A stretch of 64,000 nucleotides of DNA. Source: Methylobacterium sp. NMS14P (lineage in GTDB: Bacteria; Pseudomonadota; Alphaproteobacteria; Rhizobiales; Beijerinckiaceae). Shown here in pieces: positions 1 to 64,000 of the stretch (the stretch's first letter is position 1; every line of letters begins with the position of its first letter). Location of the stretch: contig NZ_CP087106.1 in assembly GCF_028583545.1 (NCBI RefSeq), positions 2,712,501 through 2,776,500 on the forward strand, in the 5' to 3' direction. Position numbers and translations under genes: made by a program. Under the pieces are notes generated by a model. That model did no database searches, was not told where the DNA came from, and worked only from the letters and a program-made list of their open reading frames with translations.

Positions 1-1797
1 GAGAAGGCGACCATCATGCCCCGGCCCCAGCCGAGCGAGAGCGGCGCGAACATCGCCCGCAAGAGCGACCGGCTGGTGCGCAACCTCATGGTCGCCTCGG
101 CCAAGCAGAGCTTCAAGGCGCCCGTCACGGTTCGCCTCGGCGACCGAGAGATCATCAAGGCCAAGGCCTTCGTGCGGCTGACCACGCCCCTGTCGATGAC
201 GACGGGCGTCTACGCCAGCGAGCCTCCGCGCTTCGATCCGATGAAGTTCGTCTCCGACGAGCCGCTGGAGCGCGCGCCCGACGCGTCCGCCGACGCGCCC
301 AGCGCCGAAGTCACCGTGGTCAAGCGCGATCTCGCCGACGCCGCCGTCGACGCCGCTGCGCCCGCCCTCACCGACGACGACGTCACCGCGCAGGTCGAGG
401 AAGAGCGCCGCATCGCCGCCGAGGCGGGGCGCCGCGCCGCCATCCCGATCGCACCGCAGATCATGCTGTCGCGGACACTCCAGCAGGGCGCGGCCGGAGA
501 CGGCGACGGCGCGGCGCCGAAGGAGGCGAATCCGTTCAAGTTGATCGAGGTGCTGGTCGTCCCGGAGAACGTCACCAAGGTCGCCAAGGTCGAGCTGAAG
601 GCCAACGAAGCTCCGCTCGTGGAGGAACGCGATCTCGCACTGAAGCGCGGTGAGACCGTGGAGACCACGCTGAAGGCGACCGGTTTCGCGAGCGACGACG
701 CCATTCGCGGCATCGTGGCCGCACTCGGCGGCAAGACCCGCACGGCCGCCCTCAACGAGGGCCAGCCGATGCGCGTCCAGGTTGCCCCCGGACCCCGCCC
801 CGGCGATCCCCGACAGGTCACGCGCGTGGTTCTCTACGGCGAGAGCGGCATCGAGGGCATCGCGGCCTTGAACGACCGCGGCGCCTTCGTCTCGGTGGCG
901 CCCCCATCTGAGGAGGCCCCCTCCCCCAAGGCGCAGCCCCAGGCGGAGGCCGGCGAGGACGAGGACGAGGATTCCGGCTCCGGGCCGCGCCTGTACCAGA
1001 GCCTGTACGAGACGGCCGCGCGCCACGATCTGCCGCGGGCCACCGTCGAGGATATCGTCCGGGTCTTCAGCTACGACCTCGATTTCCAGCGCCGCATCAG
1101 CAGCGGCGACGGGCTCGACGTCTTCTACAGCACCGACGACGATGCCAGTGCCGACCGCCCCGACCTGCTCTACGCGGCGCTGACGCTCGGCGGCGAGACC
1201 CGCAAGGTCTACCGCTTCCAGTCACCGGATGACGGCACGATCGACTATCTGGACGAGCAGGGCCGGTCGCTGAAGAAGTTCCTGCTGCGCAAGCCCATCG
1301 CCGACGGGATCATGCGGTCCGGCTTCGGCTACCGGCGCCACCCGGTGCTGGGCTACGCCAAGCTGCACACGGGCGTCGACTGGTCGAACCCGATCGGCAC
1401 CCCGATCATGGCGGCCGGCAACGGCGTTGTGATCCGCGCGGAGATGACCTCGGGCTACGGCAACCGGGTCGAGCTGCAGCACGTCAACGGCTACGTGACG
1501 ACCTACAACCACATGTCGCGGTTCGGCCGCGGCATCCGCGAGGGCGTCAAGGTCCGGCAGGGCCAGATCGTCGGCTATGTCGGCTCGACCGGCCTGTCGA
1601 CCGGCGCGCACCTCCACTACGAGGTGATCATCAACGGCCACTTCGTCGACCCGATGAAGATCCGCGTCCCCCGCGGCCGGGAGCTCGACGGACGCCTGCT
1701 CGCCGATTTCAAGCGCCAGCGCGAGCAGATCGACGCCACCATGCAGAAGTCGAAGAGCGCCACCGCCCTCGCCCAGCGCGACGCGGCGGTTCGCTGA
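1..1797 (+). CDS. M23 family metallopeptidase (murein endopeptidase), 5'-partial
   Basis: The frame is open from the first base. An ATG at 16 exists, but what follows has no signal peptide and looks like the middle of a protein, so the gene probably starts upstream of the window. Numbering from that ATG, a long acidic/Ala-rich linker (about residues 80-340) leads into a LytM/M23 domain at about 430-560. Zn ligands and catalytic residues are visible: His451 and Asp455 in LHTGVD, and His532/His534 in HLHYE. Family knowledge: zinc endopeptidases cutting peptidoglycan cross-links in the periplasm, often with FtsEX/EnvC-like or division roles. The precise substrate cannot be told. It converges on gluQ with a 16-bp gap. 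Confidence 0.9.
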   Translation, partial: EKATIMPRPQPSESGANIARKSDRLVRNLMVASAKQSFKAPVTVRLGDREIIKAKAFVRLTTPLSMTTGVYASEPPRFDPMKFVSDEPLERAPDASADAPSAEVTVVKRDLADAAVDAAAPALTDDDVTAQVEEERRIAAEAGRRAAIPIAPQIMLSRTLQQGAAGDGDGAAPKEANPFKLIEVLVVPENVTKVAKVELKANEAPLVEERDLALKRGETVETTLKATGFASDDAIRGIVAALGGKTRTAALNEGQPMRVQVAPGPRPGDPRQVTRVVLYGESGIEGIAALNDRGAFVSVAPPSEEAPSPKAQPQAEAGEDEDEDSGSGPRLYQSLYETAARHDLPRATVEDIVRVFSYDLDFQRRISSGDGLDVFYSTDDDASADRPDLLYAALTLGGETRKVYRFQSPDDGTIDYLDEQGRSLKKFLLRKPIADGIMRSGFGYRRHPVLGYAKLHTGVDWSNPIGTPIMAAGNGVVIRAEMTSGYGNRVELQHVNGYVTTYNHMSRFGRGIREGVKVRQGQIVGYVGSTGLSTGAHLHYEVIINGHFVDPMKIRVPRGRELDGRLLADFKRQREQIDATMQKSKSATALAQRDAAVR

Positions 1798-1822
1798 GGG
1801 AGCGCGCTGCCGCTCAGGCGAA
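1790..1822. terminator. possible bidirectional hairpin between convergent genes
   Basis: An imperfect inverted repeat (TTCGCTGAG ... CTCAGGCGAA) spans both convergent stop codons, the M23 gene on plus and gluQ on minus. There is no T-run on either side, so a terminator role is inferred from position alone. Confidence 0.3.
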
Positions 1823-2674
1823 GCCGAGCCGGGCGCGGACAGCCTCGGGCGTCTGGCCGGCCTGCCGGAGGTCGGCGAGGGATTGCGCGTCGCGCGACTT
1901 GGACAGCTTCTCGCCCCTGGCGTCGAGCAGCAGCGGGTGGTGGCGAAAGCGCGGGACCGGAAGACCGAGCAGGGTCTGCAGGAGCACGTGCAGGTCGGTG
2001 GCCGCCTCCAGGTCGCGGCCGCGCACCACGTGGGTGACACCCTCCACCGCGTCGTCGTGGACCACGGCGAGATGGTAGCTCGTCGGCACGTCGCGCCGGG
2101 CGATCACCGCATCCCCCCAGCGTGTCGGATCCGCCGCGACCCGGTGCGCGCCGGCCTCGTCGAAGGCGACGTAGCCGAGCGTCGGGCCGGCGCAACGCAT
2201 CGCGGCCGCCATGTCGAGCCGCCAGGTATGCGGGTCGCCCCGGCCGATCCGCTCCGCCGCCGCCGAGCCCAGGTCGCGGCAGGTTCCGGGGTAGAGTGGC
2301 ATACTGTCCGGATCGCAGGGGCTGTCGCCGCCGGAGGCGATGCGCGCCCGGATCTGGCCACGTGAGCAGAAGCACGGATAAGCGAGCCCGCGGCCGATCA
2401 GCCCGTCGAGGGCGGCCCGGTAGTCTGCCATGTGCCGGGACTGGTGCCGGACCGGTTCCGGATAGGTCAGCCCGAGCCAGGCGAGGTCGGTGACGATTCC
2501 GTCGACGAAGGCCGGCTTCGAGCGCGCGGGATCGATGTCCTCGATCCGCAGGCGGCAGAGGCCGCCCATCCGGGCGGCGAGATCCGCGTTGAGCAGCGCC
2601 GAGAAGGCATGGCCGAGGTGCAGCCGCCCGTTCGGGCTCGGCGCGAAGCGCAGCACCGGCGCCGCGGCGGTCAC
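1814..2674 (-). CDS. gluQ: glutamyl-Q tRNA(Asp) synthetase
   Basis: A 286-aa class I synthetase fragment-type protein. It has the HIGH-like motif HLGH near residue 20 and the KLSKS loop near residue 258, with CFC plus YPGTC forming the usual zinc site, and it lacks an anticodon-binding domain. That truncation defines the GluQRS family, which charges glutamate onto the queuosine base at position 34 of tRNA(Asp) rather than onto a tRNA 3' end. It is the last gene of a minus-strand run behind a small membrane protein gene (16-bp gap) and a sensor kinase. The start is the only ATG near the conserved N-terminus FAPSPNGRLHLGH. Confidence 0.93.
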   Translation of the reverse strand: MTAAAPVLRFAPSPNGRLHLGHAFSALLNADLAARMGGLCRLRIEDIDPARSKPAFVDGIVTDLAWLGLTYPEPVRHQSRHMADYRAALDGLIGRGLAYPCFCSRGQIRARIASGGDSPCDPDSMPLYPGTCRDLGSAAAERIGRGDPHTWRLDMAAAMRCAGPTLGYVAFDEAGAHRVAADPTRWGDAVIARRDVPTSYHLAVVHDDAVEGVTHVVRGRDLEAATDLHVLLQTLLGLPVPRFRHHPLLLDARGEKLSKSRDAQSLADLRQAGQTPEAVRARLGFA

Positions 2675-2690
2675 GGGCCGGACCGCCGGA

Positions 2691-2972
2691 TCACCCCTCG
2701 CGGCGGTGCAGGCACTGCAGCGCGCCGGGCTGGCAGGCGATGCCGGGCAGCGAGCAGGCCGGCCCCTCGGCCAGGCGCTGGCAGACCTTGCAGCCGTCGG
2801 TCCACTCGACGCAGGCCGGGTCGTCGGCCGCAGAGATGACCGGTGCCCCGTGCCGCGCGGGCGCCAGGGCGCCGATGAGCACGGTGGCGATCACGAGGAA
2901 GGCGGCGCCCCAGGCGGCAAGCGCGCCGCTCGACGAGCGCGGTGCGGGCGACGGAGGGCTGGCTGTCGACAT
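2691..2972 (-). CDS. small Cys-rich single-pass membrane protein, unknown function
   Basis: A 93-aa protein. Residues about 15-38 form one hydrophobic membrane segment. The C-terminal half, presumably periplasmic, carries six cysteines (ACVEW, GCKVC, ACSL, ACQ, QCL), suggesting disulfides or metal binding. The start is firm because AGGAGG lies 4 nt before the ATG. It sits between a hybrid histidine kinase (46-bp gap) and gluQ (16-bp gap) on the same strand, so co-transcription is likely. I recognise no named family, and no CXXCH haem motif is present. Confidence 0.7.
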   Translation of the reverse strand: MSTASPPSPAPRSSSGALAAWGAAFLVIATVLIGALAPARHGAPVISAADDPACVEWTDGCKVCQRLAEGPACSLPGIACQPGALQCLHRREG

Positions 2973-3018
2973 GGGCCTCCTGTTGGCGCGGGACCCGCCC
3001 GCCTGTCAACGCGCACCC

Positions 3019-5049
<2,031 letters not shown>

Positions 5050-5136
5050 TCCGGCCTCCCCGGCGTCAGGCCGGTTCGCCCCAGGATCGCAGCCGAACCT
5101 GAAGGGGGCGTTGGGAAAGGCCCTTAACCGCCGGTT

Positions 5137-5156
5137 GCGGACTTCGCGGAGTCCGC
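5137..5156. repeat. short perfect hairpin upstream of the hybrid kinase gene
   Basis: GCGGACT-TCGCGG-AGTCCGC forms a perfect 7-bp stem, and a second GGAGTC-rich direct repeat follows at about 5160-5185. It lies in the 222-bp divergent gap between the kinase gene and the GMC oxidoreductase gene. Its function is unknown; it could be an operator or a 5' leader hairpin. Confidence 0.35.
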
Positions 5157-5271
5157 GGCGGAGTCGGCGGCGGAGTCCGCGACGCGGCACGGGCTTAACG
5201 GAACCGTGAGGTGATCCGAAAAGCGGCTCGCGAGTTGCCTGCCAGGACGCAGGTCCGGACGGAGACGGTAC

Positions 5272-6915
5272 ATGCCCGGTGAGCACTACGACGTCATCAT
5301 TGTCGGGTCCGGTCCCGGCGGCGGCACGATGGCGTGGCGCCTCGCCCAGACGGGCAAGCGCATCCTGCTGATCGAGCGCGGCGACTACCTGCTGCGCGAG
5401 CCGCGGAACTGGGACAGTCAGGCGGTGATCGTCGACGGCTACTACCAGGCCAAGGAGACGTGGTACTCGTCCGACGGCAAGAGCTTCCACCCGGGCCTGC
5501 ACTACTACGTCGGCGGAAACTCGAAGTTCTACGGCTCGATCCTCTTCCGCCTCCGCGAGAGGGACTTCTCCGAGATCCGCCATCGGGACGGCGTCGCGCC
5601 GGCCTGGCCCGTCGGCTACGACGTCTTCGAGCCGTACTATCAGGCGGCCGAGGAGCTGTTCCACGTCCACGGCCTGCGCGGCGAGGACCCGACCGAGCCC
5701 TGGTCGACCAAGCCCTACGCCCATCCGCCGGTGGCGCACGAGCCGCGGATCCAGGAGCTGTTCGACAACCTGAAGCGGGCCGGCCACCACCCGTTCCATC
5801 TGCCGGTTGGCGTGCGGCTGGTGGAGAAGGACGGCCGCGCGGTGCCGACCTCGCCGTGCATCAAGTGCGAATCGTTCGACGGCTTCCCCTGCCCCACCAA
5901 CGGCAAGTCCGACGCCCAGACCATGGTGGTCGACCCCGCTCTGCGCGACTGCCCGAACCTGACGCTGCTCACCCGCACCTACGTCGAGCGCCTCGTCACC
6001 GACGCGTCCGGCCGCACCGTCACGGGCATCGTCGGGAACCGCGACGGCGCGCCGTTCGAGGCCTCGGCCGACCTCGTGGTGGTGGCCTGCGGCGCCCTCT
6101 CCTCGGCGCTGCTGCTGCTGCGCTCGGCCAGCGACCGGCACCCGAACGGCCTCGCCAACGGCTCGGACCAGGTCGGGCGCAACTACATGCGCCACAACAA
6201 CTCGACGGTGCTGGCGATCTCGAAGGTCCCGAACCCGACCCGATTCCAGAAGACGCTCGGACTCAACGACTTCTACTTCGGCGATCCGGACACGAAGGAC
6301 GGCTGGGACTTCCCCCTCGGCCACATCCAGATGGTCGGCAAGTCGGACGGAGCCCAGATCCACGGCGAGGGCCTGCCGGGCTTCCTGCAGTGGTTCCCCG
6401 ACAAGCCCTTCGACTGGATCGCCAAGCACTCCGTCGACTTCTGGCTGACCTCCGAGGACGTGCCGCTGCCGCAGAACCGGATCTTCTACAAGGACGGCAC
6501 GGTCCATCTCGACCTCACCGAGACGAACATCGAGGCGCACAAGCGGCTCCGGCACAAGCTGCGCGAGATCTGCAGCTTCACCGACATCCACCCGCACCTG
6601 TTCGACCGCTCGCTCTACCTCGGCAAGAACGTCCCGATCGGCGGGACCGCCCACCAGGCGGGCACCCTGCGGTTCGGCGAGGATCCGAGGACGTCGGTGC
6701 TCGATCCGAACTGCAAGGCGCACGAGTTGGACAACCTCTACGTGACCGACGCCAGCTTCTTCCCGTCGATCGGCGCCGTAAACCCGACGCTGACGATCAT
6801 CGCCAACGCCCTGCGGGTCGCCGACCATCTCGTCGCCCGGATGGGCGCCCGGGACGCGATCGCGCCGCCCCGGCTCTTCGACCACACCGAGCCGCGTGAG
6901 CCGCTGCCGGCCTGA
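5272..6915 (+). CDS. GMC family FAD-dependent oxidoreductase
   Basis: A 547-aa flavoprotein. The N-terminal Rossmann motif is GSGPGGG at residues 13-19, ending in the ribose-binding acidic residue of LLIERG. The C-terminal GMC domain is recognisable by GGTAHQAGTLRFGEDP and by DNLYVTDASFFPS...NPTLTIIANALRVADH. The family oxidises alcohols, sugars or sterols with FAD, and the substrate cannot be read here. No twin-arginine or Sec signal is seen, so it is likely cytoplasmic or carried by a partner. It stands alone, with a divergent kinase upstream and a gene-poor kilobase downstream. The start ATG has GGAG 8 nt upstream. Confidence 0.88.
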   Translation: MPGEHYDVIIVGSGPGGGTMAWRLAQTGKRILLIERGDYLLREPRNWDSQAVIVDGYYQAKETWYSSDGKSFHPGLHYYVGGNSKFYGSILFRLRERDFSEIRHRDGVAPAWPVGYDVFEPYYQAAEELFHVHGLRGEDPTEPWSTKPYAHPPVAHEPRIQELFDNLKRAGHHPFHLPVGVRLVEKDGRAVPTSPCIKCESFDGFPCPTNGKSDAQTMVVDPALRDCPNLTLLTRTYVERLVTDASGRTVTGIVGNRDGAPFEASADLVVVACGALSSALLLLRSASDRHPNGLANGSDQVGRNYMRHNNSTVLAISKVPNPTRFQKTLGLNDFYFGDPDTKDGWDFPLGHIQMVGKSDGAQIHGEGLPGFLQWFPDKPFDWIAKHSVDFWLTSEDVPLPQNRIFYKDGTVHLDLTETNIEAHKRLRHKLREICSFTDIHPHLFDRSLYLGKNVPIGGTAHQAGTLRFGEDPRTSVLDPNCKAHELDNLYVTDASFFPSIGAVNPTLTIIANALRVADHLVARMGARDAIAPPRLFDHTEPREPLPA

Positions 6916-7708
6916 GGAGCGGCGGGTCGAGGCGCGCCGCTCCCGCCCGGCTTCGCGCCCGAGGTGTCCGCGCCGGCGGACCTCGGAGGCAGGCCGCGGC
7001 CCTCGCGCGGCCTCCGGAGGGTTCCCCGAGCTCGCCGCGCTCCGGCCCCGGGCTGCGGGACCGGCAGTGGACACGCGTCATCGTCCCCGCGCGCTCGTGG
7101 CGCCGGGGGCATGGCCCGGGAAACCGCACGAGGGACGCGGGACGCCGCGGGAACCCAGGTGTCGGCCAGGTACGCGCGGGATCCGATCCCCGCGGCGCCC
7201 CGCGGCACCGGCCGGGCGCCTGCCCCGGCCGGTGCCGTCTTTCTCGTCGCGGCGTCTCCAGCGTCCCGGTCCTGCGACTCCCCGTCAGCGGTCTCGGGCG
7301 AGGTGCGCGCACGCCGTGCCCGCACCTCCGGAACCCGCATCGGCGCCGTGGCCTTCCAGCCGTCCCCCGCCTCGTAGTGGGCGGGTCCGCAGGTCGCTCA
7401 GGCTCGGCCCAGACGCGGGTCGGCGCGGGGGCATTTCCTCACCCCGCCGGGCACAGTGCCGCCCGGTCTCACGCCCGCGTCCGAGGCACGCCCCGCACCG
7501 GTCCGCCGCCCGGGGCGATGGCGGCTGAGAGCCACCGACGCGGGCGCCGCCCCGTCCCCGGACCCGCACGGTCAGCCACCGGGCGGGCCCCCGAAGGACG
7601 CCCCGGGATCGCTCCCGGGACGCCGCGGACAGGAAGCACAGAATAGGAACATTGTCAAGGTCGGAGCGCCGTGGGACGGGACGTCTCGACGCGCGAGTCA
7701 GGCGCGGG
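6916..7708. other. gene-poor stretch, nothing coding seen except a hairpin
   Basis: The open frames here on both strands are Arg/Pro/Gly-rich shadows without family features or ribosome sites. Apart from the strong hairpin at 7203-7245 I see no recognisable feature. Very high GC makes random open frames common. Confidence 0.5.
7203..7245 (+). terminator. strong intrinsic terminator-like hairpin
   Basis: Perfect 14-bp arms (CGGCACCGGCCGGG and its complement) are separated by a 7-nt loop and followed on the plus strand by the T-rich stretch TCTTTCT. It lies 290 bp beyond the GMC oxidoreductase stop. It could end a long 3' UTR of that gene or an unannotated small RNA. Confidence 0.6.
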
Positions 7709-7850
7709 TCCCCTCTCCCGTGCGGGAGAGGAACAGGGTGAGGGATCAGGCCTGTCCGGACGTGGCGCGCCCTGGCCGAACCGTGATGGCGCGCGCGATC
7801 CGGAAGCGTCTTATCCCTCACCCCAGCCCTCTCCCGCACGGGAGAGGGGG
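7709..7850. repeat. 142-bp palindromic intergenic repeat, copy 1 (family A)
   Basis: The outer arms CCCCTCTCCCGTGCGGGAGAGG and GAGGG-type complement bracket the unit. Inside them the left AGGGTGAGGGAT pairs with the right TCCCTCACCCC. Each outer arm is also a small hairpin on its own. A near-identical unit lies at 30847-30988 and a half unit at 19314-19336. It resembles REP/MITE-like elements that fold into a cruciform; no gene is inside. Confidence 0.75.
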
Positions 7851-7982
7851 CACGGCGCGGGTGTCCCGACCGACGCCGTCGGGGCGGGATCCTGGCCCAT
7901 CGGCGCGCGGATCCCCGGGATGACGGGCACGCCGTCGCGTCTGCTATGTCGGGCGTCCGAATCCCCATCGAACGCGACGCCC

Positions 7983-8921
7983 GTGGCCATTGACCATATC
8001 GATCTCAGCCGGATCGACCTGAACCTGCTGGTCGCCCTCGACGCGCTGCTCGACGAGCGCAGCGTCACGCGGGCCGCCGCGCGGGTCGGGATCGGCCAGT
8101 CGGCGATGAGCTCGAGCCTCGCCCGCCTGCGCCGCCTGTTCGACGACGAGCTCCTGACCCGGGCGCCGGACGGGATGCGGCCGACGCCCCGCGCCCTCAA
8201 GATCGCCGAGCCGCTGCGCGCCACCCTCCGGCAGGTGCAGGCGCTGGTGCACCGGGAGGAGCAGTTCGATCCGGCCACCGTCGCGCGCACCTTCACGGTG
8301 AGCCTGCCGGACAGCGTCGAGGCGCTGCTCGGGCCGCGGCTGATCGCGCAGCTCCGCCGGGACGCGCCCGGTATCCGGCTGCTGCTGCGCTCGGTCGACC
8401 GGACCCGGATCCTGGACGAGCTCGACGCCGACCGGGTCGACCTCGCCATCGGCCTGTTCTCGGAGGGGCAGCTCCACCACAAGCAGCGCCTCCTCTACCG
8501 GGACAGCTACGTCGTGCTGTTCAACGCCGCGCTGATCGGCCTGGAGCCGCCGATCGGGCTCGACGATTACCTGCGCTTCCCCCACGTGCTGACGTCCCTG
8601 CGCGAGACCGCCCACGGGGTCGTCGACGACGCCCTCGCGCTGATCGGGCGCTCGCGCACCCTGGCGGTGACGACCCCGCGCTTCCTCGTGGTCCCGTTCA
8701 TGGTCCGGGCGGCGCCGGTGATCGCCACGATGCACGCCCGGCTCGCCACCTCCTTCGCCAGCGCCCTGGCGCTCAGCGTCAGCCCCGTGCCGATACCCCT
8801 CGACGACGTGCCCGTGTCGATGCTCTGGCACGCCTCCTACGACCGCGACCCGGCCCATCGCTGGCTCCGGGACCTCCTGGTCCGGCTGGCCCACGAGCCG
8901 CCGGCCCCCGGCATCATCTGA
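7983..8921 (+). CDS. LysR family transcriptional regulator (NodD-like)
   Basis: A 312-aa protein from a GTG start. An N-terminal winged HTH (LNLLVALDALLDERSVTRAA ... QSAMSSSLARLRRLFDDELL) is followed by a type 2 periplasmic-binding effector domain (about 95-300). The start is uncertain. ATG at 7920 gives 21 more residues without family-like sequence, while GTG at 7983 places the HTH at the usual distance from the N-terminus; neither has a clear ribosome site. It converges on the DUF2252 gene with a 9-bp gap. No obvious divergent target gene is present, so the regulated gene and the ligand are unknown. Confidence 0.85.
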   Translation: MAIDHIDLSRIDLNLLVALDALLDERSVTRAAARVGIGQSAMSSSLARLRRLFDDELLTRAPDGMRPTPRALKIAEPLRATLRQVQALVHREEQFDPATVARTFTVSLPDSVEALLGPRLIAQLRRDAPGIRLLLRSVDRTRILDELDADRVDLAIGLFSEGQLHHKQRLLYRDSYVVLFNAALIGLEPPIGLDDYLRFPHVLTSLRETAHGVVDDALALIGRSRTLAVTTPRFLVVPFMVRAAPVIATMHARLATSFASALALSVSPVPIPLDDVPVSMLWHASYDRDPAHRWLRDLLVRLAHEPPAPGII

Positions 8922-8930
8922 GCCCGCGGC

Positions 8931-10418
8931 TCAGAGGCAGGGATCGTCCGCGGCCTCCAGGCGGCCGCTCGCGATCGCCGCGCGGAACAGGGCGAAGTCG
9001 GCCGCATTGCGCTCCGCGTAGGCCGCGGCCCAGTCGGCGATCGCCCCGCTCAGGTCGTGGTGCTTGCCGCTGCCGCAGTAGCCGGCGATCGCCGCCGCGT
9101 CGCCGGTCCGCGCGTGGGCGCGCGCGAGGAGCGTCCCGTAGGCGTACGAGAAGGTCAGGAGCGGACCGCCGGACATCCGCGCCAGCGGGATCGCGCCCTT
9201 CAGGTTCTTCATCTGGCGCACGTAGAACGGCCGGCCCGCGATGCTGGTCCAGCCGAGCAGCGGGTCGCCCACCGCCTGGAGCAGGCGCTGGCCGTAGATC
9301 ACCCGCTCGCCCCCGTGCCCGGAGAACGGCGCCGGCACGCCCGGCAGGTACGGCGCGTGCGCCGGGCGGACCGCCTCCTTGACCTGGAGGAAGAGCGCGT
9401 CGGCGTCGGAATTGCCGAACAGCAGCGCGAGGTAGGCCCGGGTCCCGACGCTGCCGACGCCGACGACGCGGTGGGCGACGTCGACCACGTGGTAGCGGTC
9501 GAGCATGAAGCGCCGCTCCCGCGGCAGGGTCTCGGCGTAGCGCTCCAGGCCGGTGACGACGCCCTCGCGGGTCGCCGCGTCCACCGGCGTCAGGATGGGC
9601 GGATCGGTCTGCAGGCGCCAGCTGCCGTCGGTGCGCCGCTCGGCCACCTGGGCGAGCAGGCTGCGGTTGTTCCGCCGCCGCGCCTTGTCGACCGCCCGCC
9701 GCACCACGGCCCGGGCCTCCGCGTCCATCTGGAGCCCGGCGATGTGCGGGCCGTCGGCGCGGGTGGTCTGGTACCAGACGTCGAGGGAGCCCTGCGGGGC
9801 GAGGCGCCGCATCGTGTGCTGGTAGCCGGAGACCGCCTCCATGATCGCCGCGCGACGCTCGGCCGCCGGCACGCCCGCGTCGTCGGTGGCGACTGCCAGC
9901 CCGGCCGCGAGGCGCTTGAGGTCCCATTCCCAGGGGCCGATCGTGACCTCGTCGAAATCGTTGAGGTCGAGGACGACGTCGCGCTGCGGCGTGCCGAACA
10001 GGCCGAAATTGTCGGTGTGCGCGTCGCCGTTCATCACGACGTCGATGCCGCTGCGCGGCCCGCGCGACAGGTCCCAGGCCATGACGTGCGCGGCCCCGCG
10101 CAGGAACGCGAAGGGCGAGCTCGCCATCCGGGCGACCCGCAGCGGGATCAGGTGCGGCTGGCGGCCCTCGTGGGCGGCCTCGATCAGGGCGACCGGGTCG
10201 GGCCGGTCCGGATCGGGGTCCAGCCCGGCCTGGCGCGCGTGGGGCACCTCGGCGCGCAGCCGCTTGCCGGCCTTGCGGCGCTTGTCCCAGGCCTCGACGC
10301 CCGCGCGGAGGTCGATCCGCGGGAACTCGGCGACCGGCGCCAGCACCGATTCCACGCCCGGGGCGTCTGCCTCCCGGTCCTCGGGCGGCGCCGTCTTGTC
10401 GCTCTCGATGCGATCCAT
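8931..10418 (-). CDS. DUF2252 family protein
   Basis: A 495-aa protein recognised as DUF2252 from its N-terminal basic W-D-K-R-R region, the motif NGDAHTDNFGLFG and the following DLNDFDE. That pair of motifs resembles the catalytic and metal-binding loops of aminoglycoside/choline-kinase-like enzymes (HGDxHxxN and DxD), so a small-molecule kinase-like fold is plausible but is an inference. The start MDRIESD was chosen over an ATG 28 codons upstream because the extra residues are Arg/Gly-rich filler. It is divergent from the decarboxylase/PHA cluster across a 264-bp promoter region. Its function is unknown. Confidence 0.82.
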   Translation of the reverse strand: MDRIESDKTAPPEDREADAPGVESVLAPVAEFPRIDLRAGVEAWDKRRKAGKRLRAEVPHARQAGLDPDPDRPDPVALIEAAHEGRQPHLIPLRVARMASSPFAFLRGAAHVMAWDLSRGPRSGIDVVMNGDAHTDNFGLFGTPQRDVVLDLNDFDEVTIGPWEWDLKRLAAGLAVATDDAGVPAAERRAAIMEAVSGYQHTMRRLAPQGSLDVWYQTTRADGPHIAGLQMDAEARAVVRRAVDKARRRNNRSLLAQVAERRTDGSWRLQTDPPILTPVDAATREGVVTGLERYAETLPRERRFMLDRYHVVDVAHRVVGVGSVGTRAYLALLFGNSDADALFLQVKEAVRPAHAPYLPGVPAPFSGHGGERVIYGQRLLQAVGDPLLGWTSIAGRPFYVRQMKNLKGAIPLARMSGGPLLTFSYAYGTLLARAHARTGDAAAIAGYCGSGKHHDLSGAIADWAAAYAERNAADFALFRAAIASGRLEAADDPCL

Positions 10419-10514
10419 CGCTGTCCCATCGCGGAATGCGGGCCTGCCTCGACCGCGCGGTTGACCGCCCCGAAGCCGGAGCGGACGTCCACACGGTAGC
10501 ATCCGGCCGGCTCT

Positions 10515-10583
10515 GTGACGTCACGGGCCCGGACGGCCCTTGACCGCTCTACAGGCCGGCCCTCTAACGAACCGAATATTCGG
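10515..10583 (+). promoter_or_regulatory. putative promoter with two palindromic operators upstream of the decarboxylase-PHA cluster
   Basis: Three elements sit together. GTGACGTCAC at 10515-10524 is a perfect 10-bp palindrome. TTGACC at 10540-10545 is spaced 17 nt from TCTAAC at 10563-10568, a plausible sigma-70 -35/-10 pair. CCGAATATTCGG at 10572-10583 is a perfect 12-bp palindrome just past the -10, where a repressor would block initiation. The AT-rich core stands out in this GC-rich DNA. The region also serves the divergent DUF2252 gene. Confidence 0.5.
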
Positions 10584-10682
10584 GGGGTGTTCCTCCGTCT
10601 CGTGTCGTTCACGGCCTCGCGATCAAAGTGCCGCACCCGACCTGGACGGCCCGGGAACACCGTTGCATCAGCGAGACTTCGC

Positions 10683-12335
10683 ATGCCCAAGGGTTCAGAT
10701 CTCCTCGTCGCCGCCCTCGAGAACGAGGGCGTCGATCGCATCTTCGGAATTCCCGGGGAGGAGAATCTCGACGTCGTCGAATCTCTGCGGAACTCCAAGA
10801 TCGAGCTGGTCCTGACCCGGCACGAGCAGGCGGCGAGCTTCATGGCCGCCACCCACGGCCGCCTCACCGGCCGGCCGGGCGTCTGCCTCTCGACGCTGGG
10901 CCCGGGCGCGCTGAACTTCTCCACCGGCGCGGCCTACGCGCATCTCGGCGCCATGCCGATGATCATCATCACCGGCCAGAAGGGCATCCTGTCCTCGCGG
11001 CAGGCGAAGTTCCAGATCGTCGACGTGATCTCGTCGATGAAGCCGATCACCAAGATGGCCCGGCAGATCGTCTCGGCCTCCTCGATCCCCACCATCGTGC
11101 GCGACGCCTTCCGGGTCGCCACCGAGGAGCGGCCCGGCCCGGTGCTGCTGGAGCTGCCGGAGGACATCGCCGCCGAGGAAGCCGAGGCCGACCTCGTGCC
11201 CTCGCACCCGATCGACATCCCGGTCGCCCACCCGGCCGCGATCGACCGCGCCGCCGCCATGATCCTGGGTGCCAAGCGGCCGCTGGTCATGCTGGGCGCC
11301 GCCGCGAGCCGCCCCCGCGCCACCGGCGAGCTCGGCGGCTTCGTGCAGCGCACCGGCATCCCGTTCTTCACCACCCAGATGGGCAAGGGCACCGTCGCGG
11401 GCGGGACCGACCTCTACATGGGCACCGCGGCGCTCTCGGAGCGCGACTACGTCCACGAGGCGATCGACAAGGCCGACCTGATCATCGCCATCGGCCACGA
11501 CACGATCGAGAAGCCGCCCTTCTTCATGGGCCAGGCCGACCAGAAGGTCCTGCACATCAGCTACATGCCGGCCAACGTCGAGCAGGTCTACTATCCGGAC
11601 GCCGAGGTGGTCGGCGACCTCGGGCCGACGCTGAAGCTGCTGGCCGACAAGCTCGACGGCAAGCTCCCGAACGCGGGCGCGCTGCTGCACCTGCGCGAGC
11701 ACATCCTCAGCCATATCGGCGACCGGGCCGGCGAGGACCGCTTCCCGGTGACGCCGCAGCGCCTCGTGCGCGACGTGCGCCGGGTAATCCCCGAGGACGG
11801 AATCGTCTGCCTCGACAACGGGATGTACAAGATCTGGTTCGCCCGGAACTACCGCACCTACGTCGCCAACACGCTGCTCCTCGACAACGCGCTGGCCACG
11901 ATGGGCGCGGGCCTGCCCTCGGCCATGATGGCGGCGATGCTCTACCCGAAGCGGCGCGTGATGGCCGTGTGCGGCGACGGCGGGTTCATGATGAACAGCC
12001 AGGAGATGGAGACCGCCGTCCGGCTGAAGCTCAACCTCGTGGTGCTGGTGCTCGACGACTCGGCCTACGGGATGATCCGCTGGAAGCAGGCGGTCGACAA
12101 GTTCGCCGATTACGGGATGACCTTCGGCAACCCGGACTTCGTCCTCTACGCCAAGTCGTATGGCGCCACCGGCCACCGGGTCGAGTCGGTCAACGACCTC
12201 GTGCCGACCCTCGACCGCGCCTTCGCGGCGGGCGGGGTGCACCTCGTGGCGGTGCCGATCGACTACTCGGAGAACACCCGCGTGCTGGTCGACGAGCTGC
12301 GCGCCAAGGTGAAGGATTTCGAGCCGGCCGAGTGA
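10683..12335 (+). CDS. acetolactate synthase-like ThDP enzyme; candidate 2-oxoglutarate decarboxylase
   Basis: A 550-aa ThDP enzyme with the three usual domains: N-terminal pyrimidine-binding domain with the catalytic Glu48 in RHEQAA, a central domain (about 190-330), and a C-terminal pyrophosphate-binding domain with GDG at about 431-433 and a partner motif ending VLDDSAYG. It looks like acetolactate synthases. However, the N-terminal GIPGEENL, TRHEQA and STLGPG match my memory of the cyanobacterial ALS-like proteins shown to be 2-oxoglutarate decarboxylases. No small regulatory subunit (IlvN) is nearby, and the gene heads a cluster with an Fe-ADH, PHA synthase, CoA-transferase and SSADH. 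Producing succinic semialdehyde would explain all of these. Alternatives are catabolic acetolactate synthase or a 2-hydroxyacyl-CoA lyase. The start was chosen by family N-terminus; the Shine-Dalgarno is weak. Confidence 0.8.
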   Translation: MPKGSDLLVAALENEGVDRIFGIPGEENLDVVESLRNSKIELVLTRHEQAASFMAATHGRLTGRPGVCLSTLGPGALNFSTGAAYAHLGAMPMIIITGQKGILSSRQAKFQIVDVISSMKPITKMARQIVSASSIPTIVRDAFRVATEERPGPVLLELPEDIAAEEAEADLVPSHPIDIPVAHPAAIDRAAAMILGAKRPLVMLGAAASRPRATGELGGFVQRTGIPFFTTQMGKGTVAGGTDLYMGTAALSERDYVHEAIDKADLIIAIGHDTIEKPPFFMGQADQKVLHISYMPANVEQVYYPDAEVVGDLGPTLKLLADKLDGKLPNAGALLHLREHILSHIGDRAGEDRFPVTPQRLVRDVRRVIPEDGIVCLDNGMYKIWFARNYRTYVANTLLLDNALATMGAGLPSAMMAAMLYPKRRVMAVCGDGGFMMNSQEMETAVRLKLNLVVLVLDDSAYGMIRWKQAVDKFADYGMTFGNPDFVLYAKSYGATGHRVESVNDLVPTLDRAFAAGGVHLVAVPIDYSENTRVLVDELRAKVKDFEPAE

Positions 12336-12378
12336 TCTCGGCTCCGCAGACGGATCGGCAGGACAACAGGGCAGCGCG

Positions 12379-13554
12379 ATGAACCCGTTCACCTTCCAGA
12401 CCACGCCGAACGTGCTGTTCGAGGCCGGCGCCGCGAAGAAGCTGCCCGAGATCGTCGGCAGCTTCGGGGCCAGGCGCGTCCTGCTGGTCACCGACAAGGG
12501 CGTGCGCGGGGCCGGCCTCACCCAGGCCGCCGAGGCGGCGCTTGCGGAGGCCGGAATCACCCTCGACGTCTACGAGGACGTGGTCGCCGACCCGCCCTCG
12601 ACGGTGATCGAGGCGGCGGCCAAGCGCGCCCGGGACCTCGGGACCGACCTCGTCCTGTCGATCGGCGGCGGCTCGGCGCTCGATACCGCCAAGCTCGTGG
12701 CCTACCTCGCCAAGTCCGACGAGCCGCTCGATTCGATCTACGGCGTCGGTCTCGCCAAGGGCGACCGGCTGCCGCTGATCCTCGTGCCGACCACCGCCGG
12801 CACCGGCTCGGAGGTGACGCCGATCTCGATCGTCACGACGCCGACCACCGAGAAGAAGGGCGTCGTCGCGCCGAAGCTCCTGCCCGACTGGGCGGTGCTC
12901 GACCCGGAGCTGACGCTCGGCCTGCCGTCGCACGTCACGGCCGCCACCGGCATCGACGCCATGGTCCACGCCATCGAGGCGTTCACCAGCAAGAACAAGA
13001 AGAACCCGATCTCCGACCAGCTCGCCAAGCAGGCGCTGGCGCTGCTCTCGGCCAACATCCGCACCGCCTGCGCGGACGGGAAGAACCTCGAGGCGCGCTC
13101 CGGCATGCTGCTCGGCTCGATGCTGGCCGGCATGGCCTTCGCCAACGCGCCGGTCGCGGCGGTGCACGCCCTGGCCTACCCGGTGGGCGCGATCTTCCAC
13201 GTGCCGCACGGGCTCTCGAACGCCCTGGTGCTGATGGGGGTGATGCGCTTCAACCTCTCGCACGCGGAGGCGCTCTACGCCGAGCTGGCGCCGATCCTCG
13301 ACTCCGCGGCCGCGGACCTGCCGCGGCCCGAGGCCGCCAAGCGCTTCGTGGAGAGCCTCGACGCGATCTGCCGCGACTGCAAGGTGCCGGCCTCGCTCGC
13401 CGAAGTCGGCGTCGCCCGGCAGGACCTGGAGCGCATGGCCACCGACGCGATGAAGCAGACGCGGCTCCTCGTGAACAACCCGCGCGAGGTGACCTACGAC
13501 GACGCCTTCGCGATCTACGCCGAGGCGCTCGGGGAGGCACGGCCGGCGGCGTGA
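12379..13554 (+). CDS. iron-containing alcohol dehydrogenase; candidate 4-hydroxybutyrate dehydrogenase
   Basis: A 391-aa group III alcohol dehydrogenase. The nucleotide-binding motif GGGS is at 96-99. The metal ligands fall at the family positions: Asp193, His197, His263 and His277. It lies 43 bp after the ThDP enzyme, so it is likely co-transcribed. By context the substrate pair is probably succinic semialdehyde/4-hydroxybutyrate with NAD(P)H, but the family also reduces many short aldehydes, and sequence alone does not fix the substrate. A 92-bp palindromic repeat separates it from phaE. Confidence 0.85.
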   Translation: MNPFTFQTTPNVLFEAGAAKKLPEIVGSFGARRVLLVTDKGVRGAGLTQAAEAALAEAGITLDVYEDVVADPPSTVIEAAAKRARDLGTDLVLSIGGGSALDTAKLVAYLAKSDEPLDSIYGVGLAKGDRLPLILVPTTAGTGSEVTPISIVTTPTTEKKGVVAPKLLPDWAVLDPELTLGLPSHVTAATGIDAMVHAIEAFTSKNKKNPISDQLAKQALALLSANIRTACADGKNLEARSGMLLGSMLAGMAFANAPVAAVHALAYPVGAIFHVPHGLSNALVLMGVMRFNLSHAEALYAELAPILDSAAADLPRPEAAKRFVESLDAICRDCKVPASLAEVGVARQDLERMATDAMKQTRLLVNNPREVTYDDAFAIYAEALGEARPAA

Positions 13555-13608
13555 GCTTGACGACGGCGGTGATGCTGGGGCTGTCGCCCGATCAGTCCAG
13601 CCCACACC

Positions 13609-13700
13609 GTCATCGCGAGCGCAGCGAAGCGACCCAGGGCGGCGCGCCGTCGTTGAGCATGGCGCTGCTGGCTTGCTTCGCTCCGCTCGCAAGGACGGCG
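13609..13700. repeat. 92-bp palindromic repeat, copy 1 (family B), inside the cluster
   Basis: The left arm (GTCATCGCGAGCGCAGCGAAG) and the right arm (GCTTCGCTCCGCTCGCAAGGAC) are near complements. Two relatives occur at 26817-26908 and 36718-36810. It sits between the alcohol dehydrogenase and phaE genes and could attenuate read-through or stabilise one part of the mRNA. Confidence 0.75.
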
Positions 13701-13744
13701 GGTTCGAAGTCTTCAGCCCCGGGGCTGTGAGGAGAGACGCCAGC

Positions 13745-14575
13745 ATGGACCAGTTCGACGCGTTCCGGGCGATGAGCGAGTTCTGGACCCGGGCCGGCGC
13801 GGGCTTCTTCACCCCGGGCGCCGGGCAGGCCGCGCCCGGCTTCGGCTGGCCGACCTTCCCGGGGGGCGACCTCGCGGATCTCGCCGCGGCGCAGGCCAAG
13901 CTGAGTGAGGCCTGGACTTCCGCCACCGCCCTCTCGCAGACCCTCGCGAAATCCCTCCAGGGCGGCCCCGGCGCGCCGGACCCGACCGCCGGGGCGGTGC
14001 TGGCCCGGATCTTCGACCCGCAGGCCTGGCTCGGCGGCTCGGCCGAGTTCGACGCCGCCCTGACCCGCATGGCCGAGGGTCCGCAGCTCGCCGACCTCTG
14101 GCAGACCGAGCGGCGCTACGCGGCCCTGTTCACCGCCTGGGCGACGCTCCGGCGGGCGCAGAGCGAGCATCAGGCCGTGATGCTCGACGCCTGGACCCGC
14201 GCCGCCGGGACCTTCGCCCAGCAGGCCAATGCCCGCGCCGAGCGCGGCGAGAGCTTCGCCTCCGCCCGCGAGATGATGAGCGGGTGGATCGAGACCGCCA
14301 ACGCGGTCCTGCTGGAGGTGCAGCGCTCGGACAAATTCCTGGCCTCGCAGCGGGCCGTGCTCCGGGCCTCGACCGACCTGCGCCTCGCCCAGCAGGACGT
14401 CGCGGCGTTCCTGTCCGAGTTCTACGGCCAGCCGACCCGGGCCGAGCTCGACGACGTCCACAAGAGCCTGACCGAGCTGCGCCGCGAGGTCCGGGCGCTG
14501 CGCCGGGAGCGCCGGCAGGCCGGCAAGGTCGCGAAGGCGGGTGGTTCACAGGTCGGGGAGGAAGCCCATGGCTGA
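13745..14575 (+). CDS. phaE: class III PHA synthase subunit PhaE
   Basis: A 276-aa PhaE-like protein starting MDQFDAFRAMSEFW and ending in a charged alpha-helical, probably coiled-coil tail. It contains the family-like stretch FLSEFYGQPTRAELDDVHKSLTELRREV, typical of PhaE C-termini where the subunit contacts PhaC. PhaE is not catalytic; it activates PhaC and together they form the granule-bound class III synthase. The stop overlaps the phaC start by 8 bp (ATGGCTGA), implying translational coupling. PhaE proteins elsewhere are often longer (over 300 aa as I recall), so this is a short version. The start was chosen at the ATG 8 nt after GGAGAG; the upstream frame runs into the repeat. Confidence 0.85.
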   Translation: MDQFDAFRAMSEFWTRAGAGFFTPGAGQAAPGFGWPTFPGGDLADLAAAQAKLSEAWTSATALSQTLAKSLQGGPGAPDPTAGAVLARIFDPQAWLGGSAEFDAALTRMAEGPQLADLWQTERRYAALFTAWATLRRAQSEHQAVMLDAWTRAAGTFAQQANARAERGESFASAREMMSGWIETANAVLLEVQRSDKFLASQRAVLRASTDLRLAQQDVAAFLSEFYGQPTRAELDDVHKSLTELRREVRALRRERRQAGKVAKAGGSQVGEEAHG

Positions 14576-15698
14576 TCAGGAAAGCCCGAAGGGGCCGGCC
14601 GCGCCGCTGAATCTCACCCCCGCCGCGTTGCTGGCCGAGGTCGGCACCCTCGGCCGCCGGATCAGCGAGGGCGCCAAGCTGTTCGCCGATGTCAGCGACG
14701 CGGATGTCGAGATCGCCACCACGCCGAAGGACCTGGTCTGGAGCCAGGACAAGGTCAGCCTCTACCGCTACCGGCCGCTCGCCGAGAGCAAGGGCCTGCC
14801 GCCGGTGCTGATCGTCTACGGGCTGATCGGCCGCTACACGATGGCCGACCTGCAGGAGGACCGCTCGCTGGTCCGCAACCTCCTGAAGCTCGGGCTCGAC
14901 CTCTACGTGGTCGACTGGGGCAATCCGGGCCGGGCCGACCGCTACGTCACCATCGACGATTACGTGGACGGCTACCTCGCCGAGTGCGTCGCCTTCATCC
15001 AAGAGGCGGCCGGGCGGGAGAAGGTCAGCCTGCTCGGCATCTGCGAGGGCGGCGTCTTCACCACCTGCTACGCGGCGCTCTACCCCGAGACCGTCAACGC
15101 GATGGTGCTGACCATCACGCCGATCGACTTCCACGCCGACACGCGGGAGAACCGGGCCGGCCACGGCTTCATCAACGTCTGGACCCGCTCGCTCACGCCC
15201 GAGGATGTCGACCGGCTGATCGAGGCGCAGGGCTCCCTGCCCGGCGCCTTCATGGGCTCGGTGTTCTCGATGATGACGCCGATGCGCACCATGACGAAGT
15301 ACAACCTCGACCTGCTCGACGCCCTCGACGACAAGAAGAAGTTTTTGAATTTTCTCCGCATGGAGAAGTGGATCGCCGACCGTCCGGACCATCCCGGCGA
15401 GGCCGCCAAGCAGTGGCTGAAGGACCTCTACCAGGACAACAAGCTGGTCGAGAGCGCCTTCGAGCTCGGCGGTCGGCGGGTGGAGCTGAAGGCCATCACC
15501 TGCCCGGTGCTGAACGTCTTCGCCCAGGACGACCACATCATCCCGCCGGCCACCTCGCAGGCGCTGAAGGACCGAATCGGCACCACCGACTACACCGAGA
15601 TGGGTCTGCCCGGCGGCCATGTCGGCGTCTTCGTCGGCGGCAAGGCACAGAAGCTGCTGGGCTCCGGCATCGCCGACTGGCTCGGCAAGCGGGGATAA
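14568..15698 (+). CDS. phaC: class III PHA synthase catalytic subunit PhaC
   Basis: A 376-aa alpha/beta hydrolase, matching the short class III length rather than about 560-600 aa for class I. The lipase-like box is GICEGG with nucleophile Cys159. Asp322 (DHIIPP) and His351 (PGGHVG) complete the triad at the expected spacing. It polymerises hydroxyacyl-CoA onto Cys159 with release of CoA, at the granule surface with PhaE. GGGGAGGAAG lies just before the ATG. Class III enzymes prefer short-chain 3- or 4-hydroxyacyl-CoA. The absence of phaA/phaB here and the presence of a CoA-transferase argue for a monomer other than plain 3-hydroxybutyrate. Confidence 0.93.
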   Translation: MADQESPKGPAAPLNLTPAALLAEVGTLGRRISEGAKLFADVSDADVEIATTPKDLVWSQDKVSLYRYRPLAESKGLPPVLIVYGLIGRYTMADLQEDRSLVRNLLKLGLDLYVVDWGNPGRADRYVTIDDYVDGYLAECVAFIQEAAGREKVSLLGICEGGVFTTCYAALYPETVNAMVLTITPIDFHADTRENRAGHGFINVWTRSLTPEDVDRLIEAQGSLPGAFMGSVFSMMTPMRTMTKYNLDLLDALDDKKKFLNFLRMEKWIADRPDHPGEAAKQWLKDLYQDNKLVESAFELGGRRVELKAITCPVLNVFAQDDHIIPPATSQALKDRIGTTDYTEMGLPGGHVGVFVGGKAQKLLGSGIADWLGKRG

Positions 15699-15722
15699 CG
15701 TGCAGGCTCGGGGGAGTGCCGC

Positions 15723-17735
15723 ATGGGCAGCCTGAAGAACAAGATCGTCAGCGCCGACGAGGCCGCCGCCATCCTGCAGGACGGCGACATGGTCGCGGTC
15801 TCGGGCTTCGTCGGGATCGGCACGCCCGACGAGCTGATCCTGGCGCTCGCCCGCCGCTTCGAATCCGGCAACGGCCCGCACGGGATCGGCCTGATGTTCG
15901 CCGCTGCCCCCGGCGACGGCAAGGAGCGCGGCCTCAACAAGCTCGCGATCCCGGGCCTTGTCCGCCGCGTCGTCGGCGGCCACTGGGCGCTCGTGCCGAA
16001 GCTCGGCGCCATGGCGGTGGCGGGCGAGATCGAGGCCTACAACCTGCCGCTCGGCGTGGTCTCGCATCTCTACCGGGAGATCGCCGCCCACACCCCCGGC
16101 CACATCACCAAGGTGGGCCTGCGCACCTTCGTCGACCCGCGGCTGGAGGGCGGCAAGCTCAACGCCGTGACGCGGGAAGACCTCGTCAGCGTGGTCGAGC
16201 TCGGCGGCGAGTCCTGGCTCCACTACAAGGCCTTCCCGGTCAACGTCGCGCTGATCCGCGGCACCACGGCCGACCCCGCCGGCAACATCACCATGGAGCG
16301 CGAGGCGCTCACCCTCGACAACCTCGCGGCCGCCATGGCGGCGAAGAACTCGGGCGGCTTCGTCATCGCCCAGGTCGAGCGGCTCGCCGAGGCCGGCTCC
16401 CTCAACCCGCGCGAGGTGCAGGTGCCCGGCGTGCTGGTCGATTGCGTGGTCCTGAGCAGTCCCGAGAACCACCGCCAGACCTACGGCACGCCCTACAACC
16501 ACGCCTTCACGGGCCGCCAGCGGGTGCCGCTCGACCGGATCGCCCCGATGGCGCTCGACACCCGCAAGGTCATCGCCCGGCGCTGCGCCTTCGAGCTGCC
16601 TCCGGGCGGCGTGGTCAATCTCGGCATCGGCATGCCCGAGGGCGTCGCGGCGGTCGCCGCCGAGGAGCGGGTGCTCAAGTACCTGACGCTGACCGCCGAG
16701 CCCGGCGTGATCGGCGGCCTGCCGCAGGGCGGGCTGGATTTCGGCGCCGCCCTCAACCCGGCCGCCGTGCTGCACCAGAACCAGCAATTCGACTTCTACG
16801 ACGGCGGCGGCCTCGATCTCGCCTGCCTGGGCCTCGCCCAGTGCGACGCCGAGGGCAACGTCAACGTCAGCCGGTTCGGCACGCGGCTCGCGGGCGCGGG
16901 CGGATTCATCAACATCTCGCAGAACGCCAAGAGCCTCGTCTTCGCCGGCACCTTCACGGCCGACGGCCTCAAGGTGGCGGTGGAGGACGGCGGCATCCGG
17001 ATTCTCAGCGAGGGCCGCTCGCGGAAATTCATCGCCGCGGTGGAGCAGGTGACCTTCTCGGGAGCCTACGCGGCCGAGCGCGGCCAGCCGGTGCTCTACG
17101 TGACCGAGCGCTGCGTGTTCCGCCGGACCCGGGCCGGCATGGAGCTGGTCGAGGTCGCGCCGGGCATCGACATCCAGCGCGACATCCTCGGCCAGATGGG
17201 CTTCACCCCGATCGTGCAGGACCCGCAACCGATGGACCCGCGCCTGTTCCGCGAGTCCGTGATGGCGCTGGAGCCGTGGCTGCTGGGCCTCTCGCTGTCG
17301 GAGCGGATCAGCTACGACCCGGAGCGCAACATCCTGTTCTCGAACCTCGAGGGTTTCCAGGTCCGGACCATCGACGACGTCGAGCTGGTGCGCCGCGAAT
17401 ACGAGCGCGCCTGCCAGGAGATCGGGCGCAAGGTCCACCTAATCGCCAACTACGACGGTTTCGAGATCGACCCGACGGTGAGCGACGCCTACTTCTCGGC
17501 GATCGCCTATCTCGAAAACCGCTATTACGAGACCGCGTCCCGGTATACCACGAGCGCGTTCATGCGATTGAAACTCGGCGCCTCGTTGGCGAGCCGCGAC
17601 CTGGCTCCCCATGTCTTCGAGACAAAAGCCGAGGCGCAGGCGAGGAATACGGCCCAGAGCGTGCCTCTCAAGCCGCGGCCCGGCATGTCCCAGCCCGACA
17701 TGCCGCGGCCGCCGAAGGAACCGTTGGATGCCTGA
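15723..17735 (+). CDS. family I CoA-transferase (acetate/propionate/4-hydroxybutyrate type) with C-terminal extension
   Basis: A 670-aa protein. The two CoA-transferase halves are fused (about 1-280 and 285-515), like YdiF/propionate CoA-transferase. The catalytic glutamate is Glu326 in AEPGVIGG, close to the position known in propionate CoA-transferase. About 140 further residues (from about 530) go beyond the usual 520-530 aa. They contain ISYDPERNILFSNLEG and RKVHLIANYDGFEI, which look like a small alpha/beta fold of STAS/SpoIIAA type, ending in a Pro-rich tail. In context it would move CoA from acetyl- or succinyl-CoA to 4-hydroxybutyrate. Lactate, propionate or acetoacetate are alternatives. 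It lies 24 bp after phaC, and its stop overlaps the next start by 8 bp. Confidence 0.85.
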   Translation: MGSLKNKIVSADEAAAILQDGDMVAVSGFVGIGTPDELILALARRFESGNGPHGIGLMFAAAPGDGKERGLNKLAIPGLVRRVVGGHWALVPKLGAMAVAGEIEAYNLPLGVVSHLYREIAAHTPGHITKVGLRTFVDPRLEGGKLNAVTREDLVSVVELGGESWLHYKAFPVNVALIRGTTADPAGNITMEREALTLDNLAAAMAAKNSGGFVIAQVERLAEAGSLNPREVQVPGVLVDCVVLSSPENHRQTYGTPYNHAFTGRQRVPLDRIAPMALDTRKVIARRCAFELPPGGVVNLGIGMPEGVAAVAAEERVLKYLTLTAEPGVIGGLPQGGLDFGAALNPAAVLHQNQQFDFYDGGGLDLACLGLAQCDAEGNVNVSRFGTRLAGAGGFINISQNAKSLVFAGTFTADGLKVAVEDGGIRILSEGRSRKFIAAVEQVTFSGAYAAERGQPVLYVTERCVFRRTRAGMELVEVAPGIDIQRDILGQMGFTPIVQDPQPMDPRLFRESVMALEPWLLGLSLSERISYDPERNILFSNLEGFQVRTIDDVELVRREYERACQEIGRKVHLIANYDGFEIDPTVSDAYFSAIAYLENRYYETASRYTTSAFMRLKLGASLASRDLAPHVFETKAEAQARNTAQSVPLKPRPGMSQPDMPRPPKEPLDA

Positions 17736-19200
17736 GTTCGAGACCCCCTCCCTGAAGGACCGCGCCCTGCTGGTCGATGCCTGCCTGATCGGCGGCGAAT
17801 GGTCGAAGGCCGGTTCCGGCAGCATCGACGTCACCAACCCGGCGACCGGCGCGCTGATCGCCAAGGTGCCGAATGCCGGCGCCGACGAGACCCGCCGGGC
17901 GATCAAGGCGGCGCATGAGGCCTACCCGGCGTGGCGCGCCAAGACCGCCAACGAGCGCGCCGTGCTGCTGCGCAAGCTCGCGGCACTCGTGACCGAGCAT
18001 CAGGAGGATCTGGCGCAGATCCTCACCGCCGAGCAGGGCAAGTCGCTGACCGAGTCCCGCGGCGAGGTCGCCATGTCGGCCGCCTACGTGCTGTGGTTCG
18101 CGGAAGAAGCGCGCCGCGTCTACGGCGACGTGGTCCCCTCCCCCTGGGGCGACCGCAAGATCCTCGTCACCAAGGAGCCGGTCGGCGTCGTGGCGGCGAT
18201 CACGCCGTGGAACTTCCCGTCCTCGATGATCGCCCGCAAGATCGCCCCGGCGCTCGCCGCCGGCTGTCCGATCGTGATCAAGCCCGCCTCGCAGACCCCG
18301 CTCTCGGGCCTCGCCTGGGGCGTGCTGTGCGAGCGCGCCGGCTTCCCGGCCGGCACGGTCTCGATCCTCACCGGCTCGGCCCGCGCCATCGGCGCCGAGA
18401 TGACCGGCAACCCGCTCGTCAAGAAGATCACGTTCACGGGCTCCACCGAGGTCGGCAAGGTGCTGCTGGAGCAGGCCGCCCACACGGTGAAGAAGGTCTC
18501 GATGGAGCTCGGCGGCAACGCGCCGTTCATCGTGTTCGACGACGCCGATCTCGACCGGGCGGTCGCCGGCGCGATGCTCGCCAAGTACCGCAATTCGGGC
18601 CAGACCTGCATCTGCACCAACCGCTTCCTGGTGCAGGACGGGATCTACGACGCCTTCGCGGAGAAGATGGCCGAGGCGGCCAACCGCCTGAAGGTCGGCA
18701 ACGGCGTTGAGGACGGCGTCGCGCAAGGGCCGCTGATCGACATGGCGGCGGTGGAGAAGACCGAGGCCCATATCCGCGACGCCGTCGAGAAGGGCGGCCG
18801 AGTGGTGGCGGGCGGCCACCGCCACGCGCTGGGCGGCCAGTTCTTCGAGCCGACGGTGATCACCGGCGCCACCCCCGCCATGGCGGTGGCCCGGGAGGAG
18901 ACCTTCGGGCCGCTGGCGCCGCTGTTCCGCTTCCGCGACGAGGCGGAGGCGATCCGCATGGCCAACGACACCGAGTACGGCCTCGCCTGCTACTTCTACA
19001 CCCGCGACCTCGGCCGCACCTTCCGGGTCGCGGAAGCGCTGGAATACGGCATGGTCGGGATCAACGAGGGGATCATCACCACCGAGGTGGCGCCCTTCGG
19101 CGGCGTGAAGGAATCCGGTCTCGGCCGAGAGGGCTCGTACCAGGGCATCGAGGATTACCTGAACACCAAGTACCTGTGCGTGGGCGGGCTGGGCGCGTAG
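17728..19200 (+). CDS. gabD: NAD(P)-dependent succinate-semialdehyde dehydrogenase
   Basis: A 490-aa aldehyde dehydrogenase. The general base Glu260 (MELGGN), the nucleophile Cys294 in GQTCICTNRF and the NAD site motif FTGSTEVG at 236-243 are all present. The CxC with TNRFLV is typical of SSADH (GabD) sequences. It would oxidise succinic semialdehyde to succinate, closing the bypass of 2-oxoglutarate dehydrogenase if the first gene makes succinic semialdehyde. The start ATGCCTGA overlaps the CoA-transferase stop by 8 bp, so it is translationally coupled to it. No GABA transaminase is nearby, so the aldehyde must come from elsewhere, fitting the ThDP enzyme at the head of the cluster. Confidence 0.88.
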   Translation: MPEFETPSLKDRALLVDACLIGGEWSKAGSGSIDVTNPATGALIAKVPNAGADETRRAIKAAHEAYPAWRAKTANERAVLLRKLAALVTEHQEDLAQILTAEQGKSLTESRGEVAMSAAYVLWFAEEARRVYGDVVPSPWGDRKILVTKEPVGVVAAITPWNFPSSMIARKIAPALAAGCPIVIKPASQTPLSGLAWGVLCERAGFPAGTVSILTGSARAIGAEMTGNPLVKKITFTGSTEVGKVLLEQAAHTVKKVSMELGGNAPFIVFDDADLDRAVAGAMLAKYRNSGQTCICTNRFLVQDGIYDAFAEKMAEAANRLKVGNGVEDGVAQGPLIDMAAVEKTEAHIRDAVEKGGRVVAGGHRHALGGQFFEPTVITGATPAMAVAREETFGPLAPLFRFRDEAEAIRMANDTEYGLACYFYTRDLGRTFRVAEALEYGMVGINEGIITTEVAPFGGVKESGLGREGSYQGIEDYLNTKYLCVGGLGA

Positions 19201-19313
19201 GGCCCGACCACCGGACGCCTCGGTCGTGGCCTGACGGGCGTCCGCTCCCGCTCCGCGGGCTGCGATGTCCGCATCGCTCGGGGACGCCGGCGCCGATGCG
19301 GAGGCGCGACCTG

Positions 19314-19336
19314 CCCTCTCTCCCGCGCGGGAGAGG
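19314..19336. repeat. half copy of repeat family A
   Basis: CCCTCTCTCCCGCGCGGGAGAGG matches one outer hairpin arm of the 142-bp repeats at 7709 and 30847. A degenerate CTCTCCCGAGGGG follows at about 19390. It lies in the 243-bp gap after the SSADH gene and may help end transcription. Confidence 0.5.
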
Positions 19337-19443
19337 AAACCCGCGCCCCCTCGAGCCGCCGTGCGGGCCGGTCGAGACGCGGCGCGGCTTACTCTCCCGA
19401 GGGGGGTAAGGAGTACGGCGCGTCTCGGCGCAACCGAGGCCGA

Positions 19444-19734
19444 CTACCGGCCGCTGGGCGCCGCGCCGCTGCCCGTGGCGCCGTTGCCCGAGCTGCTGCC
19501 GGCGGGCGCCCCCGGGGTGCTGACGCGCGGACCGCCGCTGGTGCCGGGCGCCACGCCGGCGCCGGTGGAGCCAGTGCTCTCCATGGAGCCGGCTCCCGTC
19601 CCGGTCCCGCCCACCGCGCCGGACTTGTTGACGTTGCCCTGGTTGGCGCCGCCGGTCTGCGGCGCCTGGGCCAGCGCCGCGCCGGACGTGGCGAGAGCGA
19701 CGGACGTGGCGAGGGCGAGGATCGTCTTCGACAT
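19444..19734 (-). CDS. small secreted Gly/Ser/Thr-rich protein, unknown function
   Basis: A 96-aa protein. A Sec signal peptide (MSKTILALATSVALATSGAALAQA, cleavage about residue 24) precedes a low-complexity mature part rich in Gly, Ser, Thr and Ala without cysteines. The start at MSK is supported by AGGAGG 4 nt upstream; an ATG 5 codons earlier would hide that site inside the coding region. No family is recognised. Probably periplasmic or surface-located and disordered. Confidence 0.7.
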   Translation of the reverse strand: MSKTILALATSVALATSGAALAQAPQTGGANQGNVNKSGAVGGTGTGAGSMESTGSTGAGVAPGTSGGPRVSTPGAPAGSSSGNGATGSGAAPSGR

Positions 19735-19819
19735 GGGGCCTCCTGACATGACGGTGAGCTGTTGACGTCGCGCTGTGGTGTCAAGCCAACCCGGGGGCGC
19801 CGGGATGGTTCGGCCGCCC

Positions 19820-20746
19820 TCAGCGGGCGAGCGCCTCGCGCCACGCCGTCCAGGGCCAGCGCAGGGGCTCCCCGCCCGCCGCCGGGGCGATCGAGACCGT
19901 CGCGGTCCGGCCGCTCACCAGCCGCGGATCCGCGGTGCCGCCGTCGAGGGTGATCCGAACCGGGATGCGCTGGGCGAGGCGCACCCACGAGAAGGTCGGG
20001 TTGACGTTGGCCAGAAGGTTGGTCGCGTCGCTGCGGCCGGTCTCGCCGATGCCGCCGGCGATGCTGGCGACGTGGCCGCGGAGTGCGCCGTCCTCGCCCA
20101 TGATCTCGACGGTCACGGGCGCGCCGACGCGGATGCGCGGCAGCTTGGTCTCCTCGAAGTAGCCCTCGATCCGTACGGTGTCGCGGTCGATCAGCGCCAT
20201 GACGCCGCGGCCGGTGGTGACGTAGGCGCCCGGGCGCAGCTCCATGTTGGTGATCCGGCCGTTGACCGAGGCCCGGACCGCCGAGCGCTCCAGGTTGAGC
20301 TTGGCGAGGTCGCGGTCCGCCAGGGCCTGCTCGTAGGCGGCCTCCGCGGACAGGTCGGCGGCCCTGGCGGCCTCGACCTTCTGCTGCGACACCGCCGCGT
20401 CGGAGAGCTTGCTGTAGCGGGCGTAGTCGGCCGCATTCTGCTCGGCGGTGGCCTTCCGGCCCTGCACCATCGCCTCCGCCTGCCGCAGCCCGAGGCGGAA
20501 CCGGTCCGGATCGATCCGGAACAGCACGTCGCCCTTCCGCACGACCTGGTTGTCCTCCACCAGCACCTCGGTGACGAGGCCGGAGACGTCGGGCGCGACC
20601 GCCACCACGTCGGCGCGCACGCGCCCGTCGCGGGTCCAGGGCGCGTCCATGTAGTAGTCCCACAGGCCGAGGCCGACGATCAGCGCCGCGGCGACCATGC
20701 CGAGCGTGACCAGGAGACGGCCGAGGGCGGAGAACAGGGCGGTCAT
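19820..20746 (-). CDS. HlyD/AaeA-type membrane fusion protein of an efflux pump
   Basis: A 308-aa protein. One N-terminal membrane anchor (about 5-30, ALGRLLVTLGMVAAALIVGLG) is followed by the biotinyl-lipoyl half motifs (VAVAPDVSGLVTEVLVEDNQ and RASVNGRITNMELRPGAYV), a helical hairpin between them and a beta-barrel domain. It would bridge the FUSC transporter to an outer-membrane factor. The start codon overlaps the DUF1656 stop (ATGA), so it is the last gene of the marR-FUSC-DUF1656-HlyD operon. No outer-membrane channel gene is adjacent. Confidence 0.88.
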   Translation of the reverse strand: MTALFSALGRLLVTLGMVAAALIVGLGLWDYYMDAPWTRDGRVRADVVAVAPDVSGLVTEVLVEDNQVVRKGDVLFRIDPDRFRLGLRQAEAMVQGRKATAEQNAADYARYSKLSDAAVSQQKVEAARAADLSAEAAYEQALADRDLAKLNLERSAVRASVNGRITNMELRPGAYVTTGRGVMALIDRDTVRIEGYFEETKLPRIRVGAPVTVEIMGEDGALRGHVASIAGGIGETGRSDATNLLANVNPTFSWVRLAQRIPVRITLDGGTADPRLVSGRTATVSIAPAAGGEPLRWPWTAWREALAR

Positions 20747-20952
20747 TGCAGGGTCCGATGGGCGAGGGTCACGACGCCGCCGAGCAGGACGACGTAGAGG
20801 GCGAGGTCGAAGAGCGGCCGGTGCCAGACGAGGCGGTAGAAGCCGGTCGCCGCGAGGAGGCGGCGCAGCGGCAGGCTGAGCGCGAAGGCGGCGGCCATCC
20901 AGAGCGCGAGGCCCGGCACGAACACGCCGTAGAGGTCGATCTCGCCCATCAT
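20743..20952 (-). CDS. DUF1656 small membrane protein (AaeX-like)
   Basis: A 69-aa protein with the family N-terminus MGEIDLYGVFVP and two membrane helices (about 10-30 and 47-65). DUF1656/AaeX proteins accompany FUSC-type aromatic-acid exporters; their exact role is unknown. It starts inside the FUSC stop (ATGA overlap at 20949-20952) and ends in an ATGA overlap with the HlyD gene, which shows strict translational coupling. A second ATG one codon downstream could also be used. Confidence 0.85.
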   Translation of the reverse strand: MMGEIDLYGVFVPGLALWMAAAFALSLPLRRLLAATGFYRLVWHRPLFDLALYVVLLGGVVTLAHRTLQ

Positions 20953-23009
20953 GCCGCCATCTCCCGCTCGTCCGGCGCCGCCCGGTAGCCCGGCGCGTCG
21001 GGGAAGAGCCCGCGGCGCAGGCCGGTCAGCCCGATCAGGGCGGCGCGCCGCTCCGGCGACGCGGCCGCGCCCGCGACGGCGTCGAGGCCGTCGTCCAGGG
21101 CCGCCAGGAGCGCAGAATCCGGCTGCCCGGTCCGGCCGCGCAGCCGGCGCGCCGCCAGCGCGAGGACCCGGTCGACGGCCTGTCGGGGCGGCCCCGCCAG
21201 CCGCCGACGCACCCGGCGGACCTCCACGAGGTTGATGCCGACCCGGACATCGGCCAGCAGGTCGCCCACGGGGGCGGACGTGGCGGCGGGCAGGCTCGCC
21301 AGCCGCGGCGCGATCAGGCCGACGCGGTCGAGCATCAGGGCCGCGAGCTCGAGCCCGTGGCCGGCGCCGCGCCCGGCCGCGGCGGCCGCGAGGCTCCGCC
21401 GGTTGATCCGCACGAGCCGCCGCGCGCTCCACCCAGCGCCGACCGAGCGGATCAGCCGGGTGACCACCGCGCCGACCCACATGCCCACCACCGACGCGAT
21501 CACCCCGTTGGCGAAGGGCGCGAAGTCGCCGCTGTAGCCGTTCTGGAGCGCCAGCAGCGTGGCGCCGTTCAGCGCCGCGCCCATGCCCATCGGGGCGGTG
21601 CGCGGCTGCGTCATCATCAGGCCGCACAGGATCAGGGCGGGCGCCAGCGCCAGGGCGAGCATCTCGAAGGAGGTGGCGAGCGGCAGCACGGCGAACAGGT
21701 AGAGGCCCGCGCCGAGGGCGCCGACGATCGCCGAGTTGGTGAAGCTCAGGATCTGCGGCGCGGGATCGTCCTGCGCGGCGAACAGGCAGCAGGCGACCGC
21801 GCCCATCATCGGCGCCGCGGAGCCGTCCGGCCAGCCGGTGCCGATCCAGATCGCGCAGCAGACCAGCAGGCCCACGAACACCCCGAAGGCCGAGAACGCC
21901 GCCAGCCCGTGGTCCCGGTGCCGGACGGACCGGACGCGGGCCGTGTAGGCGAAGGCGAGCGGCGCCCGGGGCGCGGTGCCGGCGGCGAGATGGCCGCGGA
22001 GCACCCGCAGGTCCTGGCGCAGGTCGATGACGTCGCGCAGGCGCGCCGCGAGACTCGCGAGCAGGAGCGTGTTCCAGTCCGGAGCCCGGCCGAGGGCCGG
22101 CTCGAACCCGTCGATCCGGTCGCGCAGCCGCGCGGCGCGGTCCGTATCCTCCGCCGCGTCCTCGTCCTCGGCCCCGTCGGCGAGCCAGGCGGCGAGGTCC
22201 GACAGGAAGGCCCGGACCCGCGCCGGCAGCGCGCCCGCCTGCTCGAGGGCGGCCACGCGGTCCGCCACGGCCGCCACGATCGGGAGGACCATCAGCATGT
22301 GCTGGCGGAGCGGCGCGAAGGCCTCCGCGGCGCGCTCCGCGCCCGTCGCCTCGTTGCGCAGGGCGAGGCCGAGGGCGTCGAGGCCGATCGCGTCCGAGGC
22401 GAGGCGCAGGCGCCGGCCCTGGCTCGGCCCGGCGGCCTCCGGCGCGCGGGCCGCCGCGAGGGCGCCCTGCGTCCAGGTCCGGGCCTCGGCGAGCCACAGG
22501 TTCAGCCGCTCGACGATCACCGGCGCCGCCGATTGCGGCAGCACCAGCGTGGCGACGAGGCTGGCGCACAGGATCCCCAGCGAGATCTCCTCGGCGCGCG
22601 CCACCGCGGTGTCGAAGATCGCGCCGGGATCATCCACCGCCGGGAAGCCGATCAGCGCGGCCGTGTAGCCGGCGAGCATCGGCAGGTAACTCGCGGGCGT
22701 GCGGTCGAGCAGCGAGACGTAGAGGCACAGGGCCACCCAGAGCGCCACCGCGAGGCTCAGCAGGATCGGCGCGTTGACGAGGTTCGGGACCAGCACGACG
22801 CTCATCGCCGCGCCGAGCCCGGTGCCGCAGAGGCGGTAGACCGCCTTCGAGCGGGTCGCGCCGGAGAGGACCTGGCTGGTGATGTAGACGGTGCCGAGCG
22901 CCCAGTACGGCCGCGGCAGGTCGATCCAGAGCGCGAGGTACAGGGCGAGCATCGCCGCCGCGTAGGTCTTCAGCGCGAAGGCCCAGTCGCGCCATCCGGG
23001 AAGGGTCAC
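20949..23009 (-). CDS. FUSC family transporter (AaeB-like aromatic acid exporter)
   Basis: A 686-aa membrane protein with two blocks of about five to six helices (about 10-165 and 355-500), each followed by a cytoplasmic helical region. This is the duplicated FUSC/AaeB layout. The start is a GTG whose last two bases overlap the marR stop (GTGA). The family exports p-hydroxybenzoate-type carboxylic acids with an HlyD partner. The MarR repressor just upstream fits induction by an aromatic acid. The substrate is inferred. Confidence 0.87.
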   Translation of the reverse strand: MTLPGWRDWAFALKTYAAAMLALYLALWIDLPRPYWALGTVYITSQVLSGATRSKAVYRLCGTGLGAAMSVVLVPNLVNAPILLSLAVALWVALCLYVSLLDRTPASYLPMLAGYTAALIGFPAVDDPGAIFDTAVARAEEISLGILCASLVATLVLPQSAAPVIVERLNLWLAEARTWTQGALAAARAPEAAGPSQGRRLRLASDAIGLDALGLALRNEATGAERAAEAFAPLRQHMLMVLPIVAAVADRVAALEQAGALPARVRAFLSDLAAWLADGAEDEDAAEDTDRAARLRDRIDGFEPALGRAPDWNTLLLASLAARLRDVIDLRQDLRVLRGHLAAGTAPRAPLAFAYTARVRSVRHRDHGLAAFSAFGVFVGLLVCCAIWIGTGWPDGSAAPMMGAVACCLFAAQDDPAPQILSFTNSAIVGALGAGLYLFAVLPLATSFEMLALALAPALILCGLMMTQPRTAPMGMGAALNGATLLALQNGYSGDFAPFANGVIASVVGMWVGAVVTRLIRSVGAGWSARRLVRINRRSLAAAAAGRGAGHGLELAALMLDRVGLIAPRLASLPAATSAPVGDLLADVRVGINLVEVRRVRRRLAGPPRQAVDRVLALAARRLRGRTGQPDSALLAALDDGLDAVAGAAASPERRAALIGLTGLRRGLFPDAPGYRAAPDEREMAA

Positions 23010-23497
23010 GGTACCGGCTCCGGTTCGCGCGCGGCCGCGGCCGCCTCGCGCCCGTGGCGCTGGAGCGCCGCGAACACCCGGAGACTCGCTTCGAGATCGG
23101 CACCGTCGACCTCGGCGAAGACACGCGCGCGCAGGGTCGAGAGCTCGGCCTCGATCCGCTCGAAGACCTGACGGCCGCGCGGGGTCAGGCCCAGCACCTT
23201 GGCGCGCCGGTCCGACGGGTCCTCGCGGCGCACCACCAGTCCGGCGGCGGCGAGCTGGTCGATGAGGCGGACGAGGGAGGGGCCCTCGATGCCGACGGCT
23301 TCCGCCAGGACGTTCTGGCGCGGCGCCTCGTCCATCCGGCCGATGATGATCAGGGGATGCGCGCTCGCATCGGACAGGCCGTGGGCCTCCGCGACGGTGT
23401 TGGCCGCGCGGCGCCAGTGGCGTCCGGTCGTCAGGAGGGCGTGGGTACAGGCCTGCTGCAGCTGCTCGCGCGTCTTCGGATCGTCGATGCTGGGCAT
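23006..23497 (-). CDS. MarR family transcriptional regulator
   Basis: A 163-aa winged-helix regulator. The helices APRQNVLAEAVGIEGPSLVRLIDQLAAAGLV and the wing RREDPSDRRAKVLGLT (DxRxxxLxLT) are typical MarR. It is the first gene of the efflux operon, coupled to FUSC by a 4-bp GTGA overlap, and is probably an autorepressor released by a phenolic ligand. The ligand is unknown. The 460-bp region upstream holds its promoter and a repeat. Confidence 0.9.
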   Translation of the reverse strand: MPSIDDPKTREQLQQACTHALLTTGRHWRRAANTVAEAHGLSDASAHPLIIIGRMDEAPRQNVLAEAVGIEGPSLVRLIDQLAAAGLVVRREDPSDRRAKVLGLTPRGRQVFERIEAELSTLRARVFAEVDGADLEASLRVFAALQRHGREAAAAAREPEPVP

Positions 23498-23961
23498 TGG
23501 CCAAATCCATCGCCGCGAGGATCCGGCGAGAGGCAGGATCCATTGGCTCGCGTGCTGATAGATAGCGTCATATCAATTTGGACGGAGAGATAACTTGTGG
23601 CGTCAGGGTTGCAGGAGAGGAATGGGTTCGCCCCATTCTCACGAATCGCAAGCGTCACCGGAATGCTAAGGCGTCCAACTTCGCTCCGCCATTTCTGGTC
23701 AGCGCCGCGGAGTCCGGAACCCGGGGCCGCGGACGCGCCCAGCCTCAATGGAAACTGCGGTTCTGGATTGCCAGCCTCCGGCGTGCCCTTTCGGGTTCGG
23801 GCTCGCCCGCGGCGCCCCGGAATGACGGGGTGGGTGCCGCGCACCGCCGCGAACGGCAGGGATGGCTTATCCCGAAGCCGCCGATCCGTTCTCGTTCGCC
23901 TCGGCTCGCTCCGGCACAGCGGACGCCGTATCCGCACCGGGTCCGCGCGTCCGCCGCGGCG
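23498..23961. other. 464-bp intergenic region with a degenerate repeat
   Basis: The marR side (23500-23660) is AT-richer (ATAGATAGCGTCATATCAAT at about 23558-23577) and probably carries the marR promoter. At about 23705-23835 lies a repeat-like stretch with CCGGAACCCGGGG and, at the other end, GGCGCCCCGGAATGACGGG. I recall this sequence type as common between Methylobacterium genes, but only one copy is in this window. No gene is seen. Confidence 0.45.
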
Positions 23962-24621
23962 TCACGCCGGATGCGTGTTGTGGATCTGGTCGAAATCGAG
24001 GGACGCGGTGTCGATCACGATCTGCGTCCGGCTGATGACCTCGAGCTTGCGCAGGATCTCGGAGACGTGGGCCTTCACGGTCGAGTCGCCGACCTGGAGC
24101 TCGTGGGCGATCTGCTTGTTGAGCTTGCCCTGGCGGATCATCATCAGCACCCGCAGCTGCTGCGGCGTCAGCCGGGCGAGGCGCTCCGGCAGCGGTGCCT
24201 TCTTGCTCCGCGGCGCGGGCGCGCTCGCCTCGGCCAGCCCCGGCGGCAGGAACAGCGCCCCGCTCATCACCTCGGTGATCGCCCGGGTGAGCGTCGCCTT
24301 GTCCATGGCCTTCGGCACGAAGCCGGCCGCGCCGTGCTGCAGGGCCTCGCGGACGATGCGCGGATCCTCGTGGCCGGAGACGATCAGGATCGGGATCCGC
24401 GGGAAGCTCGCCCGGATCGTGATCAGCCCGTCGAAGCCGGTGACGCCCCGCATCGACAGGTCGAGGAGCGTCAGGTCGATGCTGCGATTGGCCGCCAGCA
24501 CCGCGCAGGCCGCCTCGATCCCGTCGGCCTCGTGCAGGACCGCGTCGGGATGCGCGAGGCGGATCGTGGCCGCCAGGGCGTCGCGGAACAGCGGGTGGTC
24601 GTCGACGATCAGGAGATGCAC
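23962..24621 (-). CDS. NarL/LuxR-type two-component response regulator
   Basis: A 219-aa protein from a GTG start. The receiver domain has acidic pair Asp7/Asp8, phospho-site Asp54 and Lys104. The C-terminal LuxR HTH (about 150-212) reads LARLTPQQLRVLMMIRQG ... NKQIAHELQVGDSTVKAHVS. The GTG at 24621 sits immediately before the conserved HLLIVDDHPLF; the frame upstream is not receiver-like. No cognate kinase is adjacent. It lies beside the quinoprotein dehydrogenase, and NarL-type regulators (AgmR/ExaE/PedR) control such genes in pseudomonads, so regulation of the neighbouring cluster is a reasonable inference. Confidence 0.9.
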   Translation of the reverse strand: MHLLIVDDHPLFRDALAATIRLAHPDAVLHEADGIEAACAVLAANRSIDLTLLDLSMRGVTGFDGLITIRASFPRIPILIVSGHEDPRIVREALQHGAAGFVPKAMDKATLTRAITEVMSGALFLPPGLAEASAPAPRSKKAPLPERLARLTPQQLRVLMMIRQGKLNKQIAHELQVGDSTVKAHVSEILRKLEVISRTQIVIDTASLDFDQIHNTHPA

Positions 24622-24750
24622 GGAGACCTCGGTCCTTCGCTCGAGATCCTCACAGGATCCGCCGAATACGCGGGCGGGAGGTCCGAAGGTGATCGATGCG
24701 GCCCCGGGGCGCAAGCGGGTGTTGAGACGACCGCCCTGCCCCGGAGCCTG

Positions 24751-24781
24751 AGCGTGCCGGCCCGCGGAGGGCCGGCACGCT
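24751..24781 (-). terminator. perfect hairpin after the quinoprotein dehydrogenase gene
   Basis: AGCGTGCCGGCCC-GCGGA-GGGCCGGCACGCT has 13-bp perfect arms and a 5-nt loop, 16 bp past the dehydrogenase stop. No T-run follows, so termination may depend on Rho or on the hairpin alone. It separates the dehydrogenase from the response regulator gene. Confidence 0.6.
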
Positions 24782-24796
24782 GTCGGTTGAGCGCCT

Positions 24797-26566
24797 TCAG
24801 CGCGACGCCACCGTCTTCGGCAGCTTGAACGCCCAGAAGCTGCCGCCCTGGTTGATGCCGGCGGTGGACTTGGCGACCTCGCCGCCCCAGAGCGGCACCG
24901 CGCCGCCCCAGCCGGCCGCGACGCCGACCCACTGCTCGCCGTCCTGCTCCCAGGTGATCGGCGACGAGACCACGCCGGTGCCGACCTGGAACTTCCAGAC
25001 CTCCTCGCCGGTCTTGGCGTCGAAGGCCTTCAGGAAGCCCTCCGGCGTGCCGGTGAAGACGAGGTTGCCCGCTGTGGTGAGCACGCCGGCCCAGAGCGGG
25101 GCCTTGTTCTTGTACTCCCACACGACCTTGCCGGAGGCCGGGTCGATCGCCTTGAGCGAGCCGATATGGTCGTCGAACACCGGCTTGATGGTGAAGCCGG
25201 CGCCGAGATAGGCCGCGCCCTTCTTGTAGTTCACCGGCTCGTTCCAGATATCCATGCCCCACTCGTTGGAGGGCACGTAGAACAGCTTGGTGTCGGGGCT
25301 GTAGCCGATCGGCATCCAGTTCTTGCCGCCGAGGAAGCTCGGAACCGCGAAGACCGACTTGCCCTTCTTGTCGTCGCCGGTCGCCTTGCTCGGGTCGCCG
25401 GGCCGGTTCTCCTCGTTGTAGATCGGGCGGCCGTTCTCATCGATGCCCTTGGCCCAGTTGATCTTCTCGACGAACGGCGTCGCCGAGATGAACTTCCCAT
25501 TGGTTCGGTCGAGCACGTAGAAGAAGCCGTTGCGGTCGGCGGTCGCGCCGGCCTTGATGGTCTTGCCGCCCTTGTTCAGGTCGAACGGCACGAACTCGTT
25601 GACGCCGTCGAAGTCCCAGCCGTCGTGCGGGGTGGTCTGGAAGCCCCAGACGATCTCGCCGTTGTCGGGGTTGAGGGCGAGCCGCGAGGAGGTCCACTTG
25701 TTGTCGCCCGGCCGCAGCCAGGAGTTCCACGGGCCGGGGTTGCCGGTGCCGAAGTAGATCAGGTTGGTCTCGGGATCGTAGGTGCCGCCGAGCCACGTGG
25801 CGCCGCCGCCGAACTTCCACATGTCGCCCGGCCAGGACTCGTTGGTCTTCCCGGTCATGGTCGAGGGCTTGCCGTTGAGCTCGCCCATGTGGCCCTCGAT
25901 CACGGGCCGCTTCCACACGACCTCGCCGGTCTCGGCGTCGCGGGCCTCGATGCGCCCGATGACGCCGAACTCGCCGCCCGACACGCCGGTGATGATCTTG
26001 CCCTTCACGATGATCGGGGCGGCCGTGTAGCTGTAGCCGGCCTTGAAGTCGTCGATCTCCTTCCGCCAGACCACCTTGCCGGTCTTGGTGTTCAGCGCGA
26101 CGAGCTTGGCGTCGAGTGTGCCGAAGTAGACGTTGTCCTTGTAGAGCGCGGCGCCGCGGTTCACCACGTCGCAGCAGGGCAGGATCCCCTCCGGCAGGCG
26201 GGCGTCGTACTCCCACTTCTTCTCGCCGCTGCGGGAGTCGATCGCGTACATGCGCGAGTACGAGCCCGTCACGTAGATGATGCCGTCCTTGACCAGCGCC
26301 TGGCTCTCCTGGCCGCGCTGCTTCTCGCCGCCGAACGAGAACGACCACGCCGGGACGAGACCCTTGATGTTGTCGCGGTTGAGGGTCTTCAGCGGGCTGA
26401 AGCGCTGGGCCTGCGGGCCGAGACCGTAGGTGACGACGTCGCCGGGCGTCTTGGCGTCGTTGATGATGTCCTGCTCGGTGACCCCCTGGGCCATGGCCGG
26501 CAGGGCGCCGCCCGCCACGAGGGCGGCGACGCCCGTCGCGGCGAGGAACCGGGTCCGCATTCTCAT
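24797..26566 (-). CDS. exaF: lanthanide-type PQQ-dependent alcohol dehydrogenase (ExaF-like)
   Basis: A 589-aa periplasmic quinoprotein. Signal peptide 1-27 (AMA cut) is followed by an eight-bladed propeller with W-motifs. The vicinal disulfide is Cys131-Cys132 (CCDVVNRG). Metal/PQQ residues are Glu199 (SGGEFG), Asn276 (GTGNPGPW) and catalytic Asp318. Asp320, two residues on (WDFDG), is the extra carboxylate seen in XoxF/ExaF/PedH enzymes that use La/Ce/Nd; calcium MxaF has Ala there. Overall wording is closer to ethanol-type ExaF than to XoxF. It oxidises primary alcohols (and possibly aldehydes) and passes electrons to a c-type cytochrome, plausibly PedF encoded nearby. GGAGG lies 7 nt before the chosen ATG. 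Confidence 0.88.
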
Positions 26567-26695
26567 GACGTGTCCTCCGTGGTCGGCCCCGGTCCGTGTG
26601 GCCGGGGCATCCGGGTTTCGACGCGGGCCGCACGAGTCGCGGGGCGCCCCCTTGGAGGACGAAGCTATCGGGCTTCTCAGGAAAGTCTTATTGGC

Positions 26696-26708
26696 CATTG
26701 GTCCAATG
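26696..26708. promoter_or_regulatory. palindrome upstream of exaF-like gene, shared with the divergent pedF promoter
   Basis: CATTGG-T-CCAATG is a perfect inverted repeat 130 bp upstream of the dehydrogenase start. Its core TTGGTCCAAT recurs at 28415-28424 in the other promoter region of the quinoprotein island. The element is AT-rich for this genome. The regulator is unknown; the neighbouring LuxR-type response regulator is a candidate. Confidence 0.5.
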
Positions 26709-26816
26709 AGCCGACACTGAATGCTGGCGAAACCGGTGTGTTTTTCGGATCAAAGCCAAACGTCAGCGAGGCTGTGAGAGATAGCCGACCTGATAAGTTA
26801 AATAATCGAAATTGCC

Positions 26817-26908
26817 GTCATCGCGAGCGCAGCGAAGCGACCCAGGGTAGCGCGACATCGCAAGACGTGGCGCCGCCTGGATTGCTTCGCTGCGTTCGCA
26901 AAGACGCG
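26817..26908. repeat. 92-bp palindromic repeat, copy 2 (family B)
   Basis: The left arm CGTCATCGCGAGCGCAGCGA and the right arm TTGCTTCGCTGCGTTCGCAA are complementary apart from a few mismatches. It matches the units at 13609-13700 and 36718-36810. It occupies most of the 403-bp gap between the dehydrogenase gene and the MoxJ-like gene; the rest holds only the palindrome at 26696 and no gene. Confidence 0.75.
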
Positions 26909-26969
26909 TTCTTAAGCAGATCAGGCTACAGATAAGCCAGAATTGCGATGACTGGTGACCAGGCGTTCC

Positions 26970-27851
26970 TCAATACCCCTTCGGCGGCGCATAGGTGACG
27001 CCGTAAGTCTCGCAGATCGCCCTGAGGCGACCGTCCGCGTTGAGCGCCGTGATCGCGTCCCCGACCGCGTAGGCGAGGTCGCGGGAATCGGTCCTCACCG
27101 CGCCGCCGATCTCCCAGCGGGTCTTCACCAGCCCCGTCGAGGGGACCGTGGCGATCGGGTTATCGGACTTCGGGGCCTTCGCGGCGGACAGGGCCGCCTC
27201 GATCGCCGCGCGGGTTCCGGCCAGGATCGGCGCCTCGCCGGCGAGGTAGGCCTTCGCGGCCTCCTCGAAGCTCTTGTAGTGCTTCAGGTTCGGGCGGAAC
27301 CGGCCGCCCTGGGCGGTCAGCAGCATCAGGTCGGCGGCGCCCGTGCCCTCCAGCGCGACGCTCCGGTCGCCGATATCGTCGAGGCTGTCGAAGCCCTCGA
27401 GCGCGCCCTTCCGGTACGCGAAGGCGATCTCCTGCTCGAAGTACGGCGCCGTGAAGAACACCTGCTCGTTGCGCAGGGCGAGCTGCCGGTCGGTGGGCAC
27501 GTGCAGCATCAGGTCGGCGAGCGGCGTGCCGGCGAGGTCGCCGCGCCACAGGTTCAGGCGTAGGTCGCCGTCGACGTTCTCGCCGGCATCGACCACGCGC
27601 AGGTCGAGCTTCACCTTGAGCGTGTCGGCGATCGCGCGGGCGAGATCGACGTCGATCCCGCGGGGCTTGCCGGCCGTCTCCTCGGAGAACGGCGCGTTGT
27701 CCCCGTAGACCGCCACCCGCAGCGTCCCGTCGGCGGTGACCTGGTCGAGCGGGCGCGCCGCGGCTGCCGATGGGAACGGCGCCGCCAGGAGCAGGCCGCA
27801 GAATCCGAGCAGGAGGGGGCGCCGGCGCACCGCGGGGGGCCTACTCCTCAT
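26970..27851 (-). CDS. quinoprotein dehydrogenase-associated periplasmic solute-binding protein (MoxJ-like)
   Basis: A 293-aa protein with a signal peptide (1-32, AAAARP) and a type 2 periplasmic-binding fold starting LRVAVYGDNAPFSEE. That fold resembles amino-acid-binding SBP_bac_3 proteins and MxaJ/MoxJ. Such proteins travel with PQQ alcohol dehydrogenases and are thought to help assemble the enzyme or its electron transfer rather than to import a solute. The gene overlaps the pedF stop by 11 bp, so the two are one transcript. No ABC permease or ATPase is present, in line with a non-transport role. Confidence 0.82.
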   Translation of the reverse strand: MRSRPPAVRRRPLLLGFCGLLLAAPFPSAAAARPLDQVTADGTLRVAVYGDNAPFSEETAGKPRGIDVDLARAIADTLKVKLDLRVVDAGENVDGDLRLNLWRGDLAGTPLADLMLHVPTDRQLALRNEQVFFTAPYFEQEIAFAYRKGALEGFDSLDDIGDRSVALEGTGAADLMLLTAQGGRFRPNLKHYKSFEEAAKAYLAGEAPILAGTRAAIEAALSAAKAPKSDNPIATVPSTGLVKTRWEIGGAVRTDSRDLAYAVGDAITALNADGRLRAICETYGVTYAPPKGY

Positions 27852-28281
27852 GCTTCGACTCGATGTAGCTCCGGATCGCCCACAGGCCCTCCTGCGAGAT
27901 CACACCCTCGAAGGCCGGCATCTTGGTCACGCCGTTGATGACGGCGCCGTGCTTCATGCGCTCGACGAAGTACTCGTCGCCCTCCTTGCCCTGCGGCAGG
28001 TAGCGCAGGTCCGGGGCGAGGCCGCCGGAGATCATCTCCAGGCCGTGGCAGCGGGCGCAGTTCTGGTTGAAGCCCGAGGCGCCGATCGCGACGGCGTGCT
28101 TGTCGCCCTTGTAGGGGTTCTCGGCGACCCACTCGGCGCCCAGCGGCTTCAGGCCGTCGGTGTTGACCGGCTGGGGCTGGACGTCGCCGTGCCCGAGGGC
28201 GCTGCCGGCGGTCAACGCGAGTCCTAGCGCCAGTCCCAGCGCCGCGGGCACGCTGCCCGCCGCCGTCTTCATCGTGCGCAT
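27841..28281 (-). CDS. pedF: periplasmic cytochrome c-550 PedF-like
   Basis: A 146-aa monohaem cytochrome c with a signal peptide 1-30. CARCH (Cys75, Cys78, His79) binds haem, and Met121 in TKMPAF is the likely sixth ligand. The start of the mature protein, HGDVQPQPVNTDGLKPLG, matches what I remember of PedF, the electron acceptor of PedE/PedH quinoprotein ethanol dehydrogenases. The chosen ATG follows GGGAGGGG by 4-5 nt. It is co-transcribed with the MoxJ-like gene and divergent from the 28499 gene across a shared 217-bp promoter region. Confidence 0.87.
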   Translation of the reverse strand: MRTMKTAAGSVPAALGLALGLALTAGSALGHGDVQPQPVNTDGLKPLGAEWVAENPYKGDKHAVAIGASGFNQNCARCHGLEMISGGLAPDLRYLPQGKEGDEYFVERMKHGAVINGVTKMPAFEGVISQEGLWAIRSYIESKHEE

Positions 28282-28414
28282 CCGCCCCTCCCGTCGTCGT
28301 TGCACGACGGTTAGCAAGTACCGGGCGGCGGACCCATTATGCTTTGGTACGGATCAGCCGGAATAACGCCATCCACGACTTGTGTTGCACTGCATCAAAA
28401 GCGGTGTGTGCACC

Positions 28415-28424
28415 TTGGTCCAAT
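28415..28424. promoter_or_regulatory. TTGGTCCAAT element in the divergent pedF / 28499 promoter region
   Basis: This is the same 10-mer as at 26698-26707 upstream of the alcohol dehydrogenase. Its core TTGG-T-CCAA is palindromic. It lies 75 bp before the plus-strand gene and 134 bp before pedF, a good place for a shared activator or repressor site. Confidence 0.5.
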
Positions 28425-28498
28425 ATCGGAGGGCACAACTCCGCTCCTAGACTCCCCGCCAAAGACGAGAGCCGCGGGGCTGGAGGAGACGGGCGGGG

Positions 28499-29743
28499 AT
28501 GGTGTCCTCCGGTGCGCGGCGGCCCGGGATGCGCGGCGGGCCATGGGCCGGCCTGCGGCGCGCCGTCGTGCTGGCAGCCATGGCGGCCCTGGCGCCGGTC
28601 GCGCAGGGGCGGGCCGCGCCCGCGCCGGCGGGCCCGCCCCTGACGATCCGCTACCTGGAGCGGCGGGTCGAGCGGCCGGTGCCGCTGAACAACGAGGACC
28701 CGGTCCCCGACGACGAGGGCGCGAAGGGCGCGGAACTCGGCCTGAAAGATTCCAACGCCACCGGCCGCTTCCTCGGCCTCGGCTTCGAGCTCGGCGCCAC
28801 GGTCGTCGAGCCGGGCGACGACATCCGCCAGGCCTTCCGGGACCTCGCCGACCGCCGCTTCGTGGTGCTCAACGTCCCGGCCGCCGACGTCCTCGCCCTC
28901 GCCGACCTGCCGGAGGCGAAGGGCAGCGTGCTCCTCAACGTCGGCGCCCCGGACACGCGCCTGCGCGACGCCGATTGCCGGCGGAACCTGCTCCACGTCC
29001 TGCCGTCCCGGGCCATGCTGGCGGACGCGCTGGTGCAGTTCCTGGCGTTCAAGCGCTGGTCCCGGATCCTGCTGGTCACCGGGCCGGCGCCGGGCGACGC
29101 GCTCTTCGCCGAGGCGCTGCGGCGTAGCGTCAGGAAGTTCGGCGCGCGGATCGTCGCCGAGTCGCGCTACGACCCGCAGGGCGGCGACGTCCGCGACACG
29201 GCTCTGCGCGAGTTCGCCCTGCCGACCCGCGGGCCCGAGCACGACGTGGTCGCGGTGGCCGACGAGGCCGGCGCGTTCGGCGCCAGCCTCAACTACAACA
29301 CCGCCTCGCCCCGGCCCCTCGTCGGCACGCAGGGCCTCGCGCCGGCCGCCTGGGGCCGGCCCGTCGAGGCCTGGGCCGCCGTCCAGCTCCAGGGGCGGTT
29401 CCGGAAGCTCGCCGGCCGCGCCATGCGGCCCGTCGACTGGGCCGGCTGGATGGCGGTGCACGCCGTCGGCGAGGCGGCCGTGAAGGCGCGCAGCACCGAC
29501 CCCGCGACGGTCCGGGCCGCCCTCACGGCGCCCGGCTTCGAGATCGGCGGCTTCAAGGGGCGCCCCCTGAGCTTCCGCGCCTGGGACGGGCAGCTGCGCC
29601 AGCCGGTCTTCCTGCTCTGGCCCGGGGCCGTCACCGCGACGGCGCCGATCGAGGGCTACCTCCACCACCGCACGGAACTCGACACGCTCGGCCTCGACGA
29701 GCCCGAGAGTGCCTGCCGCGCCTTCTCAGGGACATCCGGATGA
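28499..29743 (+). CDS. ABC-type substrate-binding-like protein of PQQ alcohol dehydrogenase systems
   Basis: A 414-aa protein with an N-terminal Sec signal (AVVLAAMAALAPVAQGRAAPA, end about residue 40) and a type 1 periplasmic-binding (LivJ-like) fold. The stretches LTIRYLERR and NEDPVPDDEGAKGAELGLKDSN match my memory of the family named as the substrate-binding protein of the PQQ-dependent alcohol dehydrogenase system (TIGR03863). It is probably periplasmic; the ligand is unknown. GGAGGAG precedes the ATG. Its stop overlaps the beta-propeller gene start (ATGA). Confidence 0.83.
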   Translation: MVSSGARRPGMRGGPWAGLRRAVVLAAMAALAPVAQGRAAPAPAGPPLTIRYLERRVERPVPLNNEDPVPDDEGAKGAELGLKDSNATGRFLGLGFELGATVVEPGDDIRQAFRDLADRRFVVLNVPAADVLALADLPEAKGSVLLNVGAPDTRLRDADCRRNLLHVLPSRAMLADALVQFLAFKRWSRILLVTGPAPGDALFAEALRRSVRKFGARIVAESRYDPQGGDVRDTALREFALPTRGPEHDVVAVADEAGAFGASLNYNTASPRPLVGTQGLAPAAWGRPVEAWAAVQLQGRFRKLAGRAMRPVDWAGWMAVHAVGEAAVKARSTDPATVRAALTAPGFEIGGFKGRPLSFRAWDGQLRQPVFLLWPGAVTATAPIEGYLHHRTELDTLGLDEPESACRAFSGTSG

Positions 29744-30747
29744 GTCGGCTCGCCCCCCTCGCGCTGCTCCTCTGCCTCGCGGGCCCCGCGCGGGCCGAGG
29801 AGATCTTCGTCTCGAACGAGCGCGACAACACCGTCTCGGTGATCGACGGCGACAGCCTGGAGGTGCTGCGCACCTTCCCGGTCGGCCGTCGGCCCCGCGG
29901 GCTGACCTTCTCGCAGGACGGGCGGTCGCTCTACGTCTGCGCCAGCGATTCCGACGCCGTGCAGGTGATCGACCCGGAGACCGGTCAGGTCCGGCACAAC
30001 CTGCCCTCGGGCGAGGACCCGGAGCAGTTCGCCCTGGCGCCCGACGGGCGCACCCTGTTCATCGCCAACGAGGAGAACGCCACCACCACGGTGGTCGACG
30101 CGCAGACCCGCAAGGTGCTGGCGCAGATCGACGTCGGCATCGAGCCGGAGGGCGTGGCGGTCAGCCCGGACGGGCGCACGGCCGTCACGACCTCCGAGAC
30201 CACCAACATGGTCCACTGGATCGACACGCGGGCGCTCGCGGCCGTGGACGCAACGCCGGTCGGGCAGCGGCCGCGCTTCGCCGCCTTCACGGCGGACGGG
30301 TCCCGGCTGTGGGCGTCCTCGGAGATCGGCGGCACCGTGTCGGTGATCGACGTCGCCACCCGCAAGGTGGTCGAGACGGTCGAGTTCGCCGTGAAGGGGA
30401 TCGCGGCCGACCGGATCCAGCCGGTGGGCATCCAGATGTCGAAGGACGGGCGCCACGCCTTCGTGGCGCTGGGACCGTCGGACCGGGTCGCGGTGGTAAA
30501 TACCGCCACCTACCGGGTCGAGAGCTACATCTTGGTCGGCCGCCGGGTCTGGCAGCTCGCGCTCAACGGGGCGGGCACGCGGCTCTTCACCACCAACGGC
30601 GTCTCCGGCGACGTGACGGTGATCGACGCCGCGACGTTCCGGCCGATCAGGACCGTGAAGGTCGGCCGCTTCCCCTGGGGCGCGGCGGCGCGGCCGATGA
30701 GCCCGGCGCAGGCGCCGGACGGGCGCGCCGCCGGTGCGGTGCCGTGA
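29740..30747 (+). CDS. PQQ-dependent catabolism-associated YVTN beta-propeller protein
   Basis: A 335-aa secreted protein: signal peptide 1-19 (LLLCLAGPARAEE), then about seven YVTN-type blades with repeated VSVIDGDSLEVLRTFPVG, LFIANEENATTTVVDAQ and similar units. It fits the family found next to PQQ alcohol dehydrogenases (TIGR03866 as I recall). Its role is unknown: scaffolding, cofactor handling or electron relay have been imagined. It is translationally coupled to the upstream substrate-binding-like gene by ATGA. Confidence 0.87.
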   Translation: MSRLAPLALLLCLAGPARAEEIFVSNERDNTVSVIDGDSLEVLRTFPVGRRPRGLTFSQDGRSLYVCASDSDAVQVIDPETGQVRHNLPSGEDPEQFALAPDGRTLFIANEENATTTVVDAQTRKVLAQIDVGIEPEGVAVSPDGRTAVTTSETTNMVHWIDTRALAAVDATPVGQRPRFAAFTADGSRLWASSEIGGTVSVIDVATRKVVETVEFAVKGIAADRIQPVGIQMSKDGRHAFVALGPSDRVAVVNTATYRVESYILVGRRVWQLALNGAGTRLFTTNGVSGDVTVIDAATFRPIRTVKVGRFPWGAAARPMSPAQAPDGRAAGAVP

Positions 30748-30846
30748 CAGTCTGGCTGACGCGGACCCAGGCATCCGCCTCCCTCGTTGGAGGCTTCCGG
30801 ATCCACACTGGGGGCTGGGCCACAGCGGCGCCGAAGGACACTCGGG

Positions 30847-30988
30847 TCCCCTCTCCCGTGCGGGAGAGGGACAGGGTGAGGGATCAGGGCCGTCGGGACG
30901 AGGCGCGAGGCGACCGCGGGTCGAGACCGTGCTCCATCCTGAAACTCATCGTCCCTCACCCCGACCCTCTCCCGGTCGGGAGAGGGGG
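30847..30988. repeat. 142-bp palindromic intergenic repeat, copy 2 (family A)
   Basis: It has the same outer arms (CCCCTCTCCCGTGCGGGAG / CTCTCCCGGTCGGGAGAGG) and the same inner pairing AGGGTGAGGGAT / GTCCCTCACCCC as the unit at 7709-7850, while the central 60 bp differ. It fills the 317-bp gap between the propeller gene and the NosR-like gene; no gene is inside. Confidence 0.75.
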
Positions 30989-31064
30989 CCCGTCGCGCAT
31001 TGCCGCCGGCGTCGGTGCGCGACCCGGGCCTGTGACCGACGCGGCCTGGGGCGGAGGCAGCCAG

Positions 31065-33239
31065 ATGACTCGGCCGCTGCGGAGCGCAGCGTCTCCCAGC
31101 CCATCCGCGCTCCGAACCGCGGTAGGCCTGGGCGCGGGCCTGCTCCTTCGAGCCGCGCTGCTCCTTCTCGCCCTGCTCCTGCCGACCCTCTCGGTCCATG
31201 CAGGCCAGCTCGATCGCGCCGGCCTCGAGCGCCATTTCCCGCCCCCGCTGGTGGTCGGCGAGAAGGACGACAGGCTTCCGGTCTGGCCGATCCTGAAGCA
31301 GCAGGCCGGGTCCTACGAGGTCTTCGCCTACGCGTTCGAATCCGTCGACCTCGCGCCGATCCCGGGCTTCGGGGGCACGCCCCCCGACCTGCTGATCGCG
31401 CTCGCCCCCGACGGCACCTTCCGGGACGTGACGGTGCTCTCGCACCACGAGCCGGTCTTCCTCGAGGGCCTCGGCCCGGAGCCGCTCTTCGCCTTCGTCG
31501 AGCAGTATGCCGGCCTCTCGGCCCGGCAGGCGATCCGGGTCGGGCGGCCGAACGCGCGGGCCGCCGGCGCCGCGCCCCAGACCACCGTCGACGGCATCTC
31601 CATGGCCACCGCCTCGACGCGGGTGATCAACCAGTCGATCCTGGCCTCGGCGCTGGCGGTCGCCCGCGCGAAACTTGGCTTCGGGGCGGCCAATGTCGGC
31701 CTGAAGGTTGAGGCGAAGCCGGACCTCTACGAGCCGCTCACCCTGGCCGAGCTTCTCGCCCGGGGCTGGGTCCGGCGGCTGACGGTGACGAACGCGGACG
31801 CCGCCGCGGCCTTTCGGGGCACCGGCGTGACGGACCCGTCCGAGGGGCCACCCGACGCCGCCCTGACCGACCTGTACGTCGCCGCGCTGGACCCGCCCTC
31901 CATCGGCCGCAACCTGCTGGGTCCGTCGCGCTACGACGCGCTGATGCGCGAGCTCGGCCCCGGCAACCACGCCGTGATGGTGATCAGCGCCGGGCCGGAG
32001 GACGCGCCCGAGAACCCGGTCGGCGACCGGTTCGTGCTGGGCGCCGTCCCCGACCGGCTGGCGATCGGCCAGGGCGGCCTGATCGTGAACGCCCGCGACA
32101 TGGCGGTGGAGCGCCGCGAGGCCGGCCTCGCCGAGGGGCTGCCGCCCGGCCCCTGGACGGTCCTGCGGATCGACCAGGCCGCCGGCTTCGACCCGTCCGC
32201 GCCCTGGGTGCTGACCGAGACGATCGTCCGCGAGCGCGGCCAGATCCTGTCCGAGAAGATCGCCCGGACCTTCACGGTCGAGACCGCCCTGCCCGCCGGC
32301 CTGTTCACGCGGGTCCGGTCGGATGACGGGCCGAGCTGGACCGACCCCTGGCGGGCGCGCGCGCCCGAACTCGCGCTGATCGGGCTGATGCTCGCGGTGC
32401 TGGTGCCGGTCCTGAGCCTCCAGCGCGGGCTGGTGGCAGATCAGCGCCGCTTCACCCTCTTCCGCCTCGGCTTCCTGGCGCTGACCCTCGGCTTCGTCGG
32501 CTGGTACGCGCAGGCGCAGCTCTCGATCGTGACCCTCGTCGGCCTCGTGCGGGCCGCCACCGTGACCCACGACCTCGCCTTCCTGCTCTACGACCCGCCC
32601 TCGCTGGTGCTCTGGGCCTTCGCGCTGGCCGCCCTGGTCGCCTGGGGACGCGGCACGTTCTGCGGCTGGCTCTGCCCCTTCGGCGCGCTGCAGGAACTCG
32701 TCGCGCTGCTCGCCCGGCCGCTGCGCGTCCGCCCGGTCGCGGTGCCGCCCGGCCTCGACCGGACGCTGCGGTCGCTGAAATACGTCGTGCTGGCCGGCAT
32801 CCTCGGCGCGGCCGCGGCGGGGTCGCCCCTTGCCGACACCTTCTCGGAGGTCGAGCCGTTCAAGACCGCCATCACGCTGTACTTCGTCCGGGCGTGGCCG
32901 TTCGTCGCCTACGCGGCCGGGCTGCTGGTGCTCAACCTGCTCGTCTACAAGGGCTTCTGCCGCTACCTGTGCCCGCTCGGCGCCGCCCTCGCCCTCCTCG
33001 GGCGGGTCCGGGTCCTCGACTGGATCCCGCGCCGGGCGGAGTGCGGCTCGCCCTGCCAGCTCTGCAAGGTCCGCTGCCGCTACGGGGCCATCGCGCCCTC
33101 GGGTCGGGTCGACTACGCCGAGTGCTTTCAGTGCATGGAGTGCGTGACGATCATCCACGATCCCGGGCAGTGCGTGCCGCAGGTGGTGGCAGGCAAGCGG
33201 AGCCGCCGCGCCGCGCCCCGGCCGGTGACCGTCGGTTGA
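31065..33239 (+). CDS. NosR/NirI-like membrane flavo-iron-sulfur protein
   Basis: A 724-aa protein. An N-terminal signal/membrane segment (about 25-46) is followed by a periplasmic FMN-binding domain with the flavinylation-type motif D176-G-I-S-M-A-T182, then about five to six membrane helices (from about 440). There are two CxxxCP motifs (CGWLCP, CRYLCP) and a C-terminal ferredoxin-like part with CGSPCQLCKVRC and CFQCMEC for two Fe-S clusters. This is the full NosR architecture, which carries electrons from the quinol pool to the periplasm. No nosZ or denitrification gene is in the window. The next gene encodes the matching flavinyl transferase. GGAGG lies 8-9 nt before the ATG. Confidence 0.88.
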   Translation: MTRPLRSAASPSPSALRTAVGLGAGLLLRAALLLLALLLPTLSVHAGQLDRAGLERHFPPPLVVGEKDDRLPVWPILKQQAGSYEVFAYAFESVDLAPIPGFGGTPPDLLIALAPDGTFRDVTVLSHHEPVFLEGLGPEPLFAFVEQYAGLSARQAIRVGRPNARAAGAAPQTTVDGISMATASTRVINQSILASALAVARAKLGFGAANVGLKVEAKPDLYEPLTLAELLARGWVRRLTVTNADAAAAFRGTGVTDPSEGPPDAALTDLYVAALDPPSIGRNLLGPSRYDALMRELGPGNHAVMVISAGPEDAPENPVGDRFVLGAVPDRLAIGQGGLIVNARDMAVERREAGLAEGLPPGPWTVLRIDQAAGFDPSAPWVLTETIVRERGQILSEKIARTFTVETALPAGLFTRVRSDDGPSWTDPWRARAPELALIGLMLAVLVPVLSLQRGLVADQRRFTLFRLGFLALTLGFVGWYAQAQLSIVTLVGLVRAATVTHDLAFLLYDPPSLVLWAFALAALVAWGRGTFCGWLCPFGALQELVALLARPLRVRPVAVPPGLDRTLRSLKYVVLAGILGAAAAGSPLADTFSEVEPFKTAITLYFVRAWPFVAYAAGLLVLNLLVYKGFCRYLCPLGAALALLGRVRVLDWIPRRAECGSPCQLCKVRCRYGAIAPSGRVDYAECFQCMECVTIIHDPGQCVPQVVAGKRSRRAAPRPVTVG

Positions 33240-34213
33240 GTGCCCCGGTCCGCTTCGCGCCGGCCCGGCGCCGGCTCCTCGTCGGTGCCGCGGGCCTCGC
33301 CGGGCTCGGCGGCATCGCGGCGTTCCGCGCCGCCGCGGCGTCGCGGGGGCTGGCGCTGCGCACCCGCGCCGGCCTCGCCTTCGGCACCACCGTGGCGCTG
33401 ACCGCCGCGGGACCCGACCCGTCGGCGACCGAGGCCGCCCTCGGCGACGGGTTCGCGGCGATGCGCGCCGTGGAGGCGGCCGCCAGCCTGTTCCGGGCCG
33501 ACAGTGCCCTGGCGCGGCTCAACCGGGACGGATCCCTCGAGGCGCCCGACCCGCATCTCCTCGCACTGCTGCGCTTCGCGCTCGCCCTCGCGGCCGAGAC
33601 CGGCGGCGCCTTCGACCCGACCGTCCAGCCGCTCTGGCCGGTCTGGGCCCAGGCCGCCGCCCGCGGCGAGCGCCCCGGGGCGGACGCGCTGCGCGCGGCC
33701 CTGGCGCGGGTCGGCTGGCGGCGGGTGCGGGTCGGGACGGACCGCGTCGTCCTGGAGCCCGGGACGGCCCTGACGCTGAACGCCCTGATCCAGGGCTACG
33801 CGGCCGACCAGGTCATGGCGGCGCTGCGGGCGCGCGGGATCGACGACGCCTTCGTGGATACCGGCGAGTTCGGCGCCGCCGGCGCGCATCCCGACGGCAC
33901 GCCCTGGCGCCTCGGGCTGGCCGATCCCCGCCATCCCGGCGAGGTCGCCGCCGTCATCGCCCCGTTCTCGGGCTTCGCCGCGACCTCGGGCGACTACAAC
34001 ATGAGCTTCTCGGACGACCGCGCCGACCACCACATCTTCGATCCGGCCACCGGCCGGTCGCCGCGCGCCCTGTCGTCCGTCACGGTCACCGCGCCGACGG
34101 GGCTCGTCGCCGACGGGCTGTCGACCGCCTGCATGGTCCTCGGCCGCGCGCGCGGCGCGGACCTTGTCGTGGCCCGTCCGGGCTGCACCGTGCGCTTCAC
34201 CGCGAAGGGCTGA
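33236..34213 (+). CDS. NosX/ApbE-like FAD:protein FMN transferase
   Basis: A 325-aa protein. The only sensible start is TTG at 33236, whose TTGA overlaps the NosR-like stop; no in-frame ATG precedes the conserved region. The N-terminal segment (about 8-35, RRRLLVGAAGLAGLGG) looks like a Tat signal. The ApbE domain carries LNALIQGYAADQ and VDTGEFGAAG, the NosX-type variants of the family motifs, plus SGDYNMSFSD and HHIFDPATG. It transfers FMN from FAD onto Thr in the periplasm; the obvious client is Thr182 of the upstream protein. Confidence 0.85.
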   Translation: MSAPVRFAPARRRLLVGAAGLAGLGGIAAFRAAAASRGLALRTRAGLAFGTTVALTAAGPDPSATEAALGDGFAAMRAVEAAASLFRADSALARLNRDGSLEAPDPHLLALLRFALALAAETGGAFDPTVQPLWPVWAQAAARGERPGADALRAALARVGWRRVRVGTDRVVLEPGTALTLNALIQGYAADQVMAALRARGIDDAFVDTGEFGAAGAHPDGTPWRLGLADPRHPGEVAAVIAPFSGFAATSGDYNMSFSDDRADHHIFDPATGRSPRALSSVTVTAPTGLVADGLSTACMVLGRARGADLVVARPGCTVRFTAKG

Positions 34214-34356
34214 CACATCCCGCTCCGGTGCGCGGGGCGAGGCCCGAACCGCGCCGCGCGCTCTGCCCGTGCGGGAGCGATAGTTCTACGGAGGTTCGAT
34301 CCGCGGCGCAGGCCCTGCATGCGTCCGGACCCGACAGGACCGTCAGGAGAACGCGC

Positions 34357-35487
34357 GTGACTGAAGCAGCCGGGCCGTACTGGCCGACGGAGGTCTGGGC
34401 GGAGCAGGACCCGGGAGCGGCGGGGCTCGATGCCGGGCGGCTCGCGGACGCCGTCGCCTTCGCGGAGGCCCACGAGAGCGCGTGGCCGCGCAGCCTGTAC
34501 TATCCCGACGGGCGCTACGTCGGGATCGTCGAGTGGAACGAGACGGGGCCCTGGAGCGCCATCGACGGGCCGGTGCGTCCGCGGGGCGGCCCGGCGGGCG
34601 TGATCCTGAAGGGCGGCCGGCGCGTCGCCGCCTGGGGCGACGCGGCCCGCCCGGACATGACCTTCTCGATCGCCAAGAGCTACCTCGCGGTGCTCGCCGG
34701 CCTCGCCCACGACGACGGTCTGATCCCCGACGTCGACGCGCCGGTGCGGGACAGCGTCGCCGACCCGCTCCTCGACGGCCCGCACAACGGCGCGATCACG
34801 TGGCGCCATCTCCTGCAGCAGTCGAGCGAGTGGCGGGGCACGCTGTTCGGGAAGTCCGATCAGGTCGACCATTTCCGGCAGATCGGCCCGGGTGCCGACA
34901 ACAGCCGCAAGGGGGAGGCGCGGGCGCCCCGGAGCCCCGGCACCTACTACGAGTACAACGACGTCCGGGTGAACCTGCTGTCGTACTGCCTGATGCGCCG
35001 GTTCGGCCGGGCTCTCCCGGAGGTGCTCCGCGAGCGGATCATGGATCCGATCGGCGCCTCCCGCGACTGGGCGTGGCACGGCTACGACACGGCCTGGGTC
35101 GAGGTCGCCGGTGCGCGGGTCCAGTCGGTCCCCGGCGGCGGCCACTGGGGCGGCGGCCTGTTCATCGGGGCCGACGACCACGCCCGCTTCGGTCTCCTCG
35201 TCGCCCGCGGCGGCGCCTGGAACGGGCGGCAGCTCCTCTCGGAGCGCTGGATCCGCGCCATGCTGACACCGTCCCCGACGCTGGACAGCTACGGCTACCT
35301 CTGGTGGCTGAACCGCGGCGCGGCCGCCAAGCCGCAGCTGCCGGCCTCGGCCTTCAGCGCCCTCGGGGCGGGCAACAACGTGATCTGGTGCGATCCCGAG
35401 CACGACCTCGTCGCGGTCCTGCGCTGGATCGACAAGGCGGCCCTCGACGGCTTCCTGCTGCGCCTCGTGGCGGCCCTGCGCCCGTAG
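34357..35487 (+). CDS. serine hydrolase, beta-lactamase/penicillin-binding-like
   Basis: A 376-aa protein of the class C beta-lactamase-like fold. The SxxK motif is SIAK (about residue 107) in MTFSIAKSYL, the YxN motif is YEYN (about 207), and a Gly-rich GGGHWGGG stands where the third motif is expected. No clear signal peptide is seen. The GTG start has AGGAGA 6 nt upstream; the frame before it is a shadow. Members include esterases, peptidases and 6-aminohexanoate-dimer hydrolases, so the substrate is open. It converges on the M20 peptidase gene with a 39-bp gap. Confidence 0.83.
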   Translation: MTEAAGPYWPTEVWAEQDPGAAGLDAGRLADAVAFAEAHESAWPRSLYYPDGRYVGIVEWNETGPWSAIDGPVRPRGGPAGVILKGGRRVAAWGDAARPDMTFSIAKSYLAVLAGLAHDDGLIPDVDAPVRDSVADPLLDGPHNGAITWRHLLQQSSEWRGTLFGKSDQVDHFRQIGPGADNSRKGEARAPRSPGTYYEYNDVRVNLLSYCLMRRFGRALPEVLRERIMDPIGASRDWAWHGYDTAWVEVAGARVQSVPGGGHWGGGLFIGADDHARFGLLVARGGAWNGRQLLSERWIRAMLTPSPTLDSYGYLWWLNRGAAAKPQLPASAFSALGAGNNVIWCDPEHDLVAVLRWIDKAALDGFLLRLVAALRP

Positions 35488-35526
35488 GCGGGCCGGCGGC
35501 GCCAGCAACGGTCGGTCTCTAGGCCG

Positions 35527-36678
35527 TCAGAGCGCCGCGATGGTCTCGGCCATCGCGCGCGCCCGCGGCACGAGGCTTCCCACCTCGAGGTACTCCTCGG
35601 GCGAGTGGGCCTTGCCGCCCACCGGGCCCACGGCGCAGAGCGTGGGGCAGCCGACGCTGGCGGTGAAGCCCGAATCGGCGCAGCCGCCGGCGAACTCGCC
35701 GGTCACGGGATTGCCGCCCTCCGCGCTCACCCGGGCGTAGGTCTCGAACAGCGCCCGCGAGGCCTCGTCCTGCACGAGCGGCAGGAACTCGCCCTTGATG
35801 GTGAGATGCGCGGTGGTGTCGGGCACCGTCGATCCCGCCACGATCGCGGCGATCCGCTCCATGGCGGCCTCGCGGTCGGGCGGGGTCACGTAGCGCAGGT
35901 CGATCTCGCAGGTCACCCGGGGCGCCACGGTGTTCACCGACTGGCCGCCGGAGATCAGGCCGACATTCACCGTGGTGCCGCGGTCGAGGTCGGTGAGCGC
36001 GTGGAGCGCGACGGTCTTGTGGGCGAGTTCCAGGATGGCGCTGCGCCCGTCGGCGTAGTTGCCGCCGGAATGGGCCGCCCGGCCGAGCACCTCGAGGTGC
36101 ATGAACACCCCGCCCTTGCGGCCGGTGACGACGTTGCCGGTCGGCCGCCCCGGCTCGGAGTTCAGCACCGCGCGGGCGCCCCGGGCGGTCTCCTCGATGA
36201 TCGGGCGGCAGGCCGGCGAGCCGATCTCCTCGTCGCTGGTGAACAGGCCGACGAGGGGCACCGGCGCGCCGCCGGCCCGGTGGTAGGCGGCCAGCACGAA
36301 GGCGTTCATCACGAGGCCCGCCTTCATGTCGGCGACGCCGGGCCCGTAGGCGCGGCCGTCGGCGACGCGGAACGGCCGCCGCGTCGGCTCCCCCTTCGGG
36401 AAGACGGTGTCGCGGTGGCCCATGAGCACGACCGGCCGGTTGCCGCCGCCGGAGCCCGCGACCTCGGCCTTCAGCGCGTCGCCGTATCCCTCGACCGGGA
36501 TCGTCGCGACCGGGATGCCGTGCCCGGTCAGGAACGCCGCGATGCGCGCGCCGACCGCGTCGACGCCCGGCTTGTCGTAGGAGCCGGAGTCGATGTTCAC
36601 CAGCTCTTCGAGGAGGGCCAGCATGGCGCCCTCCTGTGCGTCGAGCCAGCCGAGGGCGTCGGTGTCACGGGCGGTCAT
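35527..36678 (-). CDS. M20 family metallopeptidase (carboxypeptidase G2-like)
   Basis: A 383-aa di-zinc hydrolase. Visible metal and catalytic motifs are GHRDTVFPKG (His and Asp ligands), GVADMKAG (bridging Asp) and TSDEEIGS (catalytic Glu plus ligand Glu). A dimerisation insert lies between them (about 185-295), as in CPG2/ArgE/DapE-type enzymes. It removes C-terminal glutamate or hydrolyses N-acyl amino acids. The start at MTARDTD was chosen because the 26 codons before it derive from the neighbouring repeat. It is cytosolic (no signal). Confidence 0.87.
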   Translation of the reverse strand: MTARDTDALGWLDAQEGAMLALLEELVNIDSGSYDKPGVDAVGARIAAFLTGHGIPVATIPVEGYGDALKAEVAGSGGGNRPVVLMGHRDTVFPKGEPTRRPFRVADGRAYGPGVADMKAGLVMNAFVLAAYHRAGGAPVPLVGLFTSDEEIGSPACRPIIEETARGARAVLNSEPGRPTGNVVTGRKGGVFMHLEVLGRAAHSGGNYADGRSAILELAHKTVALHALTDLDRGTTVNVGLISGGQSVNTVAPRVTCEIDLRYVTPPDREAAMERIAAIVAGSTVPDTTAHLTIKGEFLPLVQDEASRALFETYARVSAEGGNPVTGEFAGGCADSGFTASVGCPTLCAVGPVGGKAHSPEEYLEVGSLVPRARAMAETIAAL

Positions 36679-36717
36679 GCAGGGCCTCGTATCGGGGGCA
36701 GCAGGATTGCGCAGGCC

Positions 36718-36810
36718 GTCTTTGCGAGCGGAGCGAAGCAACCCAGGGTCGCGCAACCTCTGGCAGCGTAGCGCAGACTGGATCGCTTCGCTGCGCTCGC
36801 AAAGACGGCG
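36718..36810. repeat. 92-bp palindromic repeat, copy 3 (family B)
   Basis: GTCTTTGCGAGCGGAGCGAAG on the left pairs with CTTCGCTGCGCTCGCAAAGAC on the right, an almost perfect 21-bp stem. It belongs to the same family as 13609-13700 and 26817-26908. It sits between glmS (downstream side) and the M20 gene. Confidence 0.8.
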
Positions 36811-36847
36811 CAGCGTCCGAATCGACCGCCGATGTGGTCGGCGGCGC

Positions 36848-38674
<1,827 letters not shown>

Positions 38675-38820
38675 GGGAGTGTCTCTCGCTGTCGCGCCCG
38701 GATGGCCGCGCGCAGGCGTTGCGCAAGGTCCGGGCCGCCCCGCGCCGTGCGGGGCCGAGCGCGACTTCTACCGGATCGGGACGGCGCAGGGCCAGCCCCG
38801 CCCGCGCGGCGTGTCCGGCC

Positions 38821-40197
38821 TCACGCCTTCCCGCGCCGCGCCTTCTCGGCCTGCAGCGCCGCGCGCTTCTCCCTGGCCCAGCCCGGCTTCACCGCCTGCC
38901 GGCCCCGGGCCACCGCCATGGCGTCCGCCGGCACGTCGTCGGTGATCACCGAGCCCGAGGCGACGTAGGCGCCCTCCCCCACCGAGACGGGGGCGACCAG
39001 GGCCGAGTTCGAGCCGATGAACGCGCCCGCGCCGATCGAGGTCCGGTGCTTCAGCACGCCGTCGTAATTGCAGGTGATCGTGCCGGCGCCGATATTGGCC
39101 TTGGCGCCGACCTCCGCGTCGCCGAGATAGGTGAGGTGCGCGGCCTTGGCGCCCGCGCCCATCCGCGCGTTCTTCAGCTCGACGAAATTGCCGAGTTCCG
39201 CGCCGGCCTCCAGCACGGCGTGGCCGCGCAGCCGCACGAACGGGCCGATCTTCACGCCCGGCTCCAGGCTGGTCTCGGTGAGATGCGCGAAGGCCCGCAC
39301 GGTGCAGCCCTCCGCGACCCGCACGCCGGGGCCGAACACCACGTTGGGTTCCACGATCACGTCGCGTCCCAGCACCGTGTCGTGGCTGAGGAACACCGTC
39401 TCGGGGGCGATCAGCGTGGCGCCGCCCAGCATGGCGCTGCGGCGCAGCTGCGCCTGGATCGCGGCCTCCGCCACGCTGAGCTGCACCCGGTCGTTGACGC
39501 CCTGCGCCTCGGCCTCGTCCACCGGCACGACCGTGACCGGCAGGCCGTCCGCGACCGCCAGCGCCACCGCGTCGGGCAGGTAGTACTCGCCGGCGGCGTT
39601 GTCGTTGCCGATGCGGGCGAGCAGCGCCAGGGCGTGCCGTCCGGACAGCGCCATCAGCCCGGCATTGCACAGGGTCACGGCCCGCTCGGCCGCGCTGGCG
39701 TCCTTCTCCTCGCGGATCGCGAGGACGCGTTCGCCCTCGGTCAGCACCCGTCCGTAGCCGGAGGGCGTCGCCGTCTCGAAGGCCAGCACGGCCACCGCGG
39801 CGCCGTCGGCCAGCGGCGCGCGGAGGCGCAGGAAGGTGTCGGCCGAGACGAGAGGCGTGTCGCCGAAGGCGATCACCACGTCGTCGTCGGGGTCGGCCAG
39901 GATCTCCCGGGCGGCCAGCACCGCGTGGGCGGTGCCGAGGCGCTCGGCCTGCGGGAAGACTCGGGCGCCGGGGGCCGCGCGCGCGATCTCGGCGGCGACG
40001 TCGTCGCGGCCGGGCTCGGCCACCACGGCGATCCGGCCCGCGCCCGCCGCCTGCACGGCGGCCAGGACGTGGCCGAGCATGCTGCGGCCGGCGATCCGGT
40101 GCAGCACCTTCGGCAGGTCCGAGCGCATCCGCGTGCCCTTCCCGGCCGCGAGCACGATGGCGGTGAGGCTGCGCGAAGGCGTTCCGGTCGGGGTCAT
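38821..40197 (-). CDS. glmU: bifunctional GlcN-1-P acetyltransferase / GlcNAc-1-P uridyltransferase
   Basis: A 458-aa protein. The N-terminal nucleotidyltransferase has LAAGKGTRMRSDLPKVLH at about 15-32. After a linker helix, the C-terminal left-handed beta-helix (about 255-455) contains hexapeptide repeats, FVELKNARMG, HLTYLGDAEVG and NYDG near the acetyl-CoA site. It makes UDP-GlcNAc together with GlmS, encoded just downstream. The start MTPTGTPS was chosen by distance to the pyrophosphorylase motif. Confidence 0.96.
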   Translation of the reverse strand: MTPTGTPSRSLTAIVLAAGKGTRMRSDLPKVLHRIAGRSMLGHVLAAVQAAGAGRIAVVAEPGRDDVAAEIARAAPGARVFPQAERLGTAHAVLAAREILADPDDDVVIAFGDTPLVSADTFLRLRAPLADGAAVAVLAFETATPSGYGRVLTEGERVLAIREEKDASAAERAVTLCNAGLMALSGRHALALLARIGNDNAAGEYYLPDAVALAVADGLPVTVVPVDEAEAQGVNDRVQLSVAEAAIQAQLRRSAMLGGATLIAPETVFLSHDTVLGRDVIVEPNVVFGPGVRVAEGCTVRAFAHLTETSLEPGVKIGPFVRLRGHAVLEAGAELGNFVELKNARMGAGAKAAHLTYLGDAEVGAKANIGAGTITCNYDGVLKHRTSIGAGAFIGSNSALVAPVSVGEGAYVASGSVITDDVPADAMAVARGRQAVKPGWAREKRAALQAEKARRGKA

Positions 40198-40272
40198 CGC
40201 AGGTCCAGGCGTCGATCGAGGGCCACGACGGATGGGCCGGACGGGCGCCCGGCGCAACCCCGTCCGGGCCGA

Positions 40273-41847
40273 TCAGCGCAGCGCGAGGGCGACGTGCTGG
40301 CTGGAGCCGTGGGCGAAGCGCTCCCGGCGGCGCTCGATCGAGCTCGGGATCCGCAGGGACTCCCGGTACTTCGCCACCGTGCGCCGGGCGATGTCGACGC
40401 CCTCCCCGCGCAGCTTCTGCACCAGCGCGTCGTCGGACAGCACGTCGTCCGGCGTCTCGCCGTCGACGAGCTGCTTGATGCGGTGGCGCACCGCCTCGGA
40501 GGAGTGTGCGGCGGCGCCGGCCGCCCCTGGGATCGCCGCGGTGAAGAAGTACTTCATCTCCAGGGTCCCGCGGCTCGTGCCGATGGCCTTGTTGGAGGTG
40601 ACCCGCGAGACGGTCGATTCGTGCATGCCGATCGCCTCGGCCACGGTCTTGAGGTTCAGCGGCCGCAGGTGGGTGACGCCGTGGACGAAGAACCCGTCCT
40701 GCTGGCGGACGATCTCGGTGGCGACCTTCAGGATGGTGCGGGCGCGCTGCTCCAGCGAGCGGGTCAGCCAGTTGGCGTTCTGCAGCGCCTCCGACAGGAA
40801 GGCCTTGTCGCCCTCCGCGGCGGCGTTGCGCGAGACGCGGGCGTAGTAGCTCTGGTTCACCAGGACCCGGGGCAGCGCCTCGCTGTTCAGCTCGACCAGC
40901 CAGGAGCCGTCCGGCGCGGCGCGCACGAACACGTCCGGGACCAGGACCTCGACGGCGCTCGACCCGAAGGCCCGGCCGGGCTTCGGATCCAGGCGGCGGA
41001 TCTCGCCCAGCATGTCGACGAGGTCCTCGTCGTCGACGCCGCAGAGCCGGCGCAGGGCGGCGAAATCGCGCTTGGCCACGAGGTCCAGCCGCGAGACCAG
41101 CGCCTGCATCGCCGGGTCGAACCGGTCGCGCTCGCGCAGCTGGATCGCGAGGCACTCGGCGAGGTCGCGGGCTGCGATCCCGGGCGGGTCGAAGGTCTGG
41201 ACCAGCGCCAGCATCCGGCCGACGAGGGCCGGGTCGGCGCCGAGACGCTCGGCCACGCCCTCAACCGACTCGCGCAGGTAGCCGGCCTCGTCGACGGCGT
41301 CGATCAGGAAGCCGCCGATCAACCGCTCGGCCGGATCCCGGGTCGCGAGATCGAGCTGGCCCGCGAGGTGCTCGCGCAGCGAGGTCTCGGCCGTGAGGGT
41401 CGCCTCGAAATCGGGCGCCTCGGCATCGAAGCTGCCGCCGGTGCTGCCGTAGGGCGGCGGCGTCAGCGAGAGCATGTCGCCGCCGCCCGCCTCGCGCGCC
41501 TGGACGGGGATCTCGTCGGGGAAGACGTTGTCGAGGCGCGTGTCGAAGTCGCTCTCGATCTCGCCGCGGCTCGGATTGAGATCGGCCGAGAGCCACGATT
41601 CGGGCTCCGGTGCCTCGAAGCCGTCCGCCCCGGCCTCGTCGGCGTGATGGCCCGCTTCGGCGACCTCGCCCGGGCCCGGCAGCTCCGGCTCGGCGCGCTC
41701 GAGCAGCGGGTTGCGCTCCAGCTCGGCCTCGACGTAGGCCGAGAGATCGAGGTGCGAGAGTTGGAGAAGCTTGATCGCCTGGAGGAGCTGCGGCGTCATC
41801 ACCAGGGCCTGGCCCTGACGCACTTCCAGCCGTTGCACCAAACTCAT
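40273..41847 (-). CDS. rpoN: RNA polymerase sigma-54 factor
   Basis: A 524-aa sigma-54. The Gln/Leu-rich region I MTPQLLQAIKLLQLSHLDL binds activators. An acidic region II (about 60-130) follows, then the core-binding domain, an HTH (about 400-430) and the RpoN box ARRTVAKYRE near residue 495. It directs transcription from -24/-12 promoters with AAA+ activators (nitrogen, C4-dicarboxylate and others). The usual lptB/hpf neighbours are absent in this direction; glmU lies 75 bp downstream on the same strand. Confidence 0.96.
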   Translation of the reverse strand: MSLVQRLEVRQGQALVMTPQLLQAIKLLQLSHLDLSAYVEAELERNPLLERAEPELPGPGEVAEAGHHADEAGADGFEAPEPESWLSADLNPSRGEIESDFDTRLDNVFPDEIPVQAREAGGGDMLSLTPPPYGSTGGSFDAEAPDFEATLTAETSLREHLAGQLDLATRDPAERLIGGFLIDAVDEAGYLRESVEGVAERLGADPALVGRMLALVQTFDPPGIAARDLAECLAIQLRERDRFDPAMQALVSRLDLVAKRDFAALRRLCGVDDEDLVDMLGEIRRLDPKPGRAFGSSAVEVLVPDVFVRAAPDGSWLVELNSEALPRVLVNQSYYARVSRNAAAEGDKAFLSEALQNANWLTRSLEQRARTILKVATEIVRQQDGFFVHGVTHLRPLNLKTVAEAIGMHESTVSRVTSNKAIGTSRGTLEMKYFFTAAIPGAAGAAAHSSEAVRHRIKQLVDGETPDDVLSDDALVQKLRGEGVDIARRTVAKYRESLRIPSSIERRRERFAHGSSQHVALALR

Positions 41848-42273
41848 GCGAGGCCCCGATGCCCTTCCGGCGCGGTTCGCCAGCCGGAGCCACGCTGCTC
41901 ACGGCATGGTTCTTGCTTGCTCCGTCGTGCTTTCTCTAGCCCGATCCGTCCCGCGCGTCAAAGCGCGACCGCGCACGCGGATGTTGGCAAGTGCACGGAG
42001 CTGCCGCGTCCGTGGCGCACCGGCCACAACCCGATCCGCCGCCCGGCAGTCTGAAGGCAGATCTTAAAGGAAGGTTTGCGCATTCGTCCGCGCGCGTTTG
42101 CCAGGACATCCGAAAATCGCCGGCATTGCTTTGTCTGGTTGCAGACCCTTCCCCCGCTAGATGCAATATCCGCTCGCAATTGCGTTTTTATCCGAGCATG
42201 GCTCGGGGGTGCGCCTCGGTTCCCGCACTCGAGCCGAAGCGCGGATGTCGATTTCTGCGTACGCGTTTGCCGA
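41848..42273. other. 426-bp divergent region between rpoN and the Crp/Fnr gene
   Basis: No gene is seen. It contains a perfect palindrome CGCAATTGCG at 42175-42184 within AT-richer DNA (GATGCAATATCC, TTTTTATCC) about 90 bp before the Crp-type gene, a possible operator or promoter. The rpoN side carries TTGCTTGCTCC but no clear consensus promoter. Confidence 0.35.
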
Positions 42274-42993
42274 ATGCCGCATCAGAACCGCCTTCTGGCT
42301 GCCCTATCCGAGGCGGATGGCGCGCTGCTCCGGCCTCACCTCGAGGCGATCGACCTTCCCCTCGGCAAGGTGCTCGTCGAGCCGGCCGCCACGATTCCGC
42401 ACGCGGTCTTCGTCGACACCGGCCTGTGCTCCGTGGTGTCGACCCTGGCCGAGGGCGGCCGCATCGAGATCGGGCTGTTCGGACGCGACGGCATGGCCGC
42501 GCCGGCGCTGCTGCTCGGAACCGACACGATTCCGTACCAGATCTTCATGCAGGTCGCCGGTCGGGGGCGCCGGATCTCCGTCCCGGCCCTGCGCGACGCC
42601 CTGAGATCCAGCCCGTCGCTGCGCAACCTGCTGCTGCGCTACGTCCAGACCTTCCTGGTCCAGGTTGCCCAGACCGCGATCGCCAACGCGGGCGCGCCCG
42701 CCGAGGAACGGCTCGCGCGGTGGCTCCTCATGTACCACGACCGGCAGGACGGGGACGATCTGTCGGTGACGCACGAGTTCCTGTCGATCATGCTCGGCGT
42801 GCGCCGCCCGACCGTCACGGTCGCGATCCACACCCTCGAGGGCGCCGGCCTGATCCGGGCCCGGCGCGGCCGGATCCGGGTCCTGAGCCGCATCCGCCTG
42901 GAGGAGGCCGCCGGCCAGACCTACGGTCCGGCCGAGGCCGAGTACGAGCGCCTGATCGGCCCGCTGCGGCGCCCTCAGAGCACGCTGTCGTAG
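42274..42993 (+). CDS. Crp/Fnr family transcriptional regulator
   Basis: A 239-aa protein: N-terminal cyclic-nucleotide-binding-like beta roll (about 15-120), a dimer helix (about 125-150) and a C-terminal winged HTH with VTHEFLSIMLGVRRPTVTVAI. No N-terminal Cys cluster for Fe-S (so not FNR itself) and no haem ligand motif is evident. The start MPHQNRLL fits the family N-terminus, although the frame extends 66 codons upstream. Its 3' end overlaps that of the convergent DUF6894 gene by 19 bp. Confidence 0.85.
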   Translation: MPHQNRLLAALSEADGALLRPHLEAIDLPLGKVLVEPAATIPHAVFVDTGLCSVVSTLAEGGRIEIGLFGRDGMAAPALLLGTDTIPYQIFMQVAGRGRRISVPALRDALRSSPSLRNLLLRYVQTFLVQVAQTAIANAGAPAEERLARWLLMYHDRQDGDDLSVTHEFLSIMLGVRRPTVTVAIHTLEGAGLIRARRGRIRVLSRIRLEEAAGQTYGPAEAEYERLIGPLRRPQSTLS

Positions 42994-43208
42994 GGCACTT
43001 CGGCGACCACGGCGCCGGCCTCGTCGGTGATCACGAAGGTGTCCGCGCGCCAGCCGCGCGGCGTGCCGTAGACGTGCGGCAGGCGCCGCATGTCGCGCAG
43101 GATGTCGTGGGCAAGGCACTCGGCCGCGGTCCGGTCGGGCAGCTCGTCGCCCTCCTGATCGGCGATCAGCGTGCCGCGCCGCCGGACGTTGAGGAAGAAG
43201 CGGGGCAG
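42975..43208 (-). CDS. DUF6894-type small protein, apparent CTG start
   Basis: About 77 aa. LPRFFLNVRRRGTLIADQEG followed by DELPDRTAAECLAHDILRDM matches the DUF6894 pattern (aromatic strand, D-x-EG-x-E, helix), a family common in Methylobacterium and of unknown function. No in-frame ATG, GTG or TTG lies near the conserved beginning. CTG at 43208 does, with AAGGGG about 8 nt upstream. The next in-frame ATG is 45 codons up at 43343 and would add Arg/Pro-rich sequence. The 3' end overlaps the Crp-type gene. Confidence 0.6.
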   Translation of the reverse strand: MPRFFLNVRRRGTLIADQEGDELPDRTAAECLAHDILRDMRRLPHVYGTPRGWRADTFVITDEAGAVVAEVPYDSVL

Positions 43209-43700
43209 GTCACATCCCCTTGCAGGATCGGCCAGCGGGTCCCTCGGCGCGACGGCGCGGTGCCCGTCCGTCAGAGACAGAGTGCGTCCCCTCCGGGAAC
43301 GGTGTCGCAGGCCCGGACGGGGTGGCGGATCGGCGTGAACCACGCCGCGGGGGAACCGGCCGTCTCGCGTCCCGCCGGGAAGGGCAGCGTGCGCGAGGAC
43401 GGCCGCGGCATCTTGCGCGCCGACGCGTACCGGTCGGACCGCACCGGCCCTATCGTACTTTCGTGCGGAGGATCCGGCGACCCGAAAGGTGTCCGGCGCG
43501 CCCGCGGCTTATGTCCACACTCATACATTTTTCGACGCGCGGCCGGATCGCGGCCCGGAGAACCGCGTTCTCTGCGCGGTCGCCGCGACGCGAGGATCGG
43601 GCGCCCCGTCGCGCGAGGCCATGCCGGTGCCCACACACAGGTTAACGACATCGCACAGGCCGCGGCGCACGCTCACTATCTGGCCGTGAGGTTCTGCGCC
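43209..43700. other. 492-bp region between two divergent DUF6894 genes
   Basis: Open frames on both strands are Arg-rich shadows without family features. The stretch TCATACATTTTTCGAC at about 43520-43535 is AT-rich and might belong to a promoter. Nothing else is supported. Confidence 0.35.
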
Positions 43701-43967
43701 GTGCGCTACTTCACCGATTTCATCGACGACCGCGGTCTGTCCCTCGACGAGGAGGGGCTGCCCTTCGCCGATCTCCACACGGCCTGTCTGTCGGCGGCCG
43801 AGGCCCTGATCGAGGCCGTGCATGACCGGCTCCGTGTCCGGACGGACCGGCCGGCCCCCGGAGATGCCGGACTGGTGCTGGAGACGCGGGTCCGGGACGC
43901 GGCCGGCAGCACCGTCTTCCGCGCCCGCCTCACCCTCGACCTGGATTGGTACCCCTCCGACAGCTGA
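43701..43967 (+). CDS. DUF6894-type small protein
   Basis: 88 aa from GTG at 43701: VRYFTDFIDDRGLSLDEEG followed by a helix (LHTACLSAAEALIEAVHD) and a C-terminal strand pair (LVLETRVRDAAGSTVFRARLTL). It shares the aromatic first strand and the D-x-EG-x-x-x-A-D pattern with the gene at 42975. A GTG five codons earlier (43686) is possible, but GAGG lies 9 nt before 43701. Function unknown; the family is expanded in Methylobacterium. Confidence 0.65.
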   Translation: MRYFTDFIDDRGLSLDEEGLPFADLHTACLSAAEALIEAVHDRLRVRTDRPAPGDAGLVLETRVRDAAGSTVFRARLTLDLDWYPSDS

Positions 43968-43976
43968 GCGCGGGCC

Positions 43977-44360
43977 CTACCAGCCGCAATTCGGGATCGG
44001 CGGCTGCGCCTTGGCCATCGCCGACTTCTCGATCGGCACCATCGCGCCCCAGGCGTATTTCTGGGCGTGGGGCGTGACGTTGGCGAAGAGGCAGCCGAGC
44101 TGAAAGTGGGTCGCGCCCATCTCGCCCGCGAAGCCCATGCAGTCCAGGAAGGTCCAGGTCTTGGGCACCGGGGTCATGGACCGCCAGCGCGGCATAGCCA
44201 CCGGCGAGCAGACCTTGATCACCCCTGTGCCGTCATCGGCGTTCAGCGCGTCGCCCGGGCTCTGCGCCGCGCCGGGCCGCACGGCGAGCCCGAGCAGGAG
44301 GGCCGCCGCGAGGGCCGCCGCGCGGGCTGGTCGGTAGGGGATCAGGGCGTGTCGGCTCAT
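43977..44360 (-). CDS. small secreted cysteine-containing protein, unknown function
   Basis: A 127-aa protein. A Sec signal peptide (about 1-33, ARAAALAAALLLGLAVRPGAAQ) precedes a mature domain with four Cys (VCSP, DCMG, GCLF, NCGW) and a conserved-looking C-terminal PPIPNCGW. It may be disulfide-bonded in the periplasm. The gene follows the small membrane-protein gene at 44365 with a 4-bp gap, and both follow opgG on the same strand. No family is recognised. Confidence 0.65.
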   Translation of the reverse strand: MSRHALIPYRPARAAALAAALLLGLAVRPGAAQSPGDALNADDGTGVIKVCSPVAMPRWRSMTPVPKTWTFLDCMGFAGEMGATHFQLGCLFANVTPHAQKYAWGAMVPIEKSAMAKAQPPIPNCGW

Positions 44361-44364
44361 CGGG

Positions 44365-44595
44365 TCAGCGCATCGTCCACCACAGGGCCGCGAGGATCGC
44401 GAAGCCGATGATGTTGTAGAGGATCGCCCAGATCCAGACACCCAGGACGGCGCGGCTCGGCTGCCGCGGCCGCGACCGGCCGGGCCGCAGGCGGTTCCGG
44501 TCCTCCGGCGTCGGCCAGATCGCCGCCCGGGGAGCCTTGAGGAGCCGCGTCAGCGCCTCCGGCAGGTGCGGGCCGTGCGGTGTCTCGCCGGTCAT
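44365..44595 (-). CDS. small single-pass membrane protein, unknown function
   Basis: A 76-aa protein: a polar, Pro/Arg-rich N-terminal half and a C-terminal membrane helix (about 50-72, VLGVWIWAILYNIIGFAILAAL). It probably is anchored with its N-terminus in the cytoplasm. It lies 75 bp after opgG and 4 bp before the secreted-protein gene, suggesting an operon. The start MTGETPHG was chosen over an ATG 21 codons up, which would add Arg-rich sequence. No family is recognised. Confidence 0.6.
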   Translation of the reverse strand: MTGETPHGPHLPEALTRLLKAPRAAIWPTPEDRNRLRPGRSRPRQPSRAVLGVWIWAILYNIIGFAILAALWWTMR

Positions 44596-44670
44596 GCGGT
44601 CTCCGATGCGACGATGGGTCCTTCCGGGGCGGAGCCGCCCGGGGCCGGACCTGTACACGGCGCCCGCCGC

Positions 44671-46260
44671 TCACAGCACCGTGCCGGGTGCCTGCGGGTA
44701 GTACTGGTAGGTCCAGGTCTCGGAGAGCAGCCGGTCCCCGGATCGCAGCTGCAGGCGCATCTCCACCGGATCCGGACCCTCGGCGTAGACCTTGAGAAAG
44801 ACCCGCCAGGGGCTCGGCTTGCCGTAGGGCGCCCAGGTGGCGCCGACTTCCTCGACGCTGCCGCGCGACAGGGTGAGCGCGACCGTGGCCTTCTCGGGAT
44901 CGAGGCCCGACAGGGCCGCGCCCTCGAATTCCAGCACGAACTGCCGCACGAGGTTGGCCCGGCCCGGGCGCCTGTCGGCATCCGCGAGCCACGCGGCCTT
45001 GGTGGCCCGGGTCGCGACGCACCGGGCGAGGTCGGTGGCGACCGGTTCCTTGACGGTCCAGCGCAGCCGGTACGCGAAGCTGCGGTCGGTTCCGGCCTGC
45101 GGCGCGTCGTCCGGCACCCAGAGGGCGACGATGTTGTCGTCGGTCTCCTGGTGGGTCGGGATCTCCACGAGCTGGACGCTGCCGCGGCCCCAGTCGCCCT
45201 CCGGCTCGACCCAGATGTCGGGCCGGTTCTCCTCGAAGCCGTCGTCGATGTAGTTCTCGTACGCGCGGTCGCGCTGGAGCAGGCCGAACCCCTTCGGCGA
45301 CCGGTCCGCGAAGGCGCTGACGCTGAGGCGGGGCGGGTTGTTGAGCGGCCGCCAGATCAGCTCGCCGGCCCCGGTCTGCATCAACAGGCCGTCGGAATCG
45401 TGCACCTCGGGCCGCCAGTCGCTCGCGAGGAAGCGGCTCGCGCCCTCCGAGTACCAGAGCATCGAGGTGAGGGGCGCCATGCCGAAGCGCTCGACCGCCT
45501 TGCGCATGTAGACCGTGCAGGCGACGTCGATGACGACGTGCGGCTCCTTCCGCGCGACGAACCGGTAGGCGCCGGTGAGGCTCCGGCCCTCGAGGAGCGC
45601 CAGCACGGTCACGGCGCCGTCCGCGGCCGGGCTCACGTAGAAGCGGGTGAAGACCGGGAATTCCTCGGTCTTGCCGGGCCCGGGCGCCGTGTCGATCGCG
45701 ATGCCCCGGGCCGAGGCGCCGTACTGCGCCCCGTCGCCGGCGGCGCGGAAATAGGAGGCGCCCAGGAAGGCCAGCCAGTCGCCGTCGTCGCCCGGCTGGC
45801 CGGCGGGCGCCTTCTGGAACCGGAATCCCGCGAAGCCCGCCCCGTCCGGGACGTCCTGGGCCGGATTGCCGGGCGGGTAGGTGAACAGGTCGTGGCTGTA
45901 GAGCACCTCGCGGGCCTGCCCGCCCTCGAGGGCGTAGACCTTCACGGGGTGGCGGAAGAAGTTGCCGAGGTGGAAGAAGGTTACCGGGTACGGGCTGTCG
46001 GCGAACAGGGCGTGGCCCGGCGGGTAGCGGATCTCCTGGAGCGGCCCGTAGGTCAGGGCGTCGAGGGCCGCCGAGGCGGGGGCCTCCGGCGGCGGCGCGT
46101 AGGGCCGGTCCCGCAGCGTCCGGGCGAGGTCCTTCAGCCGGTCGAGATCCATGGGCTCGGGCGGCGCCAGGCGCGGCCCGCCGCCGGCGGCCCGGGCGAG
46201 GCCGGGATACGGCGCGAGGGCCAGGAGCCCGATGGCGGTCAGGACGCGGCGCGTGATCAA
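44671..46260 (-). CDS. opgG: periplasmic glucan biosynthesis protein OpgG/MdoG
   Basis: 529 aa from a TTG start. The N-terminus LITRRVLTAIGLLALAPYPGLARA has a twin Arg and a hydrophobic core, so a Tat-type signal as in OpgD is likely. The body is the MdoG fold, with PYPVTFFHLGNFF, PLTSMLWYSEG, SDGLLMQTGAGE and RPDIWVEPEGDWGRG. It shapes osmoregulated periplasmic glucans (branching or backbone trimming). No opgH glycosyltransferase is in the window. The start was set at TTG because ATG at 46332 would bury the signal peptide 24 residues in. Confidence 0.88.
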   Translation of the reverse strand: MITRRVLTAIGLLALAPYPGLARAAGGGPRLAPPEPMDLDRLKDLARTLRDRPYAPPPEAPASAALDALTYGPLQEIRYPPGHALFADSPYPVTFFHLGNFFRHPVKVYALEGGQAREVLYSHDLFTYPPGNPAQDVPDGAGFAGFRFQKAPAGQPGDDGDWLAFLGASYFRAAGDGAQYGASARGIAIDTAPGPGKTEEFPVFTRFYVSPAADGAVTVLALLEGRSLTGAYRFVARKEPHVVIDVACTVYMRKAVERFGMAPLTSMLWYSEGASRFLASDWRPEVHDSDGLLMQTGAGELIWRPLNNPPRLSVSAFADRSPKGFGLLQRDRAYENYIDDGFEENRPDIWVEPEGDWGRGSVQLVEIPTHQETDDNIVALWVPDDAPQAGTDRSFAYRLRWTVKEPVATDLARCVATRATKAAWLADADRRPGRANLVRQFVLEFEGAALSGLDPEKATVALTLSRGSVEEVGATWAPYGKPSPWRVFLKVYAEGPDPVEMRLQLRSGDRLLSETWTYQYYPQAPGTVL

Positions 46261-46348
46261 GCTGGAACCCCCGGATTCGGCCGGGCCCCGCGGCCCGCGC
46301 CGCCCTCTAGCCACGCCGGCGCGGCGGCGCAATTTCCCGACCCGCGGC

Positions 46349-47014
46349 TCAGCTCCGCGGACCGCAGCTGCCGGTGCTGCCGTCGGTCGTCCAGAGGTTG
46401 GCGCCGCCCCCCGGCGGGCACTGCCCCGGCAGCGCCAGGGTGATCAGCTTCGCGAAGGTGTTGGACTCGTCCTCGCCGTAGCCGATCTCGCCGACCATGC
46501 GGCCGGTCCTGTCGAACAGCGCCACGGTGGCGGAATGCTCCATCGTGTAGTCGCCGTCCTTGGTCGGCACGCGCTTGTAGGCGACGTGGTAGGCGTCGGC
46601 CATGCGGGCGACCTGCTGCGGCGTGCCGACGAAGCCGCGGATCCGCGGATCGAACGAGGCCAGGTACGCCCGCAGGGTGTCGGGCGTGTCGCGCTCCGGG
46701 TCGAGGGTGACGAAGACGACGTTGAGGCGGTCCGCGTCGCGGCCCATCCGGCCGAGGGCCGACGCCAGGGTCGCGAGCGTCGTCGGGCAGACGTCCGGGC
46801 AGTGGGTGAAGCCGAAGAACAGGACGGACGGCTTGCCGCGGAGATCGGCCTGGGTCACCGGGCGGCCGTCGAGATCCGCCATCGTGAACGGGCCGCCGAC
46901 CTTCCGGGAATGGCTGAAGGGCGAGCCCTGCTGGAGGACGATCGCCCCGGTGCCGGTGGCGACCACGGCGACGAGGGCGGCGGAGGCGATGAGGGCGAGA
47001 GGGCTCGGTGCCAT
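46349..47014 (-). CDS. SCO1/SenC family copper chaperone/thiol protein
   Basis: A 221-aa protein: N-terminal membrane anchor (about 7-29) and a thioredoxin-fold domain with copper-binding Cys72 and Cys76 (HCPDVCP) and His160 (MEHSA). It assists assembly of the CuA centre of cytochrome oxidase or works as a thiol reductase in the periplasm. No oxidase genes are adjacent. The C-terminal tail (QCPPGGG ... GSCGP) adds two more Cys, unusual for SCO and perhaps a disulfide. It is upstream of opgG on the same strand with an 88-bp gap. Confidence 0.9.
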   Translation of the reverse strand: MAPSPLALIASAALVAVVATGTGAIVLQQGSPFSHSRKVGGPFTMADLDGRPVTQADLRGKPSVLFFGFTHCPDVCPTTLATLASALGRMGRDADRLNVVFVTLDPERDTPDTLRAYLASFDPRIRGFVGTPQQVARMADAYHVAYKRVPTKDGDYTMEHSATVALFDRTGRMVGEIGYGEDESNTFAKLITLALPGQCPPGGGANLWTTDGSTGSCGPRS

Positions 47015-47257
47015 GCTGTGACCTGCGACGGCGCCTCGGGGCGGCCGGTATCGATGCCGCCAATATGGGGTCCGTGTCGACAGGCGTGAGGCCGCGGCGC
47101 CCCGTGCGGGGCCGGACCAGGAGAGGAGACGACGTCAGGAACACGCCCGGGAGAGGCCGGTTGGCCAGGATACGGGCGCTCGCGCCATCCGGCGCCGGGA
47201 TACCCGGGCCGCGCGCCCGATCGTCCCCTCCGCGACCGTGCACGGGAGCCGCCCCAG

Positions 47258-48160
47258 ATGGCCCAGCAGATCCCCGTCGACCCGCAAGCCCGGGCCGACG
47301 ATCCCCGCCGCGACGCCGAGCGGGACGACGCGACCCACGCGATCGCCGACGACGTCGCCTACCAGCGCCACGTCCTGGTCAACGTCGTGTTCGTGGGCGC
47401 CCCCGGCGCGGGCGACCGGGGCTGGGTCCTGGTCGATGCCGGCGTGATGGGCGCCAAGCGCGGGATCCAGGCCGCCGCCCGGGCCCGCTTCGGCGAAGGC
47501 GCCCGGCCGGCCGCGATCGTCCTGACCCACGGCCATTTCGACCATGTCGGCGTCCTGGAGGACCTCGCGGAGGAATGGGACGTCCCGGTTTACGCGCACG
47601 CCCTGGAGCGGCCCTATCTCGACGGCAGCGCCGCCTACCCGACGCCGGATCCGAGCGTCGGCGGCGGACTTCTCGGACGCCTGTCGCCGCTGTTCCCCAC
47701 CCGGCCCGTCGACGTGTCCGGGCGGCTGCGCCTCCTGCCGGAGGACGGTTCGGTGCCGCCCCTGCCCGGCTGGCGCTGGATCCACACGCCCGGCCACGCG
47801 CCCGGCCACGTCTCGCTCTGGCGCGAATCCGACCGGACGCTGATCGCGGGCGACGCCTTCATCACGACGGCGCAGGAATCCGCCTACGCGGTCGCGACGC
47901 AGGCGCCGGAGCTGCACGGGCCGCCGATGTACCTGACGATCGACTGGCCGGCGGCGCGCGCGTCGGTGCGGGCGCTCGCCGCGCTCGCCCCGGAGCGGGT
48001 CATCACCGGACACGGCCGGCCGCTGCAGGGGCCCGAGATGCGCCGCGCCCTCGACGCCCTGGCGGAGGATTTCGACCGGGTCGCGGTTCCGGAGACGGGC
48101 CGGTTCGTGGAGAACCCGCGCGGGGCCGCCGACGGCTCCGCCTACCGGGCGCCGCGCTGA
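47258..48160 (+). CDS. MBL-fold metallohydrolase
   Basis: A 300-aa metallo-beta-lactamase-fold enzyme. HGHFDH (His91, His93, Asp95, His96) gives the two metal sites, HTPGHAPGHVSLW the third ligand, and GDAF (about 206) and GHGRPL (about 250) complete the set. No signal peptide is seen. The N-terminal 30 residues are polar. The broader family includes glyoxalase II-like, lactonase and thiolesterase enzymes; the substrate is unknown. It converges on the GGDEF-EAL gene (27-bp gap). Confidence 0.85.
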   Translation: MAQQIPVDPQARADDPRRDAERDDATHAIADDVAYQRHVLVNVVFVGAPGAGDRGWVLVDAGVMGAKRGIQAAARARFGEGARPAAIVLTHGHFDHVGVLEDLAEEWDVPVYAHALERPYLDGSAAYPTPDPSVGGGLLGRLSPLFPTRPVDVSGRLRLLPEDGSVPPLPGWRWIHTPGHAPGHVSLWRESDRTLIAGDAFITTAQESAYAVATQAPELHGPPMYLTIDWPAARASVRALAALAPERVITGHGRPLQGPEMRRALDALAEDFDRVAVPETGRFVENPRGAADGSAYRAPR

Positions 48161-48187
48161 CCGGCGCGACGGCGCGCGGGCGGCGTC

Positions 48188-49795
48188 TCACGAGGCCCGC
48201 GCGAGATCCTGGAACGGGGCCGGGGCGCGCGCGGCGGCGAGCACGTCGTCCATCTCGGCCTTCGGCATGGCGTGGCCGAACAGGTAGCCCTGGCCGAAAT
48301 GGCAGCCCTGGTCGGACAGCCAGTCGAGGCTGGCGTCGGTCTCGATCCCCTCGGCTGTGGTGGAGAGGCCGAGGCTCGCTCCGAGCTTGATGATGGCGTC
48401 GACCAGCTTCGCCCGCTCGTCGCTCATCGTGATGGCGTCGACGTAGCTGCGGTCGATCTTCAGCTTGTCGAACTTGAGTTCGCGCAGGTGGTAAAGGCTC
48501 GAATAGCCGGTTCCGAAATCGTCCAGCGCGATGCGCACGCCGAGTTCGCGCAGCGACAGCAGCGTCGTCCGGGTCGCCTCCAGGTCCTGGATCAGGGCAC
48601 TCTCGGTGATCTCGACCTCCAGGCGCTGCGGCGGGAAGCCGGTCTCGGTCAGGATTCCCAGGATGCGCTGGGCGAGCCACGCGTCCTGGAACTGCTGTGG
48701 GGCGATGTTCACCGCGAGGATCAGGTGGGGCGGCCAGGCCCGGGCATCCAGGCAGGCGCGGCGGATCAGGCTGTAGCTGAGGTCCGCGATCATCCCGGTC
48801 TCCTCGGCCACCGGGATGAACTCGCTCGGGCCGACCAGCCCGCGCGTCGGGTGGCGCCAGCGCGCCAGAACCTCGACGCCGACGATCTCCCTGTCGGGGA
48901 GCGACACCACCGGCTGGTAGAACGGCTCGATCGCGCCCGTCTCGATGGCGCCGCGGAGTTCCGTCTCCATGCGGGCGCGGGCGCGCAGCTCCGCGTCCAT
49001 GGCGCTGCGGAAGAACCGGAAATTGCCGCGCCCGTCCTTCTTGCCCTGGTACATGGCGAGGTCGGCCGCGTGCAGGATCGCGTCGGCATCCCCGTGCTCG
49101 GCCGATACCGCGGCGACGCCGACCGTCGCGCCGACCTTGAGGTCGTTCTGGTTCCACGTCACCGGCTCGGCGATGCGCGCGATGGCCGCCTGGGCGAGAC
49201 GCGCCAGGGCCTCGCTCTCGTAGCGGAGCGGGACCAGCATGGCGAACTCGTCGCCGCCCAGCCGGGCCGCCAGGCCGCCCGACGGCACGAGCTGCTGGAG
49301 ACGCTCGGCCACGGCGCACAGGACCGCGTTCCCGGCCGCGTGGCCGTAGAGGTCGTTGACCGGCTTGAACCGGTCGAGGTCGATGAGCAGCACCGCCGCG
49401 TCCGCGGCGCCCGACGCGTGCGCCCGCTCCACGGCGTCGATGAAGCGGCGGCGGTTCGCGAGACCGGTCAGGCCGTCGTGCCGGGCGATCGCCTCGGCCT
49501 GCGCCGCGGCGGCGGCGCGCTCGAGCATGAGCCGCCGGAGGATGATCGACTTGCGGATGCTGGCGCCCCACTGCGCCACGCCCATGCAGGCGGCGAGCAG
49601 CAGGAGGTCCGTGAGGTTGTAGGTGGCGACGAGGCCGTTGAGATACGCGAAGGTCCCGAGGGTGACGCCGACGAACCAGATCCCGACGCCGATCACGAGC
49701 AGGCACAGGGTCTCGTACAGCTCGCCGCGGCCCCAAGCTTTCGACGTCTCGATCGGCATGGTCAGGACCCGGTTTCCAACGTCAGCGCGAAACAT
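48188..49795 (-). CDS. membrane-anchored GGDEF-EAL protein (c-di-GMP turnover)
   Basis: A 535-aa protein with two N-terminal membrane helices (about 28-48 and 58-76), a GGDEF domain (about 100-262) with intact ARLGGDEF, and an EAL domain (about 275-525) reading EVLARW in place of EAL but with ITESALIQD and DDFGTGYSSL kept. The RxxD inhibitory site expected just before GGDEF is absent (PSGG). Both cyclase and phosphodiesterase activity are possible. An ATG 12 codons inside (49759) is an equally good start; neither has a strong ribosome site. Confidence 0.9.
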   Translation of the reverse strand: MFRADVGNRVLTMPIETSKAWGRGELYETLCLLVIGVGIWFVGVTLGTFAYLNGLVATYNLTDLLLLAACMGVAQWGASIRKSIILRRLMLERAAAAAQAEAIARHDGLTGLANRRRFIDAVERAHASGAADAAVLLIDLDRFKPVNDLYGHAAGNAVLCAVAERLQQLVPSGGLAARLGGDEFAMLVPLRYESEALARLAQAAIARIAEPVTWNQNDLKVGATVGVAAVSAEHGDADAILHAADLAMYQGKKDGRGNFRFFRSAMDAELRARARMETELRGAIETGAIEPFYQPVVSLPDREIVGVEVLARWRHPTRGLVGPSEFIPVAEETGMIADLSYSLIRRACLDARAWPPHLILAVNIAPQQFQDAWLAQRILGILTETGFPPQRLEVEITESALIQDLEATRTTLLSLRELGVRIALDDFGTGYSSLYHLRELKFDKLKIDRSYVDAITMSDERAKLVDAIIKLGASLGLSTTAEGIETDASLDWLSDQGCHFGQGYLFGHAMPKAEMDDVLAAARAPAPFQDLARAS

Positions 49796-50001
49796 GCCAT
49801 CCGCACACGCGCTGTAAATCAGCTCCCGGACGCGGCAGCCTGTCTACATCTTTACGGGTCTTTGTCTTGGTTTAATTTGAATTAAGGCTCGCTCCAACGC
49901 TGCCGCGCGCGGCCCGAAGGCGCGCGGACGTCACGGCAGGGAGGAAATTGCCGGGGCCGCGCCGGCGATACCTTCCGCATCCGGGCGCCGGACCCGCGCC
50001 G

Positions 50002-50433
50002 TCACGCCTCGTCGACGGCGTCCGGACGTCGCGCGGCCGCGCGGCTCTCCTGGAGGGTGGCGGCCGCCTTGACGATCGACAGGATCCCGCCGCGGGTCGT
50101 CTCGTCGGTGATGCTCATGAAGGCCAGGACGAGTTCCATGACCTTCGGATCCTCGAACAGGGCCGCGGGCCCGACGCGTCCGCCGCCGTTGTCCCGCGGG
50201 TCCGCGAAGAAGGTGTCCACCGGCACCTTCAGCAGGTCGGCGATGGCCTGTAGCCGCCCGGCGCCGATGCGGTTGCGCCCCTTCTCGTACTTCTGAACCT
50301 GCTGGAAGCTGACGCCGATGGCCTGACCGAGGTCGGTCTGGCTCAGGCCCTGTGCCACGCGCAGCGCCGCGATACGGCCGCCGATCGTGCGATCGGTCTC
50401 GGTGGCGGACTTGGGCTTCGGGGAGGACGACAT
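50002..50433 (-). CDS. XRE family regulator (PraR-like)
   Basis: A 143-aa protein with an N-terminal HTH (about 17-73): GGRIAALRVAQGLSQTDLG and GVSFQQVQKYEKGRNRI. It resembles alphaproteobacterial PraR/SinR-like regulators linked to biofilm and quorum control. The C-terminal helical part has no obvious ligand site. A 570-bp AT-richer region lies upstream. GGA-rich sequence precedes the start, with no strong Shine-Dalgarno. Confidence 0.88.
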   Translation of the reverse strand: MSSSPKPKSATETDRTIGGRIAALRVAQGLSQTDLGQAIGVSFQQVQKYEKGRNRIGAGRLQAIADLLKVPVDTFFADPRDNGGGRVGPAALFEDPKVMELVLAFMSITDETTRGGILSIVKAAATLQESRAAARRPDAVDEA

Positions 50434-51002
50434 CGGACGGAAACCTTCGGCATGCTGGATGAGTGCGACTTACCGAGTGTCGCGGGAAAAAACACAACCG
50501 AAAACTGCTTAGTGCACCAATAAGTTGCGCAAGTCCTAGTTGCACCGGACGCATGGCTTGGCTGTTGGTTGTACGCCCACGGTCATCGAAACCGCAATGG
50601 TGAACTGTGTCTGTCACGAGGCGCACAATTCATTGTGACCCTCCGCCGGTCTTCGTCCGGGCCCGAGGCCGGGCAACCGCTGTACGGAGCGGGTCATCAG
50701 CGTTCGGGCCTCGCGATGTAAAGTACCGAGATCGTGGATGGTCGTTGCGGGCGGCGGCGGACGTGTGGAGCCGCGCGCATTGTGGCGGGATTACGCCTGT
50801 CGCCTCTTATCTAAACATCGACGATGCGCTCCGTCGGCGGGGATGTCGTCGCCGGTGAGGCGCGGCCCCCTATTTACGGCAGGGTCCTGCCATTATCGTG
50901 CGTCCCAACACTTTATGTTCCGACCGAGAAAATCTATGAAATGATGTATTCACCGGCCAAGCCCGACGGTAGGGTCGGTCTCCCATCACTGCGCCTGGGT
51001 CG
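50434..51002. other. 569-bp AT-richer intergenic region, possible operator repeats near 50505-50545
   Basis: No gene is seen. Close to the XRE gene three similar elements follow each other: AGTGCACCAAT, the palindrome TTGCGCAA at 50524-50531, and TAGTTGCACC. They could be autoregulatory sites. The remainder (50620-50990) is markedly less GC-rich than the average here (for example ATTATCGTGCG, CTTTATGTTCC) but holds only short unsupported frames. Confidence 0.4.
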
Positions 51003-51149
51003 ATGACCGATCTTCTCACCACCCTCCAGGAGCCGGCCGGAACCGCCGGGCAGGCCGAGCCGGTGCCGGAGACGTCGGCCCTGCGCGTGCACATCGCGCG
51101 GATCCTGCGCAAGCTGCCCTCCGCCAAGGCGACCGGCGCGGCGCGGTGA
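51003..51149 (+). CDS. possible 48-aa small protein
   Basis: ATG-initiated frame MTDLLTTLQEPAGTAGQAEP ... LRVHIARILRKLPSAKATG. The last third forms a basic amphipathic helix. No clear ribosome site precedes it and no family is recognised. It is reported because its composition is more protein-like than the surrounding shadow frames. Confidence 0.25.
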   Translation: MTDLLTTLQEPAGTAGQAEPVPETSALRVHIARILRKLPSAKATGAAR

Positions 51150-51341
51150 ACATTGCCGAGGCTTCGGTCGGGCGCAGGCGCGCTTGAACGGCGACCCGCT
51201 CCCCGCGGTCGAGCCGGTGTCACGCCGTCCAACGGCACGTCCCGGGCGTTCCGGGACACGCTGACGCTCAGCCCGGCGCCCCGCTGACGATCCGTCGCGC
51301 CGCTTACTCGAGGGCGGTGACGCGCGGTCCGGCAGTTCCCC

Positions 51342-52424
51342 TCAGGCGACGGCGTCCAGCGGCTGCGGGCGGGCCCGGACCCGATCGAGGATGTCGAGCG
51401 CGCGAACGCTGTCGGCGAGCGGCATGGTCGGGCTCTCGCGCGCGCCGGCACGCAGGCACCGATGCACCTCGTCGATCTGATGTCTGAGCCCGAACCCCCG
51501 ATACGGCGTCGGGATCAGCGCGACGCGGCGGAAGTCCAGCGGTTGCAGGAGACGTTTCGCGAAGGCCAGCCGGCCGACGGCCTGCCGGCGCGGCGGGGCG
51601 CGGTCGGCGGGGGCCGGAGCGGGTGCCGTGCGCACGCGCGTCAGGAAGGGCGGGCACAGGAACTGCCGGTGCAGGTGGATGCGCCCGCGCGCGCCGACGA
51701 TCACGGCGGCGTTGTCGGCCTCGCCTGTGGAGCCGCAACTCAGGGTCGCGGTTTTGTCGGGCCACGCGAGCGCGAGCGCGGCCTGCTGGGTCGCCGCGCC
51801 GCCGCGATCGACGGTGGCGCCGGAGACCTGCGCCGGGGCGCCGAACAGATGGAGCGCCAGCGACACGGGGTAGATGCCGAGATCGAGGATCACCCCGCCC
51901 TCCGCCGGATCGTCCGTCCGGCCGGGCGGGGGCGGCGAGCGGGGGAAGAACAGGCGGGCGTCGAGATGCAGGGGATCGCCGATCTCGCCCGCCTCCAGCA
52001 TCGCCTTGGCCCGCACGACGCCGGGCGTGAAGCGCATCCACATCGCCTCCATGCAGAAGACGCCCTTCCGCTGCGCCGCCTCCGCGATGCGCCGCGCCTG
52101 CCCGCCTGAGAGCGCGATCGGCTTCTCGATCAGGACGGACTTGCCGGCCTCGATGCAGGCGAGCGCGCTGGCCATGTGGTCGCTGTTGGGCGTGGCGATG
52201 TAGACGATGTCGACATCCGGCCGCGCGGCCAGGGCCTCGACGCCGGCAACGGCGGTGGGTGGGCCGGAGGCCTGCGTGAAGGCCTGGGCGAAGGCCTGCG
52301 CACTGCCGGCGCTCCGGGCGCCGACGGCGGCGAGCCGCGCGTCCGGCCGCCCCAGAAGGTCGCTGACGAAGCGCTGGGCGATCGTCCCGGTGCCGAGGAC
52401 GCCCCACGAGACGGTCTGTGCCAT
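51342..52424 (-). CDS. Gfo/Idh/MocA family NAD(P)-dependent oxidoreductase
   Basis: A 360-aa protein. The N-terminal Rossmann motif is GVLGTGTIAQRF (about 8-19), and EKPIAL (about 100) marks the catalytic Lys region. The C-terminal alpha/beta domain contains GGVILDLGIYPVSLALHLFG. Such enzymes act on sugars, nucleotide sugars or inositols. It lies 2 bp downstream of a second, frameshifted family member, and a glycosyltransferase gene is 2 kb further on, so a role in glycan precursor chemistry is plausible. The start MAQTVSWG is unambiguous. Confidence 0.87.
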   Translation of the reverse strand: MAQTVSWGVLGTGTIAQRFVSDLLGRPDARLAAVGARSAGSAQAFAQAFTQASGPPTAVAGVEALAARPDVDIVYIATPNSDHMASALACIEAGKSVLIEKPIALSGGQARRIAEAAQRKGVFCMEAMWMRFTPGVVRAKAMLEAGEIGDPLHLDARLFFPRSPPPPGRTDDPAEGGVILDLGIYPVSLALHLFGAPAQVSGATVDRGGAATQQAALALAWPDKTATLSCGSTGEADNAAVIVGARGRIHLHRQFLCPPFLTRVRTAPAPAPADRAPPRRQAVGRLAFAKRLLQPLDFRRVALIPTPYRGFGLRHQIDEVHRCLRAGARESPTMPLADSVRALDILDRVRARPQPLDAVA

Positions 52425-52426
52425 GG

Positions 52427-53553
52427 CTAGAACCTGGATCTCAGCTGGATCACGGCACCGCCGCCGGCATTCTGCATGGCGAGCGCGATCTCGGTGATGT
52501 GCAGCACGAACCGCGCCGGGAGCGGCGCCGGGACCCCCTTGCGAATCGCCTCGGCCTGGGCGGCGGGGCCGCGCGCGAAATCCATCTGCGACGGGTAGGC
52601 GGGCAGCTTGCCGCCGAAGCGGGGGATCGGCAGCTTCCGGCCGAGGAAGATGCGGCCGGGCAGGTAGCGCCGGATCCGGTGCAGCAGCCGGCCGAGCCGG
52701 CCGGGCGCGTCGCCGCTCGGCGACCGGAGGTAGACCGGGCCCTGGCTGGCCCACGAATCCGTCACGGTCAGGACGCCCCGATCGCCGATGTCGAGCAGGG
52801 ATCGATCCTGCGGCGCGACGAACCCGCAGGTGATCCGCGCGACGACGCCGGATCGGAATTCCAGGCACGCCGTCGAGAAGTCGTTGGCGACCGAGTCCGG
52901 GGGCTGGCCGGTGCCCTTGTCCGGGTAGAGGCGCGACGCGAAGGCGGTCATGCGCTCGACCGGGCCGAACATCAGGCTCATCCAGGTCAGATAGTAGCCA
53001 GCGTGCTCCAGGGTGCATCCGACCCGGTACTCGTCCTCCGCCGGCCAGGGGACCCGGTCACGCTCCGCCACTCGTGCACCGGCTCGCGGAACACCGGCCC
53101 GTCCTCCAGCTCGGCGTAGACGAGCCGGACCGACCCGATCTGGCCGGACGCGACGGCCTCCCGCACGGTCGCGCCCGCCTCGCCGAGGATGCTCGCGGGT
53201 GCACCGCTCAGCGACAGGCCCTTCGCCTCGGCGAGCTCCACCAGCGCTTCGGCCTGGGCGTACTCCATGGCGAGCGGCTTCTCGGAGTAGACGTGCTTGC
53301 CGGCTTCGAGGGCGGCCTTGGTCACCACGTAGTGGCTGTGCGGATTCGTCAGGTTGAGGATGAGACCGATCTCGGGCTCGGCCAGCAGGGCCTCGAGGCT
53401 GTCGAATGCGCGGGCGTTATAATGACGGCAGAAGACGGCGCGCCGCTCCGGGTCTCGGTCGTAGACGCCGGCGAGGCGCAGTTCGGGATGGTTGACGAGG
53501 GTCGTCATGTAGAAGTCGGCGACGTATCCGCAGCCGACGATCCCGATCTGCAT
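52427..53553 (-). pseudogene. Gfo/Idh/MocA oxidoreductase interrupted by a -1 frameshift
   Basis: The N-terminal part (53553 down to about 53055) reads MQIGIVGCGYVADFYMTTLV ... YSEKPLAMEYAQAEALVEL ... FREPVHEWRSVTG, a typical Rossmann half. The C-terminal part resumes one frame over as VPWPAEDEYRVGCTLEHAGY through LTWMSLMFGP to the stop at 52427. Restoring one base in the G run (53053-53055 on plus: GGG to GGGG on the coding strand) rejoins them into a protein of about 375 aa. It is either a real frameshift or an assembly error in a homopolymer. AGGGA precedes the start. It is otherwise operonic with the next oxidoreductase (2-bp gap). Confidence 0.8.
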
Positions 53554-53811
53554 CTCTGTCCCTGAAGGTCATCCGCACCGGATTCGGGACGTAACGGCAG
53601 CGCTCCGTTCCGGGCCCTCATCAATTGGGCGTAGGATCGGCTTTCGGAGCGTTCACCGGCCGGTCCGGGCGCCCGAATGCGGCGCGCCCGGCCGGACTGC
53701 ACACGGCGCATATGCCGAAGGCTGCGACGCGATTCGGTCAAACAGGCGTTTAACGCTCCGTTTACCGTGCTGTCCGAGAGTTTCTGTTACAACCGGAGCC
53801 CGTGAACAGCC

Positions 53812-53976
53812 ATGCTTGATGTCGCCTTTTGGTGGTGCGTGGCCGTGGCGCTGACCGGATCGGTCGGCCTCGTCGGCCTGGCCCTCTTCGTCGGACGGAC
53901 CGCCCGCTCGCAGCCGCGCGGCGTCAGGCTGCCCCGGACCGAGCCCCTCGTGCTCCGTCACTTCGGGCGCGCGTAG
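53812..53976 (+). CDS. 54-aa small membrane protein
   Basis: MLDVAFWWCVAVALTGSVGL, with one clear membrane helix (about 5-30) and a short basic tail ending HFGRA. GGAG lies 12 nt before the ATG, somewhat far. Upstream AT-richer sequence (TTTACCGTGCTGTCC, TTTCTGTTAC) may be its promoter. No family is recognised; the frame is more plausible than its shadows because of the hydrophobic pattern. Confidence 0.5.
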   Translation: MLDVAFWWCVAVALTGSVGLVGLALFVGRTARSQPRGVRLPRTEPLVLRHFGRA

Positions 53977-54139
53977 GTCGGCTGTCCGGCGTCATCGGCC
54001 AGGCCACGGACGTCTGAGATCTGTAGGTTCGCGGCCGGGTCGATCACACGCCGGGAAGGTCCGGCCGGCCCGAGTGGCGCGAAGATCCGGACGCGAACGC
54101 CCGGGCTTCTGCGGTAGATCGCCCGTCGCGGAAGAGAAA

Positions 54140-54217
54140 TGGTCGGAGTGGCGGGATTCGAACCCACGACCCCTAGTCCCCCAGACTAGTGCGCTAACCG
54201 GGCTGCGCTACACTCCG
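54140..54217 (-). tRNA. tRNA-Pro (GGG)
   Basis: The minus-strand reading gives a 78-nt cloverleaf. The acceptor stem CGGAGTG pairs with CACTCCG, and the encoded CCA is at 54142-54140. The anticodon stem CTAGT/ACTAG holds loop CTGGGGG with anticodon GGG, and the T arm GTGGGTTCGAATCCCGC is canonical. It reads CCC/CCU proline codons. Confidence 0.97.
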
Positions 54218-54359
54218 ACGCCGCTAGGGCTCGCGGCTCTTAGCCTCCGCGCCGCGCCCGCGCAAGCCCTGTCGGCGCGCACGGGCCGCACCGAGATGCT
54301 GGCCCTCGCGGGTCAGGCCCGCTACGGGGAGGCCTCCCCCCGGCAATCGTCCGAGGATC

Positions 54360-55640
54360 ATGACGGACCGACCGATCGCCTTCGATCTCACGCGCCTCGT
54401 CACGCGGCTGCGCCACGCGAGCCCGTCGGGCATCGACCGCGTCGACCTCGCCTACGCGCGCGCCTATCTCGGTCGGGCGGAGACGGGCGTCGGCGTCGTC
54501 TCCACGGCGTTCGGACCGCGCATCCTCGATCGCGCGCAGGCGCTGGAGATCGTCGAGGCGGTGGCGGCCGGCTGGGTCGAGGACCGGGACGCCGCGTCGG
54601 ACCCGATCTACCGGCGGCTCGCGTCCCGCTGCGGCGATCCAACCGTCGCGCCGCCGCCGCTCGCTGCGCCGCAGGCCGGGTCCGCCGACCGGCGGCGGAT
54701 CCAGGCGCGCAAGGCGGTCGACGTCGCGCTGCGCGGCCGGTCGGTCACCGTCCTGCCCCGGGACGCGCTGTACCTGCACACCTCGCACCTGCGCCTCGAC
54801 GACCCGCGGCGGTTCGACTGGCTCTATACCCGTCGGGACGTGCGGGCGGCGTTCTTCGTCCACGACCTCATCCCGATCACCCACCCGGAATACGGCCGGT
54901 CCGGGGAGGCCGACCGCCACCGGGCGCGCCTGCGCACGATCGGGCGGCACGCCTCCGCCATCCTGGTGAATTCGGAGGATACCGGCCGGCGCACCCTCGC
55001 GCACCTCGCCGCCGAGGGGTTCGGACGTCCGCCGGTGGCCGTGGGCCATCTCGGGGTCGAGCCCGCCTTCGGGCGCACGGGGCCCCGGTTCACGCCCGAC
55101 CGGCCGACCTTCCTGATCTGCGGCACCATCGAGTCCCGCAAGAACCACCTGCTGCTGTTCCAGATCTGGCGGCTCCTGGCCGAGCGCCACGGGGCGGCCG
55201 CGCCCCGGCTCGTCGTGGTCGGACGCCGGGGCTGGGAGGCCGAGAGCGCCATCGACATGCTGGAGCGCTGCCCCGGTGTGCGCGCCCACGTCATCGAGGC
55301 CTCGGGCTTGTCCACCCACGGTCTGGCGGCGCTCATGCGCAGCTGCACCGCCCTGCTGATGCCGTCCTTCACCGAAGGGTACGGTATTCCCGTCGTTGAG
55401 GCCGCGGCCTCCGGGCTGCCGGTCATCGCCTCCGACATCGCCGTCCACCGCGAGATCGCCGACGGTTTCGCGCTGTTCCGCGATCCCCTGGACGGTCCGG
55501 GCTGGATCGAGGCGATCGAGGCGCTCGCGCGGCCCGGCGCGCCGCTCCGGTCCGAACTGGCCGGTCGTCTCGACGGGTATCGGCCGCCGGACTGGCCCGC
55601 GCATTTCGCCGCCGTGGCGCCGACCCTCGCGGCACTCTGA
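54360..55640 (+). CDS. glycosyltransferase family 4-like (GT-B)
   Basis: A 426-aa protein. The C-terminal GT-B half carries FLICGTIESRKNHLLLFQIW (donor-domain entry), the E-x7-E motif in FTEGYGIPVVEAAASGLPV, and DIAVHREIADGFALF. The N-terminal acceptor half is less conserved. Such enzymes transfer mannose, glucose or rhamnose from nucleotide sugars onto polysaccharides or LPS. No transporter or polymerase gene is adjacent, so the glycan is unknown. No membrane segment is seen. Confidence 0.87.
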   Translation: MTDRPIAFDLTRLVTRLRHASPSGIDRVDLAYARAYLGRAETGVGVVSTAFGPRILDRAQALEIVEAVAAGWVEDRDAASDPIYRRLASRCGDPTVAPPPLAAPQAGSADRRRIQARKAVDVALRGRSVTVLPRDALYLHTSHLRLDDPRRFDWLYTRRDVRAAFFVHDLIPITHPEYGRSGEADRHRARLRTIGRHASAILVNSEDTGRRTLAHLAAEGFGRPPVAVGHLGVEPAFGRTGPRFTPDRPTFLICGTIESRKNHLLLFQIWRLLAERHGAAAPRLVVVGRRGWEAESAIDMLERCPGVRAHVIEASGLSTHGLAALMRSCTALLMPSFTEGYGIPVVEAAASGLPVIASDIAVHREIADGFALFRDPLDGPGWIEAIEALARPGAPLRSELAGRLDGYRPPDWPAHFAAVAPTLAAL

Positions 55641-55791
55641 CGGAGCGGCCGGTCCGCTCCGGGCCGGGACCCGTCGGCCCGCCTGCCGGCCGCGCGCCGA
55701 CGACGCACGTTGCGCCGCCGGGGTCTGACGAATAAGGAAAAGCGTCAGTCAGCCAGCCTGGCCGAGAGCGGGCGGAACGGAGATCCTGCCG

Positions 55792-56112
55792 ATGCGGGTG
55801 GTCGACCTCGATCGCGAGACGGTCAAGAGCGGGCTCAATGACGGCTCGATGCTGATCATCGATGTCCGTGAGCCGCATGAATACGCGGCCGGGCACATCC
55901 CGGGCGCCGTCTCGCACCCGCTCTCCAGCTTCGATCCGCAGGCGGTCGCGGCCCTCGTCGCGGAGGACGGCCGGCGGGCGGTCTTCTCGTGCGCCTCGGG
56001 CGTCCGCTCCGTCCACGCGCTGATGGCCGCGCAGAACGCCGGGCTCGACCTCGCCGAACACTACAAGGGCGGCTTCAAGGACTGGTACAGCGCGGGCGAA
56101 ACCGTCGCCTGA
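55792..56112 (+). CDS. rhodanese-like sulfurtransferase
   Basis: A 106-aa single rhodanese domain. Active-site Cys67 sits in the loop CASGVR. DVREPHEYAAGHIPGA (CH2A motif) and HYKGGFKDWYSAG close the fold. It transfers sulfane sulfur from thiosulfate or persulfides to thiol acceptors. No signal peptide is seen, so it is cytosolic. It lies before the efflux genes on the same strand, but a 145-bp gap argues for separate transcription. Confidence 0.92.
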   Translation: MRVVDLDRETVKSGLNDGSMLIIDVREPHEYAAGHIPGAVSHPLSSFDPQAVAALVAEDGRRAVFSCASGVRSVHALMAAQNAGLDLAEHYKGGFKDWYSAGETVA

Positions 56113-56257
56113 TCTGCCGTTTCAATCCGGCTCGCGAGACCGTGATGTGCGTTCGCGCACAAGCAACAACGTCTACCGCGGGTTACGGCGCACCCGCGGC
56201 GGAACAATCGTCAAGCTCGGCGCGACCGGACGGTCGGCCAACGGACAGCAGGACCCG

Positions 56258-57412
56258 ATGCGCAGCCGGCTTCCCAGCCTTCTCACCGTCTTGTCAGGCC
56301 TGATCGCGGGTCTCGCGGCAGGGCCCCTCGCGACCCCGGCCCGCGCGCAGGCGCCGGGCGGCCCACCGCCCAAGGTCACCGTGGCCAAGCCCGTGGTGCG
56401 CCAGATCGTCGAGCAGGATCAGTATACCGGTCGCTTCGACGCGATCGAGTTCGTGGAGGTCCGCGCCCGCGTCACCGGCTACCTCGAGAAGATCAACTTC
56501 GTCGACGGCCAGACGGTGAAGAAGGGCGACGTCCTGTTCGTGATCGACCGGCGCCCCTACAAGGCGGCGCTGGAGCAGGCCCAGGCGGCCCTGGCCTCCG
56601 CCAAGGCGCGCCAGTCCTTCTCGCAGACGGACCTGGAGCGCGCGCAGACCCTGTCCCGCAGCGGCAACATCTCCGAGCAGGTGACGGACCAGCGCCGGCA
56701 GGCCTCACAGACCGCCCAGGCCGACGTCGACAGCGCCCAGGCCGCCCTCAACAACGCCCAGCTCAACTACGACTTCAGCGAGGTGAAGGCGCCGATCAAC
56801 GGCCGCATCAGCCGCCGCCTGGTGACCGAGGGCAACATCGTCAGCGCCGACCAGACCATGCTGACCACGATCGTGTCCCTCGACCCGATCTATTTCAGCT
56901 ATACCGTCGACGAGAAGTCGTTCCTCAAGTACCAGAACAGCCTCGGCATCGGCATGGGCCAGACCCAGCAGGGCAAGGGCGTGCCGATCCTGATCGCGCT
57001 GTCCGGCGAGGCGAAGCCGACCCGCAAGGGCACGCTCGACTTCGTCGACAACCGCGTCGACAACGCCACCGGCACGATCCTGCTGCGCGCGACCGTCCCG
57101 AACCCCGACCTGTTCATCAAGCCCGGCCTGTTCGGCATCGTCTCGATGCCGGCGACCAAGCCGTTCCAGGGCATCCTGCTGCCCGACGAGGCGGTGGCGG
57201 CCAACCAGGACAAGCGGATCGTCTACATCGTCGGCCCCGAGAACGTGATCCAGCAGAAGGACGTCGTGCTGGGGCCGAAGGTCGACGGCTACCGGGTGAT
57301 CCAGTCGGGGCTGAAGGGCGACGAGACCGTGGTGGTCAACGGCCTGTCCCGGGTCCGGCCGGGCGCGAAGGTGACGCCCGAGACGATCGAGCTGCCGCCG
57401 AGCAAGACCTGA
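56258..57412 (+). CDS. RND efflux periplasmic adaptor subunit (AcrA-like)
   Basis: A 384-aa protein with a signal peptide (1-33, ending ATPARAQA), lipoyl halves (YTGRFDAIEFVEVRARVTGYL and FSEVKAPINGRISRRLVTEG), a helical hairpin (about 105-175), a beta-barrel and a membrane-proximal domain. No lipobox Cys is seen, so it is not a lipoprotein. It connects the RND pump to an outer-membrane channel. AGGA sits 4 nt before the chosen ATG; an ATG 37 codons up is upstream filler. The permease gene follows after 107 bp. Confidence 0.92.
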   Translation: MRSRLPSLLTVLSGLIAGLAAGPLATPARAQAPGGPPPKVTVAKPVVRQIVEQDQYTGRFDAIEFVEVRARVTGYLEKINFVDGQTVKKGDVLFVIDRRPYKAALEQAQAALASAKARQSFSQTDLERAQTLSRSGNISEQVTDQRRQASQTAQADVDSAQAALNNAQLNYDFSEVKAPINGRISRRLVTEGNIVSADQTMLTTIVSLDPIYFSYTVDEKSFLKYQNSLGIGMGQTQQGKGVPILIALSGEAKPTRKGTLDFVDNRVDNATGTILLRATVPNPDLFIKPGLFGIVSMPATKPFQGILLPDEAVAANQDKRIVYIVGPENVIQQKDVVLGPKVDGYRVIQSGLKGDETVVVNGLSRVRPGAKVTPETIELPPSKT

Positions 57413-57519
57413 GCCCGCGCGGCTCGACACGAACGCCCTCGTGCGCGCCGCGCGGCGCGCCCCGCACCGACGACGCAGGGCCCCGTCCGGGAGACCGGCG
57501 GGCCTCAGAGGTTTGACCG

Positions 57520-60500
57520 ATGCGTTTCGCCCATTTCTTCGTCGACAGACCGATCTTCGCGTCCGTCACGTCGATCGTCTTCCTGATCCTCGGCTTCGTG
57601 GCCTACGAGAGCCTGCCGGTCTCGCAGTACCCCGAGATCGTGCCGCCGACCGTGACGGTGCGCGCCTCCTATCCGGGCGCCAACGCCGAGACCGTGGCCG
57701 CCACGATCGCGACGCCGATCGAGCAGGAGGTCAACGGCGTCGACAACATGCTCTACATGACGTCGTTGTCGACCAACGACGGCAACATGCTGCTGACCGT
57801 GACTTTCAAGGTCGGCACCAACCTCGATATCGCCAACGTGCTGGTGCAGAACCGGCTCTCGGTGGCGCAGCCGCGCCTGCCGCCGGACGTGCGCAACCTC
57901 GGCGTCACGGTCCGCAAGGCCTCGCCCGACCTGATGCTGGTCGTGCACCTGCTCTCGCCGAACAAGACCTACGACCAGAACTACCTCGCCAACTACATCT
58001 ACCTGAACATCCGCGACGAGCTGCTGCGCCTCGACGGCGTCGGCGACATCACGATCTTCGGCGGTAACGAGTACGCCGAGCGCGTCTGGGTCGATCCCAA
58101 CAAGCTCGCCGCCTACGGCCTCTCGGTCACCGACGTCACGACCGCCCTGCAGGAGCAGAACGTGCAGGTGGCTGCTGGCCAGCTGAACGGTCCGCCCGCC
58201 GCCAGGGGCGAGGCGTTCCAGCTCGTCGTGCAGTCGCAGGCGCGGTTCAAGACGCCCGAGCAGTTCGCCGAGGTGATCATCAAGGCGCAGGACGGGCGCC
58301 TCGTCCGGGTCAAGGACATCGCCCGCGTCGAGATGGGCCAGAAGGACTACACGACCAACTCGTTCCTCAACGACACGCCCGCGGTGGGCATCGGCGCCTT
58401 CCAGCGGCCGGGCACCAACGCCCTCGACGCGGCGGCGTCGGTCAAGAAGGTGATGGAGGAGGTCAAGAAGAACTTCCCGCCGGACGTCGAGTACCGCATC
58501 GCCTACAACCCGACGGAGTTCATCGAGGAATCGATCCACGAGGTCTACAAGACGCTGTTCGAGGCGGTCGGCCTCGTCGTCATCGTGGTGCTGGTCTTCC
58601 TCCAGAGCTGGCGGACCGCCCTGATCCCGGTCATCGCGATCCCGGTCTCGCTGATCGGCACCTTCGCGGCGATGGCGGCCTTCGGCTTCTCGCTCAACAA
58701 CCTGACCCTGTTCGGGCTGGTGCTCGCCATCGGCATCGTGGTCGACGACGCGATCGTGGTGGTGGAGAACGTCGAGCGCAACATGGCCGAGGGCCTGTCG
58801 CCGGGCGACGCCGCGCACAAGACCATGGACGAGGTCGGCGGCGCGGTCATCGCCATCGCGCTGGTGCTCGCCGCGGTGTTCGTGCCGACGGCGTTCATCC
58901 CGGGCATCTCGGGCCAGTTCTACAAGCAGTTCGCGCTCACCATCGCGGCCTCGACCCTGATCTCGGCCTTCAACTCGCTGACCCTGTCGCCAGCGCTCTG
59001 CAAGCTGCTGCTGGTGCCCCACCACGCCCGCAAGGAGCCGAAGTTCTTCCTGACCCGGTTCGTGAACTGGCTGGCGAACGGCTTCAACCGCGCCTTCGAC
59101 GCCACGTCGAACGCCTACGGCCGGACGATCCGGGTCCTGACCGGCGGCATCGTCGGCCTCGGCGTGATGCTGCTGGTCTACGCGGCCGTGATCGCCGGGA
59201 CGCTGCACCTCGCGCAGACGACGCCCACGGGCTTCATCCCGGACCAGGATCAGGGCTACCTGATCGGCGTCGTCCAGCTCCCGTCGGGCGCCTCCCTCGA
59301 CCGCACGACGGACGTGATCCTGCGCGCCGCCAAGCAGGCCCGGACGGTCGACGGCGTGGCCAACGCGGTGATCATCGCGGGCTTCGACGGCGCGACCTTC
59401 ACCAACACGACCAATGCCGGCGTGATGTTCCTGACCCTCAAGGGGGCGAAGGAGCGCGCGGAGGTCGGCCGGAGCGCGGCCGTCATCACCGGCGACGTGC
59501 TGAAGGCCACCTCGGACATCCAGGAGGCGCGGGTCATCGTCATCCCGCCGCCGCCCGTCCGCGGTCTCGGCAACGGCGGCGGCTTCAAGATGCAGATCGA
59601 GAGCCGCCAATCCTCGGATATCGGCCCGCTCATGGCCGCCGCCGGCGAGGTCATCGCCCAGGCGAACCAGAGCGCGGACGTCCAGCGCGTGTTCACGACC
59701 TTCGACAACTCGACGCCGCAGCTGTTCCTCGACATCGATCGCACCATCGCGCGGATGCTGAACGTGCCGCTGGCCAACGTGTTCTCGTCGGTCCAGGCGG
59801 ATCTCGGCGGCACCTACGTCAACGACTTCAACACCCTGGGCCGCATCTACCAGGTGCGCCTGCAGGGCGACGCGGCGTTCCGCACCTCGGTGCAGGACAT
59901 CTCGCAGATCAAGGTGCGCTCCTCCACCGGCGCGCTGGTGCCGATGGGCACGCTCGCCTCCGTGCGGGACGTGACCGGTCCGCAGATCGTGCAGCGCTTC
60001 AATCTGTACTACTCGGTCCCGGTGCAGGGCGTGGCCAAGCCCGGCGTCTCGACCGGCCAGGCGCTCACCGCCATGGAGGAGATCGCCAAGAAGGCGCTGC
60101 CTGACGGCTACTCCTACGACTGGACCGAGATCGCCTACCAGCAGAAGGCGGCGAGCGGCACGGCCGGCGCGGTCTTCGCCCTCGGCGTGCTGCTGGTCTT
60201 CCTCGTGCTCGCCGCGCAGTACGAATCCTGGGCGCTGCCGCTCGCGATCCTGCTGGTGGTGCCGACCGGCGTGCTCGCCGCCCTGGCGGGCGTGCAGTTC
60301 CGGGGGCAGGACAACAACATCCTGACCCAGATCGGCCTGATCGTGCTCATCGGCCTCGCGGCCAAGAACGCGATCCTGATCGTCGAGTTCGCGCACGACA
60401 TCGAGCAGCGGGAGCACCGCGGCCCGGTCGAGGCGGCGGTGGAGGCCTGCCGTCTCCGCCTGCGCCCGATCCTGATGACCGCCTTCGCGTTCATCCTCGG

Positions 60501-60717
60501 CACCCTGCCGCTGGTCATCGCCACCGGCCCCGGCGCCGAGATGCGCCAGGCGCTCGGCACCGCGGTCTTCTTCGGGATGATCGGCGCGACCTTCTTCGGC
60601 CTGTTCCTGACCCCGGTCTTCTACGTGGTGATCCGCCACTTCTCGATCTGGCTGGGCCGGTTCCGGAAGAAGCACACGCACGGCGATCCCGGCGGCGCCG
60701 CCCCGGCCCACGGCTGA
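57520..60717 (+). CDS. RND multidrug efflux permease (HAE1/AcrB family)
   Basis: A 1065-aa inner-membrane pump. The start MRFAHFFVDRPIFASVTSIV is typical HAE1. It has twelve membrane helices in two six-helix sets, each after a large periplasmic loop. Proton-relay aspartates are Asp409/Asp410 in GIVVDDAIVV (TM4), and the TM10 lysine region is GLAAKNAILIVEFA. It exports drugs, detergents or hydrophobic compounds with the adaptor encoded upstream. No outer-membrane factor gene or local regulator is adjacent. A hairpin terminator follows. Confidence 0.95.
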   Translation: MRFAHFFVDRPIFASVTSIVFLILGFVAYESLPVSQYPEIVPPTVTVRASYPGANAETVAATIATPIEQEVNGVDNMLYMTSLSTNDGNMLLTVTFKVGTNLDIANVLVQNRLSVAQPRLPPDVRNLGVTVRKASPDLMLVVHLLSPNKTYDQNYLANYIYLNIRDELLRLDGVGDITIFGGNEYAERVWVDPNKLAAYGLSVTDVTTALQEQNVQVAAGQLNGPPAARGEAFQLVVQSQARFKTPEQFAEVIIKAQDGRLVRVKDIARVEMGQKDYTTNSFLNDTPAVGIGAFQRPGTNALDAAASVKKVMEEVKKNFPPDVEYRIAYNPTEFIEESIHEVYKTLFEAVGLVVIVVLVFLQSWRTALIPVIAIPVSLIGTFAAMAAFGFSLNNLTLFGLVLAIGIVVDDAIVVVENVERNMAEGLSPGDAAHKTMDEVGGAVIAIALVLAAVFVPTAFIPGISGQFYKQFALTIAASTLISAFNSLTLSPALCKLLLVPHHARKEPKFFLTRFVNWLANGFNRAFDATSNAYGRTIRVLTGGIVGLGVMLLVYAAVIAGTLHLAQTTPTGFIPDQDQGYLIGVVQLPSGASLDRTTDVILRAAKQARTVDGVANAVIIAGFDGATFTNTTNAGVMFLTLKGAKERAEVGRSAAVITGDVLKATSDIQEARVIVIPPPPVRGLGNGGGFKMQIESRQSSDIGPLMAAAGEVIAQANQSADVQRVFTTFDNSTPQLFLDIDRTIARMLNVPLANVFSSVQADLGGTYVNDFNTLGRIYQVRLQGDAAFRTSVQDISQIKVRSSTGALVPMGTLASVRDVTGPQIVQRFNLYYSVPVQGVAKPGVSTGQALTAMEEIAKKALPDGYSYDWTEIAYQQKAASGTAGAVFALGVLLVFLVLAAQYESWALPLAILLVVPTGVLAALAGVQFRGQDNNILTQIGLIVLIGLAAKNAILIVEFAHDIEQREHRGPVEAAVEACRLRLRPILMTAFAFILGTLPLVIATGPGAEMRQALGTAVFFGMIGATFFGLFLTPVFYVVIRHFSIWLGRFRKKHTHGDPGGAAPAHG

Positions 60718-60740
60718 CGGCACACGCACCCCGGAACGAT

Positions 60741-60780
60741 GGAAGCCGCGCCGGATCCGCGAGGATCGGGTGCGGCTTCC
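60741..60780 (+). terminator. hairpin terminator after the RND permease gene
   Basis: GGAAGCCGC-GCCGGATCC and GGATCGGGTGCGGCTTCC form a stem of about 17 bp with two mismatches and a 4-nt loop, 24 bp after the stop. There is no strong T-run, as is usual in this GC-rich DNA. Confidence 0.6.
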
Positions 60781-60819
60781 GCGCGACGGGCGGGGGCGCC
60801 CGGTGTAGAGGCTCGCGGC

Positions 60820-61338
60820 ATGCACGCCCTCGGTCGCCTGTTTCTCGGGGCCTTCGCCCTCCTGCTCGCCGTCCCCACGGGCCTCGCGGTCCTGGTCCTG
60901 GCGCTGCTCGTCGACCCGGCCGCGCAGGCCTGGCTGACCGGCGGGGCGCTCGCCGGCCTCGACATGGCCCTGTCGGACCTCTCGGCCGGGCTGCCGCCGG
61001 AGGGGCTCGCCCTGTTCCTCGCCGGCCTCGCCAAGGCGCTGTTCGCGCTGCTGTTCGTGCCCCCGGCCCTGATCGGTCTCGGCGGTGAGATCCTTGGGCG
61101 CCGCGGCCTCCTGTGGTACGGCGCCGGCTGCGGGCTGCTCACCGCCGCCCTCCCCTGGCTGACGCGCGGCGCGCTCCGGTCCGGCGGAGGCGCCCGCGAC
61201 GCCGCCCTCCTCGCCGGCGAGGCGCGCTTGACGCTGATCCTGTTCGTCGTCGGCGCCAGCGCCGGGCTGGTCTACTGGCTGGTCGCCGGGCGCGGCGCCG
61301 GCCTCGTCCGGGACGGGCATCGCCCCGAGGAGGCCTGA
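60820..61338 (+). CDS. hypothetical multi-pass membrane protein
   Basis: A 172-aa protein with about four membrane segments (about 6-30, 60-85, 96-116, 132-155) and a charged C-terminal end. It starts MHALGRLFLGAFALLLAVP. No catalytic motif or known family is recognised. The same-strand plsC-like gene follows after 77 bp, so the two could share a transcript. An earlier ATG at 60739 lies inside the terminator hairpin and is rejected. Confidence 0.7.
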   Translation: MHALGRLFLGAFALLLAVPTGLAVLVLALLVDPAAQAWLTGGALAGLDMALSDLSAGLPPEGLALFLAGLAKALFALLFVPPALIGLGGEILGRRGLLWYGAGCGLLTAALPWLTRGALRSGGGARDAALLAGEARLTLILFVVGASAGLVYWLVAGRGAGLVRDGHRPEEA

Positions 61339-61415
61339 CGCCGCCGCCGAGAACGTCGCCCTTGGCCGCGGACACGCGGGCGCGCTACAGGGGAGCCGCC
61401 ACGACACGGTTCCCG

Positions 61416-62195
61416 ATGCTCGCCCTGCGCTCTCTCGCCTTCAACATCTGCTTCTACGCCGTCACGACGGTCCTGGCCTTCGCCGGCCTGCCCATGCTGG
61501 TCTCCGGCCGGTCGGTGCTGCGGCTCGCCCGCGCCTGGGGGCGGATCACCCTGTGGCTCCTGCGGGTCGTCGCGGGGATGCGGGTCGAGTTCCGCGGGTT
61601 GGAGAACATCCCGCCCGGTCCCCTGCTGGTGGCGGCCAAGCACCAGTCGGCCCTGGAGACGCTGGCCCTCTGCACGGTGCTGCCGAACTTCGCCTACATC
61701 CTGAAGAAGGAGCTGCTGCTCATCCCGTTGATCGGCTGGTACCTGTCGCGCAGCGGCATGGTGGCGATCGACCGGTCGAAGGGCACCCGGGCCATGAGCC
61801 TGATGAACGCCGCCGCCGGCGCGGCGATCCAGGACGGGCGCCAGCTCATCATCTTCCCCGAGGGCACCCGCCGTCCGGTCGGGGCGCCGCCCGCCTACAA
61901 GCAGGGGCTCTCGCACCTCTACACCGCCCTGAACGTCCCCTGCCTGCCGGTGGCGCTGAACACCGGCCTGTTCTGGTCGCGCAACAGCCTCGTGCGCCGG
62001 CCGGGCAGAGCCGTGATCGAGTTCCTGCCGCCCATCCCGCCGGGGCTGCCCCGCCAGGAGTTCCAGGCGCTGGCCCAGGAGCGGCTCGAGACGGCCTCGA
62101 ACGCCCTCGTCGAGGGTGGGCTCCAGGGCCTCGCGGCCGAGGGGCACGCCGTGCCTGCCGACGAGGCGCCGGCCGCCGCCGACGCCCGCCGCTGA
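61416..62195 (+). CDS. plsC: 1-acyl-sn-glycerol-3-phosphate acyltransferase
   Basis: A 259-aa PlsC/AGPAT. An N-terminal membrane segment (about 5-30) is followed by the HX4-acid motif, here His76-QSAL-Glu81 (KHQSALET) where E. coli has HX4D, and by FPEGTR (147-152). It acylates lysophosphatidate to phosphatidate in membrane phospholipid synthesis. The H-x4-E variant is, as I recall, usual in alphaproteobacterial PlsC. The start MLALRSLAF was chosen just before the membrane segment. Confidence 0.9.
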   Translation: MLALRSLAFNICFYAVTTVLAFAGLPMLVSGRSVLRLARAWGRITLWLLRVVAGMRVEFRGLENIPPGPLLVAAKHQSALETLALCTVLPNFAYILKKELLLIPLIGWYLSRSGMVAIDRSKGTRAMSLMNAAAGAAIQDGRQLIIFPEGTRRPVGAPPAYKQGLSHLYTALNVPCLPVALNTGLFWSRNSLVRRPGRAVIEFLPPIPPGLPRQEFQALAQERLETASNALVEGGLQGLAAEGHAVPADEAPAAADARR

Positions 62196-62327
62196 GCCGT
62201 TCGCGGCGGCCGTTTTCCGCCTCGGATCGTCTCCCGGCGGCTTGTGGATAACGGGCATCATCGCCACATCTCGTCTTAGGAACGTCGCCCTTGACGCCTG
62301 TGGATATCGCGCGTTAGGTTAGAACAA

Positions 62328-62774
62328 ATGGCGAACAGAAGAGCTCAGTCCTGGTCGGCCGCGCTCCGCGACCTGAAGGACGATCGCACCCGGAGGCAGG
62401 ACGTGCGTGAAGAACGCCTCAAGACGACCGCGGGTCTGCGCGGCTCCCCCGCGCTCCCGCTCTCGGCCTGGCGCGGCCGCTCCGGCCGCCGCTACGTGGT
62501 CGGTGTCCATCCGGCCGGCGGCTTCGACCTCGACGAGATGGCGCAGGCCGTGGTGATCGCCGTCCGCCGGGACAATGCCGGCATCGCCGAGATGGTCTCG
62601 GTGGCGAGCTCCAGCGAGAGCCCGCGCGACCATCTGCGCCGGACCTGGCTCGACCGTGTCCGCCGCCGGGGTGCCACCGAGATGCACGTGCACCGCCTCG
62701 CCGAGAACGAGGCCGAGCGGACGGCGATCGTCGAGGATCTGCAGGTCGACACCGTCGAGCCGGCGCAGGTCTGA
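62328..62774 (+). CDS. conserved hypothetical protein
   Basis: A 148-aa basic soluble protein without signal or membrane segments. A central beta/alpha stretch reads RRYVVGVHPAGGFDLDEMAQ ... VVIAVRRDNAGIAEMVSV, and the end is acidic. No family is recognised. The composition and a clean ATG after AT-richer DNA (GTTAGAACAA) support a real gene; it stands between plsC and the DUF2125 gene. Confidence 0.65.
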   Translation: MANRRAQSWSAALRDLKDDRTRRQDVREERLKTTAGLRGSPALPLSAWRGRSGRRYVVGVHPAGGFDLDEMAQAVVIAVRRDNAGIAEMVSVASSSESPRDHLRRTWLDRVRRRGATEMHVHRLAENEAERTAIVEDLQVDTVEPAQV

Positions 62775-62911
62775 CCGGAAACGCGCCGCGCGCGGACGGA
62801 TCGCGTCCGCGGCGGTCGACCCGGGGCGGCGCTGCCCCAGTTTCGCCCCTTGCATGGCCACAAGCCGGGGCCACGATGTCCCTGAGGGGACGGGCTCGGG
62901 GAGCGGAACGC

Positions 62912-64000
62912 ATGGTGCAGGATCGGACGCGGCTGGAGGGCGCCGCTGAGACAGTCCCGGTACGGGGCAAGCGGCGATCCCGGCTCGGGCTGTTCCTGCC
63001 CTACATCCTGCTCGCCCTCGTGGTCGTGGGCTGGTCGGCCGGCTGGCTGTGGATGCGGGAGCGCGCGGCCGGCGAGATCGACGGCTGGATCGCCCGCGAG
63101 GCTTCGGCCGGGCGCACCTGGACCTGCGCGGACCGGTCCCTCGGAGGCTACCCCTTCCGCCTCGAGCTGCGCTGCAGCGCCGTGACCCTCGAGCGCGCCG
63201 ACGGTCGCTTCCGGCTCGGACCGAGCACCGCCGTGGCGCAGATCTACCAGCCCCGCCTCGTCGTGTTCGAGAGCGCCGGGCCGTTCCACGTCGAGCAGGG
63301 CCCGCTGACCGGCGACGCGTCCTGGACCGCGCTCCAGGGCAGCTTCCACGGCGCCGCGGGGGGCTTCACACGCGCCTCGCTGGTGGTCGACAAGCCCGAC
63401 ATCGCTGTGAAGGGCGCCGAGCCCGGCCCGATCGCCGTGTCGGGGCGGCACCTGGAGCTGCATGCCCGACCGAGCCCCGGCCGCTTCGACTCGGACGGCG
63501 CAGTGGATGTCAGCCTGCGCCTGAACCAGGCGGCGGTGCCGCAGCTCGACGCTCTCACCCGAACGCAGGATCCGGCCGATCTGTCGCTGGACGCGACCCT
63601 GACGCAGGCCACGGTGCTGCGCACCGGGACGGTGGCGCGCGAACTCGAGCGCTGGCGTCAGGCGGGCGGCGCCCTGGACCTGACCGCCCTGTCGCTGGCA
63701 AAGGGCCCGCAGCGCGTCCAGGCGAAAGGCAGTCTCGCCCTCGACTCCGCCCACCGGCCGGCGGGGCAGATCGATCTGCGGGCGGCCGGGGTCGACGCGC
63801 TGGTCGGCAGCATCGTCGGCCAGCGTTTCGGCTCGGACAGGGGCGCCCTGGTGGGCCAGCTGGTCGGCGGACTCCTGGGCTTGGCCCAGCGCCCGAGCCC
63901 GGCGGATGCGCCGGCCGATGCGGCGCCGCTCAAGGCGCTCCCGCCCCTGCGGCTCGTCGACGGGAAGCTCGTCTTCAGCGGCTTCCCGATCCCGAACCTC
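62912..64000 (+). CDS. DUF2125 family protein, 3'-partial
   Basis: 363 codons are visible and the frame is open to the window edge, so the C-terminus is missing. One N-terminal membrane anchor (about 27-48, LGLFLPYILLALVVVGWSAG) precedes a long periplasmic beta-rich domain. WTCADRSLGGYPFRLELRCS is typical of DUF2125, a family frequent in alphaproteobacteria and of unknown function. GGGGAG lies about 8 nt before the ATG. Confidence 0.82.
   Translation, partial: MVQDRTRLEGAAETVPVRGKRRSRLGLFLPYILLALVVVGWSAGWLWMRERAAGEIDGWIAREASAGRTWTCADRSLGGYPFRLELRCSAVTLERADGRFRLGPSTAVAQIYQPRLVVFESAGPFHVEQGPLTGDASWTALQGSFHGAAGGFTRASLVVDKPDIAVKGAEPGPIAVSGRHLELHARPSPGRFDSDGAVDVSLRLNQAAVPQLDALTRTQDPADLSLDATLTQATVLRTGTVARELERWRQAGGALDLTALSLAKGPQRVQAKGSLALDSAHRPAGQIDLRAAGVDALVGSIVGQRFGSDRGALVGQLVGGLLGLAQRPSPADAPADAAPLKALPPLRLVDGKLVFSGFPIPNL

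Follow-up and report, generated by a model that had tools for sequence, protein, structure and literature searches.

A conserved six-gene set in Methylobacterium as a candidate natural operon for a 4-hydroxybutyrate polyester from 2-oxoglutarate

Introduction

Could a single natural gene set lead from the TCA cycle to a polyester of 4-hydroxybutyrate (4HB)? A locus of Methylobacterium sp. NMS14P raises this question, as its six genes match, step by step, a route from 2-oxoglutarate to 4HB polymer that has hitherto been known mainly from engineered strains. As described in the sections of two reviews used here, P(3HB-co-4HB) was obtained in Synechococcus 7002 with ogdA of Synechococcus PCC 7002, gbd1 and cat2 of Porphyromonas gingivalis and PHA synthase genes, and in Halomonas bluephagenesis with ogdA, the C. 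kluyveri genes sucD, 4hbD and orfZ, and PHA synthase genes (PMC7147479, PMC8659255; further literature, PMC2864759). According to the consulted part of one of them, wild-type strains needed related precursors, such as gamma-butyrolactone, to make 3HB-4HB copolymers (PMC7147479); the corresponding part of the other names few exceptions, one of them Hydrogenophaga pseudoflava, whose pathway has yet to be understood, and states that poly-4-hydroxybutyrate alone among PHA-type polymers is FDA-approved for medical use (PMC8659255). The initial annotation of the locus knew of no natural operon of this kind, and we likewise found no description of a natural 2-oxoglutarate-to-4HB polymer operon in the open-licence PMC literature, a scope that leaves out most subscription papers and preprints.

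Results

The window, i.e. the whole 64,000-nt stretch of contig NZ_CP087106.1 that was analysed, contains six plus-strand ORFs, all open, that fill positions 10683-19200 (Table 1). Coordinates, strand and open frames proved to be as first described, with the families identified by profile search, and the two 8-bp stop/start overlaps are exact (14568-14575 and 17728-17735). Because the six ORFs fill this interval, there is no room among them for phaA/phaB, IlvN or a GABA transaminase. The reported absence of these genes holds between the six ORFs; elsewhere, the genome encodes a PhaB and a class I PhaC. Upstream, beyond a minus-strand ORF that we take to be DUF2252-like, lies the gene of a LysR-type regulator, which possibly controls the operon. 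In nine named Methylobacterium loci (L047-L055), a match to this regulator precedes the ThDP gene, and in one of them (L055) it directly adjoins that gene.

Table 1. Features of the locus (window positions)
Feature	Position	Strand	Remarks
LysR-type regulator	7971..8921	+	start codon unsettled; longest ORF 7671-8921
DUF2252-like ORF (presumed)	8931-10502	-	between LysR-type gene and ThDP gene
ThDP-dependent enzyme, PRK08322/NF006187	10683..12335	+	database name: acetolactate synthase large subunit; putative 2-oxoglutarate decarboxylase (KGD)
Fe-ADH (iron-containing alcohol dehydrogenase)	12379..13554	+	putative succinic semialdehyde reductase / 4-hydroxybutyrate dehydrogenase
PhaE, class III PHA synthase subunit	13745..14575	+	PF09712 above gathering score
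PhaC, class III PHA synthase catalytic subunit	14568..15698	+	TIGR01836 above cut-off; 8-bp overlap with PhaE
YdiF-like family I CoA-transferase, C-terminal extension of ~150 aa	15723..17735	+	putative 4-hydroxybutyrate CoA-transferase
Succinate-semialdehyde dehydrogenase (SSADH, GabD-like)	17728..19200	+	TIGR01780 above cut-off; 8-bp overlap with CoA-transferase gene

The ThDP enzyme scored 828.5 bits with NF006187 (PRK08322; residues 3-543, curated cut-off 509) and stayed below both AlsS models (NF006378, 438.9 with a cut-off of 510; TIGR02418, 405.0 with a cut-off of 551). Its closest solved chain, 13bb (448 bits), is named acetolactate synthase. By a constant positional offset, with which Q254 could not be placed, the tested ThDP-site residues E50, M410, D435, D462 and Y465 of the 2-oxoglutarate decarboxylase MaKGD correspond to E48, M407, D432, D459 and Y462 of the window enzyme. 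The first four are invariant in 110 aligned rows (98 distinct sequences; L066 dropped), and Y462 is Tyr in 109 and Phe in one. MaKGD K386 and K471, which contact 2-oxoglutarate, correspond to K383 and K468, invariant in the same 110 rows. None of the seven ThDP paralogues encoded in the genome had Lys at either position (tblastn; position 383 readable in six), and in an AlsS-type comparison chain both lysines are replaced (Tyr, Gln). The two lysine contacts come from docking of 2-oxoglutarate into MaKGD and are not among the mutants described in the part of the paper used here (PMC10418658). In the same docking, V382 and Q254 contact 2-oxoglutarate, and A384 and H385 contact ThDP (PMC10418658); V382, A384 and H385 are not kept in the window clade, which has N379, M381 and Y382.

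A second ThDP clade, ~40% identical (L155/L156), carries MaKGD-type V/A/H/K/A/M/D/D/Y/L residues and occurs with Fe-ADH, PhaE, PhaC and CoA-transferase genes, again in this order, in two genomes that belong to one other genus; its enzymes exceed the NF006378 cut-off (528 and 533 vs 510). No cyanobacterial KGD was found among the named rows in the best 120 of ~8000 matches per protein search, nor among the 40 listed of 1713 plasmid records. 2-Oxoglutarate decarboxylase activity in Bradyrhizobium is attributed to Green et al. 2000 in the consulted section of PMC10418658.

Profile searches also placed the other five proteins. PhaC passed the class III model TIGR01836 (383.8 vs 365.3), and PhaE passed PF09712 (71.5 vs a gathering score of 25.7) and missed TIGR01834 (77.6 vs 154.95). 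SSADH passed TIGR01780 (689.6 vs 646.35) and missed NF008415 (733 vs 828). The Fe-ADH belongs to the iron-ADH superfamily by PF00465 and PF25137 and fell below the 4-hydroxybutyrate dehydrogenase model NF058672 (255.3 vs 500), its best NCBIfam match being sulfoacetaldehyde reductase (300 vs 700). The CoA-transferase was assigned to family I by PF01144 (113.8 vs 23) and just missed PF02550 (23.6 vs 24), which we take to be the family of 4-hydroxybutyrate CoA-transferases of the OrfZ/AbfT kind; the OrfZ transferase of Clostridium kluyveri is of a different kind from that of the operon. No NCBIfam cut-off was reached by the CoA-transferase (best FadX, 396 vs 750), and its closest solved relative was YdiF (431 bits). 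Its predicted structure had a mean pLDDT of 42 and was dropped. The claim that catalytic residues are intact in five enzymes stood up to inspection: motifs are present in the ThDP enzyme (E48, D432 and D459), in PhaC (C159, D321/D322 and H351, presumably the catalytic Cys-Asp-His residues), in the Fe-ADH (D193/H197/H263/H277, which we take as the catalytic motif positions), in SSADH (C294 and E260, presumably the catalytic Cys/Glu) and in the CoA-transferase, whose assumed catalytic glutamate E326 aligns with YdiF residue 333 and is invariant in 17/17 aligned sequences.

We then asked how well the set is kept in relatives, as the initial annotation had named separation of the six genes in related genomes as evidence against it. 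Across 69 Methylobacterium genomes, 25 of 25 CoA-transferase orthologues (78-100% identity, window included) are preceded on the same strand by the ThDP gene, at a distance of 3181-3989 bp (another survey covered 71 own-genus genomes, G069 and G070 included). The operon's CoA-transferase was absent from 9 of the 34 Methylobacterium genomes examined for both it and the ThDP gene; these 34 do not include G070. PhaE, PhaC and the CoA-transferase lie together downstream in 17 of 80 named ThDP loci, and a partial PHA set in none; 16 of these 17 PHA loci have the Fe-ADH (L094 has no match) and 13 an SSADH match, one of them a 112-aa piece. Half of the named loci (40/80) had no match to any of the ten neighbour genes sought. 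In the three loci L175, L178 and L181, a zinc-type ADH replaces the Fe-ADH, with no PhaE or PhaC match within the stretch. Overall, the six genes stay together in Methylobacterium; in Bradyrhizobium, Bosea, an Acidisphaera MAG and Sinorhizobium, the set recurs with genes added or missing, some neighbourhoods being known through reference-gene matches alone. Compared with five other Methylobacterium loci, all six genes had dN/dS <1, and PhaE had the highest value in 5/5 comparisons. Order and strand kept across genera, together with dN/dS <1 per gene, rule out chance clustering; judged by sequence, the six genes are a conserved unit. A single origin of the operon is not supported, as the PHA label needs at least three changes over well-supported branches of the ThDP tree (quick method; 79 of the 80 named loci, L066 dropped). 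Plasmid transfer may have caused this scatter.

The CoA-transferase also occurs outside the operon. The window's genome holds a second, stand-alone copy (54%), and a long homologue occurs in 14 of 385 class-level genomes searched, with ThDP and PHA matches nearby in only three of the 14 (G000, G235 and G340; 14-20 kb read). Among nine plasmid records with the transferase that were read, of 25 listed, the ThDP gene adjoins in six, in one of them in two pieces, and not in three.

The genes flanking the ThDP gene in relatives bear on its substrate. On a Bosea plasmid, the annotated order is acnA, isocitrate/IPM DH, ThDP, Fe-ADH, PhaE, PhaC, CoA-transferase and phasin, and Bradyrhizobium loci add a 2-hydroxycarboxylate symporter. 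Isocitrate dehydrogenase lies upstream in 6/80 named ThDP loci (four of them PHA loci), plus L163 of the same genus, AcnA is found in 3/80 and the symporter in 4/80; a PRK10406-type permease, which we take to be KgtP-like, lies directly upstream in 4/80. AcnA passes its equivalog cut-off (1332 vs 945). The best model of the isocitrate dehydrogenases is PRK08997 (434-449, under the cut-off of 510); the homoisocitrate dehydrogenase model AksF2 matches them too, at 324-335 bits. The symporter is under the TIGR00783 cut-off (456 vs 549); one match (L059) contains two stop codons among codons 1-36, which may precede the true start. ALDH2 directly adjoins the ThDP gene in 19/80 loci, 17 of these without PHA genes, and misses the SSADH model (258 vs 646). 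Pairs of SSADH and the ThDP gene without PHA genes occur in L058, on an M. nodulans plasmid (gabD) and on a haloarchaeal plasmid. Phasin, PhaR or an alpha/beta hydrolase accompanies the PHA genes in some relatives, with the hydrolase in terminal position in several related operons. In the annotated Bosea, M. nodulans and haloarchaeal plasmid neighbourhoods, aconitase, IDH or SSADH stands beside the ThDP gene; neither acetolactate decarboxylase nor IlvN was listed in any of the annotated plasmid neighbourhoods read, the tables being incomplete.

Discussion

Gene identities, conservation, the pairing with citrate-to-2-oxoglutarate genes and the active-site lysines can be read from the DNA itself, and from them we infer all substrates, the metabolic direction, the make-up of the polymer and a role as a sink. 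We consider it probable (about 0.68) that this gene set is a natural operon that makes a 4HB polyester from 2-oxoglutarate. The ThDP enzyme would decarboxylate 2-oxoglutarate to succinic semialdehyde, which the Fe-ADH would reduce to 4-hydroxybutyrate. The family I CoA-transferase would then form 4HB-CoA with an acyl-CoA donor, and PhaE-PhaC would polymerise it, alone or with 3HB-CoA from the cell's own PhaB. SSADH would be the exit to succinate for succinic semialdehyde in excess or for 4HB released from the polymer. In relatives, the unit would include preceding steps, namely uptake of a citrate-like acid followed by aconitase and isocitrate dehydrogenase, and would therefore act as an overflow and electron sink for citrate and 2-oxoglutarate. 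The first interpretation of the locus, 2-oxoglutarate to 4HB polymer with an SSADH exit, is thus supported at the level of predicted function, and its weakest step, an 'ALS' acting on 2-oxoglutarate, gained independent support from the neighbours and the two lysines.

Several other readings deserve consideration. Succinic semialdehyde might mostly be oxidised by SSADH, as a TCA bypass or catabolic route, with the ADH, CoA-transferase and PhaEC acting as a minor aldehyde safety valve or on another hydroxy acid. The position of SSADH as the last gene of the window's operon fits this, as does the pairing of the ThDP gene with ALDH2, SSADH or gabD at loci free of PHA genes, but PhaE, PhaC and the CoA-transferase occur together in 17/17 PHA loci, and dN/dS is <1 for each of the three. 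In addition, SucA, the E1 component of 2-oxoglutarate dehydrogenase, is present in the window's genome, so that there is no TCA gap to fill; this speaks against a simple gap-filling bypass and weakens that reading, and we regard the oxidative route as unlikely to be the main one. A different chain length, with the ThDP enzyme acting on 2-oxoadipate or oxaloacetate to supply a 5-hydroxyvalerate or 3-hydroxypropionate unit, seems improbable: the AcnA score, isocitrate dehydrogenase as the best IDH model (albeit under its cut-off) and the SSADH that passes its own cut-off argue against it, even if neither the Fe-ADH nor the CoA-transferase passes a substrate-specific model, the isocitrate dehydrogenases also match AksF2 and N379/M381/Y382 differ from MaKGD.

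That the enzyme is a true acetolactate synthase, the operon leading to acetoin/2,3-butanediol-type products or a lactate-containing PHA, is suggested by the database name of the family and of chain 13bb. Nevertheless, we judge this very improbable from the NCBIfam AlsS scores and the gene neighbourhoods: the window enzyme is under both AlsS cut-offs, though the second clade passes NF006378, the AlsS-type chain lacks both lysines, and the annotated plasmid neighbourhoods read, in incomplete tables, list neither acetolactate decarboxylase nor IlvN, some of them having aconitase, IDH or SSADH there instead. Lastly, the operon might use 4HB, taken up or freed from polymer, and convert it to succinate, the ThDP enzyme having an unrelated part. 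Cupriavidus was thought to degrade 4HB via succinate semialdehyde and succinate, as put in the relevant part of PMC7147479, and the terminal alpha/beta hydrolase of related operons would suit such a role. We give this reading hardly any credence, as 4HB oxidation has no place for a decarboxylase and the ThDP gene is first in the window's set and upstream in 25/25 genus-level operons.

The predicted steps of the preferred route, from 2-oxoglutarate over succinic semialdehyde, 4HB and 4HB-CoA to polymer, are those of the engineered strains, as far as the cited sections describe them (PMC7147479, PMC8659255). The engineered pathways, however, combine genes from different organisms, whereas the operon is one natural conserved set with a YdiF-like transferase and a class III synthase, to which relatives, unlike the engineered pathways, add aconitase and isocitrate dehydrogenase. 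With the cyanobacterial 2-oxoglutarate decarboxylase and SSADH (SYNPCC7002_A2770, sll1981, MaKGD), the operon has in common an ALS-like ThDP enzyme and an SSADH; the window enzyme shares the two docked lysines and the five tested residues of MaKGD, with N/M/Y in place of V382/A384/H385 (PMC10418658, in the part used). An enzyme of the MaKGD kind would be expected to decarboxylate 2-oxoglutarate but not pyruvate. The same part describes the cyanobacterial pair as serving organisms without 2-oxoglutarate dehydrogenase (PMC10418658), whereas the window's genome has SucA and its set adds a predicted reductive, polymer-forming branch. In the Clostridium kluyveri sucD-4hbD-cat1-orfZ pathway, succinic semialdehyde is reduced to 4HB before CoA transfer, as proposed here, but the aldehyde comes from succinyl-CoA, and the available account of the native pathway mentions no PHA synthase. 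Class III operons (phaA/phaB/phaE/phaC; phaABEC in the consulted part of PMC7147479) likewise have PhaE and an overlapping PhaC; in place of their phaA/phaB genes for 3-hydroxyacyl supply, the window's set has a putative supply of 4HB-CoA from the TCA cycle.

More broadly, we see slightly better than even odds that a mobile operon leading from citrate to poly-4-hydroxybutyrate occurs across Alphaproteobacteria, in part on conjugative plasmids. It would comprise a 2-hydroxycarboxylate symporter, aconitase, isocitrate dehydrogenase, a 2-oxoglutarate decarboxylase, an aldehyde reductase, a CoA-transferase, a dedicated class III PHA synthase and phasin, with a Burkholderiales monomer-supply variant (zinc-type reductase and phasin, no PhaEC in the stretch), and would allow plant- and soil-associated bacteria to store TCA carbon and reducing equivalents in a 4HB polyester. 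If the proposed route is true, it would explain where 4HB polymers could arise naturally, including the monomer route from the TCA cycle, and would offer matched enzymes for 4HB polymer production from citrate or sugars. A 2-oxoglutarate decarboxylase would then coexist with 2-oxoglutarate dehydrogenase in one organism, and many genes now called acetolactate synthase would be misnamed.

Organization and conservation of the gene set

Within the 6.88-Mb host genome (three contigs), six open reading frames in the same direction span window positions 10683-19200. The overlaps between PhaE and PhaC and between the CoA-transferase and SSADH are exactly 8 bp each, and catalytic motifs are present in the sequences of the operon enzymes. 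This confirmed the initial annotation, which had described six genes on one strand with 8-bp overlaps and catalytic residues in place. Compared with five other Methylobacterium loci, dN/dS was below 1 for all six genes, PhaE being the least constrained (0.27-0.78). The CoA-transferase carries a C-terminal extension past its YdiF-like part (residues about 520-670), to which no Pfam model matched; stand-alone homologues share it, among them one at 54% in the host genome (C1:398765-400681).

Genes of the operon in the window
Order	Product	Strand	Coordinates	Family match
1	ThDP enzyme	+		PRK08322, 828 bits (cut-off 509)
2	Iron-type alcohol dehydrogenase (Fe-ADH)	+
3	PhaE	+
4	Class III PhaC	+
5	Family I CoA-transferase	+	15723-17735	YdiF-like
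6	SSADH	+		GabD-like

An orthologue of the CoA-transferase (78-100% identity) was found in 25 of 69 Methylobacterium genomes, counting the window's own, and every one of these has a same-strand ThDP gene 3.2-4.0 kb upstream of it. The operon CoA-transferase was absent from 9 of the 34 genomes of the genus with a ThDP gene at at least 79%; G070, one further ThDP-bearing genome, lay outside this search. Among 80 named loci around close ThDP relatives, 17 have PhaE, PhaC and the CoA-transferase all downstream and none has a partial set of the three. These 17 PHA loci (12 Methylobacterium, 4 Bradyrhizobium and 1 Acidisphaera MAG) also contain Fe-ADH in 16 cases (72-97% identical) and an SSADH match in 13 (71-99%), which in L064 is a 112-aa piece. 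The neighbourhood survey proposed initially thus found that the genes stay together, and the six genes are a conserved unit. Sinorhizobium meliloti plasmids bear versions of the gene set; the ThDP gene is split in two pieces on the USDA1963 plasmid, and PhaC is reduced to a fragment on that of LMB1.

Active site of the ThDP enzyme

For the Microcystis 2-oxoglutarate decarboxylase MaKGD, PMC10418658 names key residues from docking and mutagenesis and reports an enzyme active on 2-oxoglutarate but not on any of five other 2-oxo acids. Matched on residue number (shifted by three in the C-terminal part) rather than by alignment to a cyanobacterial sequence, the corresponding residues of the window enzyme are E48, K383, A405, M407, D432, D459, Y462 and K468. 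By this positional match both docked substrate lysines are kept (K383 and K468), and all eight residues are invariant over 110 rows (98 distinct sequences, L066 being left out), save one Phe at Y462. The ancestral AlsS chain has Tyr and Gln at the two lysine positions, and none of the seven other ThDP paralogues of the host genome has lysine at either (position 383 was readable in six). Among the MaKGD residues that could be placed (Q254 excepted), the window enzyme differs in having N379, M381 and Y382 for V382, A384 and H385, and M464 for L467.

A second ThDP clade, about 40% identical (L155 and L156, two genomes of one other genus), carries the MaKGD-type residues V, A, H, K, A, M, D, D, Y, L and a His in place of K471, and keeps the order Fe-ADH, PhaE, PhaC, CoA-transferase. 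Its enzymes exceed one AlsS cut-off (528 and 533 versus 510), which the window enzyme does not. That two distant clades share one gene context argues for one common reaction. With the caveats of positional assignment and these differences, the predicted active site agrees with that of a 2-oxoglutarate decarboxylase.

Upstream neighbours and regulators

Upstream of the Bradyrhizobium jicamae operon (L061) lie a 2-hydroxycarboxylate symporter (PF03390, 468 bits, cut-off 26; citrate model TIGR00783, 456, below its cut-off of 549), the aconitase AcnA (TIGR01341, 1332 versus 945) and an isocitrate dehydrogenase (PRK08997, 434, below the cut-off of 510). Between its Fe-ADH and PhaE stands a PRK10406-type permease (650 versus 550; MFS family transporter in the NCBI naming), which we take to be KgtP-like. 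The Bosea vaviloviae Vaf18 plasmid NZ_CP017148.1 is annotated with, in this order, sensor kinase, response regulator, acnA, isocitrate/isopropylmalate dehydrogenase, 'acetolactate synthase', iron-containing alcohol dehydrogenase, PhaE, PhaC, CoA-transferase, phaP and alpha/beta hydrolase. Isocitrate dehydrogenase is immediately 5' of the ThDP gene at L163, in the window's own genus, and also 5' of it at L075 and L113, both without PHA genes; the PRK10406-type permease is 5' of it in four of the 80 named loci. M. dankookense (L059) has an upstream symporter match; two stop codons fall within its first 36 codons and may precede the actual start. With these neighbours a chain from citrate through isocitrate to 2-oxoglutarate would lead into the ThDP enzyme, which points to 2-oxoglutarate as its probable substrate. 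On pMNOD01 of M. nodulans, a DASS anion symporter, CoA transferase, citryl-CoA lyase, amidohydrolase and MFS gene precede the ThDP gene and an adjoining gabD, hinting at another possible citrate-linked route.

Two-component systems lie 5' of citrate-type operons (L062:1028-3117, L064:137-2220 and, in Bosea, L173:1-1686). The best model for the L062 and L064 response regulators is TctD, presumably a tricarboxylate regulator (222 and 226 bits, below the cut-off of 337). In the window, positions 7971-10502 upstream of the operon hold a LysR gene and a DUF2252-like gene; 9 named Methylobacterium loci have a match to the former and 8 to the latter, and at L055 the LysR gene immediately precedes the ThDP gene.

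Variant loci and mobility

Plasmids of Skermanella, Caballeronia and Paraburkholderia carry an unrelated zinc-type alcohol dehydrogenase in place of Fe-ADH, together with the ThDP gene (69-77% identical) and the CoA-transferase (61-64%). No PhaE or PhaC match was found in these three stretches; a granule-associated phasin is nearby in the latter two. Such loci retain the predicted series from 2-oxo acid to aldehyde, alcohol and CoA ester. Of these zinc-ADH loci (L175, L178 and L181), the last two share an upstream ORF, conserved and bearing the annotation class I SAM-dependent methyltransferase, for which no NCBIfam model was found at E 1e-20 in L178.

Where PHA genes are missing, the ThDP gene often adjoins an aldehyde dehydrogenase. 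ALDH2, scoring 258 against an SSADH-model cut-off of 646, immediately adjoins it in 19 of the 80 loci, including two with PHA genes; on the M. nodulans plasmid the partner is gabD. A Halorarius halobius plasmid (L171) has an annotated SSADH gene overlapping an ALS-like one whose product (NF006187, 617 bits) keeps both substrate lysines; the two are likely an archaeal 2-oxoglutarate decarboxylase and SSADH pair. As counter-evidence, in 40 of the 80 loci none of ten neighbour genes sought was present, and in the six ORF-listed loci among them no PHA or aldehyde partner was recognised.

In a ThDP tree of 89 rows built by a quick method, PHA-linked genes fall in several places; its well-supported branches require three or more changes of the PHA label, as repeated assembly or transfer would produce. 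In Bosea and Sinorhizobium the copies (L173, L176, L177), whole operons or parts, are on plasmids typed conjugative, and the Skermanella copy is on one typed mobilizable. A record titled Frankia sp. RB7 (L087) groups within the Bradyrhizobium branch and is likely contamination or wrongly labelled.

Proposed pathway and role

Engineered 4HB pathways follow the same step order, assembled from Synechococcus, Porphyromonas or Clostridium genes (PMC7147479, PMC8659255). According to the former, a review, wild-type strains made copolymers of 3HB and 4HB only when given related carbon sources; the latter names two exceptions on unrelated ones, Hydrogenophaga pseudoflava and Bacillus cereus. Searches of an open-licence literature library listed no natural operon of this kind. 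Fe-ADH and the CoA-transferase fall short of the curated 4HB models; being below those cut-offs, they are not classed in the families, and their functions are read from context.

From the observed genes, order, conservation and motifs we infer substrates, direction of flow and polymer as follows. 2-Oxoglutarate, from citrate or the TCA cycle, would be decarboxylated to succinic semialdehyde and reduced to 4-hydroxybutyrate, consuming NAD(P)H; the CoA-transferase would convert this to 4HB-CoA for polymerization by the dedicated class III synthase, and SSADH would remove surplus aldehyde as succinate. The initially proposed route from 2-oxoglutarate to a 4HB polymer is thus supported by the gene unit, the citrate-type neighbours and the lysines, and is widened in relatives to a citrate-fed operon. 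Confidence is greatest for the ThDP substrate, lower for the polymer unit, where a 3HB/4HB copolymer is just as plausible as pure P4HB, and lowest for the physiological role. Because the host genome retains SucA, a class I PhaC and PhaB, the operon would supplement the normal TCA and PHB pathways and more likely serve as an overflow and electron sink than as a repair of the TCA cycle.
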